Shown here: positions 1 through 51,947 of the stretch, one piece after another
How positions within the stretch are numbered: the stretch's first letter is position 1
Layout of the letters: each line of letters opens with the position of its first letter
Assembly: GCA_021732415.1 (NCBI GenBank)
Contig: JAKFVC010000025.1
Coordinates: 1 to 51,947, forward strand
Direction: 5' to 3'
Length of the DNA stretch: 51,947 bases
From: Planctomycetaceae bacterium
GTDB taxonomy: Bacteria > Planctomycetota > Planctomycetia > Planctomycetales > Planctomycetaceae
Program-made: the position numbers and the translations under genes
The notes under the pieces: model-generated
Databases searched by the model: none
Told to the model about the DNA's origin: nothing
The model's input: only the letters and a program-made list of their open reading frames with translations

Positions 1-84
1 CCAAGGTGAGGGGAGCCAGAATCATTCTTATCTCGAACACGATTCCTACTACGAAATCTCCCTTACCCAGACCGCTCAGCCAGT

Positions 85-1740
85 ATGACCGCCCCCTACC
101 AGACCATTGTGCAAGACCTTCGCCAGGCATTCCCGCAGCCCGTGTCTGATCGTGTGCATGATGCGTATTTCGTGTTCTCGTTCCTGCGAGCACTCGATCA
201 GGTCGATGCACTCAAGTCGGTCACGCCGTTGCTGGGACGACCGGAAACGCTGGACTACGATGCCGCTCGCGAATGCCGGGTTCAGAAAGGGACGTTGCCC
301 CTCGAAACAGTGACCGCCGAACTGGTCGATCATCTGTCGGGGATGTTCATTTTCGGGCACCCGCGAGCCCAGATCAATGTGGTCCCGGCCCCGACGATTG
401 CCAGCATTATCGGTGGGCTGCTGCCCTCGATCTACAATCCGAATCTGGTCAGTGAGGAATCGTCCCGCAAAGTGGGTGTGGCCGAGGTCGAAGTGATTGC
501 GATGACCTCGGCGCTGTTGGGTTACGACCCGCAGCAGTCAGGGGGAGTCTTCACGTTTGGTGGGACCGGGACTTCGCTGTATGGCGTCAAGCTGGGACTG
601 GAAAAGGCCTGCCCCGATTCCTTCCGCAAGGGGCTGCGTGAGCCCGCTTATATCCTCTGCTCGGAACGGGCCCACTACGCGGCACTCAGTGTTGCCAGTT
701 GGTTGGGACTTGGTACCGACCAGGTCGTTCAGATTCCGACGACCGCCGATAATGAAATGCGGTCGTGTCTGCTCGAATCGCAGGCTCGGCAGATCCTGAA
801 AGATGGAGGCAAGATTGCGGCGATCATCGCCACGATGGGGACGACCGACGCGTTCGGCCTCGATGATTTGTCGGCGATTCGTGATGTCCGCGACCGTCTC
901 GTCGATGAATTCCACCTCGATTACATCCCGCATATCCACGCCGATGCTGTGATTGGCTGGGCGTGGGGCGTGTTCAATGACTACGATTTCCATTTGAATC
1001 CGTTGGGTTTTCGTCATCGCACCGTCCGAGCACTCGCCGGCACGAAACGGCACATCCAGCATCTGGGGATGGCCGATTCGATTGGGATCGACTTCCACAA
1101 GACGGGCTTCACGCCATACGTCTCGAGCTTGCTGCTCGTCAAAAATGTCCACGATCTGCGGCTGATTTCTCGGGGTCAGGATACGACACCGTATCTCTTC
1201 CAATCGGGGACCTACCATCCCGGAAAATACACGCTCGAAACGACGCGTAGCGGATGTGGCCCGATGGCCGCGCTTGCCAATCTGCGGCTGTTCGGCAAGG
1301 ACGGTCTGCGGTCGTTGCTGGGGCATCTGGTTTCGATGGCCGAAGTCCTGCGGGAACAACTGGAAGGACATGCTGCGACGACCGTTTTGAATGGCGGCAA
1401 TTTTGGCCCGGTGACGTTGTTCCGCGTGTATCCCGATGGCGTCGATACGTTTACGGTTCCGAAGCGGGAGCGTGAAGATGCAAGCTTCCGTGAACAATTG
1501 CGGGCCAACAATGACTACAACCGGCAGATCTTTGATCTCATCCAGGCCGACGCTCTGCAGGGCAAGGGTGTCGTGATCTCGATGACCGATTGCTACCGTG
1601 AGTCCGATTACGGCGAGCCGATTGTCGCCCTGAAGTCGTACATCCTAAGTCCTTTTTCAGAAGAGAGATACGTCTCGGCGGTGCTCGATTCGATCTGGCA
1701 GGCACGGGCCAGGATTGCGGCCAGCAAGAATCCAGCTTGA
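85..1740 (+). CDS. PLP-dependent group II (glutamate/tyrosine-type) decarboxylase
   Basis: A 551-residue enzyme of fold type I, the family that decarboxylates glutamate, tyrosine or related amino acids in the cytoplasm. The motif HADAVIGW puts Asp287 where the family contacts the pyridine nitrogen of PLP, and DFHKTGF puts Lys339 at the Schiff-base position. A glycine-rich cofactor phosphate loop, FTFGGTGTSLYG, lies near residue 155. The ATG at 85 is the first start after an in-frame stop at position 7. The substrate cannot be told from sequence. No antiporter or partner gene is adjacent, so an acid-resistance role is not supported. The family call is firm, the substrate open. Confidence 0.88.
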   Translation: MTAPYQTIVQDLRQAFPQPVSDRVHDAYFVFSFLRALDQVDALKSVTPLLGRPETLDYDAARECRVQKGTLPLETVTAELVDHLSGMFIFGHPRAQINVVPAPTIASIIGGLLPSIYNPNLVSEESSRKVGVAEVEVIAMTSALLGYDPQQSGGVFTFGGTGTSLYGVKLGLEKACPDSFRKGLREPAYILCSERAHYAALSVASWLGLGTDQVVQIPTTADNEMRSCLLESQARQILKDGGKIAAIIATMGTTDAFGLDDLSAIRDVRDRLVDEFHLDYIPHIHADAVIGWAWGVFNDYDFHLNPLGFRHRTVRALAGTKRHIQHLGMADSIGIDFHKTGFTPYVSSLLLVKNVHDLRLISRGQDTTPYLFQSGTYHPGKYTLETTRSGCGPMAALANLRLFGKDGLRSLLGHLVSMAEVLREQLEGHAATTVLNGGNFGPVTLFRVYPDGVDTFTVPKREREDASFREQLRANNDYNRQIFDLIQADALQGKGVVISMTDCYRESDYGEPIVALKSYILSPFSEERYVSAVLDSIWQARARIAASKNPA

Positions 1741-1889
1741 CCCACCCGGACAATCTCGGGGAAACTACCGTCTGAGAATCGGAAGTCCTGTAACTGCGGT
1801 GGTCTCATAAGACACGACTAGGGAATCACGCCCCGTAGCCGACATCCGACAACTCCCGGGAATGTCTAATGAACTAATGAAAAGAAGAT

Positions 1890-1963
1890 TTCACCACGGA
1901 GATACGGAGAGCACGGAGAAATTTCAAATTAGAGCTCCGTGTTCTCCGTGTCTCCGTGGTGAA
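1890..1963. repeat. Palindromic intergenic repeat, CACGGAG family
   Basis: Two 29-bp arms (1890-1918 and 1935-1963) are inverted copies differing at two positions around a 16-nt loop. Both differences give G-U pairs in a plus-strand transcript. The arms are built from CACGGAGA-like units. It sits between the decarboxylase and the MacB-like permease in an otherwise featureless 300-bp gap (1741-2043). A perfect relative lies at 25602-25675. Confidence 0.9.
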
Positions 1964-2043
1964 TCTAGCCCTTGATTTAATGAGTTTTGGATTCATCAGA
2001 CACACCCTAGCCTGCCAGCCGTCCGCCAGCCCGAGTACCCTCC

Positions 2044-3393
2044 ATGTCGTTGTACCGATTCTTCCGCACCGTCCAGTTGGGTTTGAAGAGCCTCATGCTC
2101 CACAAGCTCCGTTCTGGACTGACCATGCTGGGTATTGTGTTCGGCGTCTACTCGGTGATTGCGATGCTGGCGATTGGCGAAGGGGCCAGCAAGCAGGCCC
2201 AGGAACAGGTCGTCGCGCTGGGGGCGACCAACATCATCGTGCGTTCGGTCAAGCCCGTGGAAGAGGCGGCCTCCAATTCGGGGTCGTTCGGCTCAATGCC
2301 ACGCTATGGTCTGCTACGCTCCGACTTCGAACGGTTAAAGCAGACACTGCCGACATTGGAAAGTGCGATTCCGATCCGCGAGCTGCAGAAAGAGGCGCGA
2401 TTTCAACATCGAGCGATGAATGTGCGGCTCGTCGGTTGTACTGCGGAGTACATCGACATCAATCATCTCAAATTGGTGCAGGGCCGATTCGTCTCGGACC
2501 GCGACCAGGAGACGCTGACGAATTCAGTCGTCCTGGCGGCGGAAGTTGCCAGTACTCTCTTTCCCTTTGAAAACCCGGTCGGCCATAGCGTGCAGATCGG
2601 TGGCGTCTATTACAACATTGTGGGCGTTACGGGCGAGCGATCGGCATCTGCGGCAATCGGCGGCAGTCTGTCAGGGCAGGATTTCAATAAAGATATCTAT
2701 GCCCCCATCAGTACGCTCCGAGTCCGCCTGGGAGATCAAGACTTCAGTTTTCGTGCGGGGACGATGACCTCGGAGCAAGTCGAACTGAACCAAATCACGT
2801 TCAAGATTCGCGACCGCGATACCATTCTGGCGACCGCCGACATCATTCGTGACACATTGGCCCGGTACCACGGCACGAAGAAGGACTACTCGGTCGTCGT
2901 GCCTTTGGAGCTGTTGAAACAAGCTGACCAGTTGCGGCAGATCTTTAATATCGTGCTGGGCTCGATTGCCGCCATCAGCCTGGTCGTCGGCGGTATCGGC
3001 ATCATGAACATTATGCTGGCGACCGTGACCGAACGAACCCGCGAGATTGGTATTCGCCGTGCTCTGGGAGCACGCCAGATCGATATTACTCAGCAGTTTT
3101 TGACGGAAACGATCGTGCTCGCAGGCACCGGCGGGATCTTGGGCGTGTTGTTTGGATTAACCACTCCCCTCGCCTTTCAGGGCATTCGGTACGTTGCACT
3201 CAACTGGATTCTCGACGGCAACAATGGCTCTTCGGATCTGTTTGGGATCTTCAAAGACATGCACCCGCAGATCGCCTTCTGGAGCCTGCCGGTCGCGTTT
3301 GGAATTTCCGTCGGCGTAGGGATTATCTTCGGATTGTACCCCGCCCGTGCTGCCGCCCGACTGGATCCGATTGAAGCGTTGCGGCATGAATAA
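2044..3393 (+). CDS. MacB/FtsX-type ABC transporter permease
   Basis: A 449-residue permease with the four-helix MacB layout: a first membrane helix at about residues 24-46, a large extracytoplasmic domain (about 47-295), then three helices near 300-325, 350-372 and 412-435. The signature [15 protein letters not shown] sits in the cytoplasmic loop after helix 2, and the protein ends in the common PIEALRHE tail. Such permeases work with a separate LolD/MacB-type ATPase and often a membrane-fusion protein in export or lipoprotein handling. No ATPase or fusion protein is present in the window, so this is an orphan permease here. The start is ATG; its ribosome site is weak. Confidence 0.88.
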
Positions 3394-3400
3394 GACAACT

Positions 3401-3515
3401 TAGGCGAGCGTCCGGCGTAAGCCGGATGGTTGTTAGCGACTCACAAGCAACAACATGACTCCCACCCCTCCGGACAATCAGGCGAGCCGGGCGGCGTAAG
3501 CCGCCCGGCTCGCCT
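3401..3515. repeat. Pair of GGCGTAAGCC hairpins (GUAA-loop family)
   Basis: The second element (3480-3515) is a perfect 16-bp stem closed by a GTAA loop, which as RNA would be a GNRA-type tetraloop. The first (3401-3427) has the same CCGGC-GTAA-GCCGG core but a shorter stem. Both follow the permease stop codon. Nothing else is evident up to the next gene at 3708. A rearranged relative lies at 15081-15206. Confidence 0.85.
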
Positions 3516-3707
3516 TGTTCCAATGAATTTGGAAAAATCCGCCTCGTTCGCCATCGTACCGAAAACGGGAATTGGAATACTATTTTCAGTATTGCTGCAA
3601 GTCGCGATTCGTTCCAAGATGTCATCAGCGAACTGCACGATGCAAGGAACCCGCCCGCCAAACCTGCTATCATCAAGACTTCGGTTTTATTCCATCCGAG
3701 AACGCTT

Positions 3708-6467
3708 ATGAAACGCGGACTGCTCACAATTGCGTTTCTGCTGGCCATCATCATCGGCACGCAGGCGGGTGACTATGGGCGAGGTCGCGCAGTCGCTGAA
3801 GACAAACCCGCGAAGGCCTCACCGCCACCGTCATTTCGGGCTGACATTCAGCCCCTCTTCAAAGCGAAGTGTTGGCGCTGTCATGGTGAGACTGTGCGCA
3901 AAGCGGAACTCACGCTGCACACGACGGACGGGATCCTGAAGGGGAGCGAATCCGGGGCGATCATCGTCGCGGGCAAGTCTGCCGAGAGCCGGCTGTTTGA
4001 AGTTCTGCACGAAGGTGAGATGCCGCCCGATAAAAAGGATCCGCTCACGCCGGAACAAATTGAACTGGTTCGCAAATGGATCGATGCCGGGGCTAGCTTT
4101 GGCGCTGATCCCGGAGCGGCAAGGTCTGGGTTCTCTCAACATGATGTACTGCCCATTCTGCTGTTAAGGTGTACCGCCTGTCATGGCCGCCAGAAGCGAG
4201 AAGCGGGACTTGATCTGCGCACTCGAGCGGGGATCCTGAAGGGTGGCAAGTCGGGGCCGGCAATGGTACCTGGTCATCCTGACCAAAGCCTGATGTTGAA
4301 GCGGATCCATGCTGAAGAGATGCCCCCGCGGGCGCGCCTGACGGAAGTTTCGGTCAAGCCGATGGAAGCCGTAGAGATTGAGAAGTTGACCGGCTGGATT
4401 GCACTCGGGGCTCCGGAAGTGGCTGATGAGCCTGATGTCGCGGGAACGGCTGCGGATACTCTGGTCAGTAACGAGGATCGCAAGTTCTGGGCCTTTCAGA
4501 AGCCTCAATCCGCTGCGGCGCCGACGGTCAAAGACGCGGCGCGGGTTCACAATCCGATTGATGCCTTCGTCCTGCAAAAGTTGGAAGAAAAAGGTCTGAC
4601 GCTGGCTCCTGAAGCCGACCGGATGACACTCATCCGGCGGGCGACATTTGATCTGACCGGCCTGCCACCGGAACCGGCCGAGGTCGCGGCGTTCGTCGCG
4701 GATCAGAGCCCGCGGGCTTATGAGAACGTGATTGATCGCCTGCTGGCATCAACCCGCTACGGAGAGCGTTGGGGGCGGCATTGGCTGGATGTCGCGGGGT
4801 ATGCAGATTGCGAAGGGCGCCGTGAGCAACACTTACCCCGGCCGTATGCGTATCGCTATCGCGACTACGTCGTGCGGGCGTTTAATAACGATAAGCCCTA
4901 CGATCGTTTCTTGTTGGAACAGCTCGCGGGGGATGAGCTCGCCGACTGCGAACATGCGACAGAGATCACTCCGGAAATGTCCGACAACATCGTCGCGACG
5001 GCCTTCCTGCGGATGCCGCCCGATCCGACATGGGCCAATTTGACGGGGTTTGTCCCCGATCGCTTGGAAGTCATGTCCGACGTGATCGATGTGGTGGGCT
5101 CGGGCATCATGGGGATGACCTTCAAGTGTGCCCGCTGTCACACTCATAAATTCGATCCGATCCCGCAACGTGATTACTATCGGCTGGTCGCGCTCTTCAA
5201 GGGGGCCCTCGATGAACACGATTGGCTGAAACCGGACGAGGGCTCGTTAGGTGGGTTGAATTCCAGTTTCGGAGCGCGAACTCTCCCCTATGTTTCCACT
5301 ACCGAACGACAAGCCTGGCAGCAGCACAATACCCAGGTCCAGCAAGCCGTTGACGCCTTAAAGGCGATGCCGAAAACACCCGAGATCGAGGCGCAGATTA
5401 AGGCCCAGGAGGCCCGTCGAACTTCGGAGCCGAAGGTCATGGCGTTGTGGGACCGCGGCGAACCGTCTCCGACCTACATCTACCGCCGTGGCGACTACCA
5501 GAACTCGGGGACGTTGGTCCATGCGGGCGTTCCGGCGGTCTTGAGTGATCCTCAAAAACCGTTTGAAATCCAGCCCCCGTGGCCGAATGCCAAATCGACT
5601 GGTCGGCGTCTGGCGTTCGCCAAGTGGCTGACTCAGCCTGATCATCCGCTGACCGCCCGGGTCATGATCAATCGCATCTGGAAACATCATTTTGGGCAGG
5701 GCATCGTCCGCAGCGTTGGCAACTTCGGGAAGACCGGCGACCCGCCGTCACATCCCGAATTGCTGGACTGGCTGGCTCAGGAATTTGTTCGTCAGGGGTG
5801 GAGCATCAAGGCCATGCACCGCACGCTAATGACATCCAACGTCTACCGTCAGTCCTCGCTCGTTACGCCCCGCAGCCTGGAACTTGACCCCGACAATCGT
5901 CTGTTATCGCACATGCCATTGCGACGGATGGAAGCCGAAGCTCTGCGCGATTCCTTGCTGCTGATTTCCGGGCAACTCATCGAACAAGTCGGCGGTCCGG
6001 CGGAACCGGTGCAGGTACGCGGTGGCGGGCTGGTGGTGGCCGGCCGACGACGAAGCATTTATTCGCAGCATTTGCGCAAAGAGTTGGTGTCACTGCTGGA
6101 GAGTTTTGATTTGCCGGTGATGAATCCCAATTGCCTGTCGCGAACAGAATCGCTCGTGGCCCCGCAGGCTCTGCATTTGCTCAACGATACCGGCGTGCGT
6201 CAACTGGCGGCTCAGTTGGCGGCACGAGTCCGAGGTGACGTGGGAGATGACTCCGCGAAACAGATCGACCGAGCCTATTGGATTACCTTAAGCCGGCCAC
6301 CCAGCGCGGAAGAACTCGCCGAAAGCCAGCAGATTTTAGAACAGTTGACAGCCCAATGGACGAAGCAGTTAGCGGGTGCCGGACAAGCCGCCGATGCCAG
6401 CCAACGCGCATTAGCAACCTATTGCCATACGCTGATGAATTCCGCGGCGTTTTTGTATATCGATTAA
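3708..6467 (+). CDS. PSD1 cytochrome: two PSCyt1 haem domains plus DUF1549 and DUF1553
   Basis: A 919-residue exported protein typical of planctomycetes. A signal peptide covers about residues 1-21. Two tandem planctomycete cytochrome C domains follow, with CWRCH at 55-59 and CTACH at 155-159, each followed by the usual GILKGG/S-SG and EMPP motifs. DUF1549 (about 285-490) carries a third haem motif, CARCH at 474-478, and DUF1553 covers about 620-880. The biochemical role of this family is not established; proposals involve redox-coupled polymer breakdown. These genes usually sit directly before a DUF1501 gene. Here a toxin-antitoxin-like pair intervenes and DUF1501 follows at 7130. Confidence 0.93.
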   Translation: MKRGLLTIAFLLAIIIGTQAGDYGRGRAVAEDKPAKASPPPSFRADIQPLFKAKCWRCHGETVRKAELTLHTTDGILKGSESGAIIVAGKSAESRLFEVLHEGEMPPDKKDPLTPEQIELVRKWIDAGASFGADPGAARSGFSQHDVLPILLLRCTACHGRQKREAGLDLRTRAGILKGGKSGPAMVPGHPDQSLMLKRIHAEEMPPRARLTEVSVKPMEAVEIEKLTGWIALGAPEVADEPDVAGTAADTLVSNEDRKFWAFQKPQSAAAPTVKDAARVHNPIDAFVLQKLEEKGLTLAPEADRMTLIRRATFDLTGLPPEPAEVAAFVADQSPRAYENVIDRLLASTRYGERWGRHWLDVAGYADCEGRREQHLPRPYAYRYRDYVVRAFNNDKPYDRFLLEQLAGDELADCEHATEITPEMSDNIVATAFLRMPPDPTWANLTGFVPDRLEVMSDVIDVVGSGIMGMTFKCARCHTHKFDPIPQRDYYRLVALFKGALDEHDWLKPDEGSLGGLNSSFGARTLPYVSTTERQAWQQHNTQVQQAVDALKAMPKTPEIEAQIKAQEARRTSEPKVMALWDRGEPSPTYIYRRGDYQNSGTLVHAGVPAVLSDPQKPFEIQPPWPNAKSTGRRLAFAKWLTQPDHPLTARVMINRIWKHHFGQGIVRSVGNFGKTGDPPSHPELLDWLAQEFVRQGWSIKAMHRTLMTSNVYRQSSLVTPRSLELDPDNRLLSHMPLRRMEAEALRDSLLLISGQLIEQVGGPAEPVQVRGGGLVVAGRRRSIYSQHLRKELVSLLESFDLPVMNPNCLSRTESLVAPQALHLLNDTGVRQLAAQLAARVRGDVGDDSAKQIDRAYWITLSRPPSAEELAESQQILEQLTAQWTKQLAGAGQAADASQRALATYCHTLMNSAAFLYID

Positions 6468-6573
6468 GTGAATTCCCAATTCCAAACTGAGGCGGGATCG
6501 GCATCGATCTCGCCAATGACTTATAATTGGATGATCGCGAATTTCGGCAGACTGAAACATAGGGGACAATTTG

Positions 6574-6795
6574 ATGAAGGCCCAATTAGCGCGAATGACC
6601 TTCAATATTGAGCTGCAGTCGGGAGAGAAGTTGACCTTGCCTGCGGAAATGATAGCGAGCGTTGGTGAAGGGCGTTGGACGATTACAGTTCAGCCTGCCG
6701 ACGATTCCGATCAATCAATTCGAAATCACAACTCGTTTCTAGGCAGTTATTCTCCTGATGACGAAGGGTTGTATGATGACTGTCACCCCCGGTGA
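6574..6795 (+). CDS. Putative antitoxin of a MazEF/PemIK-like pair
   Basis: A 73-residue protein with no motif I recognise with certainty. The assignment rests on position: it lies directly upstream of a PemK/MazF-like toxin and overlaps it by 20 nt, the usual antitoxin-toxin order with translational coupling. The N-terminal part (LQSGEKLTLPAEMIASVGEG) could be a short beta-type DNA-binding segment, and the C-terminal half is acidic and probably unstructured, as in antitoxins. The start is ATG 6574, with AGGGGA at 6561-6566 ahead of it; a TTG immediately upstream is less likely. Expected action: bind and neutralise the toxin and repress the pair. Confidence 0.6.
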   Translation: MKAQLARMTFNIELQSGEKLTLPAEMIASVGEGRWTITVQPADDSDQSIRNHNSFLGSYSPDDEGLYDDCHPR

Positions 6796-7102
6796 GCTGT
6801 GGGTGGCAGATATCACCTTCACGAATGGGATTGGTTCGAAAAAGCGACCGGTACTGGTGTTGTGGATCGACGCCGCCGATGTGGTTGTCGCTGCCGTCAC
6901 TTCTGCGGCACCACGCTCCGCGACGGATGTGGCCCTTCAAGATTGGGCCGAAGCCGGTTTGAGGGTTTCGTCCACCGTTCGACTTGGACGCTTGGATTGC
7001 CTCGAGCAATCACTATTGCTGCATCGTCTGGGAGCGCTAACTCATCCCGATGCCGCGCAATTGAAAGCGATCTGGGACCATTCGGTAAAGCCGCAGTTTT
7101 GA
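6776..7102 (+). CDS. MazF/PemK-family endoribonuclease toxin
   Basis: About 108 residues with the PemK/MazF opening pattern: PGELWVADITF, then GSKKRPVLVLW, and a later hydrophobic strand (VVVAAVTSAAP). This family folds as an SH3-like barrel and cleaves mRNA. The conserved arginine of RPVLVL is present. ATG 6776 is preferred because AAGGG at 6764-6768 stands 7 nt upstream; ATG 6758 and 6773 are alternatives in the same frame. The gene overlaps the antitoxin-like gene and ends 27 nt before DUF1501, so it sits inside what would otherwise be a PSD1-DUF1501 operon. Catalytic competence was not tested. Confidence 0.75.
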   Translation: MTVTPGELWVADITFTNGIGSKKRPVLVLWIDAADVVVAAVTSAAPRSATDVALQDWAEAGLRVSSTVRLGRLDCLEQSLLLHRLGALTHPDAAQLKAIWDHSVKPQF

Positions 7103-7129
7103 TTCCGACACCGAGCGCATCAATAGCCC

Positions 7130-8611
7130 TTGCCTCAACGATTGAGACTGAAATTGAACGAACTCAAGATCAACTCTGAACGCACTCAACCGATCACGCG
7201 CCGTTCCTTTTTCGGGCACACGGCGTCCGGCCTGCAGGGCGCGGCGTTGATGCATCTTCTCGGCCGTGACTTGTTCGCCGAAGGCAATCAGTCCACCCCA
7301 GATTTGCGACCACGGGCACCTCACTTTCCAGCCAAGGCGAAGTCCGTCATTCAGTTGTTTATGAATGGCGGGCCCAGCCAGATGGATCTGTTTGATCCGA
7401 AGCCGGAGCTTGATAAACGTCACGGCGAACCGTACTTCAGTAAGATCGCCGGTGAAGTCGAAAATATCTCCGATGCGGGCGCTTTGATGCGTAGCCCGTT
7501 CAAGTTTGCTCAACATGGCCAGTGCGGGATGTGGGTGTCGGACGCCTTGCCGCAGATTGCCAAGCACGTTGACGAGATGGCTCTGATCCGGTCGGTGTAT
7601 ACGACGAACATTACGCACGAACCGGCGCTCTATCTCATTCATACCGGTCATATGCCGACGGGTTATCCGACGTTGGGGTCGTGGGTCGTGTATGGTCTGG
7701 GGAGTGAATGCCAGAACCTGCCGGCGTATGTCGTGCTGGATGATCCGCTCGGTTTGCCGATCAATGGTGTCGAGAACTGGAATTCGGGTTTCCTGCCGCC
7801 GCTCTTCCAGGGAACGCGGTTTCGATCGACCGGTTCGCCTGTGTTGAATCTGCGACCTGAGGTCGGCGATGCTCCGGAAATTGCCACGTTGCAACGGGAT
7901 TTGCTGGGGCGTCTGGACCGGCTTCATCAACGGCAGCGACCAAGTCAACCCAATCTGGAGGCCCGCATTCAGAGCTACGAACTGGCTGCCCGCATGCAAA
8001 TGTCGGCGACCGATGCTCTCGATCTGGGGCAGGAGACGAAGGAGACCCAGGAGCTCTACGGCATCGGACGAGAACCCACCGATTCTTATGGCCGGCGGTG
8101 CCTGATTGCTCGCCGACTGGTAGAGCGCGGCGTGCGGTTTGTGCAACTTTATATCAATCAACACATCTGGGATAACCACTCGGCGCTGGCCACCGATATG
8201 AAGGCGGCCTGTGATCGTACCGATCTGCCCATTGCCGGTTTGTTGCAGGATCTCAAGCAACGCGGATTACTCGATGACACGCTGATTATCTGGGGGGGTG
8301 AATTTGGCCGCTTGCCCATTGCGCAACTACCGCGAGACAAGGACGTGAAAAGGGCCGGCCGCGACCACAATAAAAATGCCGCCTGTACCTGGATGGCCGG
8401 GGGAGGAATCAAAGGCGGCACGACCTACGGCGCGACGGATGAATTCGGTTTCGCGGCCGTCGAGAATAGAGTGAGCGTCGCCGATTGGCACGCGACAATT
8501 CTGCATCTGCTCGGACTACATCATGAGGAGCTGTATGTGAACCAGCAGGGTTTGAAGGAGAAATTGACCGGAGTGCAGACGGCACGAGTTGTTCAAGAAA
8601 TTCTCGCTTAA
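7130..8611 (+). CDS. DUF1501 protein, Tat-exported, sulfatase/phosphatase-like fold
   Basis: A 493-residue member of the planctomycete DUF1501 family, related to the alkaline phosphatase/sulfatase superfamily, function not established. A twin-arginine motif (TRRSFFGH, Arg24-Arg25) precedes a short hydrophobic stretch, implying folded export. Family motifs include FMNGGPSQMDLFDPKP, HEPALYLIHTGHMPTGYPTLGSW, GGEFGR and GRDHNKNAACTWMAGGGIKGG, with histidine and aspartate residues suited to metal binding. No ATG lies upstream of the twin-arginine motif, so the start must be non-ATG: TTG 7130 is used here and TTG 7142 or 7154 are alternatives. It probably functions with the PSD1 protein encoded at 3708-6467. 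Confidence 0.88.
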   Translation: MPQRLRLKLNELKINSERTQPITRRSFFGHTASGLQGAALMHLLGRDLFAEGNQSTPDLRPRAPHFPAKAKSVIQLFMNGGPSQMDLFDPKPELDKRHGEPYFSKIAGEVENISDAGALMRSPFKFAQHGQCGMWVSDALPQIAKHVDEMALIRSVYTTNITHEPALYLIHTGHMPTGYPTLGSWVVYGLGSECQNLPAYVVLDDPLGLPINGVENWNSGFLPPLFQGTRFRSTGSPVLNLRPEVGDAPEIATLQRDLLGRLDRLHQRQRPSQPNLEARIQSYELAARMQMSATDALDLGQETKETQELYGIGREPTDSYGRRCLIARRLVERGVRFVQLYINQHIWDNHSALATDMKAACDRTDLPIAGLLQDLKQRGLLDDTLIIWGGEFGRLPIAQLPRDKDVKRAGRDHNKNAACTWMAGGGIKGGTTYGATDEFGFAAVENRVSVADWHATILHLLGLHHEELYVNQQGLKEKLTGVQTARVVQEILA

Positions 8612-8669
8612 CTGTTGGATTGCCTCAGTCGTGTATTTATCTCTCAGCGCTCAGAAATCCATTTCAACT

Positions 8670-9665
8670 ATGACGAGTCAACCAATAGTCTCCTCGGGGG
8701 ATTTTCGATTCCAAGCCAATTCGCAGTGGGCCCAATGGCCCGCCGGCTGGGGCATCCAGGAAGTTTCATCGGTCGCCACCGATTCGCGCGACCGAGTGTA
8801 CCTCTTTAATCGCAGCGGTCGCCCGGTGGCTGTGTTTGATCGCGAGGGGAATTTTCTCCAGTCGTGGGATGGAGATTTTTTCGTGCGTCCGCACGGCATC
8901 TTTATTGATGCCCACGACATGGTGTATGGCGTCGATGATCTGGGGCACACGGTCACCAAGTTTTCGTCCGACGGCCAGCAACTGTTTCGGATTGGAACTC
9001 GGGGCCAGCCCTCGGCCACTGGTGCGACGAGTGTCGATTATCGCACCATCAAACAAGAAGGGCCCCCTTTTCACTACCCGACAAATCTCGCGGTCGCTCC
9101 GAACGGCGAACTGTATGTTTCTGATGGGTATGGCAACGCCCGCATCCATCGATTTACCGCAGATGGTAAACTGATCTCGTCATGGGGATCACCAGGAGCA
9201 GGCCCCGGGCAATTTCATGTACCGCACGGAATTGCAGTTCATCCCGATGGGACCGTGTATGTTGCGGATCGCGAAAATGACCGCCTGCAATTGTTCTCAC
9301 CCGAGGGCCGGTTCTTGAGCGAATGGACCGGAATGGCTCGGCCGTGCGATCTGGATATTGCTCCCGACGGCAACGTCTATGTCGCAGAACTGGGCTATCG
9401 GGCTGGGATGTGGCCAGGAGTCGTCGCCCCGTCTCCTGACGCGACCGGCGGACGTGTGAGTATCCTCAATCCGCAGGGGAAATTGCTCGCCCGCTTCGGG
9501 GGTGGCGAGAAACCCTATGAGGCCGGCGACTTCTTCGCTCCGCATGCAATCTGGCTCGATTCACGCGGCGATTTTTATCTCTCCGAGGTCTGTTATACGG
9601 CGGCGCGTAATGTTCCGCCGGAACAGGGGAGTTATCATACTTTGCAGAAGTTTTCGCGAATTTGA
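8670..9665 (+). CDS. NHL-repeat six-bladed beta-propeller protein
   Basis: About 331 residues made of NHL repeats, for example FHYPTNLAVAPNGELYVSDG, FHVPHGIAVHPDGTVYVADR and PCDLDIAPDGNVYVAEL. The layout resembles the peptidyl-amidoglycolate lyase-like propellers common in planctomycetes, which mostly serve as binding scaffolds; lyase activity should not be assumed. The start is uncertain. ATG 8670 gives a protein without signal peptide. A TTG at 8589, overlapping DUF1501 by 23 nt, would add 27 residues that look like a weak signal peptide (MFKKFSLNCWIASVVYLSLS). Neither has a good ribosome site. Close spacing suggests cotranscription with DUF1501. Confidence 0.82.
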   Translation: MTSQPIVSSGDFRFQANSQWAQWPAGWGIQEVSSVATDSRDRVYLFNRSGRPVAVFDREGNFLQSWDGDFFVRPHGIFIDAHDMVYGVDDLGHTVTKFSSDGQQLFRIGTRGQPSATGATSVDYRTIKQEGPPFHYPTNLAVAPNGELYVSDGYGNARIHRFTADGKLISSWGSPGAGPGQFHVPHGIAVHPDGTVYVADRENDRLQLFSPEGRFLSEWTGMARPCDLDIAPDGNVYVAELGYRAGMWPGVVAPSPDATGGRVSILNPQGKLLARFGGGEKPYEAGDFFAPHAIWLDSRGDFYLSEVCYTAARNVPPEQGSYHTLQKFSRI

Positions 9666-9729
9666 TTCCCGATCTTTACCGATTTGGATATCGTACAGTT
9701 CGATTCCGGGGGGCCTCACACCCCAATGA

Positions 9730-9804
9730 TTGAAACACAGAGACACGGAGAAAACAGAGCTCTATGCATCGCCTTCTCTGTTAGCTCTGTGCCTCTGTGT
9801 TTCA
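9730..9804. repeat. Palindromic intergenic repeat, CACAGAG/CACGGAG mixed type
   Basis: An imperfect inverted repeat starting TTGAAACACAGAGACACGG and closing CCTCTGTGTTTCA, with an AT-rich loop centred near 9765. It combines the CACAGA unit of the repeats at 11068 and 35387 with a CACGGAG unit. It lies between the propeller gene and the dehydrogenase gene; the rest of the 9666-9941 gap shows nothing else. Confidence 0.85.
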
Positions 9805-9941
9805 AAATGAATGAATGCCAAATCAACGCTCAGAGTTACCAATCGAAGTGCCGTGACTTCACGAGCTCCCCGTCAGTTGTCCACAATTAATAGCAGATCT
9901 ACTAAAAGACTAAGCATTGCGACCAGAAAGAACGTTTTAAC

Positions 9942-11033
9942 ATGAAGGCTTGGCGATTTTACGGCTTCAAGGATTTGCGACTCGATGACATTCCCGTACC
10001 GGCCTGCCGTCCTGGGCATGTGCTGGTGGAGCCGTTGGTGGTGCAACCCAGCGTGACGGAAGCCCAGTTGGCGATGGGAATCCCCACGCTCGCCTATGAT
10101 CGCGTGAAAAACCGGCTGGACACCGAAGCCCCCATCCAGTTGTTCGGCCACGAATTCTGTGCCCGGATTGTGGAACTCGGTGCCGGCGTGACCGGCTATC
10201 AAATCGGCGATCGCGTGGCGGCCCGAGCCAAATTGCCGTGCGGTGACTGTTCACTGTGCAATTCGGAACGAGGCAATCTGTGTCGCAAGGGGCCGGTGAT
10301 CGGATTCGATCAACCGGGTTGCTTCAGTGAGATCGCATTGTTGCCCGAGATCTCGCTGGTCAAAGTGGCGGACAATATCTCTGATAGTGAGGGGGCCTGC
10401 CTGCAATCCTTAAGCGATAGCGTGGCGGCGGTGGAGACGGCTCAGATACAGATCGGCGATACCGTCGTGATCTTCGGCCAGGGCAGCATGGGAATGGAAT
10501 GCCTGCAGATCGCCCGCATCAGCGGTGCCGGCCTGATCATTACGGTGGATGTGCGAGATGAAGCCTGCCAGATGTCGAAGGAACTGGGGGCCGACCATGC
10601 CCTGAATGCCAAGAAGTGCGATGTCCTGGCGACGATCCTGGAACTGACTGGGACGATCGGTGCAGATGTCGTGTTTGAATGTGCCGGGGGGAGTCCCAAG
10701 CAAGGTCTGGCCGGCCACGAAACGTTGCTGACTGCGATCAATGCGGTCCGCTCGGGTGGTAAGGTGGTCGGTGTTTCCTGGTTCGGTCAGCCGATCACGC
10801 TGCCGATCGATCTCCTCCGAGAACGCAGCCTGCGGTACGTCTTCCCGGATATCAGCACGCGAGCCCATCTGGCTCACACCGTGCGGCTGGTGTCTTCTGG
10901 GCGAGTCAACCTCAAGCCGACTGTCACGCATGTTTTGCAAGGCATTGAGTCTGTTCCTCAGGCGTTTGAGATCACCGCGAATAAGGGAAAATATCAGGCC
11001 ATCAACCCGGCGCAGGTGGTGATGAAAGGCTAG
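9942..11033 (+). CDS. Zinc-type medium-chain dehydrogenase with altered catalytic site
   Basis: A 363-residue member of the MDR superfamily (sorbitol/threonine dehydrogenase branch). The structural zinc lobe is intact: Cys100, Cys103, Cys106 and Cys114. GHE is present at 69-71, and a Rossmann motif GQGSMG begins the NAD(P)-binding domain. The usual catalytic-zinc cysteine (CGxD) near residue 37 is replaced by the sequence VQPSVTE, and the usual EPL motif before the cofactor domain reads LQSLSD. A classical catalytic zinc site is therefore unlikely. It may use another chemistry, as some zinc-independent MDR enzymes do. No pathway partner is adjacent. The start is ATG. Confidence 0.82.
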   Translation: MKAWRFYGFKDLRLDDIPVPACRPGHVLVEPLVVQPSVTEAQLAMGIPTLAYDRVKNRLDTEAPIQLFGHEFCARIVELGAGVTGYQIGDRVAARAKLPCGDCSLCNSERGNLCRKGPVIGFDQPGCFSEIALLPEISLVKVADNISDSEGACLQSLSDSVAAVETAQIQIGDTVVIFGQGSMGMECLQIARISGAGLIITVDVRDEACQMSKELGADHALNAKKCDVLATILELTGTIGADVVFECAGGSPKQGLAGHETLLTAINAVRSGGKVVGVSWFGQPITLPIDLLRERSLRYVFPDISTRAHLAHTVRLVSSGRVNLKPTVTHVLQGIESVPQAFEITANKGKYQAINPAQVVMKG

Positions 11034-11067
11034 TGGATCGATCTATGCACATTGATTAGAAATATAT

Positions 11068-11145
11068 TTAGCCACAGAAGAACACAGAATTGAGGACTAG
11101 AATTCCTCCCTTTTCTGTGTTTCTTCTGTGTCCTTCAGTGGCTAA
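11068..11145. repeat. Palindromic intergenic repeat, TTAGCCACAGA family
   Basis: The ends are TTAGCCACAGAAG and TTCAGTGGCTAA, with CACAGA-type inner units and an imperfect stem. It is the same family as the perfect copy at 35387-35477. It follows the dehydrogenase stop. The remaining gap to the next gene (11146-11493) holds no coding signal that I can support. Confidence 0.88.
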
Positions 11146-11493
11146 TCTCTTTCTCCTGCAGGCATCGTTATTGGGGATCAGTGATCGTCAATCAGCGCGA
11201 GTCTTACGTGAGGTTTCGCCGCTTATCGTGGAATTGGCCTCTCACGTCTGGTAAGATCCGTACTAATCCACAACACGTGGAGCGAAGGTGCGTTCTGCAA
11301 CTTTGCACTCAGGCCAAGTTTACGATTTGATCCGTCAGCATTCTGATCACAGTCGCTACCGAGCAGCACTGACGATGGGCCCGAATCGTCGATTTCTATT
11401 AGAAATAGCGCGGACGAAATGACGGCGGATGCGATGTCTCATTGTTGAGGCAGACGTACCTCCGATGACACCCCTGTGATATTGAGGATCAAA

Positions 11494-11889
11494 ATGCGAC
11501 GAACAGCCTGCGTAGCAATCTTGTTGGCTCTCTCTGCCTTTTCCAGCACCGTCCGGGCCGCCGATAAGGCCGATCCGACCGGCACCTGGAAGTGGAGCTT
11601 CACCACCGCCGACGGCCAGAAGCGTGATACGACGCTGAAGCTGAAGCTCGAAGGCGATAAGCTCACCGGTGCCATCGTCCGCCGGGAGAATCAAGAAACC
11701 GCGATCACCGACGCCACGTTCAAGGATAACGAAGTGGCTTTCTCGGTCACTCGTGAACGGAACAACCAGAAGTTCGTCACGAAGTACAAGGGCAAGATCG
11801 ACGGCGACACCATCAAGGGCACCACCGAATCCGAACGAGACGGCAAGACCAACAGCCGCGAATGGGAAGCCAAACGCGAGAAGAAGTAA
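11494..11889 (+). CDS. Small secreted protein of unknown function
   Basis: 131 residues with a clear signal peptide (RRTACVAILLALSAFSSTVRA, cleavage near residue 23), followed by a lysine- and glutamate-rich beta-strand domain: GTWKWSFTTADGQKR, then LKLKLEGDKLTGAI and KYKGKIDGDTIKGTTE. This alternating pattern resembles small lipocalin-like or barrel proteins of planctomycetes, but no function can be named. ATG 11494 has GAGG at 11484-11487; an upstream GTG at 11476 is less likely. A strong terminator follows at 11919-11958, so the gene is probably a single unit. Confidence 0.8.
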   Translation: MRRTACVAILLALSAFSSTVRAADKADPTGTWKWSFTTADGQKRDTTLKLKLEGDKLTGAIVRRENQETAITDATFKDNEVAFSVTRERNNQKFVTKYKGKIDGDTIKGTTESERDGKTNSREWEAKREKK

Positions 11890-11918
11890 TCACGGTTACG
11901 ACGACGATTGATGTCACG

Positions 11919-11958
11919 GCCCGGATTAGCCAATCGGTTGATCCGGGCTTTTGTTTTT
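11919..11958 (+). terminator. Rho-independent terminator of the secreted-protein gene
   Basis: An 8-bp perfect stem GCCCGGAT / ATCCGGGC (11919-11926 and 11941-11948) with a 14-nt loop is followed by TTTTGTTTTT. The stem overlaps the stop codon and last codons of the convergent DMT transporter gene. Confidence 0.8.
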
Positions 11959-12912
11959 CATAAGTTCCATTGTTCCCGTGGCAGACGCTGCCAGCGTCTG
12001 CGTTCCGACGCTGGCAGCGTCGGCCACGGGGTGATCAACGACGATGATCTTTGATGTCGCCGAACCGTATTGGACCAGTGCCACCATCAGCATAGTACCG
12101 AACAGGCAGACCCACTGCAGCACGGAGACGTGCTCACCGTCAGCCCAGCCCCAGATGACGGCTCCCAGGGGAACGAGATTGGTGACCATTCCGGCGAACA
12201 ACGGCCCCTCCAGATGAATCAGGCGGTTGAACATCCAGTTGGCGAGACCCGTTCCGACGAAGCCCAACAGGACGATGGCGACGAGGGGCCAGACGACTCC
12301 TGATCCGGCGGGCGGTGCGGGACTGAGGTCATAGAACAGGGCCGGAATCAAGCTGACCGCGGTCCAGACCAATGCCAGAAACGACAGGTCGAGCGGCGAG
12401 ATGCGTAACAGCCGTCTGCGGATGCAGATGTTGGCCAGGGCATATCCCAATGGCACAGTGCCGGCCAGCGCCATGTCCAATACCGGGATTGCCCGGCGGT
12501 GACTGTCGACCAGCATTCCTATCAGGAACACCAGCGCTCCCAGCACGCCGATCACCGCACGGCGCGAGGGATAGACGCCGAGGAACGGAATCGACAGGAC
12601 GACTGTGGCCAGCGGGACAAAGCTGATCGACATGCCGATCAACGCACCACCGTGCTTGGCGACCATGATCGGTTGGAGGGTGTAAGGCCAGGAATAGCCG
12701 ATCAAGATCACCAACGCGAGAGGCAGACAATCCTCGCGCCGGATTCTCCAGCGGCCTCCCTGCAACCACCAGAAGACCCCCAAGACTAGCGCGCCTCCCA
12801 AGACTCGGCCGAAGGCAATTTCCACCCCGGAAAAGGCGAGCGCCGCCTGCTTCATCAACATGAAGTTGCTGCCCCAGATGGCGCAGATCAGCAGGAAGAG
12901 GATGTATGGCAT
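11926..12912 (-). CDS. DMT-superfamily (EamA) transporter
   Basis: A 328-residue inner-membrane protein with ten predicted helices in two EamA halves; the N-terminus PYILFLLICAIWGSNFMLMK is typical of drug/metabolite transporters. The substrate is unknown. The protein body ends near VQYGSATSK. The final residues, including VADAASVGTQTLAASATGTM, are encoded by a palindromic repeat (11975-12030), so the C-terminal tail appears to derive from repeat DNA. The start is ATG at 12912. The upstream neighbour ubiE is on the same strand 47 bp away, so the genes may be cotranscribed. Confidence 0.87.
   Translation of the reverse strand: MPYILFLLICAIWGSNFMLMKQAALAFSGVEIAFGRVLGGALVLGVFWWLQGGRWRIRREDCLPLALVILIGYSWPYTLQPIMVAKHGGALIGMSISFVPLATVVLSIPFLGVYPSRRAVIGVLGALVFLIGMLVDSHRRAIPVLDMALAGTVPLGYALANICIRRRLLRISPLDLSFLALVWTAVSLIPALFYDLSPAPPAGSGVVWPLVAIVLLGFVGTGLANWMFNRLIHLEGPLFAGMVTNLVPLGAVIWGWADGEHVSVLQWVCLFGTMLMVALVQYGSATSKIIVVDHPVADAASVGTQTLAASATGTMELMKNKSPDQPIG
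11975..12030. repeat. Palindrome of the GACGCTGGCAGCGTC family inside the DMT gene end
   Basis: 26-bp arms (11975-12000 and 12005-12030) match at 24 of 26 positions, with a 4-nt loop. The outer sequence is CCCGTGGCAGACGCTG and its inverse. Unlike most copies it lies within an open reading frame and is translated as the tail of the transporter. Relatives are at 13755, 15113, 20788 and 50537. Confidence 0.92.
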
Positions 12913-12959
12913 TCAGATTTTTGAATCTAATTTCGGACGGATCGTCGGCTTGGCGCGGA

Positions 12960-13703
12960 CTAATTTGTCGTCAGCGGCTTGCGGGCCACATACAACGTGG
13001 CGATGCCGAAGGTCATGGGGGTCCAGGAGACTTCGCTCAGGCCGCATTCCTGCATGATTCCGGCCAGGACTTGGCCCTGGGGGAATTCCGCTACCGATTG
13101 CGGCAGGTAATTGTAGGCCATTTGACGGTTGCGGGAAACCAGTTGCCCGATGATCGGCAGGACGTTCCGAAAGTACCACAGATAGACTGTCCGAAAGAGC
13201 CAGTTTCGCGGCAACGAGAACTCCAGCACGGCGACTTGGCCACCGGGCTGGCAAACGCGGCACATCTCGCGCAGGCCGCGGCGGGTATCGGTGACATTAC
13301 GCAGGCCGAAGGCGACCGTCACCAGTTGGAACTGGTCGTTGTCGAAGGGCAATTGCTGGGTATCTGCTTCGACGAATTCGAGTGCCGCTGGCTGAGGCTC
13401 TCGAGACCGCGTCGTCAACTGAGCGGCTTTCTCGCGCGCTCGAATCAACATCTGATGGGTGAAGTCGCTACCGACCACTCGAATCTTGCCGTGGCCTCGA
13501 TTCCAATAAGCTAAGGCGAGATCACCCGTCCCGGTGCAGACATCGAGAATGGGAGCGGCTCCCTGGGGCGGAGCCTTGCGCACCGTTCGCCAGCGCCAGT
13601 AGTAATCTACGCCACCCGACAGCAGATGATTCAAGAGGTCGTAGCGTCCGGCAATTTCGCCGAACATGGTGCGGATGCGGGTTTCGGATTTATCAACTGT
13701 CAT
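12960..13703 (-). CDS. ubiE: Demethylmenaquinone (UbiE/MenG) methyltransferase
   Basis: 247 residues with the class I SAM-binding motif LDVCTGTGDLAL and the family blocks FGEIAGRYDLLNHLLSGGVDYYWR near the N-terminus and GLRNVTDTRRGLREMCRVCQPGG in the middle. It carries out the C-methylation of demethylmenaquinone (or the ubiquinone equivalent). Planctomycetes respire with menaquinone and no ubiquinone genes are near, so the menaquinone role is preferred. The start ATG 13703 gives the family's usual length. It lies between mnmA upstream and the DMT transporter downstream on the same strand, separated from mnmA by a perfect palindrome. Confidence 0.92.
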   Translation of the reverse strand: MTVDKSETRIRTMFGEIAGRYDLLNHLLSGGVDYYWRWRTVRKAPPQGAAPILDVCTGTGDLALAYWNRGHGKIRVVGSDFTHQMLIRAREKAAQLTTRSREPQPAALEFVEADTQQLPFDNDQFQLVTVAFGLRNVTDTRRGLREMCRVCQPGGQVAVLEFSLPRNWLFRTVYLWYFRNVLPIIGQLVSRNRQMAYNYLPQSVAEFPQGQVLAGIMQECGLSEVSWTPMTFGIATLYVARKPLTTN

Positions 13704-13754
13704 TTCGATGAACCGGGTGGAAAGCGACTCGCTAAGGAGGGACCTTTGTAGCCA

Positions 13755-13810
13755 CCCCGTGACCGACGCTGCTGGCGTCGACGCCGACGCCAGCAGCGTC
13801 GGTCACGGGG
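13755..13810. repeat. Perfect palindrome, GACGCTGCTGGCGTC family
   Basis: Two perfectly complementary 26-bp arms (13755-13780 and 13785-13810) have a 4-nt loop. It sits in the 177-bp gap between mnmA (stop at 13881) and ubiE (start at 13703). Without a T-tract it is not a classical terminator for mnmA, but a hairpin this strong could affect transcription or mRNA decay. Confidence 0.93.
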
Positions 13811-13880
13811 ACTGTAGATTTTGTGGCTCAAGGCGTTAGATGAAAACCGCAGTCGAGTGCCACCATTAACAAAGAACTGG

Positions 13881-14987
13881 CTACAAGATCCAGCCTCCGC
13901 CCAAGACTCGCGGACCGTCATAGAAGACGACAGCTTGCCCCGGGGCCACTCCAAATTGTGGTTCTTCGAATGCTACGGAGACTTGATCGTCCCCTTGAAT
14001 CACCACGTGGCAGGCAGCCGGAGTGTGGAGATAACGGATTTTCGCCGAGCACGAAAAACTCGACGGAACATCGTCGACCAACCAGTTCAGGCGATTCGCA
14101 TCCAGCGTACTACGGGCCAGGTCGTGATGTTCGCCCAGCACGACGCGCTTCGTTTCAGGTTCGACCTTTACGACGTAGCGAGGTGTTCCGAACGCAATCC
14201 CCAAGCCTTTACGCTGACCGATGGTGAAGTGCTCGTAGCCCCGGTGATGTCCCACGACCTTGCCCGCGGGATCGACGAACTCGCCCGAGGTATCGATGTC
14301 GCCCCGGTAGCGACGGATAAAGCCGGCATAGTCGTTGTCGGGGACGAAACAGATTTCCTGGCTGTCGGGTTTATCGTGGACTCGCAGGCCGGCTTGTTTT
14401 GACAGTTCGCGGATTTCGACCTTAGTGCGATCCCCGACGGGGAAGATTACATGCTCTAACAAGTCACGCGGCAAGCCGAACAAGACGTAAGATTGGTCCT
14501 TGGTGAGATCCATCCCCATCTTCAGCGCGGGACGGCTTTCTCCCGGAACGGCTTCCGTCTGAGCATAGTGACCCGTGGCGATGTGCTCCGCACCCACTTG
14601 CCGAGCGAAGTCCCACAGCTTGCCGAACTTCAACCAGTTGTTGCATTGCACGCACGGGTTGGGGGTGCGGCCCGAGAGATACTCGTCGACGAAGTAATCC
14701 TTGATCCGGCCGAACGCATCTTGAAAGTTCAAGGCGTGGAAGGGGATGTCGAGACGGTCGGCCACTCGACGGGCATCTGCGGCATCGCTGGCGCTGCAGC
14801 AGCCTTGCTTGTTGCTCTTGGTTGTAACGATGGGAAGCAGCCCGGGCGAACCAGTGGCGCAGGCTTCTTCCGTGGCACCCGACCGCATGAAGAGGCCGAT
14901 GACTTCGTAACCCGCCTCGCGCAACAACACCGCTGAGGCCGAGCTATCGACCCCGCCGCTCATTGCTAAGACCACTCGACCTGCCAT
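13881..14987 (-). CDS. mnmA: tRNA-specific 2-thiouridylase MnmA
   Basis: 368 residues. This ATP-dependent enzyme inserts sulfur at C2 of the wobble uridine in tRNA for Lys, Glu and Gln. The PP-loop SGGVDSS is at residues 10-16, the catalytic cysteine is Cys112 (PNPCVQCNNWLKF) and the second catalytic cysteine is Cys213 (QEICFVPDNDYAGFI). A segment of about 30 residues with GCCSASD before the Cys112 region is the variant insertion found in some bacterial MnmA proteins. ATG 14987 is preferred over a TTG at 15011, because MAGRVVLAMSGG is the usual family opening. It is divergent from the second PSD1 gene. Confidence 0.94.
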   Translation of the reverse strand: MAGRVVLAMSGGVDSSASAVLLREAGYEVIGLFMRSGATEEACATGSPGLLPIVTTKSNKQGCCSASDAADARRVADRLDIPFHALNFQDAFGRIKDYFVDEYLSGRTPNPCVQCNNWLKFGKLWDFARQVGAEHIATGHYAQTEAVPGESRPALKMGMDLTKDQSYVLFGLPRDLLEHVIFPVGDRTKVEIRELSKQAGLRVHDKPDSQEICFVPDNDYAGFIRRYRGDIDTSGEFVDPAGKVVGHHRGYEHFTIGQRKGLGIAFGTPRYVVKVEPETKRVVLGEHHDLARSTLDANRLNWLVDDVPSSFSCSAKIRYLHTPAACHVVIQGDDQVSVAFEEPQFGVAPGQAVVFYDGPRVLGGGWIL

Positions 14988-15080
14988 CGGAAACCTATTC
15001 AAGAATTTCAAAAATCAGCCGCCGGGCGCTAGCCCCCGGTTCGGAACAACAACAGATTATTGATTCACACAACGCGCATT

Positions 15081-15206
15081 TAGGCGAGCCCGGCGGCGTA
15101 ACCCCGGGATTCCGTGGCAGACGCTGCTAGCGTCTGCGCTCACTGACGTTTCTTGCAGCGTCGGCTACCGGAAGAATCCGGGGGCTTACGCCACCCGGCT
15201 CGCCTA
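15081..15206. repeat. Composite palindrome: GACGCT element nested inside a GGCGTAAGCC element
   Basis: The outer arms TAGGCGAGCCCGGCGGCGTA and its imperfect inverse (15174-15206) belong to the family seen at 3480-3515. Between them (about 15113-15172) lies an element of the GACGCTGCTAGCGTC family. The arrangement looks like one repeat inserted into the loop of another. It occupies the gap between the divergent mnmA and PSD1 genes; no other structure is evident in 14988-15417. Confidence 0.85.
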
Positions 15207-15417
15207 GGTCATCCTGAATCAACTTACTTGTGCTTTATGCAGTTTAGACCTGCCAACGCCTGCCGCCAAGGAAGAATGTGACTGGATCACTCTCTGGCGT
15301 ATCACGTTTCAATCCATTTTTATCTGCCAATTTGATCCAAAGCCGATAATATAGAGAGACTTACCCCGTTTCACGGGTTCGACTCAATGTGAAAGAGCAG
15401 TTCGGGAGTCCGTCAGT

Positions 15418-17700
15418 ATGCCCAGTTGCCGCCCTACCAGGATTCGATCCTGGAGTCTGATTTTCTGCCAGATTGCGCTGCTGATTGTCGCTTCGCTGGG
15501 GCTCCGAGCTGACGATTCTGCACCGGCAAAATCGACTGAGAAATACTGGGCTTATCGGCCGGTCGTGCGTCCGGCTGTGCCCGATGTGCAACATAAGGCA
15601 CAAGTTAGCACTCCCATCGATGCGTTCTTGCTCTCTCGATTGGAGGCCAAAGGACTGAGTTTTTCGCCCGAGGCATCGCAGGAAGAATTGCTGCGACGCG
15701 CTAAGTTCGACTTGCATGGGCTGCCGCCGACTCCTGCAGAGCGCGAGCAGTTTCTCGCTGACACCGAGCCGCGGGCCTTCGACCGTTTGATCGATCGGTT
15801 GCTCGATAGTCCGCTGTATGGCGAACGCTGGGGCCGGATGTGGCTGGATGTCGTGCGGTTTGCCGATAGTGCCGGTTACAACGCCGACCCGCTCCGGCCG
15901 CTGGCCTGGCAGTATCGCGATTATGTCATTCGAAGTTTTAACCGAGACACTCCGTACAACCGCTTTGTCCAAGAACAGTTGGCGGGAGACGAGCTGTTTC
16001 CGGATCAGCCCGACGCGTTGATTGCGACTGGCTTCAATCGCCTGCCGCCGGATGAGAGCAATGCGTCGAACATCCTGCTGGCTCGGCAGGATCAATTGAA
16101 CGACTTGACGACCGCAGTCGGGGCCATCTTCCTGGGTCAGTCGCTGGGCTGTGCTCAATGCCATGATCACAAATTTGATGCCATTTCGCAGTTGGACTTT
16201 TATCGCATTCAAGCGTTCTTCTCGGGAGTCGTCCCGGTTGAAGAATTTGCGCTGGGGACTCCGGAGCAACTCACCCAGTACGAACAACAATTGAAGTCCT
16301 GGCGGGCCCAGACTGCCGGGCCGCGGGCAGAGTTGCAGAGCATCGAACACGTCGCGCTGCTGAAGGCTTCGCCAGAGAAGCGGATGAGGTTCCCGGATTT
16401 CGTGCTGGCGGCACTCGACACACCGGCCCATGAACGGAATGCGCTGCAGCAGCAAATGTGCTTTTTTGCCGAACGGCAACTAACCATCCCCGAGAAGGAC
16501 ATCGATAAGAATCTGACTCCGGAACAATTAAAGCGACGTACCGAGCTCAAGGCCGAGTTAAAGAAGTTAGAGGCTGCGAAACCCCGGCCGCCCCGTTCGG
16601 TTGCGGCTACGGGGACGATTGACGGTCCCGAGACCCCCAAGACTTACTTGCTGGCGGGCGGGACTTACGACAAGTACCTGGAAGAAGTTCAGCCGGGGTT
16701 CTTGTCCGCCGTCAGCAATGTGTCGACGGCGACACTCGCGCCACCGCGACCGGGAACGACGGGGCGTCGGACGGCGTTAGCGAATTGGCTGATCGATCCC
16801 TCGAATCCGTTGCCAGCTCGCGTGCTGGTGAACCGCCTCTGGCAGGGACATTTTTCCAAGGGGCTGGCCGAGAACGCCAACGATCTGGGAGTGCAGAGTC
16901 CTTTTCCCAAGCATCCGGAATTGCTCGACTGGCTGGCGGCCGAGTTCATCAGCCAGGGGTGGAGCATGAAGGCCATGCATCGGCTGATCATGACGTCTCA
17001 CGTGTATCGACAGGCCACCGAGCAAGTGGGGAACACTTCGTCGGAACGCGAAGTCGCCGATCCCGGCAATCAGTTGTATGGGCACTTCGATCGACATCGT
17101 CTCGATGCAGAAAGCCTGCGGGATTCGTTGTTGTCCGTAAGCGGGTTGCTGAATTTTCGCATGGGAGGTCCTGGAGTTCGTCCCGAGCTGCCCCCCAACT
17201 TTAAAGGGCGAGACTGGGATGTCACTCCCAGCGTGGAAGAACGCCAACGTCGATCGATCTACATTCTCCAGAAACGGAATTTGCCGTATCCGTTCCTGCA
17301 GGCGTTCGATTTGCCAGATACGTTCGAAAGCTGTGCCCGACGTCAGGTAACGACTACCGGACCTCAGGCATTGACGCTGTTAAATAGCGATTCCGTCCTG
17401 CGGTATGCTCAAGCATTCGCCGGACGACTCCTGTCCGACAACCCCAGCGTGGATCCCGCGACCCTCGCGCGACACGCTTACGTCTTCGCCTATGCGCGGG
17501 AACCTCGACCTGAAGAGGTCGTCGCCGCAGTGCAGTTCCTGGAACTGCAGGCACAGGTGGTTGGGCCAAGGCAGGCGGCCAATGAACCATTGTTGTTGCC
17601 CAAGCCATTCCCGAAGTTTCAGGATCCTGCTCGTGGTGCCGCGTTGGTGGATTTCTGCCACGCGCTGTTCAATTCCAACGAGTTTCTGTACGTGGATTGA
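15418..17700 (+). CDS. PSD1 protein (DUF1549 plus DUF1553) without N-terminal cytochrome domain
   Basis: 760 residues. A signal peptide (SLIFCQIALLIVASLGLRA, about residues 14-32) leads directly into a short linker and DUF1549 (about 60-265), containing one haem motif CAQCH at 245-249 in the context CAQCHDHKFDAISQLDFYRI. DUF1553 covers about 455-720. It lacks the PSCyt1 domains of the first PSD1 protein and has no DUF1501 neighbour, so it is an orphan copy. Function is not established. The central region around residues 275-400 is charged and glutamine-rich. The start is ATG 15418, just ahead of the signal peptide. Confidence 0.92.
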   Translation: MPSCRPTRIRSWSLIFCQIALLIVASLGLRADDSAPAKSTEKYWAYRPVVRPAVPDVQHKAQVSTPIDAFLLSRLEAKGLSFSPEASQEELLRRAKFDLHGLPPTPAEREQFLADTEPRAFDRLIDRLLDSPLYGERWGRMWLDVVRFADSAGYNADPLRPLAWQYRDYVIRSFNRDTPYNRFVQEQLAGDELFPDQPDALIATGFNRLPPDESNASNILLARQDQLNDLTTAVGAIFLGQSLGCAQCHDHKFDAISQLDFYRIQAFFSGVVPVEEFALGTPEQLTQYEQQLKSWRAQTAGPRAELQSIEHVALLKASPEKRMRFPDFVLAALDTPAHERNALQQQMCFFAERQLTIPEKDIDKNLTPEQLKRRTELKAELKKLEAAKPRPPRSVAATGTIDGPETPKTYLLAGGTYDKYLEEVQPGFLSAVSNVSTATLAPPRPGTTGRRTALANWLIDPSNPLPARVLVNRLWQGHFSKGLAENANDLGVQSPFPKHPELLDWLAAEFISQGWSMKAMHRLIMTSHVYRQATEQVGNTSSEREVADPGNQLYGHFDRHRLDAESLRDSLLSVSGLLNFRMGGPGVRPELPPNFKGRDWDVTPSVEERQRRSIYILQKRNLPYPFLQAFDLPDTFESCARRQVTTTGPQALTLLNSDSVLRYAQAFAGRLLSDNPSVDPATLARHAYVFAYAREPRPEEVVAAVQFLELQAQVVGPRQAANEPLLLPKPFPKFQDPARGAALVDFCHALFNSNEFLYVD

Positions 17701-17706
17701 GAGTAT

Positions 17707-17933
17707 CGTGGGACGGGTCTCCAGGCCCGTCAGTGCCCGTAACAATCAGCCTCGAACAGCATAAGTCCCTCGCAAACTTCGCGGAGCGCACGCGTCATAG
17801 TTCATTGCCGCGAGCTTGATACCATCGACGTATCCAATGAATAATGACGCGAGCGCTCCGCGAAATTCGCGAGGTTCGGGGTTTTCTCCGCGGATTGTTA
17901 CGGGCTCAGACGGGCCTGGAGACCCGTCCCACG
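17707..17933. repeat. 227-bp nested palindrome, GACGGGTCTCCAGGCCCGTC family
   Basis: The outer 41-bp arms (17707-17747 and 17893-17933) match at 39 of 41 positions. The inner arms CTCGCAAACTTCGCGGAGCG and the inverse ending AATTCGCGAG form a second stem. The right arm runs into the cytochrome gene and provides its last 12 codons and stop. No flanking target duplication is visible and no transposase is encoded, so this is at most a MITE-like element. It fills the gap between two convergent genes. Confidence 0.92.
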
Positions 17934-20762
17934 GCCGTGCAGCGGATAAATCACCAAGGCTTCCGCGGCGTGGTTGGCGGCTGGATACTTCTTGCGTGCG
18001 GCTGAGAGTGCTCTATCGCCTGCGTTGTCATCCGGTTTGTACTTGCGATGTAAGGCGTCGTGTTCTTTCGCGAGCTTTTCATCGCCGAATTGATGATAGA
18101 GCAAATGCAAATTGTAGTGGGCCGTGAGATTCTCGGGATCGATGGCCAGGGTCTTCTTGAACTGGGCCACCGAATCCTGCAACAAGGCCGTCCGCTCTGC
18201 GACTCGTGTGGATGACCGAACTTGCTTGGCTCGATCGAACAGTGTTTCTCCGAGCTGATTGCGGACTTCATAGTCCTTGCTGAAGTCAAACTTGCGATCG
18301 CGGCGTTCCTGCGTATCGTCGTCGAGGGCACTGCGGAAGTTTTTCTCGGCTTCTTCTAAATGCCCCTGTTGGCGATTGATGAGACCGCTCAACCAGGCCA
18401 CCGTCCAAGGGTAGGGCTTGGGATCTTTGTACTCGTTCGCCCGTCCAATGGCCGCGACGGCTTCATCGAGACGGCCCTCAGTGAAGTAGACGCGGGCGAG
18501 ATTCAACGGACCGTCGAACCGTTTCAGTTCCTCGACGTGTTTGAATGCTTCTTCCGCCTGACGCAACTCGGCCTTCGCGTGGATGGGGTTCGGTTTTGCG
18601 AACATCCCAATTCCATAGTCGTTCCAGCGTTCCCAGACAGGTGTCTTCAGCTCAGGATTGGTCGGCTGTTTGGCGACACCTTCGACCGGGAACGTAACGC
18701 TATCCACGGCCATCGTCGTGATGGGGAGCGTGTTGAGATATTTTTCACCTGGTTTATAGTCGCGAATCGGTTGATCACCCGGCTTGGCATTCTTGGTGAC
18801 ATAGTCCATATAGGCCTTGTCAAACTTGCGATATTGCAGCTTGACCTCTACGGTGACCGGCTCAGTCAGATCCTTAGGAAGTTCCAGGCCGTAATGAACA
18901 GTAACGGCGGCTCCGGGGGGAATCTGGTGATTGTAGAGCGGGACGAAGATGTCCTGCGGATTGCGGCGATCGATGCGATTTCCTTCACGATCGAGCATGA
19001 AGACATTGATGAAGTGCGCCCACGGATCGACCTCGCGATCGGCATCCAAATCCCCGTTTCGACCAATGATTCGATTGCCGCTTTTTACGGTGACATCGAC
19101 CCACACTTCGTTCGAATCGACCGTTCCCTGCGTGAAGAGGTGTCCCATCTTCAGCGTTCTGACAACCGTTTCCAGAAGATACTTGCTGCCCGGCTTCAAA
19201 GTGGGAACCGCGGGCCGTAGCGGACCGATCAACTGGCCGTTGACGTCCCCTCCTTCTCGCAAGCCGAAGACGTCGACTCGCATGATCCCCTGCAGGAATG
19301 ATTGGTGACGCTTAAGGGCCTCTTCGAAATTCTTGAGGTAGGTGATGCCCGTGTTCGCAGCGGGGAATAAATGGTCGTGAATGCTGAGTTTGTCGGATCC
19401 AGCCACATACGCTTTCGCGCCGAAATCGTTGGAGGGCTGGGCCGGCATGTGACAGTCGTTGCAGTTGGCCTGGGCTTTGGGGGGATAGTAAAAGCTGCGC
19501 GTGCCGTGTCCTGAGACTCCACTCAATAGGAAAGCGTCGTAGTGATTCTGGCCGCGGAGCCATTTGTAGTCGTTCAACTCGGGGGGCAGATGGACCTTGT
19601 GGCAAGTACTGCAAAATTCGGCCGTCTTGTGATGCGGCTTGAGGAACGTCTGCTTATGAAACGCGGGCTTGGCCTTCACGAGTTGATTGTTGACGTATTG
19701 CAGCACGGCGTTGTCGCTATAAGCAAACGGGTAATGCAGAGGCTCTTCAATAGTATAGTCGGCATTGCCGCGCGGACTGTTGACGTGCGTAATGGCGTGG
19801 CAAGTCGTGCATGTGATCCCCGCGTGCGCAGTGACATGTTTGACGTCGTCAAATTGGGGATTGTCGAACGCTCCGCTGAAGAACGGGACCGGGTCATGAC
19901 ATCCGGCACACCAGCGCGAACTCTGCATGGTGCCGTGCTTCTTAAAGGAGACCGAACGCGTCTCGCGGACGCTGGCCAGGTAGGCGGGATTGTTGAACGA
20001 ACTGCTGCGGTGGGCACTCTGGCTCCAGGCGGCGTGGGCATCTTGATGGCACTTTTGGCAATAGTGGTCCATCTGTAGAGTCTTGGCCGGAATGAAATTC
20101 CCCGTGGCCGTGCGTGCCAGAGACGGGAAGAAGTACTTATCGGCTCCCTCTTTCGGACCAGCGACATTCCATTGCCGCGGGTCCTGAGCTTTCCAGGCAA
20201 CCATCGCCACAATCGAGGCACCAACCAGACCCAAGCAGGCCCCGCCAACACGCCACTTGATCTTCGTACCGACCAGACGATGCAGCCAATACAGCCAGCC
20301 GGCGACTAACGGCAGAATCACGTGCAACCAATAGACGGTTGATCGAGCCAGCGGTTGTTTCAGGTCGAAGACGCCGACCACTCGAACCAGCAACAATCCC
20401 GAGACCAACACGATGATCGAGATCGCGAACAGGGCATAGCCCACGCGGATCGCCCGTTTGTTCTTGCGGTTCCACGACGTCACCATGTGAATGGTGCCGA
20501 ACGCCACAAACGGCAAGAGCAAGACGATGCCCAATGCGACATGGACCAGGACCATCCACAGATAAAAGTTGTCCTGATAGGTGCGGCCGGTGAACCATTC
20601 CAGCGCGGTGATCCCCGCCAGATAGCCAGAGTTTGCTCCCAGGAAGGCCAGGACGGCGAACACCGCGAACAACAGGACTTTCAATCGCGGCCCGACGGCC
20701 GGTACGTATTTGGGACGCTCGGGCGCGTTTGATGCGGCAACCGAAGCGGGATTGGCGGACAT
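17898..20762 (-). CDS. Membrane-anchored pentahaem cytochrome c with TPR domain
   Basis: 954 residues. Five predicted helices occupy the N-terminus (about 29-50, 68-91, 106-131, 143-162, 172-191). Their histidines His74, His92, His147 and His161 could ligate two b-type haems. Then come five CxxCH motifs at 235-239, 285-289, 318-322, 384-388 and 434-438 in a cytochrome c554-like region. A beta-rich domain (about 500-680) follows, then TPR repeats (about 690-930). The design suggests a menaquinol-linked electron conduit on the outer face of the membrane; this is inference. GGAG lies before ATG 20762. The last 12 residues are encoded by the repeat at 17893-17933. Confidence 0.85.
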   Translation of the reverse strand: MSANPASVAASNAPERPKYVPAVGPRLKVLLFAVFAVLAFLGANSGYLAGITALEWFTGRTYQDNFYLWMVLVHVALGIVLLLPFVAFGTIHMVTSWNRKNKRAIRVGYALFAISIIVLVSGLLLVRVVGVFDLKQPLARSTVYWLHVILPLVAGWLYWLHRLVGTKIKWRVGGACLGLVGASIVAMVAWKAQDPRQWNVAGPKEGADKYFFPSLARTATGNFIPAKTLQMDHYCQKCHQDAHAAWSQSAHRSSSFNNPAYLASVRETRSVSFKKHGTMQSSRWCAGCHDPVPFFSGAFDNPQFDDVKHVTAHAGITCTTCHAITHVNSPRGNADYTIEEPLHYPFAYSDNAVLQYVNNQLVKAKPAFHKQTFLKPHHKTAEFCSTCHKVHLPPELNDYKWLRGQNHYDAFLLSGVSGHGTRSFYYPPKAQANCNDCHMPAQPSNDFGAKAYVAGSDKLSIHDHLFPAANTGITYLKNFEEALKRHQSFLQGIMRVDVFGLREGGDVNGQLIGPLRPAVPTLKPGSKYLLETVVRTLKMGHLFTQGTVDSNEVWVDVTVKSGNRIIGRNGDLDADREVDPWAHFINVFMLDREGNRIDRRNPQDIFVPLYNHQIPPGAAVTVHYGLELPKDLTEPVTVEVKLQYRKFDKAYMDYVTKNAKPGDQPIRDYKPGEKYLNTLPITTMAVDSVTFPVEGVAKQPTNPELKTPVWERWNDYGIGMFAKPNPIHAKAELRQAEEAFKHVEELKRFDGPLNLARVYFTEGRLDEAVAAIGRANEYKDPKPYPWTVAWLSGLINRQQGHLEEAEKNFRSALDDDTQERRDRKFDFSKDYEVRNQLGETLFDRAKQVRSSTRVAERTALLQDSVAQFKKTLAIDPENLTAHYNLHLLYHQFGDEKLAKEHDALHRKYKPDDNAGDRALSAARKKYPAANHAAEALVIYPLHGRGTGLQARLSP

Positions 20763-20787
20763 GTGACAGACTCCTCAACGAAGCTAC

Positions 20788-20872
20788 GTAGCCGACGCGG
20801 CCAGCGTCGGAGACCGATACCGACGCTAGCAGCGTCGGCCACGAACCCCGGCGCTGACGCCGCCGGGCTCAC
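20788..20872. repeat. Palindrome pair: GACGC-GCCAGCGTCGG type followed by CCGGCG type
   Basis: Arms at 20788-20810 and 20820-20842 match at 20 of 23 positions around a 9-nt loop. A shorter stem CCCGGCG...CGCCGGG (about 20847-20868) follows immediately. It lies between the small secreted protein gene and the cytochrome start, upstream of the cytochrome's ribosome site. Confidence 0.82.
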
Positions 20873-20901
20873 TAAGAATTCGATATTGCGGTCGGCATGC
20901 A

Positions 20902-21285
20902 TCAGCGCGGAGGGCGCTCGATGCCTACGTCGAATTCCGATAGGCGATAGATTTCGTCCCGATGGATCATCCAGTGCGTGCGGGGACTCGGTCGAAGAAT
21001 CGAAGTAATACAGAGAGCCCACTGATCAGCACGTTCGCTCAGATTTGACGGCGACGGAACGGCGGGTGACGCTGGTCGTTTCTGACCGCATTCTGGTCCG
21101 TGGCAAGGTGGCTGCGGTGCGGTCGGAATAGCGGACGTCGCATCAGCGGGACGCGCTGCGTCCGCGTTCAACCCGTGATTGGCGGCTTGGGCCACTATGA
21201 CATAGTCACCACAACTGGCCCAGGCGCTGGAAGTTCCCACGCACCAGAGCGCGAAGGCGATGCTCAGACTCCAAATCCGGAACAT
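20902..21285 (-). CDS. Small secreted protein of unknown function
   Basis: 127 residues from ATG 21285, with a signal peptide (FRIWSLSIAFALWCVGTSSAWA, cleavage near residue 24) and then SCGDYVIV. A second cysteine pair lies in PCHGPECGQKRP, and the segment after it is rich in proline and serine. The two small cysteine motifs and overall layout resemble uncharacterised secreted planctomycete proteins, but no function can be given. It lies just upstream of the multihaem cytochrome on the same strand, with a palindrome between them. Starting further upstream at 21351 would put charged residues before the signal peptide, so it is not favoured. Confidence 0.65.
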   Translation of the reverse strand: MFRIWSLSIAFALWCVGTSSAWASCGDYVIVAQAANHGLNADAARPADATSAIPTAPQPPCHGPECGQKRPASPAVPSPSNLSERADQWALCITSILRPSPRTHWMIHRDEIYRLSEFDVGIERPPR

Positions 21286-21462
21286 CAGCGTCTCTCGCCG
21301 ATGGCGAACGCGAAGTCGGAGTTGAGGAGAGTCGTTAGCCCGCATGCTCAAATGAGTTTCTGGTTCAGTACGTACGGGATCGCCGCAAGATTTATCCTAT
21401 CACATCTTAAGACGAGAACCCCACAATTCGCCAGATCATTCAACGCGTGCCGAGTAGCAATA

Positions 21463-23454
21463 TTACTTCGCCATGCTCAACGGTTTCAGATCCGGAAGGT
21501 CATACACCCGTAACACACCCGGAATCACATTCGTCAGTTGCTGATGGCTGATCGGGGTTTTTGCGACCGAAGCCCACGATGACAAGCTGTCTCGCAGAGT
21601 CACATTCTTAATCGAGGCATCGAACGCGGCCGCGTGTTGAGCGACCGGCCCCAAGCCCCCCGTCGCGATGACGTCGATCGCCGGTGCTTTCCCCGCCGTC
21701 GTTTGATACTTCACCAGTGACAACAGATCGTAGACTCGCTGCCCCAGCAAGGGACGATTGATATGCATCGACACGAAGGCTTCTTTCACGTCGGCACCGA
21801 AGGCTACCCCCCAACCCTTGGCGATATCTTGCGACAACTCTCCGAGGCCCCGCAAATCGACCGCGAGAATTGTCCTACCGGACTTCACCAAACGCTCCAA
21901 TTCACCATCGGCATTCGCCTCTGCCCGTTTGCCCTTGTGGTTTAAGTAGAGGACCAACGCTTCGGGCTTCGGATTGTCGGGAACCCAACGCAGAGCGGGA
22001 AGTTGAATGCCCTCTTCGGTCTCAAAGATCTCCTTATGGATCGCGTACCCTTCGCGTTTGATCATCCCTTGCGGCGTCAACTTGGCCGCCGGGACCGTCT
22101 CAGGCAGGTGGATCATTTGTCGCACCGCCGTCAGGAGTTCAGCACCGGCCAGAGGATGAGCAGTTCGCTGCTTATCGAGTTCCTCGGCGCGAATACGAGT
22201 CAGATCGAACGCGGAGAGTCCCTGATAATCCTGCAAGACCTGCCCCGTGCGAGTACACTGCAACTGTTGATCGGTATGGATCGGGAAGTCAGTTTCAACC
22301 GGTGCATCCTCTTGTTTGAGCAGCCAGCGTCGCATCCACCGCATCGCGGCCTGGCGGCGCGGCAACGAGAAGCCGTGCGGGTCGTTGTATTCAAAAAAGT
22401 CGACTCGCTCGCCATGTCCCAGGATGCCGTAGATCATCTTGGCTTCACGAAAAGTGGTCCAGGCGCCATCGATATTGAAGTAGTCCTGGGTTCCTACGCA
22501 AATGAGAGTCGCTTGGGGGGCCCGCATCGTCACATAATCGGCATGCTCCATGCCAAACGCGACCTGGCCAGGAATATTTTGCTCGGCATCTTGAGGGCCA
22601 ATTGTCGCGAAAAGTTTTTCGAGCGTCGTGATGTAACACGAAGGAGCCGCGGCGACGATACGGGGATCTAACGCCATCAGATAAGCCGTCTGCGTGCCAC
22701 CGCCCGAATTCCCTGTGCAACCCAGTCGTTGAGGATCGATTTCCGGCCGGCTGGCCAGATAGTCGAGACTGCGGATGCCGTCCCAGACGTGGAAGCTCGC
22801 GCAATTCCAGCCAACCAGTAAGGCTCCGATGCCGATCATCGTGTGCTCTGACACACTCCCCGGGATGGCGGGCTTGCCTTGAGGATCCAGCAATTGAATT
22901 CGTTCGCCTTGCCCGACGGGGTCGTAACAGAGGACCGCACAGCCATTCTTCGCCAGCAGGATGCAGGCGCGTTGGTAACCTTCGATCGCTTTCCCATTGG
23001 CACTGTGTCCGCAGGGGAGAATGACTCCGGGAAAGGGCCCCTTCCCGACCGGCAAGTACAGACACGCAGTAACATGGTGCTGAGGCCGGCTTTCATAGAC
23101 CACGTTTTCGATCCGATAGTCCTCGTGTTCGATCTTGCTCGTAACCTGCGCATGGAGCGGCGTGCGTTCCGGGAAGCCTCCCAGTGCGTCAATAAACTGC
23201 TGTCGCAGTTTCTGTTGCCGTTTTTTGACGTCCTCGGGTGTCTTCAATGCGGCGATCGCCTGACGTCGTTGATCAAACAGCACACCCGCCTGGCCCTGCA
23301 GCCATTTATAGAGACGGCCGGCGGGAGGATTGTCGGGACTGGCCGGAAGGACGTCCAATTCGTCAGCACGCACGACGCGGTGGCTGCTGAAGAGCACGAT
23401 GCAAAAACAAGCGACCAGAAAAAGTCTCTGCCAAGTTCGAATCAACCGCGGCAT
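21463..23454 (-). CDS. Secreted tandem alpha/beta-hydrolase, acetyl-xylan-esterase-like
   Basis: 663 residues with a signal peptide (about 1-30, ending VVRA). The first half is an alpha/beta-hydrolase with a plausible triad: Ser250 in GNSGGG, Asp324 in VGTQDYF and His360 in NDPHGFS. The second half (about 450-663) repeats the fold pattern (ALVLYLNHKGK, ILAVDLRGLGEL) but has ATGGLGPVA where a nucleophile elbow would be, so it is probably inactive. Related planctomycete proteins are annotated as acetyl xylan esterases; a role in polysaccharide or ester breakdown is likely but the substrate is unknown. The start is ATG 23454. Confidence 0.82.
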   Translation of the reverse strand: MPRLIRTWQRLFLVACFCIVLFSSHRVVRADELDVLPASPDNPPAGRLYKWLQGQAGVLFDQRRQAIAALKTPEDVKKRQQKLRQQFIDALGGFPERTPLHAQVTSKIEHEDYRIENVVYESRPQHHVTACLYLPVGKGPFPGVILPCGHSANGKAIEGYQRACILLAKNGCAVLCYDPVGQGERIQLLDPQGKPAIPGSVSEHTMIGIGALLVGWNCASFHVWDGIRSLDYLASRPEIDPQRLGCTGNSGGGTQTAYLMALDPRIVAAAPSCYITTLEKLFATIGPQDAEQNIPGQVAFGMEHADYVTMRAPQATLICVGTQDYFNIDGAWTTFREAKMIYGILGHGERVDFFEYNDPHGFSLPRRQAAMRWMRRWLLKQEDAPVETDFPIHTDQQLQCTRTGQVLQDYQGLSAFDLTRIRAEELDKQRTAHPLAGAELLTAVRQMIHLPETVPAAKLTPQGMIKREGYAIHKEIFETEEGIQLPALRWVPDNPKPEALVLYLNHKGKRAEANADGELERLVKSGRTILAVDLRGLGELSQDIAKGWGVAFGADVKEAFVSMHINRPLLGQRVYDLLSLVKYQTTAGKAPAIDVIATGGLGPVAQHAAAFDASIKNVTLRDSLSSWASVAKTPISHQQLTNVIPGVLRVYDLPDLKPLSMAK

Positions 23455-23568
23455 GGATGCCTCTACTTCTCAGTGGGAGTGGATCGATCAGGGGGCATTG
23501 ATTTGTCAGATGAGGATACGAGACTGCGGTGGCAAGTCGCAAGAGTCTATCGATGTGGGATCTGGCAG

Positions 23569-25461
23569 TTACGCCTTGCGGATGAACTCCGCTGCGTAGC
23601 TGCGGACCTTTTGGCCGTTTAAGACATGCACCAGTCGCAACTGCTGGATCATGGCCTGACTGAAGCGGCCCAGAGGAACATGGATCAACTTCTTGCGATA
23701 CTTCTGGGCGATCCGCTTCCAGGCGATTCCTGGAGGGGACTCACTCAGCAGCGCAATGTGCTTTTCATGACTGTGTAGACAGGCGGCGGCGAGGACTCGT
23801 TCTTCCAACGTCGTGGTGTAATCGAGTCGCGGGTCGTCCCAGATCTCGGGGATGTGTCGGGGTGGAAAGAGAAACATCGCCCCGCCGTAATTCGCGAGTC
23901 CGATCCCGGGTCCGACCATCTCTTTTTGAAAGTCCGTGGCGAAGAGCGCCAAGGTTGATTCGTCGGTATGCTCGGCAGACCAAGTGATTCGCCACGGGTA
24001 GTCTCGGGGGTCGGCTGGCGAGTCAAACAGCATCACCACGCAGTCGAGATTGCCCCGCGTCGGCGGGATCAGCTTGACGTAGAGGTCGCCCGTGTGCCAG
24101 TTGCGCAGGGTTTCGCGCATGTCGAGACCATCCATCAGGCTCGTCGAGAACTTTTCACTCTTCGCGAGGTCATTTCCCAGCAAGGTGAGGGCACTGTTCT
24201 TCACGTGCGTTCGAAAATTCTCGATGGCGACGTCTTCAGGCGGCCAACTGCACTGCGAGTACGGGTTCCACTGCATCTGCCAGCGTTGTTTTTCTTGGGA
24301 TGACGCCTTGCGCTGCAGCTCGCAATGGCGCCACTCGATCGGTTGTCCGGGGAGACGGTTCGTGGCAGGGACCACATCGCCCCCGGGCAATCTCGCTTGA
24401 TCAATACCGAAGGTAATGGAATCCAGTCCCAGCGGTACCGTGAAGGGGTATTCCTTGGCGAGCTCCGCGAGGTGCAGTGCGAATTGATCGCCGGCAATCT
24501 GTTGTGCGGCGACAATCAACGTGTAGAGATCGGGAGTCATCCGACGCTCAATCAGGCACAAATTGCGAACATAGCGAAAATAGGTAGCCAGCAAATGAGG
24601 CGTGATCTCGCGCGCCTGCTGTTTCAGATCGGCTTTGTACTTCGTTCGTGCCTCGACGAGCAGCTCCTTGATTCCATCCAAGGACAGATTCTCGTCATCG
24701 TTCAATTCGCGCCGCGCCAGTTCATAGAGGCCCGTGATATAGGGCAGCTCACCCAGCATGAACATCAGCGTCTGCGGTTCGACGATATAAGTAGTCGTCT
24801 CTTCGACGGCTTCATCTTCCATTGGACTGTTGTCGGCCGAATGATACGCCGCCTTGATCCACGGCCATTCAAGAATGGAACACACCAGCAGAATCCGCTC
24901 ATGCTTCTGCTCGAGTTCCCGCAGCCGCTGAGCCATCCGGAGAACGCGTTGTTGAGGCTGGCCATTGGGCAGTTTGGGAATCATCGGCAGCATGCTGGCC
25001 GCAAAGCGTTCCACGGGCAACCGCTTTAAGGAATAGGCGTCCGGCAATCCGTGCGTCACAGATTGAAATTCGGCCGTTTCGAGATCAATGAAGTACCGCG
25101 GAATCCGCTCCTGCACGGCGATCCGCAACGCGGTAATCACCGGTTGGCAAGGATCCAGCGGCACGTAGCTCAGGACACGCGCGGAATTTTCGGGCTCGGG
25201 CTCATCAGCATCTGATTCGGGAGTCCAATCGGTCGCCGAGAAACTGGGGCCGCCGGACAGTTGAGTGACCACAGTCACTCCCGGCAGGATTTCGAGCGCC
25301 TCTTCGACGCCAGTTTGAAAGGAAGGCGGCAACGGAACGGCCAGACAATCGAACTGCCCGCTCAGCATCGTTTGACGCACTTGGACCGCGAAGTCACCGC
25401 TGCCGTGAATCACAGGCAGGACACTGATCCGCGGGCTGATCTGGAGAAAGTCAGAATGCAT
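23569..25461 (-). CDS. Conserved-looking protein of unknown function
   Basis: 630 residues, no signal peptide and no clear membrane helix. The N-terminus (ISVLPVIHGSGDFAVQVRQT, then FDCLAVPLPPSF) has an alpha/beta look, with a phrase about HGSGDF that recalls enzymes acting on small substrates; I cannot assign a family. A low-complexity acidic segment lies near residues 90-100. The middle is helical and rich in charged residues, and the C-terminal third contains WNPYSQCSWPPEDVAIENF and GLANYGGAMFLFPPRHIPE. The tail is basic (IAQKYRKKLIHVPLGRF). The protein is probably cytoplasmic. The start is ATG 25461. Its nearest upstream neighbour is divergent, across the palindrome at 25602. Confidence 0.75.
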   Translation of the reverse strand: MHSDFLQISPRISVLPVIHGSGDFAVQVRQTMLSGQFDCLAVPLPPSFQTGVEEALEILPGVTVVTQLSGGPSFSATDWTPESDADEPEPENSARVLSYVPLDPCQPVITALRIAVQERIPRYFIDLETAEFQSVTHGLPDAYSLKRLPVERFAASMLPMIPKLPNGQPQQRVLRMAQRLRELEQKHERILLVCSILEWPWIKAAYHSADNSPMEDEAVEETTTYIVEPQTLMFMLGELPYITGLYELARRELNDDENLSLDGIKELLVEARTKYKADLKQQAREITPHLLATYFRYVRNLCLIERRMTPDLYTLIVAAQQIAGDQFALHLAELAKEYPFTVPLGLDSITFGIDQARLPGGDVVPATNRLPGQPIEWRHCELQRKASSQEKQRWQMQWNPYSQCSWPPEDVAIENFRTHVKNSALTLLGNDLAKSEKFSTSLMDGLDMRETLRNWHTGDLYVKLIPPTRGNLDCVVMLFDSPADPRDYPWRITWSAEHTDESTLALFATDFQKEMVGPGIGLANYGGAMFLFPPRHIPEIWDDPRLDYTTTLEERVLAAACLHSHEKHIALLSESPPGIAWKRIAQKYRKKLIHVPLGRFSQAMIQQLRLVHVLNGQKVRSYAAEFIRKA

Positions 25462-25601
25462 AGGAGACTTCGATCACCAACAGGGAAATGCGCAATTAAT
25501 GGATGCCATTCGACAGCCAGAACTTATTCTACTCGCCGAATTGTCGGCGGCGAGTCATCTAGTGACGAACCCGTACGAATTTGTCGCATCAATTTTGGGA
25601 G

Positions 25602-25675
25602 TTGCACCACGGAGACACGGAGAGCACGGAGTTTCATTCTCATTACTCCGTGCTCTCCGTGTCTCCGTGGTGCAA
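25602..25675. repeat. Perfect palindrome, CACGGAG family
   Basis: Two perfectly complementary 31-bp arms (25602-25632 and 25645-25675) with a 12-nt loop are built from CACGGAGA-type units. It is the same family as 1890-1963. It lies between divergent genes (unknown protein on minus, bestrophin on plus); the rest of 25462-25774 shows no other feature. Confidence 0.93.
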
Positions 25676-25774
25676 TCCTCTTTCTATCGAACACCCCTCG
25701 ATCATGGGCATTTCTCATCCACCAATTGCTACAATCCACCGACTTCATCCCATGGCCCGAGCGATTAAACAGAG

Positions 25775-26656
25775 ATGATTCAATACGACGCCCACAAATG
25801 GTCCGATCATTTGCTCGACATCAAGGGTTCGATGGTTCGCGAGATCATCGGCCGGGTCACGTTGTGCGTGCTGTGGGCACTGTTGGTTTGCTTGGTCAAC
25901 CACGCCCTGCGGCACGATAACAATGGACCGCTGGGCATCCCGGAGACGGCTCACGGATTGATTGGTGGCGTGCTCGGTTTGCTGCTGGTGTTTCGGACGA
26001 ACGCCTCGTACGACCGCTTCTGGGAAGGTCGCAAACTGTGGGGCGCGATGGTCAATGACTGTCGCAATGCCGCCCGCATGTCGCGCACGTGGCTCGCCGC
26101 GGACGCGCAATTGGTGCGTGAGATCACCGAATGGATCGCCGTTTATCCGTGGTCGGTCATGCACCGACTGCAGGGGACCAAGGGACTGGCTCCTCAAACT
26201 TTGGATCTTGATCCGGCTGACGTTGCCGCGGTGATCGCTGCACCCCACCCGCCGCTCGCGGTGGCTCGTCATTTGAGCGAGCTGTTTCTCAAAGCTAAGA
26301 ATACGGGGCTGATCTCTGACATCCAGTTCGTCGCCATCGACGCCAACATTCAACGGTTGCTCGATTATCTAGGAGGGTGCGAACGAATTCAGAACACGCC
26401 AATGCCCTTCGCGTATATGGTCCACCTACGACGCGCCTTGATCATCTATTGCTTCACGCTCCCTTTCGCCTTGATCGACAAGTACGGTTTTGCGAGCCTG
26501 ATCATCGTGCTGATTATCTCTTACACGATGTTTGGTATCGAAGAGATCGGGGTCGAAATCGAAAATCCGTTCGGCAGCGATGAGAACGACCTGCCGCTCG
26601 AACGTCTGTGCGAGACCATCAGTCAGAATGTCCGCATCGAACCACAAAATCCCTGA
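25775..26656 (+). CDS. Bestrophin-like chloride channel family protein
   Basis: 293 residues of the bacterial bestrophin (UPF0187) family. Signatures are RTNASYDRFWEGRKLWG in the first half and IENPFGSDENDLPLERLC near the C-terminus, the latter corresponding to the acidic clamp region. Four hydrophobic segments are visible (about 25-45, 60-75, 220-240, 243-262). Bacterial relatives form pentameric cation- or anion-selective channels in the inner membrane. The start is ATG 25775. The sugar isomerase-like gene begins 41 nt after its stop, suggesting cotranscription without an obvious functional link. Confidence 0.88.
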   Translation: MIQYDAHKWSDHLLDIKGSMVREIIGRVTLCVLWALLVCLVNHALRHDNNGPLGIPETAHGLIGGVLGLLLVFRTNASYDRFWEGRKLWGAMVNDCRNAARMSRTWLAADAQLVREITEWIAVYPWSVMHRLQGTKGLAPQTLDLDPADVAAVIAAPHPPLAVARHLSELFLKAKNTGLISDIQFVAIDANIQRLLDYLGGCERIQNTPMPFAYMVHLRRALIIYCFTLPFALIDKYGFASLIIVLIISYTMFGIEEIGVEIENPFGSDENDLPLERLCETISQNVRIEPQNP

Positions 26657-26696
26657 CAAAACACCGCAATTTACCCTCTGCCTGCAGGAGACACCC

Positions 26697-27524
26697 ATGA
26701 AGTTTGCCATCTGTCATGAGCTGTTCGAGAACTGGGAATGGGAACGCCAATGCAAGTTCATCGCCGAGTTGGGCTACAAGGGAATTGAACTCGCGCCCTT
26801 CACGCTGGCCTCGCGTATTACTGATGTCTCGGCCGAGCAACGCAGTACTCTGCGGAAGCAGGCGGCCGACCATGGATTGGAGATCATGGGACTGCATTGG
26901 CTGCTCGCCAAGACCGAAGGCCTGCACGTCACCACGCGCGATATCGCGACACGACGTCGTACCGTTGTCTATCTGCGAGAACTGGCTAATGCCTGTGCTG
27001 ACTTTGGTGGGAATGTGCTCGTATTCGGATCCCCGAATCAACGCAATCTCGAACCAGGCATGACGCGCGAAGAGGGAATCGCGAATGCCGCTGATGTCTT
27101 TCGCGAAGTCACACCGGTGCTCGCCGAGCGACAAGTCAAACTGTGTCTCGAGCCACTGACACCCAAAGAGACCAACTTCATGATGACGTGCGCGGAGACG
27201 ATGGATGTCGTGCACGCCATTGATCATCACCAGGTCTGTCTGCACCAGGATGTGAAGGCCATGTTGAGCGAATCAACGCCCATTCCCGAGCTCATTGCGA
27301 AGTACCGTGATGTCGTCGGACACTTCCATGTGAATGACAGCAATCTCCTCGGTCCGGGAATGGGCGAAACTGATTATATCCCGATTTTTACGGCACTTCG
27401 TGACACTCACTACAGCGGATGGGTCTCTGTGGAGGTCTTCGATTACAAGCCCGGCTGCGAGTTCATCGCGCGTCGCAGCATGGAGTACATGCTCGATGTG
27501 TTGTCGCGCTTACCACCAGCATGA
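26697..27524 (+). CDS. Xylose-isomerase-like TIM-barrel sugar isomerase/epimerase
   Basis: 275 residues of the AP-endonuclease-2/sugar phosphate isomerase superfamily. Metal-binding positions of the barrel are visible: Glu in KLCLEPLTP, Asp in CLHQDVKAM, His in VGHFHVND and Glu in WVSVEVFD. Such enzymes use a divalent metal to isomerise or epimerise sugars, or act on inositol derivatives; the substrate cannot be read from sequence. ATG 26697 has AGGAG 6-10 nt upstream and begins the typical KFAICHELF strand, so longer upstream frames were discarded. It ends the bestrophin pair. Confidence 0.85.
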   Translation: MKFAICHELFENWEWERQCKFIAELGYKGIELAPFTLASRITDVSAEQRSTLRKQAADHGLEIMGLHWLLAKTEGLHVTTRDIATRRRTVVYLRELANACADFGGNVLVFGSPNQRNLEPGMTREEGIANAADVFREVTPVLAERQVKLCLEPLTPKETNFMMTCAETMDVVHAIDHHQVCLHQDVKAMLSESTPIPELIAKYRDVVGHFHVNDSNLLGPGMGETDYIPIFTALRDTHYSGWVSVEVFDYKPGCEFIARRSMEYMLDVLSRLPPA

Positions 27525-28237
27525 GACACAGCTGCGAGAGCTCACGTTGAGACGTTGATCACGATCACGACCCCATCACTGCATCATCGATGACCATGAT
27601 CATCGTAGCGCTGATGGGGTCTGCTCATTGATCAACATCATGAAGCTACATCATCGATGATGATTCAACGCGTACAACACACTCCACATGACACTCAAGT
27701 GATCCCATAACGCGCGTTGCAGACCATTGTGAGACACTCTGCGCGACTGAATGCGCGAAATTTTTTAAGATATTTTACGAGTGCTTGAAGCTCATCATTG
27801 AGCCTCTGATGAGTCACTCTCACAAGATGCATCACATTCATTTCACCCTGGATTTTTCCACGCCAAATGCATGTCACATATTTCATCATCGAGTGCCTGA
27901 TGAGTGTGTTGCAGGGTCATCGAGAGCTCATGCGTGGCTTCGAAATCGAAAGATTTCCTTGGTTTTTTGATAATTTTGAAGAGATAAGGCTTGCGTTGTT
28001 TTTTGAAATGCTTACTATGGCGAACATCATGGGTCACATGATCATGAAGTTTGTCAAGCTCAAGCAACGATGTCGATGTTGCAGAATGAATGACACGCGG
28101 CAATGACCCCAGTGATCCCCGGCCTATCATGGTTGGTAGGTTGGAAAGAGACATGTTTCGAGTTAGCAGTTTCGACGTTCTAGCCCGGTGCCAGCGACGA
28201 AACCGCTACGAGTTGGCAATGTAAGGAGGAACTTTTC
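27525..28237. other. AT-rich non-coding stretch with many GATC palindromes, upstream of the histone-like gene
   Basis: Over 700 bp with no supportable gene. It is visibly richer in A/T than neighbouring coding DNA and packed with ATGATCATC-like words. Perfect palindromes include CATCATCGATGATG (27649-27662) and CATGATCATG (28037-28046). Two similar 20-odd-bp blocks containing GATGAGT occur at about 27794-27820 and 27881-27907. A GAAATC-GAAA-GATTTC hairpin (27942-27957) with a GNRA-type loop is followed by a T-rich run. It could be a long 5' leader, a non-coding RNA, or a protein-binding region; I cannot choose. Confidence 0.5.
27554..27636 (+). ncRNA. Candidate structured RNA element (three stacked helices)
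   Basis: Three nested complementary pairs line up coaxially: GTTGATCA 27554-27561 with TGATCAAC 27629-27636, GACCCCATCA 27569-27578 with TGATGGGGTC 27612-27621, and CGATGA 27588-27593 with TCATCG 27600-27605. The outer internal loop is symmetric (7 nt each side). It starts 30 nt after the isomerase stop. No long T-tract follows, so it is not a standard terminator. Strand and transcription are unproven. Confidence 0.4.
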
Positions 28238-28393
28238 ATGGCCAAGAAAAAAGCCGCAGCAAAGAAGGCCGCAGCCCCCGCTAAGAAGGCAGCCGCTCCC
28301 GCCAAGAAGGCAGCAGCTCCCGCTAAGAAGGCTGCTCCCGCTAAGAAGACCGCCAAGAAGGCAGCCACCAAGAAGGCCGCCAAGGGCGCTTAG
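28238..28393 (+). CDS. Lys/Ala/Pro-rich histone H1-like DNA-binding protein
   Basis: A 51-residue protein made almost entirely of A, K and P, with repeats of the unit APAKKAA. It resembles the C-terminal tails of bacterial histone H1-like (Hc2-type) and HU-tail proteins, which bind and compact DNA nonspecifically. The ribosome site AAGGAGGA (28223-28230) stands 7 nt before ATG, the strongest in the window, suggesting high expression. It has no globular domain, so it is either a minimal chromatin protein or a short family member. A strong terminator follows at 28475-28516. The large non-coding stretch upstream may be its leader. Confidence 0.82.
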   Translation: MAKKKAAAKKAAAPAKKAAAPAKKAAAPAKKAAPAKKTAKKAATKKAAKGA

Positions 28394-28410
28394 TTCGGGC
28401 TCCCCGATTA

Positions 28411-28458
28411 ATTCGGGCTCCCGAATGAAATCGGGAACTCAACGGGCACTCTGCCCGT
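28411..28458. repeat. Two short hairpins after the histone-like gene
   Basis: ATTCGGGCTCCCGAAT (28411-28426) and ACGGGCA...TGCCCGT (28442-28458) form two small stems before the main terminator. The second resembles the CGGGCA-containing element at 29888-29962. Confidence 0.6.
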
Positions 28459-28474
28459 CCCCGCTACAACGAGT

Positions 28475-28516
28475 AAGAAGCGGTCAAACCCTGTGTTTGA
28501 CCGCTTCTTCTATTTT
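28475..28516 (+). terminator. Strong rho-independent terminator
   Basis: A perfect 15-bp stem (28475-28489 and 28495-28509, core GCGGTCAAAC) with a 5-nt loop is followed by CTATTTT. It ends the histone-like transcription unit. The stem is preceded by an A-containing tract, so weak activity in the reverse direction is possible. Confidence 0.88.
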
Positions 28517-28664
28517 ATCAGGAGTTTTTTCGAGCGACCACCCGTCGACTTCTCACACCCGGTATGGAACCAGTATTGAACGACAATTGTCTCATTTAGG
28601 GCGGACAGATTTCAAAGGCTGTGATCTGATAGCGCAGTGATTCATCGGCAGGGGAGGCGGTCAC

Positions 28665-29117
28665 TTGAAGTTCTTCACGATGGACTGGTGGCGCGGTTTT
28701 CAAGATCTTGAAGAATACGATCCACGACCTGAATTTCAAGTACACCTCGACACCATTCGCGATCGGATTCCGTCTGACCTGCTGGCAATTCAAGAAACCA
28801 TATCCCTCCACGACGCCAATCTCCGCGCGCTGAACCTCGATGTGGGAGCCGGCACCCTCGAAATTAAACTGCATGGACATGGCGACGGCGGTTGTTTGCG
28901 TCATTTCATTCTTCGCTACGGTGAAGTGAACTCTTTCCGCTCGACGGCCGATCCCGAGATCGGACTGAATGGGCCACATGGGTATGGCGACTTGGGTTAC
29001 GATGAGGTTGATATAACAGAGCACGGCAAGTTCGAACATCGAATTCTGTTTTCGACGGGAATAGAGTTTCAGATTGTCTTTGGTTCCTTCAAACTGGAAT
29101 GGCACGATGTCGTGTGA
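28665..29117 (+). CDS. Small cytoplasmic protein of unknown function
   Basis: 150 residues with no signal peptide. It begins MKFFTMDWWRGFQDL and has a helical N-terminal half followed by a beta-rich half: LDVGAGTLEIKLHGHGDGG, then HFILRYGEV, and HRILFSTGIEFQIVFGSFKLEW. The MK-aromatic-FT-x-x-W opening resembles some uncharacterised DUF4085-like proteins, but I cannot confirm the family. The TTG start at 28665 is chosen because GGGGAGG (28651-28657) lies 7 nt upstream, while the in-frame ATG at 28680 would be 22 nt from it. It is separated from the histone-like gene by a strong terminator and is probably its own unit. Confidence 0.7.
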   Translation: MKFFTMDWWRGFQDLEEYDPRPEFQVHLDTIRDRIPSDLLAIQETISLHDANLRALNLDVGAGTLEIKLHGHGDGGCLRHFILRYGEVNSFRSTADPEIGLNGPHGYGDLGYDEVDITEHGKFEHRILFSTGIEFQIVFGSFKLEWHDVV

Positions 29118-29353
29118 CCGAACGATCCTCCCATCAACGCTGTGCTTGGCCCCTGTTGATTCCGATCAGGCAGTCTGTGCGCGTTCTCGGACATCGCTTG
29201 AGTGAAAAATCGTGCCAACCGGCGTCCGCCTCCCAGGTCCTTCCGATCGTATGGCGAGGCCCCCGGTCGAGCTCAATTTCGGAGGGGAGCGCGGACGATT
29301 TCTTTCCACGCAGGCTCGAAAACACCATCCCATGATTGACTAGATCAGAGAGT

Positions 29354-29614
29354 ATGCCCATGCCGTCGGTGACAGCTCCCGACCCCGAAGTGGCCGCCCC
29401 TCGAACACTCAGTGAAGAGGAGAAGACCGCGCGACTCACGGCCGAAATTGAAAAGTCCGAGAAGCTGGCCACCAGCCAGCTGCACATGGCCGAGTGGTTC
29501 CTGGTACAAGGCAAGACCGACATCGCCAAACGCCGGTTGCAGCTCCTCATTGAGACGCTGCCGCAGTCGACGGCTGCCAAGCAGGCAGCGAAGCTCCTGC
29601 AAGGAGTCCCGTGA
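29354..29614 (+). CDS. Small TPR-like protein
   Basis: 86 residues with an acidic, proline-containing N-terminus and then two to three helices: SEKLATSQLHMAEWFLVQG, KTDIAKRRLQLLIETLP and STAAKQAAKLLQG. The pattern matches about one and a half tetratricopeptide repeats with the terminal AxxAxxLL motif, so a protein-interaction role is likely but the partner is unknown. There is no signal peptide. ATG 29354 is used; ATG 29360 is possible. Its stop codon TGA (29612-29614) lies inside the left arm of a palindromic repeat, and a strong terminator follows at 29718. Confidence 0.7.
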   Translation: MPMPSVTAPDPEVAAPRTLSEEEKTARLTAEIEKSEKLATSQLHMAEWFLVQGKTDIAKRRLQLLIETLPQSTAAKQAAKLLQGVP

Positions 29615-29692
29615 GCGGCACGGCGCTAGCCGCCGGTGCTTTCAGGATGGACATCCCATTGAAGAACCGGTGGCTAGCGCCATTCCGCTCAC
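29611..29692. repeat. Palindrome at the stop codon of the TPR-like gene
   Basis: 27-bp arms (29611-29637 and 29666-29692) match at 24 of 27 positions, with GGCTAGCGCC inside the right arm. The stop codon of the upstream gene is contained in the left arm. Confidence 0.88.
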
Positions 29693-29717
29693 AAACGGAA
29701 TGCCCCGTTAACGACAA

Positions 29718-29755
29718 GAGCCACGCGAACGGCACATTCGCGTGGCTCAGTTTTT
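29718..29755 (+). terminator. Rho-independent terminator
   Basis: A perfect 12-bp stem GAGCCACGCGAA / TTCGCGTGGCTC (29718-29729, 29737-29748) with a 7-nt loop is followed by AGTTTTT. It terminates the TPR-like gene. Confidence 0.87.
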
Positions 29756-29887
29756 GTCATGTGTGTTCTTCAGAGTCAGTGAGAGAACGAAAGCCTTTCA
29801 AAGCAGATCGCGTGCCACTCGTGACCTCACACCCTGATTAGATTGCGATGCGTTCGATTGGCATCCGAGTGCCGTTGTCAGTTTGAC

Positions 29888-29962
29888 GTAGGACGGCCAC
29901 TGTTGGTCGGCTGACTTCGCCCGCGAGGGCTCAAAAAGGACGGGCAAGAGTGTCCATCCTAC
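29888..29962. repeat. Imperfect palindrome of the GTAGGAC family
   Basis: The ends GTAGGACGGCCACTGTTGG and AGTGTCCATCCTAC are inverted copies with several mismatches. It lies in a 500-bp non-coding gap (29756-30198) in which I see no other feature. Confidence 0.7.
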
Positions 29963-30198
29963 AGTTCATGCCGTCAGTAACGATTGCACGGCTCGCCTGT
30001 TGATTGCGTCTTCAATCACCTGGTGCAGCCAGACCTGAATGCCTCGCATCGAGATCTCTCTGCGTGGAGATGATTCGGAAAAGCAACACCCAGCAAATCG
30101 GTGACCGGCAGCGAGTCGCCACAGAGACCATCGCGGCAAGACGTTAGGCTAACGGGGCGTTCTGGCAACGCGATTTGTGGCCGAGGTGCCTCATCGAA

Positions 30199-30474
30199 TC
30201 AGCAAATCACGTCGTCCAGGGCCGAGATACTGACGACATCATCAATCCGCACCATCACCAACTTACGGTTGCTGTTGATCCCCAGGCGTTTGGTCTCCAC
30301 CAGATAGATCTCACGCGTGGTCTTGGTATCGCGCAAGTCGTGGACGTCGGCGTCTTCCAAGTGCAAGTAGTAAGCGTCCCAACGCACCAAGGTCCCGATG
30401 TAAACGTACGGACTGGCGAGATCGAGAACGACGATCCGCCCTTCCAGATGCTGATAGATGGGATCCAGATCCAT
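30199..30474 (-). CDS. Small protein, Sm-like fold suspected, function unknown
   Basis: 91 residues starting at ATG 30474. The order of strands (HLEGRIVVLDLASPYVYIGTL, then WDAYYLHLEDADVHDLRD, then NRKLVMVRIDDVVSISALDD) looks like a short beta-barrel of Sm/LSm type, with the variable segment in the middle. An RNA-binding role would fit that fold, but this is inference from pattern only. No signal peptide or membrane segment is present. It is a single gene flanked by repeats, with a 250-bp gap to the next gene. Confidence 0.68.
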   Translation of the reverse strand: MDLDPIYQHLEGRIVVLDLASPYVYIGTLVRWDAYYLHLEDADVHDLRDTKTTREIYLVETKRLGINSNRKLVMVRIDDVVSISALDDVIC

Positions 30475-30586
30475 GAGGTTTCAATACGACTGATTAAACG
30501 GATTGGGAAACGGCCTGGGAGCGACGCACAAGTGGATTGTATCCGTAGCCCTCGGCATCGGATATCAATCAACAGGATGATCTAAC

Positions 30587-30622
30587 ATAAGTCCCATTGG
30601 TCCCATCCGTCCCGTAAGTCCC
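30587..30622. repeat. Four tandem 9-bp units (ATNNGTCCC type)
   Basis: The units ATAAGTCCC, ATTGGTCCC, ATCCGTCCC and GTAAGTCCC follow one another with two variable positions. Read on the minus strand they are GGGACNNAT. Such short tandem units recur in many environmental genomes; here they lie in a small intergenic gap. Confidence 0.85.
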
Positions 30623-30643
30623 ATTCTTCATTCTACAAACGCA

Positions 30644-30678
30644 GCGACACCAGCCCGATGATATCGGACTGGTGTCGC
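30644..30678 (-). terminator. Terminator-like hairpin after the 322-residue secreted protein gene
   Basis: A 16-bp stem (30644-30659 with 30663-30678) has one mismatch and a 3-nt loop, 48 bp beyond the stop at 30727 in the minus orientation. The T-rich tail is weak (TGCGTTTG), so intrinsic termination is only probable. Confidence 0.5.
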
Positions 30679-30726
30679 CATAATGCTTCGCACACGAAGT
30701 GATCGCTGTCGCTCGCTGGCCAACTA

Positions 30727-31695
30727 CTATCGCTTGGTCATGTAGAACATGCAGTCGTCCACAACCCACGGAGTCGACCAGGTCCGGCCGTTGTCCATGT
30801 TGACGACATTGAAGAAGAACGTTTGAAAGCGTTCGGCTCGGAAACCGTGCGGGAAATATGATCCGATGTAATCGTTCTTCGTCAGGTGATCTAGCCCCTG
30901 GCTGGCAAAGTAATGAACCTTGCCATCGGGTGTGAACGACATACCGATCGTCCACCAACCAGTCTCCTTGATGATGGGCCCCTGGAGATCTTCGCCTTGA
31001 TTGCCAGCGCGAATGATGAAGTACGCCAGAGGCTTGCCGTCGGCCGTTTCCTGCTTCCGTTGATGGCAGATGAATAGACCGGGCCAATATTGTTCGGATT
31101 CAGGAGCCGAGAAGCGGCGGAAGCGAATCGTGTTGTCGATCTTCGAGCCAAACAGATCAGCCCGCACACCGAACGAGGGGCCAGTCCGATCTTCCCATTT
31201 CTCCCACGGCGGCAAGAAGACGCGAACGACAAAGTTGGGGTTCCACGAAACGGGAATGAATCCGCCGAGTTTCGTGTTGATGTTGCACAACAGATCGTCC
31301 TGTTGCATCTGATAGCTCGGTTGGCCCTGCACGCCGGTCTTCAAGGTTTGCAGTTCCAAAGCACCTTTGCTGTTCTTCAAGCCACCGACTGGAGTCGGAA
31401 CCCGCTTCACCGCGCAGGGCTGGCCGCGATAAGTGCTCTCGGACCAGCGTCCATTCACCGAGAAGCCGGCGGGGAAGCTGTCGACATGATTCAGCGAACC
31501 ACTCCCTTTGGGCAATTCGAAAGTATAAGACCAGTTTTCATCTTCGAAATGGTCACCCACCTCGTCGACCAGCGTCCCTGTTCCCGGAATCAGCAGCGTC
31601 TGTGCGGAACCGGTCGACGGAGTGCAAACAGCAAGTACCGTCAGGATGGCACAAGCCCGAATACCAATCACGGTCAAAGAAGAATGCATCGGCAT
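30727..31695 (-). CDS. Secreted protein of unknown function
   Basis: 322 residues with a signal peptide (about 1-31, ending GSAQ). Mature sequence starts TLLIPGTGTLVDEVGDHFED and is beta-rich, with WSYTFELPKGSGSLNHVDSF, LGGFIPVSWNPNFVVRVFLPP and ETGWWTIGMSFTPDGKVHYF. The all-beta pattern with aromatic residues suggests a jelly-roll or concanavalin-like domain, as in carbohydrate-binding proteins, but I cannot name a family. ATG 31695 is used; ATG 31689 is also possible. It appears to be a single gene with a terminator-like hairpin downstream. The upstream gap (31696-32232) shows no coding evidence. Confidence 0.75.
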   Translation of the reverse strand: MPMHSSLTVIGIRACAILTVLAVCTPSTGSAQTLLIPGTGTLVDEVGDHFEDENWSYTFELPKGSGSLNHVDSFPAGFSVNGRWSESTYRGQPCAVKRVPTPVGGLKNSKGALELQTLKTGVQGQPSYQMQQDDLLCNINTKLGGFIPVSWNPNFVVRVFLPPWEKWEDRTGPSFGVRADLFGSKIDNTIRFRRFSAPESEQYWPGLFICHQRKQETADGKPLAYFIIRAGNQGEDLQGPIIKETGWWTIGMSFTPDGKVHYFASQGLDHLTKNDYIGSYFPHGFRAERFQTFFFNVVNMDNGRTWSTPWVVDDCMFYMTKR

Positions 31696-32232
31696 AATTC
31701 ATCCATCAAACATCAAAGCCGAAAAAATCAGGTCGCCCTCATTGGCACCTGGACCCCACCTGAAACCACCCGCGCAAGAACGTCGCGTTCGCCAATCGGA
31801 ACCCGATTCGCGAACTCACCGTCGGTGATCCCAGTAACGACCGAGACTGCCGACAGATCATGCAAAAGTTGGTGACAGGGACATCTGAGTTATCGGAGCA
31901 CCCGTGCTCCCCCATTGATGCAATCGCTATATACGGTGTCTGCTGAATGACATATCTCGGAACACTTCTGCTGATTTGACTGATCGTTAAAGTTTGACAG
32001 GGGGAGTCATTGGTCCGTTGTCAGTTGTCCTTGGTCATTTGGTGGAGGTGCGTAGTGATTTCACTTCTGTCCGTAATGCCTTAAGAACATTACTCGGGCA
32101 CAAGCACGGCAAACCGATGACAAAGGATAACTCGATTGGTTTCCGCGTCACGATCGACGATAATCCCCGCTTGGGTTGCTCGACCGTCCTGCCCCCCTGT
32201 CGTTCGTTCTCGTTTCAGGAAGACTTCATCCG
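31696..32232. other. 537-bp gap between secreted protein gene and rsmB
   Basis: I see no gene, terminator or strong palindrome here. It is divergent between the minus-strand secreted protein and plus-strand rsmB, so promoters for both must lie within it. A repetitive phrase ATTGGTCCGTTGTCAGTTG occurs near 32010-32030. Confidence 0.5.
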
Positions 32233-33618
32233 GTGCGGCCGTTTTTTATTCCGCGTAATGCGCGGGAATTGGCATTTGTGGTCCTGTGCAGCGGTGGCGA
32301 GGACACAGAGTTCGCTGCGCAGCGTCTCGAACAGGCGGCTGCCGATCAAGTGGTCTCGCCGGTAGATCGCCGGCTGGCGACCGAATTGATCTACGGCGTC
32401 ATCCGTCGCGCGGCGACTCTCGACACAATTTTGAAGTCGTACGTCCGACGAGGCCAGCAGCAAGTCGAACCCGAACTGTGGATGATCCTGCGTCTGGGCG
32501 CGTATCAGCTCGTGATGCTGGACGGTATTCCGCCCCATGCGGCTGTCCATGAGACCGTTGAACTATCGCGACGTGTCGGTCGCGGCGGCTGGCCGGGATT
32601 CGTGAATGGTACTTTGCGCGGAGTCTCGCAATTAGCGATGCCCGATCGGACGTCACAGCCGGCGGCCGATGCCGTACCGCTCGCTAACGGCCAGTTCGGC
32701 AAATTGTCGAAGGTCATCTTTCCCGATCCGCTGACGCAGCCGGCCGATTATTTCGCTGCCGCATATAGTTTCCCGGACTGGCTCGCCAAGCGTTGGGCCA
32801 AGGCATTCGCACCGGACGAACTGTTCCGCCTGGGAACGTGGTTCAATCTTCCCGCACATTTAAGTTTGCGCATTAACCGCATGCGGACAACTCGCGACGA
32901 GTATCTGGCATTGCTGACGGACCGCGGAACTGCGTCTCGTCCGGGAACGGTGAGCGAATCAATTCAATTGGACGGATCGGTCCGGGTTGATGATCTGCCC
33001 CATTTTGCCGAGGGGTGGGTGACCATTCAGGACGAATCCTCGATGTCGGCCGCACTGTTGTTGAATCCGCAACCCAACGAGCGATTGCTCGACCTGTGCG
33101 CGGCCCCCGGGGGCAAGACAACGCATCTCGCCGAACTGCAAGGAGATCAAGGCAAAATCGTCGCGGTCGATGTGCAGGCAGAACGTTTGGTGGTCGTCTC
33201 GGCCAACGCCGCGCGGTTGCAATTGAAGAGCATCCGCACGCACCTGATGTCCAAAGACGAACTGGATGCTCCCACGGGCCACTTCGATGGTGTATTGGTC
33301 GACGTGCCGTGTTCGAACACAGGCGTCTTGGGTAAGCGTCCCGAGGCCCGCTGGCGAATCACTCCCTACGATCTTACGGAACTTCCCAAACTCCAGAGAA
33401 AATTGCTCAACCTGGCCCTCGACCGAGTTCGCCCTGGCGGCCGAGTCGTTTATTCCACGTGCAGCATCGAAGCCGTCGAAAACCGACAAGTGGTGGACCA
33501 GTGCCTGGCGAATCGCCCCAACGTGACGCTGGCCGAGGAACGGCACCATGTGCCCGGCCAACCCGCAGACGGCGGGTATCAGGCACTGTTACAGGTGGCT
33601 CGGGCGGAGAAACCGTAA
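32233..33618 (+). CDS. rsmB: 16S rRNA (cytosine-967-C5) methyltransferase RsmB
   Basis: 461 residues. The N-terminal NusB-like helical domain (about 10-140) is followed by the methyltransferase. The SAM motif LDLCAAPGGKTTHLAEL is present, as are the two family cysteines: Cys410 in YSTCSIEAVEN (the catalytic position) and Cys360 in DVPCSNTGV. Action: C5 methylation of C967 in 16S rRNA. The start was chosen as GTG 32233, because GGAAGA at 32218-32223 is positioned 9 nt upstream and the resulting opening RPFFIPRNARELAFVVL matches the family; the TTG at 32176 would add 19 unlikely residues. It appears to be a single gene. Confidence 0.92.
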   Translation: MRPFFIPRNARELAFVVLCSGGEDTEFAAQRLEQAAADQVVSPVDRRLATELIYGVIRRAATLDTILKSYVRRGQQQVEPELWMILRLGAYQLVMLDGIPPHAAVHETVELSRRVGRGGWPGFVNGTLRGVSQLAMPDRTSQPAADAVPLANGQFGKLSKVIFPDPLTQPADYFAAAYSFPDWLAKRWAKAFAPDELFRLGTWFNLPAHLSLRINRMRTTRDEYLALLTDRGTASRPGTVSESIQLDGSVRVDDLPHFAEGWVTIQDESSMSAALLLNPQPNERLLDLCAAPGGKTTHLAELQGDQGKIVAVDVQAERLVVVSANAARLQLKSIRTHLMSKDELDAPTGHFDGVLVDVPCSNTGVLGKRPEARWRITPYDLTELPKLQRKLLNLALDRVRPGGRVVYSTCSIEAVENRQVVDQCLANRPNVTLAEERHHVPGQPADGGYQALLQVARAEKP

Positions 33619-33749
33619 TCAACACAGCCCTTGTCTCCGAATTAAACAACAGTCGATCTCTCTTGCGTTCTGACACAATCGGCGAGATTATGAAGAGATC
33701 GGAACGAAGCGGATCTCGTTAAAAATCTCCCAACTCAAAGTTCAATCAC

Positions 33750-35336
33750 ATGGCGCGTCGGGAAAATCGACCAGCGGAAGAGCCGCCCCGTCCCGCTCCG
33801 CGTCCACTGACTCCGCGCATTGCTTCTGCCGCGCCCAAAAAGGCGCCACCAGCGGTCAAGATCCTCATCCAGACTGATCCGTCAGACTTAGAGCCCCGCA
33901 CATTACTTGAGCGGCTCAAGCAGAATTTTGCCGAGCGAGCTTCCAGCATCATGGTCAGCCTGGCCATTCATTTGGTCGCACTGATGCTGTTGGGTCTCGT
34001 CGTCTACCAAACGAGCGAGGGCCTCGAGGCATCCGACGGCATCATTGCGACGTGGCTCACTCCGGAAGATATGAAAGATCGCGAAAAACAACTCGCACAA
34101 GCTACGCAGGTTGTCGAGATTGAAGCCGTTTCCATCAATCAGCCGAAGGTCACTGCGAAACAACCCGAAAGCGAAGAGGGTCCGAAGGCCGCACAAGCGG
34201 ACGCCGCCATTGCCGATGTCCCTGTCGCCAATGCTCCCAAAGTCGGCAGGGCGCTGACCGGACGTACGCCAGAGAAAAAAGAGTCACTACTCAAATTGTT
34301 GGGAGGCACCCGGCAATCCGAGGACGCCGTCGGTCGAGGTTTGGGATGGCTCGCCAAACAGCAGCAATCAGATGGCCGCTGGGAATTGCATCGCGGCTAC
34401 GACAACCCGGGGCGCGAGAACCTGCGAACGGACACGGGAGCAACCTCTCTCGCCTTACTGTCGTTCCTCGGTGCTGGCTACACGCACCAGGAAGGTAAGC
34501 ATAAGAAGGTCGTTGAGAAGGGACTGAACTGGCTGCGAAAAATCCAAAAGCGCGATGGCAATCTACATGACTGGGAAGAACTCGGCCGGCAAACGGCATT
34601 TTATGCACATGGTCAGGGCACGATCGTCTTGTGTGAAGCCTATGCACTCACCAACGACGAAACGCTACTGGAGCCCGCTCGAAAAGCGTTGCAGTTCATC
34701 TATGATTCACAGAACGAACATGGGGGCTGGCAGTATCAACCGGGTGCGGCCGGCGACTTGTCCGTGACGGGTTGGCAGGTGATGGCGATGCAAAGCGCGC
34801 GGATGGCGGGGATTGAAGTTCCCGAAGATGTCCTCGCCCGCACTAGCCTGTTTTTGAATTCTGTCTCCAGCGAACAAGGGAGCCGCTATCGCTATAAAGC
34901 GACCGACCCCTCGACCGGTTCATCACCCGCGATGACGGCGGAAGGCCTGCTCTGCCGCCAATACCTCGGCTGGCCCAAAGATCATCCGGGCATGCAGAAC
35001 GGCGTGAACTGGCTGCTGGAAGATCAGAATCTGCCGAAGTGGGCGGATGGTAAGCGAAACGTTTACTTCTGGTATTACGCCACGCAAGTCATGCACCACA
35101 TCGAAGGCGAACCGTGGGACCGCTGGAACGCCGCGCTGCGCGATCAGATCGTTTCGAATCAAGTCAAAAACGGGAAACTGGGGGGCAGTTGGCATCCCAG
35201 CAAACCCCAGGGCGACGACCACGAATACGGCGAAGCCGGCGGCCGTCTCTATGTGACCTGCCTGTCGATTTTGACCCTGGAAGTCTACTACCGCCATCTG
35301 CCGATCTACCGCCAGGAAGCCACGGCCACAGAGTGA
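33750..35336 (+). CDS. Membrane-anchored terpenoid-cyclase/prenyltransferase-fold protein
   Basis: 528 residues. A basic, proline-rich cytoplasmic N-terminus (about 1-63) precedes one helix at 66-87 (SSIMVSLAIHLVALMLLGLVVY), then a low-complexity linker to about residue 190, and an alpha-alpha barrel (about 190-515). The barrel motifs include GLGWLAKQQQSDGRWELHRG, TDTGATSLALLSFLGAGYTH and SQNEHGGWQYQPGAAGDLS, similar to squalene-hopene cyclase repeats. No DxDD acid motif is seen, so cyclase activity is not supported; the domain is probably extracytoplasmic and may bind or process polymers. A conserved planctomycete layout is likely. The start is ATG. Confidence 0.82.
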   Translation: MARRENRPAEEPPRPAPRPLTPRIASAAPKKAPPAVKILIQTDPSDLEPRTLLERLKQNFAERASSIMVSLAIHLVALMLLGLVVYQTSEGLEASDGIIATWLTPEDMKDREKQLAQATQVVEIEAVSINQPKVTAKQPESEEGPKAAQADAAIADVPVANAPKVGRALTGRTPEKKESLLKLLGGTRQSEDAVGRGLGWLAKQQQSDGRWELHRGYDNPGRENLRTDTGATSLALLSFLGAGYTHQEGKHKKVVEKGLNWLRKIQKRDGNLHDWEELGRQTAFYAHGQGTIVLCEAYALTNDETLLEPARKALQFIYDSQNEHGGWQYQPGAAGDLSVTGWQVMAMQSARMAGIEVPEDVLARTSLFLNSVSSEQGSRYRYKATDPSTGSSPAMTAEGLLCRQYLGWPKDHPGMQNGVNWLLEDQNLPKWADGKRNVYFWYYATQVMHHIEGEPWDRWNAALRDQIVSNQVKNGKLGGSWHPSKPQGDDHEYGEAGGRLYVTCLSILTLEVYYRHLPIYRQEATATE

Positions 35337-35386
35337 CACGAGCGAAAATCGGTGACTCCTCGCGGTAATGACCTCAAAGAGAGGAA

Positions 35387-35477
35387 TTAGCCACAGAATG
35401 ACACAGAAGAAACACAGAAAAGAGAATGAATTTCTCTTCCTAAATTCTGTGTTTCTTCTGTGTCATTCTGTGGCTAA
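35387..35477. repeat. Perfect palindrome, TTAGCCACAGA family
   Basis: The two 33-bp arms (35387-35419 and 35445-35477) are perfectly complementary around a 25-nt loop. The loop is AG/TA rich. It lies between the convergent cyclase-fold gene and sdhB. The related copy at 11068-11145 is less perfect. Confidence 0.94.
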
Positions 35478-35512
35478 ATTCATTTCTTCAACAGAGCCAG
35501 CCGCAGACGAAA

Positions 35513-36274
35513 TTACGTCGTCGCGGTAATCGTCGCTCGCAAGAACTCGCGGTTCAGTTGGGCGATGTTGACCACAGAGATTCCCGCCGGACAGGCCGCT
35601 TCACACTCGCTCGTGTTGGTACACGAACCAAAGCCTTCCTTGTCCATCTGAGCGACCATCTTCTGCACGCGTTGGGCTCGTTCGGCCTGACCTTGCGGCA
35701 ACAAGGCGTACTGCGAAACCTTCGCACCAACGAACAACAATGCAGACGCATTCTTGCAACTCGCCACACAGGCACCGCAGCCGATGCAGACGGCCGCGTC
35801 GAGGGCTTTGTCTGCATTCACCTTGGGGACGGGGACCGAGTTCCCATCCGGGGCATTGCCCACATTCACCGAGACGAAGCCACCCGCCGAAACGATCCGA
35901 TCAAATGCCGAGCGGTCGACGACCAGATCTCGCAGGATCGGAAATGCGGTCGCCCGCCACGGTTCAATCACGATCGTGTCGTGGTTGTGGAACTTCCGCA
36001 TGTGCAACTGGCAGGTCGTAGTCTTATGGTCGGGACCGTGAGCCTGACCGTTGATCATCAGGCTGCAGGTACCGCAGATGCCTTCACGACAGTCGTGGTC
36101 GAACGCCACCGGCTCTTCACCTAAATGAATGAGCTGTTCGTTCAAAATATCGAGCATTTCCAGGAAGGACATCTCGGTCGAGATTCCCTTCAACTGGTAT
36201 GTTTTGAACTGGCCGCGATCCTTGGGACCGTCTTGGCGCCAGATCTTCAAGGTCAAATCGAGCTTCGCGCTCAT
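35513..36274 (-). CDS. sdhB: Succinate dehydrogenase/fumarate reductase iron-sulfur subunit
   Basis: 253 residues. The N-terminal ferredoxin domain binds [2Fe-2S] through CREGICGTC and the following cysteine in TTCQLH. The C-terminal domain has [11 protein letters not shown] and [12 protein letters not shown] for the [4Fe-4S] and [3Fe-4S] clusters. It transfers electrons from SdhA to SdhC quinone sites. The start codon overlaps the sdhA stop by 4 nt (ATGA), with GAGGAG 9 nt upstream, so translation is coupled. It is the last gene of the sdhCAB operon. Confidence 0.95.
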
Positions 36275-38214
36275 TCCCGGTAACTCCTCTTGGTGAGGTG
36301 AACTTCATCGAATGTCAGCGGTTCCTGGTGTCGAGCCGGCGCTGAGTTGTCACCCTTGTATTCCCACGCGGCGACATGGCAGAAGTGATCGTCATCACGC
36401 ACCGCTTCGCCTTCTTCCTGATATTCTTCGCGGTAGTGCCCGCCACACGACTCGTTCCGCTGCAACGCGTCAGCCGCCAGCAGTTCGCCGAACTCCAGGA
36501 AGTCGCCCACTCGTCCCGCATATTCCAGGCTCTGGTTGAGCTCATCGCCTTGCCCCAGCACCCGCACATTCTCCCAGAACTCGCTGCGGAGTTCGCGGAT
36601 CTTGCCGATCGCCTTTTCCAGACCGGCGGCATTCCGCGACATCCCACAGTTGTCCCACATGATGTGGCCCAATTCACGGTGGAAACTGTCGGGCGAACGA
36701 CGGCCCTTAATTCCCAATAGCTGCTTCGTCTTGGCCTCAGCCTGTCCAGCGGCTTCCCGGAAGGCCGGATGATCGGTCCCGACCGCCGCCAACTTGCTGG
36801 TCGCCAGGTGATCGCCCACGGTGTAAGGTGCCACGAAGTATCCGTCCGCGAGACCCTGCATCAAGGCACTCGCGCCGAGGCGATTGGCCCCGTGATCGGA
36901 GAAATTCGCTTCACCCAGCACGAACAGACCGGGCAGGGTACTTTGCAGGTTGTAATCGACCCACAGCCCACCCATGGTGTAGTGGATCGCGGGGTAAATC
37001 CGCATCGGGACCTTGTAGGGATCCTCGGCGGTAATCTTGGCATACATGTGGAACAGGTTGCCGTATTTTTCCTCGATCGTCTTCGCACCGAGACGCTTGA
37101 TCGCGTCAGCGAAGTCGAGATACACGGCCTTACCCGACGTCCCGACACCCTGGCCCTCATCGCAGCGTTGCTTGGCGTTGCGCGACGCCACGTCACGCGG
37201 CACCATGTTGCCGAAAGCCGGATATTTGCGCTCAAGGTAGTAGTCGCGGTCGCTCTCGGGAATCTCGTTCGGGGGTCGGTTGTCACCCTTGGTCTTCGGG
37301 ACCCACACGCGACCATCATTACGCAGACTTTCGCTCATCAACGTGAGCTTCGACTGGTAATCGCCGGTCACCGGGATACAGGTCGGATGAATCTGCGTGT
37401 AGCACGGATTGGCGAAGAACGCCCCGCGTTTGTAGGCTCGCCATGCCGCGGTAACGTTACAGCCTTTGGCGTTCGTCGACAGGTAGTAGGCGTTGCCATA
37501 CCCTCCGGTACACATCATCACCGCATGTCCGGCGAGACTCTCAATCGCACCCGTCGTCATATTACGCATGATGACACCGCGACAGACACCGTCCACCGTG
37601 ACGACATCCAGCACTTCGCGGCGGGCGTGCATGGTGACTCGCCCGATGCCGACCTGACGCATCAAGCTGCCGTAGGCGCCCAGCAACAACTGCTGTCCGG
37701 TCTGGCCACGAGCATAAAACGTACGCGACACTTGCACGCCGCCGAACGTCCGGTTGGCCAGAGTACCGCCATATTCGCGGGCAAACGGCACACCCTGAGC
37801 CACGCAATGGTCGATGATCGCGGTGCTCGACTGAGCCAAGCGATAAACGTTGGCCTCACGGCTGCGGAAGTCGCCGCCCTTAACCGTGTCATAGAAGAGG
37901 CGATAAATGCTGTCGCCGTCATTCTGATAATTCTTCGCCGCGTTGATACCACCCTGGGCCGCAATACTGTGGGCTCGACGGGGTGAATCGTGGATCGTCA
38001 CGGCGTGAACGTTGTAACCGAGTTCCGCCAGCGAAGCCGCCGCCGAGGCACCCGCCAGGCCGGTTCCCACGACGATAATCGTGTATTTCCGCTTGTTCGT
38101 GGGCGAGACCAACTTCATTTCGAACTTGTGCTTGTCCCACTTTTGCGCGATCGGCCCGCTCGGGACTCGCGATACGAGTCTGTCGCTGCCAATCTGATCC
38201 ACAGTGCCACTCAT
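36271..38214 (-). CDS. sdhA: Succinate dehydrogenase/fumarate reductase flavoprotein subunit
   Basis: 647 residues from ATG 38214. The FAD-binding [18 protein letters not shown], the flavinylation-site region [17 protein letters not shown], and the substrate-site segment [23 protein letters not shown] are present, as is the later [20 protein letters not shown]. It oxidises succinate to fumarate. AAGGA lies 8 nt before ATG 38214; ATG 38223 and 38235 are in frame and possible but lack a better site. A perfect 24-bp palindrome lies in the gap to sdhC (38236-38346). It belongs to the Bacteroidetes/Bacillus-like type-B enzyme group. Confidence 0.95.
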
Positions 38215-38263
38215 GACTGACATCCTTCTGGACATCGGGCCGCAGCCCGTTTTCGCATCGCCT

Positions 38264-38328
38264 CGTAGCCCGACTCTCTGAGTCGGGACTCCTCATCTCA
38301 GACACCCGACTCAGAGAGTCGGGCTACG
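38264..38328. repeat. Perfect palindrome between sdhC and sdhA
   Basis: Two perfectly complementary 24-bp arms (38264-38287, 38305-38328) with a 17-nt loop; each arm itself contains a small CGACTC/GAGTCG stem. The CCCGACTC sequence defines a family seen once in this window. It lies inside the sdh operon, so could act in differential mRNA stability of sdhC and sdhAB. Confidence 0.93.
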
Positions 38329-38346
38329 CTCGGCAGGAGCCTCGCC

Positions 38347-39045
38347 CTATTTCTTCAACAAGAAAAACCAAATCGGCAACCAAGCGAATCCCACTCCAAT
38401 CACAATCGCGAACAAAACCCCAAGCTTGGTAATGAACGGCGTGTACTTGGGATGATTGAGTCCCAAGGATTTGAACGCACTCTGAAATCCGTGCAGCAAA
38501 TGGAATCCGAGCACCAGACTCCCCAGAATATAGACAGTCGCGCTGATCGGATCCCGCAGCACCATCAAGGCATGGTCCGCCGGAGTCATCGATTCATCAT
38601 ACGGCAGCCGCATCTTCCACTCAGCCAGCCGCATGTCGCTCAAGTGCAACAGCAGAAAACCGAGGACGATCACGCCGGTCAGGAACATGTAATTGTGCGG
38701 CCGTATCTCCAGCCCACCCACGAGTTTGCTCTGCTTTTCCCGGTAGCCAATCGGCCGCGCACCAGTATTCATGCGGGTCGTGGAAAAGGCGAGAATGATG
38801 TGCAGCACGAAGAGAACGAGCAACCCCGCCTCGGCGACCGGCAGCAACTCGTTTTCGTGGAGCTTATGGGCATACTTGTTGTAGTGTTCCGCCCCTTGGA
38901 ACAGCAACAAATTGCCAGCCAGATGCACGGTCAGGAACCCGCACAACAACAAACCGGTCGCCCCCATCACCAGTTTTTGCCCGACGGATGTCGAGAGAGC
39001 ACGGATAAACCAGTTGCTCAGAAGGGCCTGTCTCACCCCGCTCAA
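38347..39045 (-). CDS. sdhC: Succinate dehydrogenase cytochrome b558 subunit
   Basis: 232 residues with five predicted helices, as in type-B enzymes with a single membrane subunit carrying two b haems. Histidines in suitable places are found in LTVHLAGNLLL, LFVLHIILAF, LLLHLSDMRL and GFHLLHGFQSAF. It anchors SdhAB and reacts with menaquinone, consistent with ubiE elsewhere in the window. The start is a TTG at 39045, chosen because AAGGAG lies 6 nt upstream; an in-frame GTG at 39036 is less well placed. It is the first gene of the operon and divergent from the HD-nuclease gene. Confidence 0.92.
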   Translation of the reverse strand: MSGVRQALLSNWFIRALSTSVGQKLVMGATGLLLCGFLTVHLAGNLLLFQGAEHYNKYAHKLHENELLPVAEAGLLVLFVLHIILAFSTTRMNTGARPIGYREKQSKLVGGLEIRPHNYMFLTGVIVLGFLLLHLSDMRLAEWKMRLPYDESMTPADHALMVLRDPISATVYILGSLVLGFHLLHGFQSAFKSLGLNHPKYTPFITKLGVLFAIVIGVGFAWLPIWFFLLKK

Positions 39046-39191
39046 GTTGGGCTCCTTTGGCTGCGAATCGTCTGTTGGCCGTTCCTGAATACCGCGTCGA
39101 CAATACGTTTTGCACGATTGCCAGCAGCCACTGTCCGGGATTCAAGACCAGTTCGATCACCTACGGAATTATAGGCACGGAATCCAACACG

Positions 39192-40379
39192 ATGGATCAA
39201 AGTTCTGCTTCCCGTACCCGCAAATCTACAGTAGCAGAAGCCTTGCCGGAAGAAAAGCAAGCGGAATTCGATCCGCAGGGAATTCATGGTCGAGCGGGAA
39301 GTCGCTTGTTGTCGCCAGACATCACCCCTAAAATCAGCAGCGAATCCCTTATAAAAAAGAATCCCTCACGGAAAGTTCTCGGCATCATGCGCCGGTGCAT
39401 TAACGAATTCTCTGACGGCGACGTCGTCGACGATGTTTTTCTGCTGGCCGACAAGCAAATCCGCGCCAACCGGAACGCCGCTCTCTATTTACTGGTGGAA
39501 CTGCGTGATCGGACGGGCAGCATCAGCGCCCGGATGTGGAACGTCACCGAAGAATCCCAGGCGCACCTGCAGCCAGGAGGCCTCGTCCAGGTCAAAGGCA
39601 AAACGCAACTTTACCAGGGTACGCTGCAACTCATCGCGACGCACATCTACCACGTGGCCCACGACGGATTCGACATGGCCGAGTTCCTGCCGCGGTCCAA
39701 CCGCGACGTGTCGAAACTCGCCGTCCGCCTACGCGAAATCCTGATGACCATCGAAGATCCGCCACTGCGGGCCTTGATGGAATGCTTCCTGATTGACGAA
39801 AAGCTGATGCAGAACTTCGAACTGGCCCCCGCCGGAACGAAGGCCCATCACGCGTACCAAGGGGGCCTGATCGAGCACGTCGTCAACATGCTGGAGGTCG
39901 CCCAGCGAATCGCCGACCTCTACCCCGACGTCAACCGCGAACTGCTGCTCGCGGGCATCTTCCTGCACGATATCGGCAAGGTCCGCGAACTGAGCTACGA
40001 AAACGGCTTCGGCTACACAGATGAAGGCCAGTTAATCGGCCACATGATCATCGCCATCGAGATGCTCAGCGAAAAAATCCGCGAATCAATCGAACTGACC
40101 CGCGAACCGTTCCCGGAAGAAACCTCGATCCGCCTGAAGCACCTGATCGCCAGCCACCACGGCTCGTACGAATTCGGCAGCCCGCGTCTCCCGATGACCC
40201 CGGAAGCGATCGCCCTGCACTACATCGACAACCTCGACGCCAAAATCCACGAGTTCACCCGCGACATCAATAACGACCCGAACCCTCAATCGACCTGGAC
40301 AGCATTCAACGCGCGGCTGGATCGCAAGTTGTTCAAAGGGCCGAAGAAGACTGAAGCAAACGCAGTCAAGCCGCGTTAA
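39192..40379 (+). CDS. YhaM-like 3'-5' exoribonuclease, OB fold plus HD domain
   Basis: 395 residues. The N-terminal third contains an OB-fold nucleic-acid-binding domain (ALYLLVELRDRTGSISARMW, then GGLVQVKGKTQLYQGTLQL). The C-terminal HD domain has His220, His229 and the His259-Asp260 pair in LHDIGKVREL, ready to bind metal. B. subtilis YhaM has the same arrangement and degrades RNA and DNA 3' to 5'. The start at ATG 39192 gives an extra low-complexity N-terminal segment of about 65 residues; ATG 39387 (MRRCINEFSDGD) matches the usual family opening and could be the true start. It is divergent from sdhC. Confidence 0.87.
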   Translation: MDQSSASRTRKSTVAEALPEEKQAEFDPQGIHGRAGSRLLSPDITPKISSESLIKKNPSRKVLGIMRRCINEFSDGDVVDDVFLLADKQIRANRNAALYLLVELRDRTGSISARMWNVTEESQAHLQPGGLVQVKGKTQLYQGTLQLIATHIYHVAHDGFDMAEFLPRSNRDVSKLAVRLREILMTIEDPPLRALMECFLIDEKLMQNFELAPAGTKAHHAYQGGLIEHVVNMLEVAQRIADLYPDVNRELLLAGIFLHDIGKVRELSYENGFGYTDEGQLIGHMIIAIEMLSEKIRESIELTREPFPEETSIRLKHLIASHHGSYEFGSPRLPMTPEAIALHYIDNLDAKIHEFTRDINNDPNPQSTWTAFNARLDRKLFKGPKKTEANAVKPR

Positions 40380-40395
40380 GAGCGGAGATCCTCGG

Positions 40396-40761
40396 CTATT
40401 CGAATCCGAAGATTGACCCGGTAACAGCAAAGGCTGCGGCAAAGAGAAAGAACATGGTGATTGCTCGCCAATACTTCTTCCGAAACAGAGCTCGGGCAGC
40501 CAGGATCATCAATATCGAACAAGCCGCCCAGTGGGATGGTTCAACGATATCTCGAACCACGTCTTTGCCCCACGGCATATACTCATCAACGAAATGCTGG
40601 ATGATGCAGCCGACACTCATGACGGCGAACAGAACTCCCAGCAGCAAGACGACCCAGGCGACACACTGCCGGAAACCGAATTTTAAAAAATACGGTCCTT
40701 CTAGTTCCTCAAGCTCCTCTTTCGAACGGGGACGGCGCGGCTCTGGCGTTTGTGCTTCCAT
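40396..40761 (-). CDS. Small membrane protein of unknown function
   Basis: 121 residues from ATG 40761. A charged N-terminus (EAQTPEPRRPRSKEELEEL) is followed by three predicted helices at about 31-55, 78-95 and 100-120, with a conserved-looking HFVDEYMPWGKDVVRD loop between helices 1 and 2. A longer in-frame upstream start (40932) would add 57 residues with no family resemblance and is not favoured. No function can be named. It is convergent with the HD-nuclease gene (16 bp apart), with no hairpin between them. Confidence 0.65.
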   Translation of the reverse strand: MEAQTPEPRRPRSKEELEELEGPYFLKFGFRQCVAWVVLLLGVLFAVMSVGCIIQHFVDEYMPWGKDVVRDIVEPSHWAACSILMILAARALFRKKYWRAITMFFLFAAAFAVTGSIFGFE

Positions 40762-41163
40762 GATGATCTCGGCTCTAAAGTAGACGTCGCCACCGCGAAA
40801 TCGTTGAGTCGCAATGAATCGTTGCTGCGGAGGGAATCGAGTGATCGAGAGCCCGTCTTTATGTCGGGTATTGATTTGGGTCTCTGGGGGGACGATGTTG
40901 GCTTCCGCCCGACGCTCTAATGGTATCATCATGTGATACTGCCGTCACTCTGCGGTTTTCGTGTGAACAACAAGAATTCGATGGTCCGTTAACATTTCTG
41001 ATGGCTCTCTTGTCCAACTCATTGGTCCGTGCCGAATCTGATCAGTTGTATTTTCCTTTCTCGCAATCATCTGATATAAGAAGATCTGGTCGGGCTATTG
41101 ACGAGGTTCCTTCTAAAACTGTCACTCTACTTCGGCAGCTTCCCCGACCTTTTTATACACATC

Positions 41164-43278
41164 ATGACCGCACCGCTGACACAAGCTGAGATTTACCTCA
41201 CCAAGTCACTGAAGGTCATTCTGCCTACGGGTCAAGGGCGGGCTACGCCTGAGACCGTGGCGACTGCGGTGAAGAATCTGCAGGCGCTGGGGTTTGGGAT
41301 AGGTCAACCGCTCTGGGAACGATTATCCACGCTATCCGATGGCGAGGTCATTGGATGGTACGAGTGTGTCCTGCCGATCCTGCGAAAGATGGTGGGTGCT
41401 CATCGAACGTTCGAACCGATGTATCCGAACTTTCCCCGGCAGGTGATGCTGGCGTCCGATGCGGAGTTGTTCTTCAATGCCATGACCCATTACTACGGGT
41501 TCATGCTCTCAGATCTGATCGGTGATCCGATTCTGGTCGTTCTGCCGCATTACGCGAAGGAGGCCCGGCCGGAGCTGGACGAGTTCCACGAACTCCGTTG
41601 GATCGAGCTGGGATCGCAAGCCGACTTCGAGGCGATTTTCACCCGCTTGGCGGGCTCGAACGGTTCGCTGTCCGAGGCGGATAAGGAGATCCTGACGTGG
41701 TTTGCCGCGGACCCGCAGGTGGATCAGTTGCTGCCTGCCAAAATCCCTCAAAAGGAGACGCTGGCATTCCTGGTCGCGGCGTTACCGAATCCCGAGATGC
41801 TGACCCCTTCGGTCAAGACAGCTACAGATGTTCTGCGAGTCGCCGTGGCGATGTCTCAAGGTGATGTTTCCCTCGCGGAGCCGGCGAAGTTCCGTAATTT
41901 CTCGAAACGCGAACGCCGCTTCCTGCTGAATTGCCTGGAGCAGGCGGGAGAGACGCGCACCGAGGACATGTTGCGGTGGAAGCCACGCTGGATCCGACTG
42001 GGAGAACGGCTGCATCCCGGCGACTTCAAGCAGCGGTACCCGCAAACGTTGGCGGCCTTCGACACACTCCGCAACAATGGACCTTGCCCAACGTTCAATT
42101 CGCAGATCGAGCAAGGACTGCGGCGAGAGAACTCGCCTTCCACACTGGCACTCCTCGCCCTGAGGCCCGGTGATTTTGCTCGTCGATTGGATCATGTCCT
42201 GCGGACGCATGCGGATCAGCGAGACGTGTTAGACCGCTTTGGGGCAGTGGCGCCGAAGGTCTCGACACCCGTGTTGCTGCAGGTGTGGTGCCATTTTCTC
42301 CGTCGCGATTCGATTGGCCGCCGAGCCTTCTTTCCCAAAGGCAACGCTGCCAAAGTCACGCTTCAGGAGGGACCTCTGGTTCCTCTGCAGGACGGCATCG
42401 CGGAGGCCGCAGCGAACGGGGTCCGCAGTGTTCTTGTTGAACGATTTCGGGCTCTGCCGTTGCTCGGCAAAGTCTTTATCGATCCGCGCTTGAACGAGCA
42501 ATTTGTCCCGTTTTCCCAACGTTCGGCCAGCCGGTCATTGCGTACCATCGCCCGCGGCTCAAGGTTCGACCTGCCTCCGGGCGACACGATCCGATTGTTC
42601 TGCTGGTGGAAGAATTTGGAAAAGGGTGACGAGTGGCATTCTCGCGTGGATATCGATCTCTCCGCCTCGCTCTACGACCCATCGTGGTCTCACACGAGCG
42701 ACGTCGCGTATTACAACCTGAAGCATCTGAAGTGCTATCACAGCGGGGATATCACCTCTGCCCCAGAGGGAGCTTGTGAATTCATTGATATCGGTCTTCC
42801 ATCAGTTTTGGATGGTCACGCCCGTTACATTGCCGTGTCGATCAGTTCCTACTCGCGACAACCGTTTGTGGCGCTGCCCGAGTGCTTTGCTGGCTGGATG
42901 ATGCGACGGAAACCCAACTCGGGCGAAATCTTTGAGCCGAAAACAGTGCAAGACAAGATTGATATCACTGCAGTCACGCGCACGTGCGTGCCCATCATTA
43001 TCGACGTTCGAGACCGCAAGGTCATTTGGGCCGATCTGGGCTTAACAACCTCTAGCCAGATCAACAATGCCGCTCGGAATTGCGTGGGATTTTCTCAGAT
43101 CGGCCGAGCATTAGTCGAACTGAAGAAGCCGACGCTCCACGATCTGTTTCAACTGCATGCCGAGGCGCGTGGCGAAATCGTCGAGGACCTCGACAACGCC
43201 GATACGGTGTTCGGATTACACACGGGAACAGTCACCGCGTTTGACACGGGAATCATCATGAGCCAATACCTTGCCTGA
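41164..43278 (+). CDS. Large TerD-like (tellurite/stress) domain protein
   Basis: 704 residues. The C-terminal part (about 460-704) resembles the TerD family: IRLFCWWKN, VDIDLSASLYDP, YHSGDITSAPEGACEFIDI, ALPECFAGWMMRRKPNSGE and TVQDKIDITAVTRTCVPIIIDV. TerD domains bind calcium through acidic loops and occur in chemical-stress operons. The N-terminal 460 residues are mainly helical with no family I can name (for example YYGFMLSDLIGDPILVVLPHY). No terZABCDEF genes are adjacent, so this is a stand-alone protein. It is predicted cytoplasmic. ATG 41164 (TAPLTQAEIYLTKS) is chosen over an upstream TTG or ATG at 41098. No good ribosome site is seen. Confidence 0.75.
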   Translation: MTAPLTQAEIYLTKSLKVILPTGQGRATPETVATAVKNLQALGFGIGQPLWERLSTLSDGEVIGWYECVLPILRKMVGAHRTFEPMYPNFPRQVMLASDAELFFNAMTHYYGFMLSDLIGDPILVVLPHYAKEARPELDEFHELRWIELGSQADFEAIFTRLAGSNGSLSEADKEILTWFAADPQVDQLLPAKIPQKETLAFLVAALPNPEMLTPSVKTATDVLRVAVAMSQGDVSLAEPAKFRNFSKRERRFLLNCLEQAGETRTEDMLRWKPRWIRLGERLHPGDFKQRYPQTLAAFDTLRNNGPCPTFNSQIEQGLRRENSPSTLALLALRPGDFARRLDHVLRTHADQRDVLDRFGAVAPKVSTPVLLQVWCHFLRRDSIGRRAFFPKGNAAKVTLQEGPLVPLQDGIAEAAANGVRSVLVERFRALPLLGKVFIDPRLNEQFVPFSQRSASRSLRTIARGSRFDLPPGDTIRLFCWWKNLEKGDEWHSRVDIDLSASLYDPSWSHTSDVAYYNLKHLKCYHSGDITSAPEGACEFIDIGLPSVLDGHARYIAVSISSYSRQPFVALPECFAGWMMRRKPNSGEIFEPKTVQDKIDITAVTRTCVPIIIDVRDRKVIWADLGLTTSSQINNAARNCVGFSQIGRALVELKKPTLHDLFQLHAEARGEIVEDLDNADTVFGLHTGTVTAFDTGIIMSQYLA

Positions 43279-43518
43279 AGCCAGGGTGAATTGCATACCA
43301 CACGCCCGTTTGACAGCGAATTCAATGAGAGGCAGAGAATGAATGCGGCTGTCCCCATTCGCAGCCTACTTTAATTCGCGGCCGATAGCATCCGATTTTA
43401 ACGGGACATCAACACCAAAGTCGAAGTGACACCACGTTTGCTCGCGATGCCACTCCGACTTGTTTGTTTGAACTGAATTTTCAATCGCTACTGGTTCGCA
43501 GCAGGTGATACGAAACGA

Positions 43519-45387
43519 TCAGTTATCACGATTCGATTTCGGCCCCTTCTCGGGCTTATTCTTGGGAGCCGGGTTTCGATCGGGCTTGGGAGCCGCTTTC
43601 GGAGCGGGTACCGGTTTAGGATCAGCCTTGGGCTCCGGAGCGGTTTTCGGCTGTGGCATCGGTTTGGGTTCTGCCTTCGGCTCGGGCTTCGGAGCCGGCT
43701 TCGGTTCCGGAGTCGGATCGACCTTTGGCGGCGTGGGCATCGGCTTCGGGTTGGGCTTGGGTTCGGGTTTCGGTTTTGGTTCCGGCGCCGGCTTCGGATC
43801 TGGAATCGGATCGGGTTTCGGTTTGGGATCTACCGCTGTTTTCGCGTTGGCCTTGGGTGCCGACTTCTGGGTCGGGCTGGCACTCTCCGCGGGATCTTCC
43901 GAGGCCTCAGCTTTGGCCTTCGTGCGAGCTGTTCCGACGCCAGGTTTTGTTTTGGGATTTGCAGCCGGTTCGTCGCCTGGATCTTTCTTGCCGGCCACGT
44001 CGCGTGGTGCGGGCTTAGCCTTCGTGTCTACGGCGGGTAATTCTGGAGCCTTCGGTGGTGCCAGGTCGCCCGTCGCCTTCGCATCTGCCTTGGCAGCGAT
44101 CGGTGATTGCGGCAGTTTTTGTTTCAATCCTGCTTTGGCAGCGGTCTTATCGTCTGTGCCAGCCGCGGCTTTCGCTTCAACATTCTGGCGTTCCTTGCGG
44201 AACTTCTGGATCTCCTGGCCGCGCTGAGCAAACTCCTTGCGTTCGTCCGCTTTCACGGCTCGCAACTTGACCGACTTGTCGCCAGTTTTCGAGATATCGG
44301 CTAACGGTGTAGCGACAACGAGATCGTTGGCTTTGGCGTTCTCGCCTTTGACCAACTTCTGTTGTGCCGCGAACGTCCGCGGGGGCCGCGCATCTTCATG
44401 ATCGACGCGATTCTTAAAGCTGGTCTGGAGACCCTTTTCCCAATTGGCGTTCTGACGATTCTGCCAGCGCTGCTGGGCGAAGAAGGGATCGTATCCGATC
44501 CGGCGTGTGCCCACCGCAAACCAGGGATAGAAGCCGCCAGAACTGTAGTTCGACGCGTAATAGTCGCCGAAGTAATAGTGTTGATAGCTGGGCCGGAAGA
44601 ACAGTTGATTGGCAAAAATCGCGGTGTTAATCACGATGCTGGGCGAGTAGGAAAATCCGTTGCGGGAGTAGATATTCGCATTCATATAAACGGGTGCGAA
44701 CAGCAGGCCGCGGCGAGCTACGGAATAGTCCCAATAGCCATTCACGAACACATAACCGCGTGGTGCCCAGGTGTAGTAGGACGGGGTCCACACCCAGTTC
44801 TGTTGTCCCAAAACAAAGTACCCCGGCTGCCACATATAACGTGAGTCCTGCCACACCCAGTTTCCGGACACCCAAATATGATTGGGCGAAGGAGGATCGA
44901 TATTGGGACCCGCTTCGAGTGACGCCGGTGGTTGAGGCAAATAGTTAACATCAGTCGCGGATGCGTCGGCCCAATAGCCGGACGTCCATTGATAGCCGCT
45001 GCCCGCTTCCGCCCAATAGCCGGGGACCCATTGACGTCCCGGGGGTAATGACCGCCAGATGCCGCTGATCCACAAGAAGTCGTCGCGTTCATCATCCCAC
45101 GCCCAATAACCGGGAATCCAGGCGACGTTGTCACCTTCAAGTGTTTGCTCAGGAGGCAGTTCTTCGATGGGTTCGGGCGGTGCCTTGGGCGCTTGCACGC
45201 CCGGTTCGGGATGGAACGAGATCGTCCCCGCGAACGCTTCGTGAACGGGCCCTCGAGTCAGAACCTCCACCCCTTCGGCCGTATCTGTCTGTTGATCCTG
45301 TGCTGGCAGAGGCCGACCATACGGTTCCGTGGCAAACACCACCAGCGCGGCCGCCAGGCACCAATTTGCGATTGTTCGAAATTTCAT
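43519..45387 (-). CDS. Secreted YXWGXW-repeat protein with PKP-rich tail
   Basis: 622 residues. A signal peptide (about 1-29) precedes a segment with YXWGXW-type repeats (about 85-220), such as [41 protein letters not shown] and WQPGYFV, a family known from planctomycete and other outer-surface proteins. The next part (about 220-330) is aromatic-rich. The last 200 residues are a highly repetitive proline/lysine tail with PKPEPKP-type units, probably extended and suited to wall association. Function unknown; surface structural role likely. ATG 45387 is used. A 470-bp non-coding gap precedes it. Confidence 0.85.
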
Positions 45388-45857
45388 CTTCAGTCACCTT
45401 ATTGCATTGCGATGGTTCATCAGTCGATCGTCGACGCACTACTACGTCGGACAGCGTGGGAATCGAGTGATGTCAACAACGCCCGTACTGAATGAACCAT
45501 CCCGGGGCACCGGAAGCTTCGGTTCTTCAGCACAAGAGTCGTTTGGAGCCTGGATAGCGCATTCCGTGCCACCGCGTCGGTCTTTCCGATGATCGCTCTA
45601 TTTAGTCCTCATTCAGGGCCGCAGTACCCGTATGCGAACGGAAAAGTCGCACTCATCTCGTTAGTTAGAACTGAGACACGCTGTCAAATCTGGCCGCGCA
45701 ACGAGCGGGTTGCGCGCTCATGAATCACGTTGTGAAAAAGAGGGGGGAGTTCAACAAACGGTTCAAATGCCGCTGACGTTCGCCACTTGGACTCCTGTCT
45801 GTCATACTCATCCTGCTTGACCGGCGTCGGGCTGGTTGAGGTTTTTATTGAGGTGCT
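45388..45857. other. 470-bp divergent non-coding gap
   Basis: Separates the minus-strand YXWGXW gene from the plus-strand GlcG-like gene. No gene, palindrome or terminator that I can support; promoters for both directions should be here. Confidence 0.45.
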
Positions 45858-46406
45858 ATGGCAAGGAAACTCTCCATGACCAGTCTGTCGTCGTTGTCGC
45901 GTGAGTCGCTATTGGCTGCTGCTGTCTTCACCGGATTAGGCATGTGCCTGAATCAACCCGCCGTGGCCCAGACTCCGCCCCCGCCTCCGCTGCCGTATGG
46001 TGAGGCGATTTCGCTCGAACAGGCCAGGAAAGTCATCGCCGCGGCCGAAGTGGAAGCCAAGAAGAACAACTGGCCGGTCGCCATTGCCGTGGTCGATGGT
46101 TCCGGCTTTCTGGTGGCCTTCCAACGGTTAGACAATACTCAACTGGGCAGCGTGGAAGTCTCGCTCGAGAAGGCGAAGACATCCGCGTTGTTCCGACGTC
46201 CCACGAAGGCGTTTGAAGATATCCTCGCCATGGGAGGGGCGAACAACAAACTGTTGAAGCTGCCCGGGGCTCTGCCCATTGAAGGTGGAATCCCGATCGT
46301 GGTCGGTGGCAAGATCATCGGCGCGATCGGCGTCTCAGGCGTCAAGTCGAGCGAAGATGGTCAGATTGCCGCGGCTGGTGCGGATGCGCTGAAGCCGACA
46401 CCGTAG
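45858..46406 (+). CDS. Secreted GlcG/HbpS-family haem-binding-like protein
   Basis: 182 residues. A signal peptide (about 1-38, ending AVAQ) precedes a proline run (TPPPPPLPYG) and the GlcG/HbpS domain: ISLEQARKVIAAAEVEAKKN, AIAVVDGSGFLVAFQRLDN, SVEVSLEKAKTSALFRRPT and GGIPIVVGGKIIGAIGVSG. HbpS in Streptomyces binds haem and responds to oxidative stress; the name is by homology only. GAGG lies about 4 nt before ATG 45858. It is convergent with the SDR gene; a hairpin between them (46446-46491) may terminate both. Confidence 0.84.
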   Translation: MARKLSMTSLSSLSRESLLAAAVFTGLGMCLNQPAVAQTPPPPPLPYGEAISLEQARKVIAAAEVEAKKNNWPVAIAVVDGSGFLVAFQRLDNTQLGSVEVSLEKAKTSALFRRPTKAFEDILAMGGANNKLLKLPGALPIEGGIPIVVGGKIIGAIGVSGVKSSEDGQIAAAGADALKPTP

Positions 46407-46445
46407 CTGATTTAATAACATAATCCCATCCCTTCGAAACGCATC

Positions 46446-46491
46446 TGCCCCGCTGGCAGTCAACTCCATTGTAAGACTGTCGAGCGGGGCA
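46446..46491. terminator. Hairpin between convergent GlcG-like and SDR genes
   Basis: A 9-bp perfect stem TGCCCCGCT / AGCGGGGCA (46446-46454, 46483-46491) has an inner CAGT/ACTG pair. No T-tract follows on either side, so it may be a factor-dependent or decay-blocking structure. Confidence 0.5.
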
Positions 46492-46542
46492 CTTGGGGAT
46501 ACTTGCGCACTTCTAATAATCTGCTCACGAATAGGCTTGATG

Positions 46543-47289
46543 TCATTTTTCGAGTGCCCCGCCGTCGACATTCAACGAGACACCCGTGATATAGGAAGCT
46601 TTATCTGAAGCCACAAACACGATCGTGTTGGCGATTTCTTCCGGGTCGCCAATTCGCTTAAGTGGTACCAGCGACATCATCCCCGCCTTGTTTTCTTCGT
46701 TGCCCGTAAATCGATTCAGCATGCCGGTCTCAATGGGACCGGGAGCCACCGCATTCACTCGCACACCGTATTCGGCGGCTTCGAGTGCCGCAGCTTTGGT
46801 CAGTCCTTCCACGGCGTGCTTGCTCGCCGAATAAATCGAGGTTCCGGCGAACGCCTTTCTCCCGAGCACCGACGAAATGTTAATGATGCTCCCTTTCTTC
46901 TGGGACAGCATCACTCGGAGCTCGTGTTTCATGCTCAACACGACGCCAAGTACGTTGGTGTCAAAGATCGCGGCGTAGGTCTCCGGTGTTTGTTCCACGA
47001 CCGGCCCTGGTTGACCTTCAGTACCGGCATTGTTGACGGCGACATCCAGCCGGCCAAATCTGGCAACGGTTTGATCCACAAGCCTCTGGACCTCGTTTTC
47101 ATGGCGAACGTCCGCGTTGATGAACTCAGCTTCTGCCCCCAGCTTGCGCAATTCAGCGACCAGTTCCTGACCCGCGGCATCGCGACGTCCCGACACTACG
47201 ACTTTGGCGCCTTCTTTGGCAAATGCCAGAGCCGTGGCCCGACCGATTCCCGTCAGAGCACCCGTGATCAATACGACTTGATTTGACAT
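46543..47289 (-). CDS. Short-chain dehydrogenase/reductase (SDR, FabG-like)
   Basis: 248 residues of classical SDR type. The cofactor motif TGALTGIG is at residues 9-16, followed by NNAG, the catalytic serine region IINISSVLG and the YSASK catalytic Tyr-Lys pair. The C-terminal DGGALEK is usual for the family. The arginine pair in SGRRDAAGQEL after strand 2 favours NADPH. Substrate unknown; probably a small carbonyl compound. AAGGA lies 9 nt before ATG 47289. The old yellow enzyme gene is upstream on the same strand, 325 bp away, so cotranscription is possible but the gap contains an inverted repeat that may be a regulatory site. Confidence 0.87.
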   Translation of the reverse strand: MSNQVVLITGALTGIGRATALAFAKEGAKVVVSGRRDAAGQELVAELRKLGAEAEFINADVRHENEVQRLVDQTVARFGRLDVAVNNAGTEGQPGPVVEQTPETYAAIFDTNVLGVVLSMKHELRVMLSQKKGSIINISSVLGRKAFAGTSIYSASKHAVEGLTKAAALEAAEYGVRVNAVAPGPIETGMLNRFTGNEENKAGMMSLVPLKRIGDPEEIANTIVFVASDKASYITGVSLNVDGGALEK

Positions 47290-47403
47290 GTTATGTTTCC
47301 TTAACTCGCGAGAATACTTTGTTAGAGCGCATCACTAATCGTTTAGAAATGCTTTTGGTGTTGATAAGGCCCGATGCCAATCCACCCCGGCCCTTACGGG
47401 GCT

Positions 47404-47543
47404 GTTGATTTAATCGGCATGTAAACATAATTGCAGTATACTTAATGTGAACGGTGATCCGGTTTAAGCGTTCAAACCTATGTTCAACGGGTAGCAACTG
47501 CCGCGAAAACGAAAATACGCGATTGGGACTTGATTAAATCAAC
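47404..47543. promoter_or_regulatory. Widely spaced inverted repeat upstream of the SDR gene
   Basis: GTTGATTTAATC (47404-47415) and GATTAAATCAAC (47532-47543) are perfect 12-bp inverse copies 116 nt apart. Each is flanked by a CCCTTACGGG block (about 47391-47400 and 47547-47556). An AGTATACT palindrome lies between (47435-47442). Could be an operator or the remains of an inserted element. Confidence 0.45.
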
Positions 47544-47614
47544 TAGCCCTTACGGGACCGGGCTTACCTGGTTTATTTCTATTGCAGCATTGATTAGACA
47601 TTGCGGCGCGGCAA

Positions 47615-48784
47615 TCAATCGGCGCCTACTGAGGCCAATTCGTTGACTGTTTCAACGGCGGATTGTTCATCCTCATTTGACTCCTTGTAGAAGGGGTAAT
47701 CGGTGTAGCCCCGATGATCACCTCCATAGAACGTTGTTCGATCATAGGGATTGAACTGCAGTCCGAACTGGATGCGTTTGGGAAGGTCGGGATTGGCAAT
47801 GAAGTGGCGTCCGAAAGCCACCAGATCTGCGTCGCCCGCAGCAATGATGGCTTTAGCGTCGGCCGGTTCAAATCCACCTGCAGCGATGATCTTGCCGTGA
47901 AAGATTCTTCGCAGATGTTGAGAGGCGACTGGAGCGAGACCCTCTTCAATGGCTTCCGAACCCTTGATGCGTGGTTCAATAATATGCAGATAAGCGAGAC
48001 CAAACTGGTTGAGTTGTTCGGCAACATAACGAAACGTGGCTTCGGGATTGCTGTCCGACATGCCAGCCCAGCGACCGCTGGGACCGATTCGCACGCCGAC
48101 ACGATCGCCACCCCACACAGATACGGCCGCGGCGGTCACTTCCAGGAGGAAGCGGGCTCGGTTTTCGACCGGGCCACCATAAGCGTCGGTTCGCTTGTTG
48201 GAACCGTCCTGGAGGAATTGATCGGGCAGGTAACCGTTGGCTCCATGAATTTCGACTCCATCGAACCCCGCCGCCTTGGCCCGCTCGGCGGCTTGATGGT
48301 ATTGTTCAATGATGCTCGGGATCTCGTCAATGTTGAGTGCTCGTGCCGGCGTGACCGGTACCCAGCCTTTGGCCGTATAAGCTACACCTTCATATGGCAC
48401 GACCGACGCGGTGACCGGTGCCGCACCGTTCGCCAAATCCGCATGCGACTGACGTCCGACATGCCAAAGCTGCAGGAAGATGCGGCCACCTTTGGCATGC
48501 ACGGCCGCGGTCACTTTCTTCCAACCGGTGACCTGCTCGTCGGTGTAAATTCCGGGAGCCCCCAGATAACCACGAGCGGCAAACGATATCGGCGTGGCTT
48601 CGGCGATAAGCAGGCCCCCTTCGGACGCCCGCTGGCTGTAATACTCGGCCATCAGGTCGGTGGGAATGTCACCGGGTTGTTGCGAACGCAAGCGTGTCAA
48701 CGGAGCCATCACCACTCGGTGAGACAAGTTAAGAGCTCCTACTTGAACTGGCGAGAAAAGCGATGGTTGAGTGTGCTGTGTCAT
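47615..48784 (-). CDS. Old yellow enzyme family ene-reductase (NemA-like)
   Basis: 389 residues of FMN-dependent old yellow enzyme. Family motifs: MAPLTRLRSQ near the N-terminus, IFLQLWHVGRQSH, HGANGYLPDQFLQDGSNKRTD (the His-Asn pair for substrate plus the tyrosine) and LVAFGRHFIANPDLP for FMN phosphate. Such enzymes reduce activated C=C bonds, nitro esters or N-ethylmaleimide with NADPH. It probably supports defence against electrophiles together with the SDR gene. A perfect TATAAT lies upstream on the minus strand and AGGA is 8 nt before ATG 48784. Confidence 0.92.
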   Translation of the reverse strand: MTQHTQPSLFSPVQVGALNLSHRVVMAPLTRLRSQQPGDIPTDLMAEYYSQRASEGGLLIAEATPISFAARGYLGAPGIYTDEQVTGWKKVTAAVHAKGGRIFLQLWHVGRQSHADLANGAAPVTASVVPYEGVAYTAKGWVPVTPARALNIDEIPSIIEQYHQAAERAKAAGFDGVEIHGANGYLPDQFLQDGSNKRTDAYGGPVENRARFLLEVTAAAVSVWGGDRVGVRIGPSGRWAGMSDSNPEATFRYVAEQLNQFGLAYLHIIEPRIKGSEAIEEGLAPVASQHLRRIFHGKIIAAGGFEPADAKAIIAAGDADLVAFGRHFIANPDLPKRIQFGLQFNPYDRTTFYGGDHRGYTDYPFYKESNEDEQSAVETVNELASVGAD

Positions 48785-49285
48785 GACTGAATCCTACTGA
48801 GTAGAGATTTAATTATAGGGGGCATCAACATTAACGAACGCTACTGCGATCGGCTTCCAACCTCTTATTTCACACCAGCTGAGGGTGTGGAAACGCATCT
48901 TGAAAAATTGGCTTCACAAGAGGGATTACTGGCCAGACGGCCGAACCTTACACGAATTGGAGAAATTCGCGGCTTCCATGCATTAAGCATTGGCTGCGAA
49001 GAGATTGAGTCGGTGAGCCGCGTGCCGCAAGGGACTTCGGAGGCTTTCGCTCCCCAGCAAAACCAAAGTCCAGAGACATTGGGCACTGCGGCTCACCGGC
49101 GTCTCAAACTTGGGCAGCCATTCGAGCGGCAATGTTCTAAGCGCAGCAGTTGGACACCAAGCGGAACGACTTCTGTGATATGCTTCGCATGTTGATGAGT
49201 CGATAGATCGTGGTATGGAGTAGATGACATCCTCAGTTCAGCAAGTCACTCACGGCAAACCGATCCCTCAAGAAAAGGATATCCG
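48785..49285. other. 500-bp non-coding gap with one long-range hairpin
   Basis: Short open frames exist on both strands (48865-49086 minus, 48887-49195 plus) but neither has recognisable content or a ribosome site. The pair GTGAGCCGCGTGCC (49013-49026) and GGGCACTGCGGCTCAC (49081-49096) can form a stem with a one-base bulge around a 54-nt loop. Nothing else is evident. Confidence 0.45.
48812..48817 (-). promoter_or_regulatory. Candidate -10 element of the old yellow enzyme gene
   Basis: The minus strand reads TATAAT, a perfect sigma-70-type -10 hexamer, 28 nt upstream of ATG 48784. No consensus -35 box is found at the expected spacing, so the assignment is tentative. Confidence 0.4.
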
Positions 49286-50524
49286 ATGGAGACTCAAGCT
49301 TCCGACACCGTTACCGATTCTCATCAAACGCAGTGTTGCATTGTCGGTGCTGGCCCCGCAGGCATGGTGCTGGCACTTTTGCTGGCTCGCAAAGGGGTGC
49401 AGGTCACGCTGCTCGAAAGTCACCGCGACTTCGATCGCGACTTCCGGGGTGATACGATCCATCCCTCGACCCTGGAGGCCCTCGATCAACTCGAATTGGC
49501 CGACCGCCTGCTGGAGATTCCGCACGGCAAACTGGAGTTCATGCAGTTCTCTTCGAACGGCACGACTACGACGGTGGCGAATTTCCGGCGACTCAGGACC
49601 CGCTTCCCGTATGTCATGATCCTGCCGCAGGCCAGGTTTCTCGACTTCCTGGCCGAGGAGGCTCGGCAGTATCCGTCGTTTCGCTTGGAACTGGGGGCCA
49701 ATGTCCAGCAGTTGGTCCAGACCGACGGGGTCACTCAAGGCATTCGCTACCGTGGACTCGACAACGCGTGGCACGAGGTCCGAGCACCGTTGACTGTCGC
49801 CGCCGATGGTCGCTTCTCCAAGATCCGCAGTTTGTGCGGTGCCGAGCCCATCAAGACCGCGCCACCGATGGACGTACTGTGGTTCCGGTTTCCGCGGCGG
49901 CCAGGCGATCCCCATGATCAGATCACCTTCTTTGTTGGCGGCGGCCTGTTCGTCTTCTTCCTCGACCGGGGAGATGAATGGCAGGTAGGCTACGGCTTGA
50001 TGAAGGGATCGTATTCCGAGGTCAAGTCTGCCGGACTGGAAGCCATCCGAGAGAACCTGGTCCGCCTGGTACCGTGGGTGGCTGACCGGGTGGAGACGCT
50101 TCAAGACTGGAAGCAAGTCGTCGTCCTCTCCGTCGAATCCAGCCGGCTACCAACCTGGCACCAGCCCGGCCTGCTGCTGATCGGCGATGCGGCCCACGTG
50201 ATGTCTCCGGTCGGCGGAGTGGGTATCAACTACGCGATCCAGGATGCCATCGAGGCGGCCAATGTCCTGACCGAACCGCTACGAACAGGACAGATGACAG
50301 AGGCTCATCTGGCCGAGATTCAAAAGCGTCGCGAGCCGGCAGTGAAGGCAATTCAATGGTTCCAAGGGCTGATCCAGGATCGTGTGGTGAAGACGGCTCT
50401 CGACAAGGATCGTCCGTTTCGATTGCCGTGGCCGGCTCGCCTGATGCTTAAGATTCCTGGTATCCGCGATTTTCCCGCGAGGATGATTGCGTTTGGGTTG
50501 TACCGGTCGCGGATCAAGGAGTGA
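49286..50524 (+). CDS. FAD-dependent monooxygenase, aromatic-ring hydroxylase type
   Basis: 412 residues of class A flavoprotein monooxygenase (PHBH-like). The dinucleotide motif CCIVGAGPAGMVLALLLARK lies near residues 17-36, the second FAD motif reads LLLIGDAAHVMSPVGGVGIN, and the region RGDTIHPSTLEALDQL follows the usual first-third pattern. It uses NAD(P)H and oxygen to hydroxylate aromatic or similar substrates; the substrate is not evident. AAAAGGAT at 49272-49279 precedes ATG 49286. It is not part of an obvious catabolic operon; the neighbouring old yellow enzyme gene is on the opposite strand. Confidence 0.88.
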   Translation: METQASDTVTDSHQTQCCIVGAGPAGMVLALLLARKGVQVTLLESHRDFDRDFRGDTIHPSTLEALDQLELADRLLEIPHGKLEFMQFSSNGTTTTVANFRRLRTRFPYVMILPQARFLDFLAEEARQYPSFRLELGANVQQLVQTDGVTQGIRYRGLDNAWHEVRAPLTVAADGRFSKIRSLCGAEPIKTAPPMDVLWFRFPRRPGDPHDQITFFVGGGLFVFFLDRGDEWQVGYGLMKGSYSEVKSAGLEAIRENLVRLVPWVADRVETLQDWKQVVVLSVESSRLPTWHQPGLLLIGDAAHVMSPVGGVGINYAIQDAIEAANVLTEPLRTGQMTEAHLAEIQKRREPAVKAIQWFQGLIQDRVVKTALDKDRPFRLPWPARLMLKIPGIRDFPARMIAFGLYRSRIKE

Positions 50525-50536
50525 CTCTGGCGTCTT

Positions 50537-50589
50537 ACGGCCGACGCGGTCAGCGTTGGATCGCAGACGCTGGCAGGGTCTGCCACGGG
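50537..50589. repeat. Degenerate palindrome, GACGCTGGCAGCGTC family
   Basis: Left half GGCCGACGCGGTCAGCGTTGG and right half CAGACGCTGGCAGGGTCTGC are imperfect inverse copies, followed by CCACGGG as in other members. It starts 13 bp after the monooxygenase stop. Confidence 0.72.
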
Positions 50590-50876
50590 TAGCCGGCGAC
50601 TTCTCTAACGGTCTTAACGGTCGGCGAGTCCGAGCCGTCCGCACCGGCCTCGGTGACCGCTGCAACTTTGTGCTCTGACGAGCCCTTTCGGAATGCGACG
50701 TTATTGCTCGCACGTCCGAAATTTAATTGCTGGTCGCGTCCGCATTCTTCTCTCATCTCGAAGTCTTCGTGTTACCCTTACCGTACTGGCGGATCGGTGC
50801 GAGAGCACGTGTTCGTGATCCCTGTTCTCCATCTTGATAGCCAGTTCGTTTGTCATCTCAGATTGGGAGTGTCTGC

Positions 50877-51812
50877 ATGAACCGACACATTGTATTGTTT
50901 GTGGCAATCATCGTGGTCATCGTGTCGGAGCTCTGTGCTCAAGAAACCAAACCCAAGGTCCCGCCTCCGCCACCCGCTGTCGATGCTCGGGCCAAGGACC
51001 GGTCGGCGATCCATGAGACTCTGGCCTCGTTCGCCAAAACCTTTGAGTCACGGGACGCCAAGAAAGTCGCTGCCTATTGGACGGCCGAGGGCGAACACCA
51101 GACGACGCATGGAGCAACCGTGCGGGGGCGCGAGGCCCTCGAAAAAGCCTTTAGCGAATACTTCGCTGTCACCCCTGAGGTCCAGGCCGAATTACAGCCA
51201 TCCGCCCTGCGTTTCATTTCAAAAGATTCTGCGATTGAAGTGGGACAAGTCACGGTGCGCCATGGCGCCACCGAAGCTCCTACCCACGCGAACTACACCG
51301 CCTTCCTGGTCCGTGAAGACGATCGTTGGCGGCTGGCAATCCTGAGTGAAACTCCCAGCCGTGCTGAATCGATCAGTGACCTGAGCTGGCTGATTGGTGA
51401 ATGGAAGTCGACGGGCACCGGTGGAGCTGACATTCGGACCAGTTACGCGTGGGATGCCAACAAGAAGTTCATCCACGTCCAGTTTTCAATCAAGGAAGGG
51501 GAGCGGACCCTGAGCGGCAAGCAAGTGATCGGGATTGATCCGGCGACCGGCTCCCTTCATTCCTGGACCTTCGAAGCCAGCGGCGGCATCGGCGAGGCGG
51601 ATTGGAGTCGCGATGGTGACCACTGGGTGCTCGATGCCGCCGGGACTCTGCCCGACGGTCGGACTCTGACGGAATCCAATATCCTCCGCCGAGTGAACGA
51701 TGACACGTTCACCTGGCAATCGACGAATCGCCTGTTCGACGATCACGAAGTCGCCGATCTGGCTCCGGTTAAAGTGACGCGAATCAAATCCGAAACCAAA
51801 TCTGAGAAGTAA
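50877..51812 (+). CDS. Secreted SgcJ/NTF2-like protein with C-terminal lipocalin-type domain
   Basis: 311 residues. A signal peptide (about 1-21, ending LCAQ) is followed by a proline-rich linker and an NTF2-like (SgcJ/SnoaL) fold at about 40-155: SAIHETLASFAKTFESRDAK, VAAYWTAEGEH, REALEKAFSEYF and AFLVREDDRWRLAILSE. A second domain (about 165-300; LIGEWKST, then GKQVIGIDPATGSLHSWTF) resembles small DUF1579-type barrels. Such proteins are frequent in planctomycetes and their function is unknown. GGGAG lies 7 nt before ATG 50877; a longer upstream start is not favoured because it would precede the signal peptide. Confidence 0.8.
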   Translation: MNRHIVLFVAIIVVIVSELCAQETKPKVPPPPPAVDARAKDRSAIHETLASFAKTFESRDAKKVAAYWTAEGEHQTTHGATVRGREALEKAFSEYFAVTPEVQAELQPSALRFISKDSAIEVGQVTVRHGATEAPTHANYTAFLVREDDRWRLAILSETPSRAESISDLSWLIGEWKSTGTGGADIRTSYAWDANKKFIHVQFSIKEGERTLSGKQVIGIDPATGSLHSWTFEASGGIGEADWSRDGDHWVLDAAGTLPDGRTLTESNILRRVNDDTFTWQSTNRLFDDHEVADLAPVKVTRIKSETKSEK

Positions 51813-51875
51813 GCCCGTCGGACGTCTGCCGTACTTCCCTGCATCTCAGTATCACGACACAGAAGGCAGCCCATC

Positions 51876-51947
51876 ATGCACCTAAAGAAATTCGCGTCCG
51901 CAGCGCTGGTCCTCTCCTTAATGATCCCCGATTCACTAGTGCTCGCC
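51876..51947 (+). CDS. Start of a secreted protein, cut by the window end
   Basis: Twenty-four codons from ATG 51876 to the last base encode MHLKKFASAALVLSLMIPDS and then VLA-like residues, a good signal peptide. It lies 63 nt after the preceding gene on the same strand, so it may be in one unit with it. The rest of the protein is outside the window. Confidence 0.6.
   Translation, partial: MHLKKFASAALVLSLMIPDSLVLA

Follow-up and report, generated by a model that had tools for sequence, protein, structure and literature searches.

A structured RNA leader, probably cis-regulatory, before histone H1-like genes in one family of planctomycetes

In one family of planctomycetes, a small gene for a basic protein of histone H1-like composition is preceded by a structured leader, which is best explained, with a probability of about 0.72, as a family-specific cis-regulatory RNA. 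Comparison among genomes shows that this leader, found in a stretch of 51,947 nucleotides from a Planctomycetaceae bacterium (the window), folds into three helices, P1, P3 and P4, ahead of the Shine-Dalgarno (SD) sequence; the fold, a promoter-like pair and a lysine/alanine-rich (K/A-rich) open reading frame (ORF) co-occur in most genomes of the family. A regulatory role is proposed because a conserved, promoter-proximal fold precedes one gene class, and the leader RNA probably controls the amount of H1-like protein that is made. Few regulatory RNAs are, to our knowledge, known in the phylum, and this result contributes to it a well-supported structured RNA family with three helices and a single gene class, which occurs in 49 of 58 genera of a single bacterial family. 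It also offers a handle on the dosing of histone H1-like protein in these bacteria, which are noted for their condensed nucleoids.

The leader lies in a gene-free intergenic region, 27525-28237, between a TIM-barrel gene (26697-27524) and a 51-codon ORF. The initial annotation had described this region as A+T-rich and of distinct composition, and rightly so: its G+C content is 0.464 against 0.568 overall, and in a 50-base scan the lowest 700-base value of the whole window (0.459) starts at 27551. The region is two things, namely the leader, at about 28024-28237 in its 3' third, and 27525-27990, the other two thirds, which contains a GNRA hairpin as well as an inverted repeat that two of three congeners share. 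The features are the following, with the basis of each in brackets:

27540-27670, no strand assigned: imperfect inverted repeat, separate from the leader, just 3' of the TIM-barrel stop codon (fold z)
27942-27990, no strand assigned: A+T-rich conserved stretch with a GNRA-like inverted repeat, upstream of the -35 box
27991-28018, + strand: promoter-like pair, TTGCGT (27991-27996), 16-nt spacer, TACTAT (28013-28018)
28030-28118, + strand: P1, a long irregular rod (partner-swap tests)
28119-28144, + strand: P3, a hairpin with a UGGU loop (compensatory changes)
28164-28208, + strand: P4, a long stem with internal loops and a conserved apical loop, CCCGGUGCCAGC (28184-28195) (swap tests)
28223-28229, + strand: Shine-Dalgarno AAGGAGG, preceding the ATG at 28238, with similar purine-rich sites across the alignment (sequence)
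28238-28393 including the stop codon, + strand: ORF of 51 amino acids, MAKKKAAAKKAAAPAKK..., K/A/P-rich and histone H1-like in composition (translation)
28475-28509, + strand: intrinsic-terminator-like hairpin 3' of the ORF, with a 15-pair stem and the tail CTATTTTATC

In the predicted fold the P1 rod is abutted by the P3 hairpin, the long P4 stem follows and AAGGAGG comes last. The initial annotation missed this conserved structure (28030-28208); its proposal of a long regulatory leader is supported for 28024-28237, and the helices it named lie further upstream. The 3' strand of P1 directly adjoins P3 in most of the 45 non-redundant leaders compared. The tip of P3 is usually CA-NGGU-UG, and a script recognised YA-NGGU-UG in 82 of 104 leaders; the 22 without it include both misses of the script (such as L018) and real variants. 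P4 carries the conserved loop CCCGGU..GCCAGC, whose anchor reads precisely CCCGGT in 80 of the 104 leaders; among the rest CCCGGA predominates, and CCCAGT and TCCGGT also occur. The form GGUGCCAGC presumably resembles the 530 region of 16S rRNA.

Two kinds of evidence support these helices, and both agree with the conserved pairing that had been proposed as a check on this region. The first is compensatory change, by which the base pairs of the leader are preserved in its homologues. In a seed alignment of 13 leaders (A1, from which L020, where no P3 was seen, and L002, a near-copy of L001, were excluded), 85.3% of P3 cells are paired, double changes occur at 8 of 11 pairs and the covariation score is 0.520, against 0.305 in shuffled alignments and at most 0.163 when the structure is slid. 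A larger alignment, A2, holds 53 sequences (the 45 leaders and eight others). Here 94.3% of P3 cells are paired, with double changes at 8 of 10 pairs, and in P4, where the alignment is imperfect, 69-74% of cells are paired and double changes occur at 11 of 14 pairs; the lower paired share of P4 is, we think, partly misalignment, since its strands vary in length. A2 contains 164 double-change cells against 55.1 in shuffles, and its covariation score is 0.399 against 0.227 shuffled and at most 0.123 for slid versions, over which the structure is favoured because it was read off a row of the same alignment (L030). The count of double-change pairs is less striking (19 against 15.9, with 17 of 500 shuffles as high).

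The second kind of evidence comes from partner-swap tests, in which each 5' strand is paired with its own 3' strand and with the 3' strands of other genomes, over 5000 permutations. The native partner is strongly preferred in the 45 leaders for P1 (z -16.4), P3 (z -12.9) and P4 (z -10.9), with none of 5000 permutations as good, and a control pairing in the same leaders gives z +0.5. These 45 are the non-redundant members of 72 usable leaders out of 104, ten loci having been left out by hand. "Usable" means that the script found a P3 hairpin with 8 or more pairs, so that the P3 figure is partly circular, the leaders having been chosen by that very hairpin. Without the P3 filter, P1 reaches z -13.8 in 54 leaders, and without either the P3 or the promoter filter P4 reaches z -12.4 in 63 leaders, again with 0 of 5000 permutations as good. 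Kinship could inflate such values; the control pairing shows no such effect.

Upstream of the fold, the motif TTGnnn-16-TAnnAT stands at -205 to -324 in 91 of the 104 leaders, and these 91 give an estimated leader length of 171-290 nt, with a median of 225. Within a fixed window from -330 to -195, 86 of the 104 leaders have the motif, whereas 30 shuffles average 0.6 and never exceed 3; spacers of 12 to 20 other than 16 give 0 to 2 matches there. A scan of the window with a generic sigma-70 consensus listed other sites and not 27991-28018, whose -35 box agrees with TTGACA at 3 of 6 positions. The set of 104 consists of 100 survey places together with L002, L003, L004 and L018, one place (L104) having been dropped.

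The distribution of the leader is narrow and its association with the downstream gene close. Across 397 genomes of the class, search model R2 matched 100 genomes at 101 places, all in the family of the window, and at 100 of the 101 a K/A-rich ORF in the same orientation follows directly, a result that speaks against the free-standing non-coding RNA suggested in the initial annotation. Of these 100 ORFs, 97 were recognised by a first script and three (L028, L031, L091) by inspection, that of L091 being cut by a contig end after a few codons; the sole exception, L104 (= L208), is a second, P3-like place in G371:C79 that no K/A ORF follows. Model R3, which combines P3 and P4, matched 141 of 170 family genomes, 115 of the 130 of good quality and 49 of 58 genera. 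Over the phylum it matched 27 of 392 genomes, all 27 in the family; since G010 at least, among the 365 non-matching genomes, belongs to the family, at most 364 lie outside it. Searches of more than 40 genomes used stricter filters, at which weak matches are lost. In a DNA search of 59 genomes, the window's own included, the intergenic region was matched nearly completely in one congener (G003) and in parts in two more, and distant genomes gave weak matches, some of them spanning the ORF and the bases immediately 5' of it. When the sequences before K/A ORFs were aligned, they had the promoter-like pair in common and, by eye, hairpins with compensated substitutions.

Twelve family genomes listed without a match (one of them, G345, matched by R2 only) served as a check on absence, and in ten of them the upstream gene has a close orthologue. 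In four (G342, G280, G329 and G345) a K/A ORF is present, its promoter of the same type and its leader weaker (R3 E values of 1e-5 to 2e-4 in a small search), and four others (G012, G381, G138 and G010) have neither K/A ORF nor leader within about 1.5 kb. The locus of G774 is cut by a contig end. In G191 (L239, G191:C2) a long K/A/T/S ORF and a promoter-like pair are present, and the leader is unrecognisable and has no CCCGGU, which is a result against a strict coupling of leader to ORF.

A second R3 match was found in three of the 141 genomes (G371, G034 and G283), that of G283 lying inside an open frame and being probably due to chance. The second place in G034 (L207, about 599-689; G034:C59:34998-35088) has a P3-like hairpin, then GGAAGGGATTC, 5' of a putative secreted protein. 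P3 was also considered as a module used elsewhere: a pattern search of 20 family genomes gave about three matches per genome, with far fewer in a backward control, and among these, judged by eye, only the extra G034 place, apart from the leaders themselves, resembles the hairpin.

The 51-residue ORF matched no family in profile searches of Pfam and NCBIfam, and "H1-like" therefore refers to its composition of K/A/P repeats only. Across the family the K/A product ranges from 19 to 104 amino acids (L022-L122, uncut ORFs), and the leader is kept throughout. The TIM-barrel gene upstream matches Pfam AP_endonuc_2, with NCBIfam sugar-epimerase matches below the cutoff, and has matches in named genomes of Planctomycetaceae, Planctomicrobium, Schlesneria, Gimesia, Fuerstiella, Thalassoglobus and others. 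The leader stands downstream of its orthologue, on the same strand, at 59 of the 80 loci kept from that search. In G070 leader and ORF together lie about 0.27 Mb away from the orthologue, an indication that the two remain joined where their surroundings have changed.

We propose that transcription from 27991-28018 would yield a short mRNA whose leader, about 215 nt long, may set the translation of the H1-like protein mRNA, its stability, or both. A factor acting in trans would bind the conserved unpaired parts, namely the NGGU at the tip of P3 and the P4 loop CCCGGU..GCCAGC, and P1, a long near-duplex, could either shield the mRNA or make it a target of a double-strand nuclease. Our leading guess for this factor is the basic K/A-rich product itself, a natural candidate for a leader-binding protein, in a putative autogenous control; a ligand or another RNA-binding protein is a possible alternative. 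A protein-binding leader is favoured because the computations revealed no switch, the SD being average in its pairing and neither a supported pseudoknot to the SD region nor a terminator-like site having been found. In folds predicted up to the start codon for the 45 leaders, the mean unpaired value of the SD is 0.37, close to the 0.35 of all positions; the SD is thus neither masked nor especially open, and no SD-sequestering switch is visible. A pseudoknot between the P4 loop and the bases before the SD (GCCAGC/GUUGGC), suggested by eye, failed in the same 45 leaders (p 0.34), a looser version of the test giving z -2.2 with 66 of 5000 permutations as good. No terminator-like site was detected on the + strand of the leader in the window, the interval up to the ORF included.

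The best placed of the alternatives, and itself an unlikely one, is a bifunctional or trans-acting RNA, in which the folded 5' part, either processed or within the transcript, would be the product and the K/A peptide secondary or a partner. It would account for leaders whose median of about 225 nt far exceeds ORFs of 19-26 amino acids and whose fold is nevertheless kept, and for the extra P3-like places without a following K/A ORF in G034 and G371. The usual arrangement is a single place per genome joined to the ORF, with two matches in only 3 of 141 genomes, one of these inside an open frame, and in the window nothing terminator-like separates the leader from the ORF; both points argue against it.

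A riboswitch sensing a metabolite or an ion and controlling the H1-like gene is somewhat less probable still. A structured RNA before a single gene class, with conserved unpaired loops, is what would be expected of it, but the gene class suggests no metabolite and there is no evident expression platform, a T5 run being present in only 10 of 45 leaders and the SD not being sequestered in the predicted folds. Nor was any Rfam family matched: Rfam 15 gave no match at or above the gathering threshold in the whole window or in 20 leader loci, and the five sub-threshold matches in 27400-28600 appear unrelated. We give no more credence to a bolder proposal in which the RNA would be the main product, a family-specific and usually single-copy molecule of about 200 nt whose 3' end encodes a polycationic partner peptide (down to 19 amino acids), the resulting ribonucleoprotein acting on the nucleoid.

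Least probable by far is that the region works mainly as DNA, with promoter-upstream elements and nucleoid-protein sites and an incidental RNA fold, since the compensated pairs and the preference for native partners, both seen 3' of the promoter, would not be expected of DNA sites. In its favour are the conservation of 27942-27990 upstream of the promoter and an excess of TGATCA (4 against 0.88), but three of the four copies belong to one inverted repeat. The same excess is all that was found for the cluster of nucleoid-protein sites put forward in the initial annotation. Of the GATC palindromes noted there, the bare GATC shows no enrichment (7, where shuffles give 5.9 and 374 of 1000 reach as many); TGATCA does (7 of 1000 shuffles), and palindromes in general do so mildly (6-mers 19 against 12.5, 40 of 1000; 8-mers 7 against 3.4, 53 of 1000).

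The upstream part has elements of its own. The helices formerly noted near 27554-27636 belong to a real inverted repeat (27540-27670; fold z -4.05, none of 200 shuffles as good), and the opposite strand folds about equally over an overlapping stretch (z -3.89). At the same place two congeners give z -3.14 (L123) and -3.43 (L124), and in the third (L125, z +1.12) the repeat is absent; the stem GACCCCATCA/TGATGGGGTC becomes GACCCAGTCA/TGACTGGGTC in L124, with two compensated pairs. Its pairing is thus conserved no further than the genus, where two of the three congeners keep it, and it may be a 3'-end element of the TIM-barrel gene. The stretch 27942-27990, with 94, 88 and 90% identity in three congeners, is a probable promoter-upstream DNA element, and the GNRA hairpin within it (27942-27957) does not hold up as RNA, lying upstream of the -35 box and having a stem change that goes uncompensated in L124 and L125, two of the three congeners. 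A terminator-like hairpin with a T-run on the + strand (27740-27757), situated between the leader promoter and the upstream gene, could mark the end of the upstream transcript.

Among known systems, the autogenous leader RNAs of ribosomal proteins are structured 5' leaders before genes for small basic nucleic-acid-binding proteins. The leader described here likewise stands directly before a small basic protein gene, but its product is H1-like in composition rather than ribosomal, and no Rfam leader was matched. Chlamydia belongs to a phylum related to the planctomycetes. Its IhtA is a separate sRNA that represses translation of the histone-like hctA (PMC3469542), a post-transcriptional RNA control of a histone-like protein such as is proposed here, but the planctomycete RNA would be part of the mRNA. 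Taken with IhtA, it would suggest that H1-like proteins have repeatedly come under RNA-level control, here in cis.

From the planctomycetes themselves, one survey gives a Rhodopirellula-1 motif, also a candidate and probably cis-regulatory (Weinberg et al. 2010, PMC2864571). The table there assigns it to Proteobacteria and Planctomycetes and shows no Rfam accession for it. Our leader matched a single family among 392 genomes of the phylum and is set apart from this motif by that listing rather than by a consensus, so the two may be identical. Among the best matches listed in the literature searched, largely outside subscription papers, no RNA leader of this H1-like gene appears in titles or in the openings of abstracts. 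Relative to Rfam 15 and this literature the leader appears to be new, with identity to Rhodopirellula-1 possible.

In another family of the class, two K/A-rich genes (L013 and L016, in G049 and G057) are preceded by another kind of sequence, which these two congeners have in similar form and in which by eye a hairpin loop ATGCCC could pair with GGGCAT immediately 5' of the SD; this is perhaps a second leader class.
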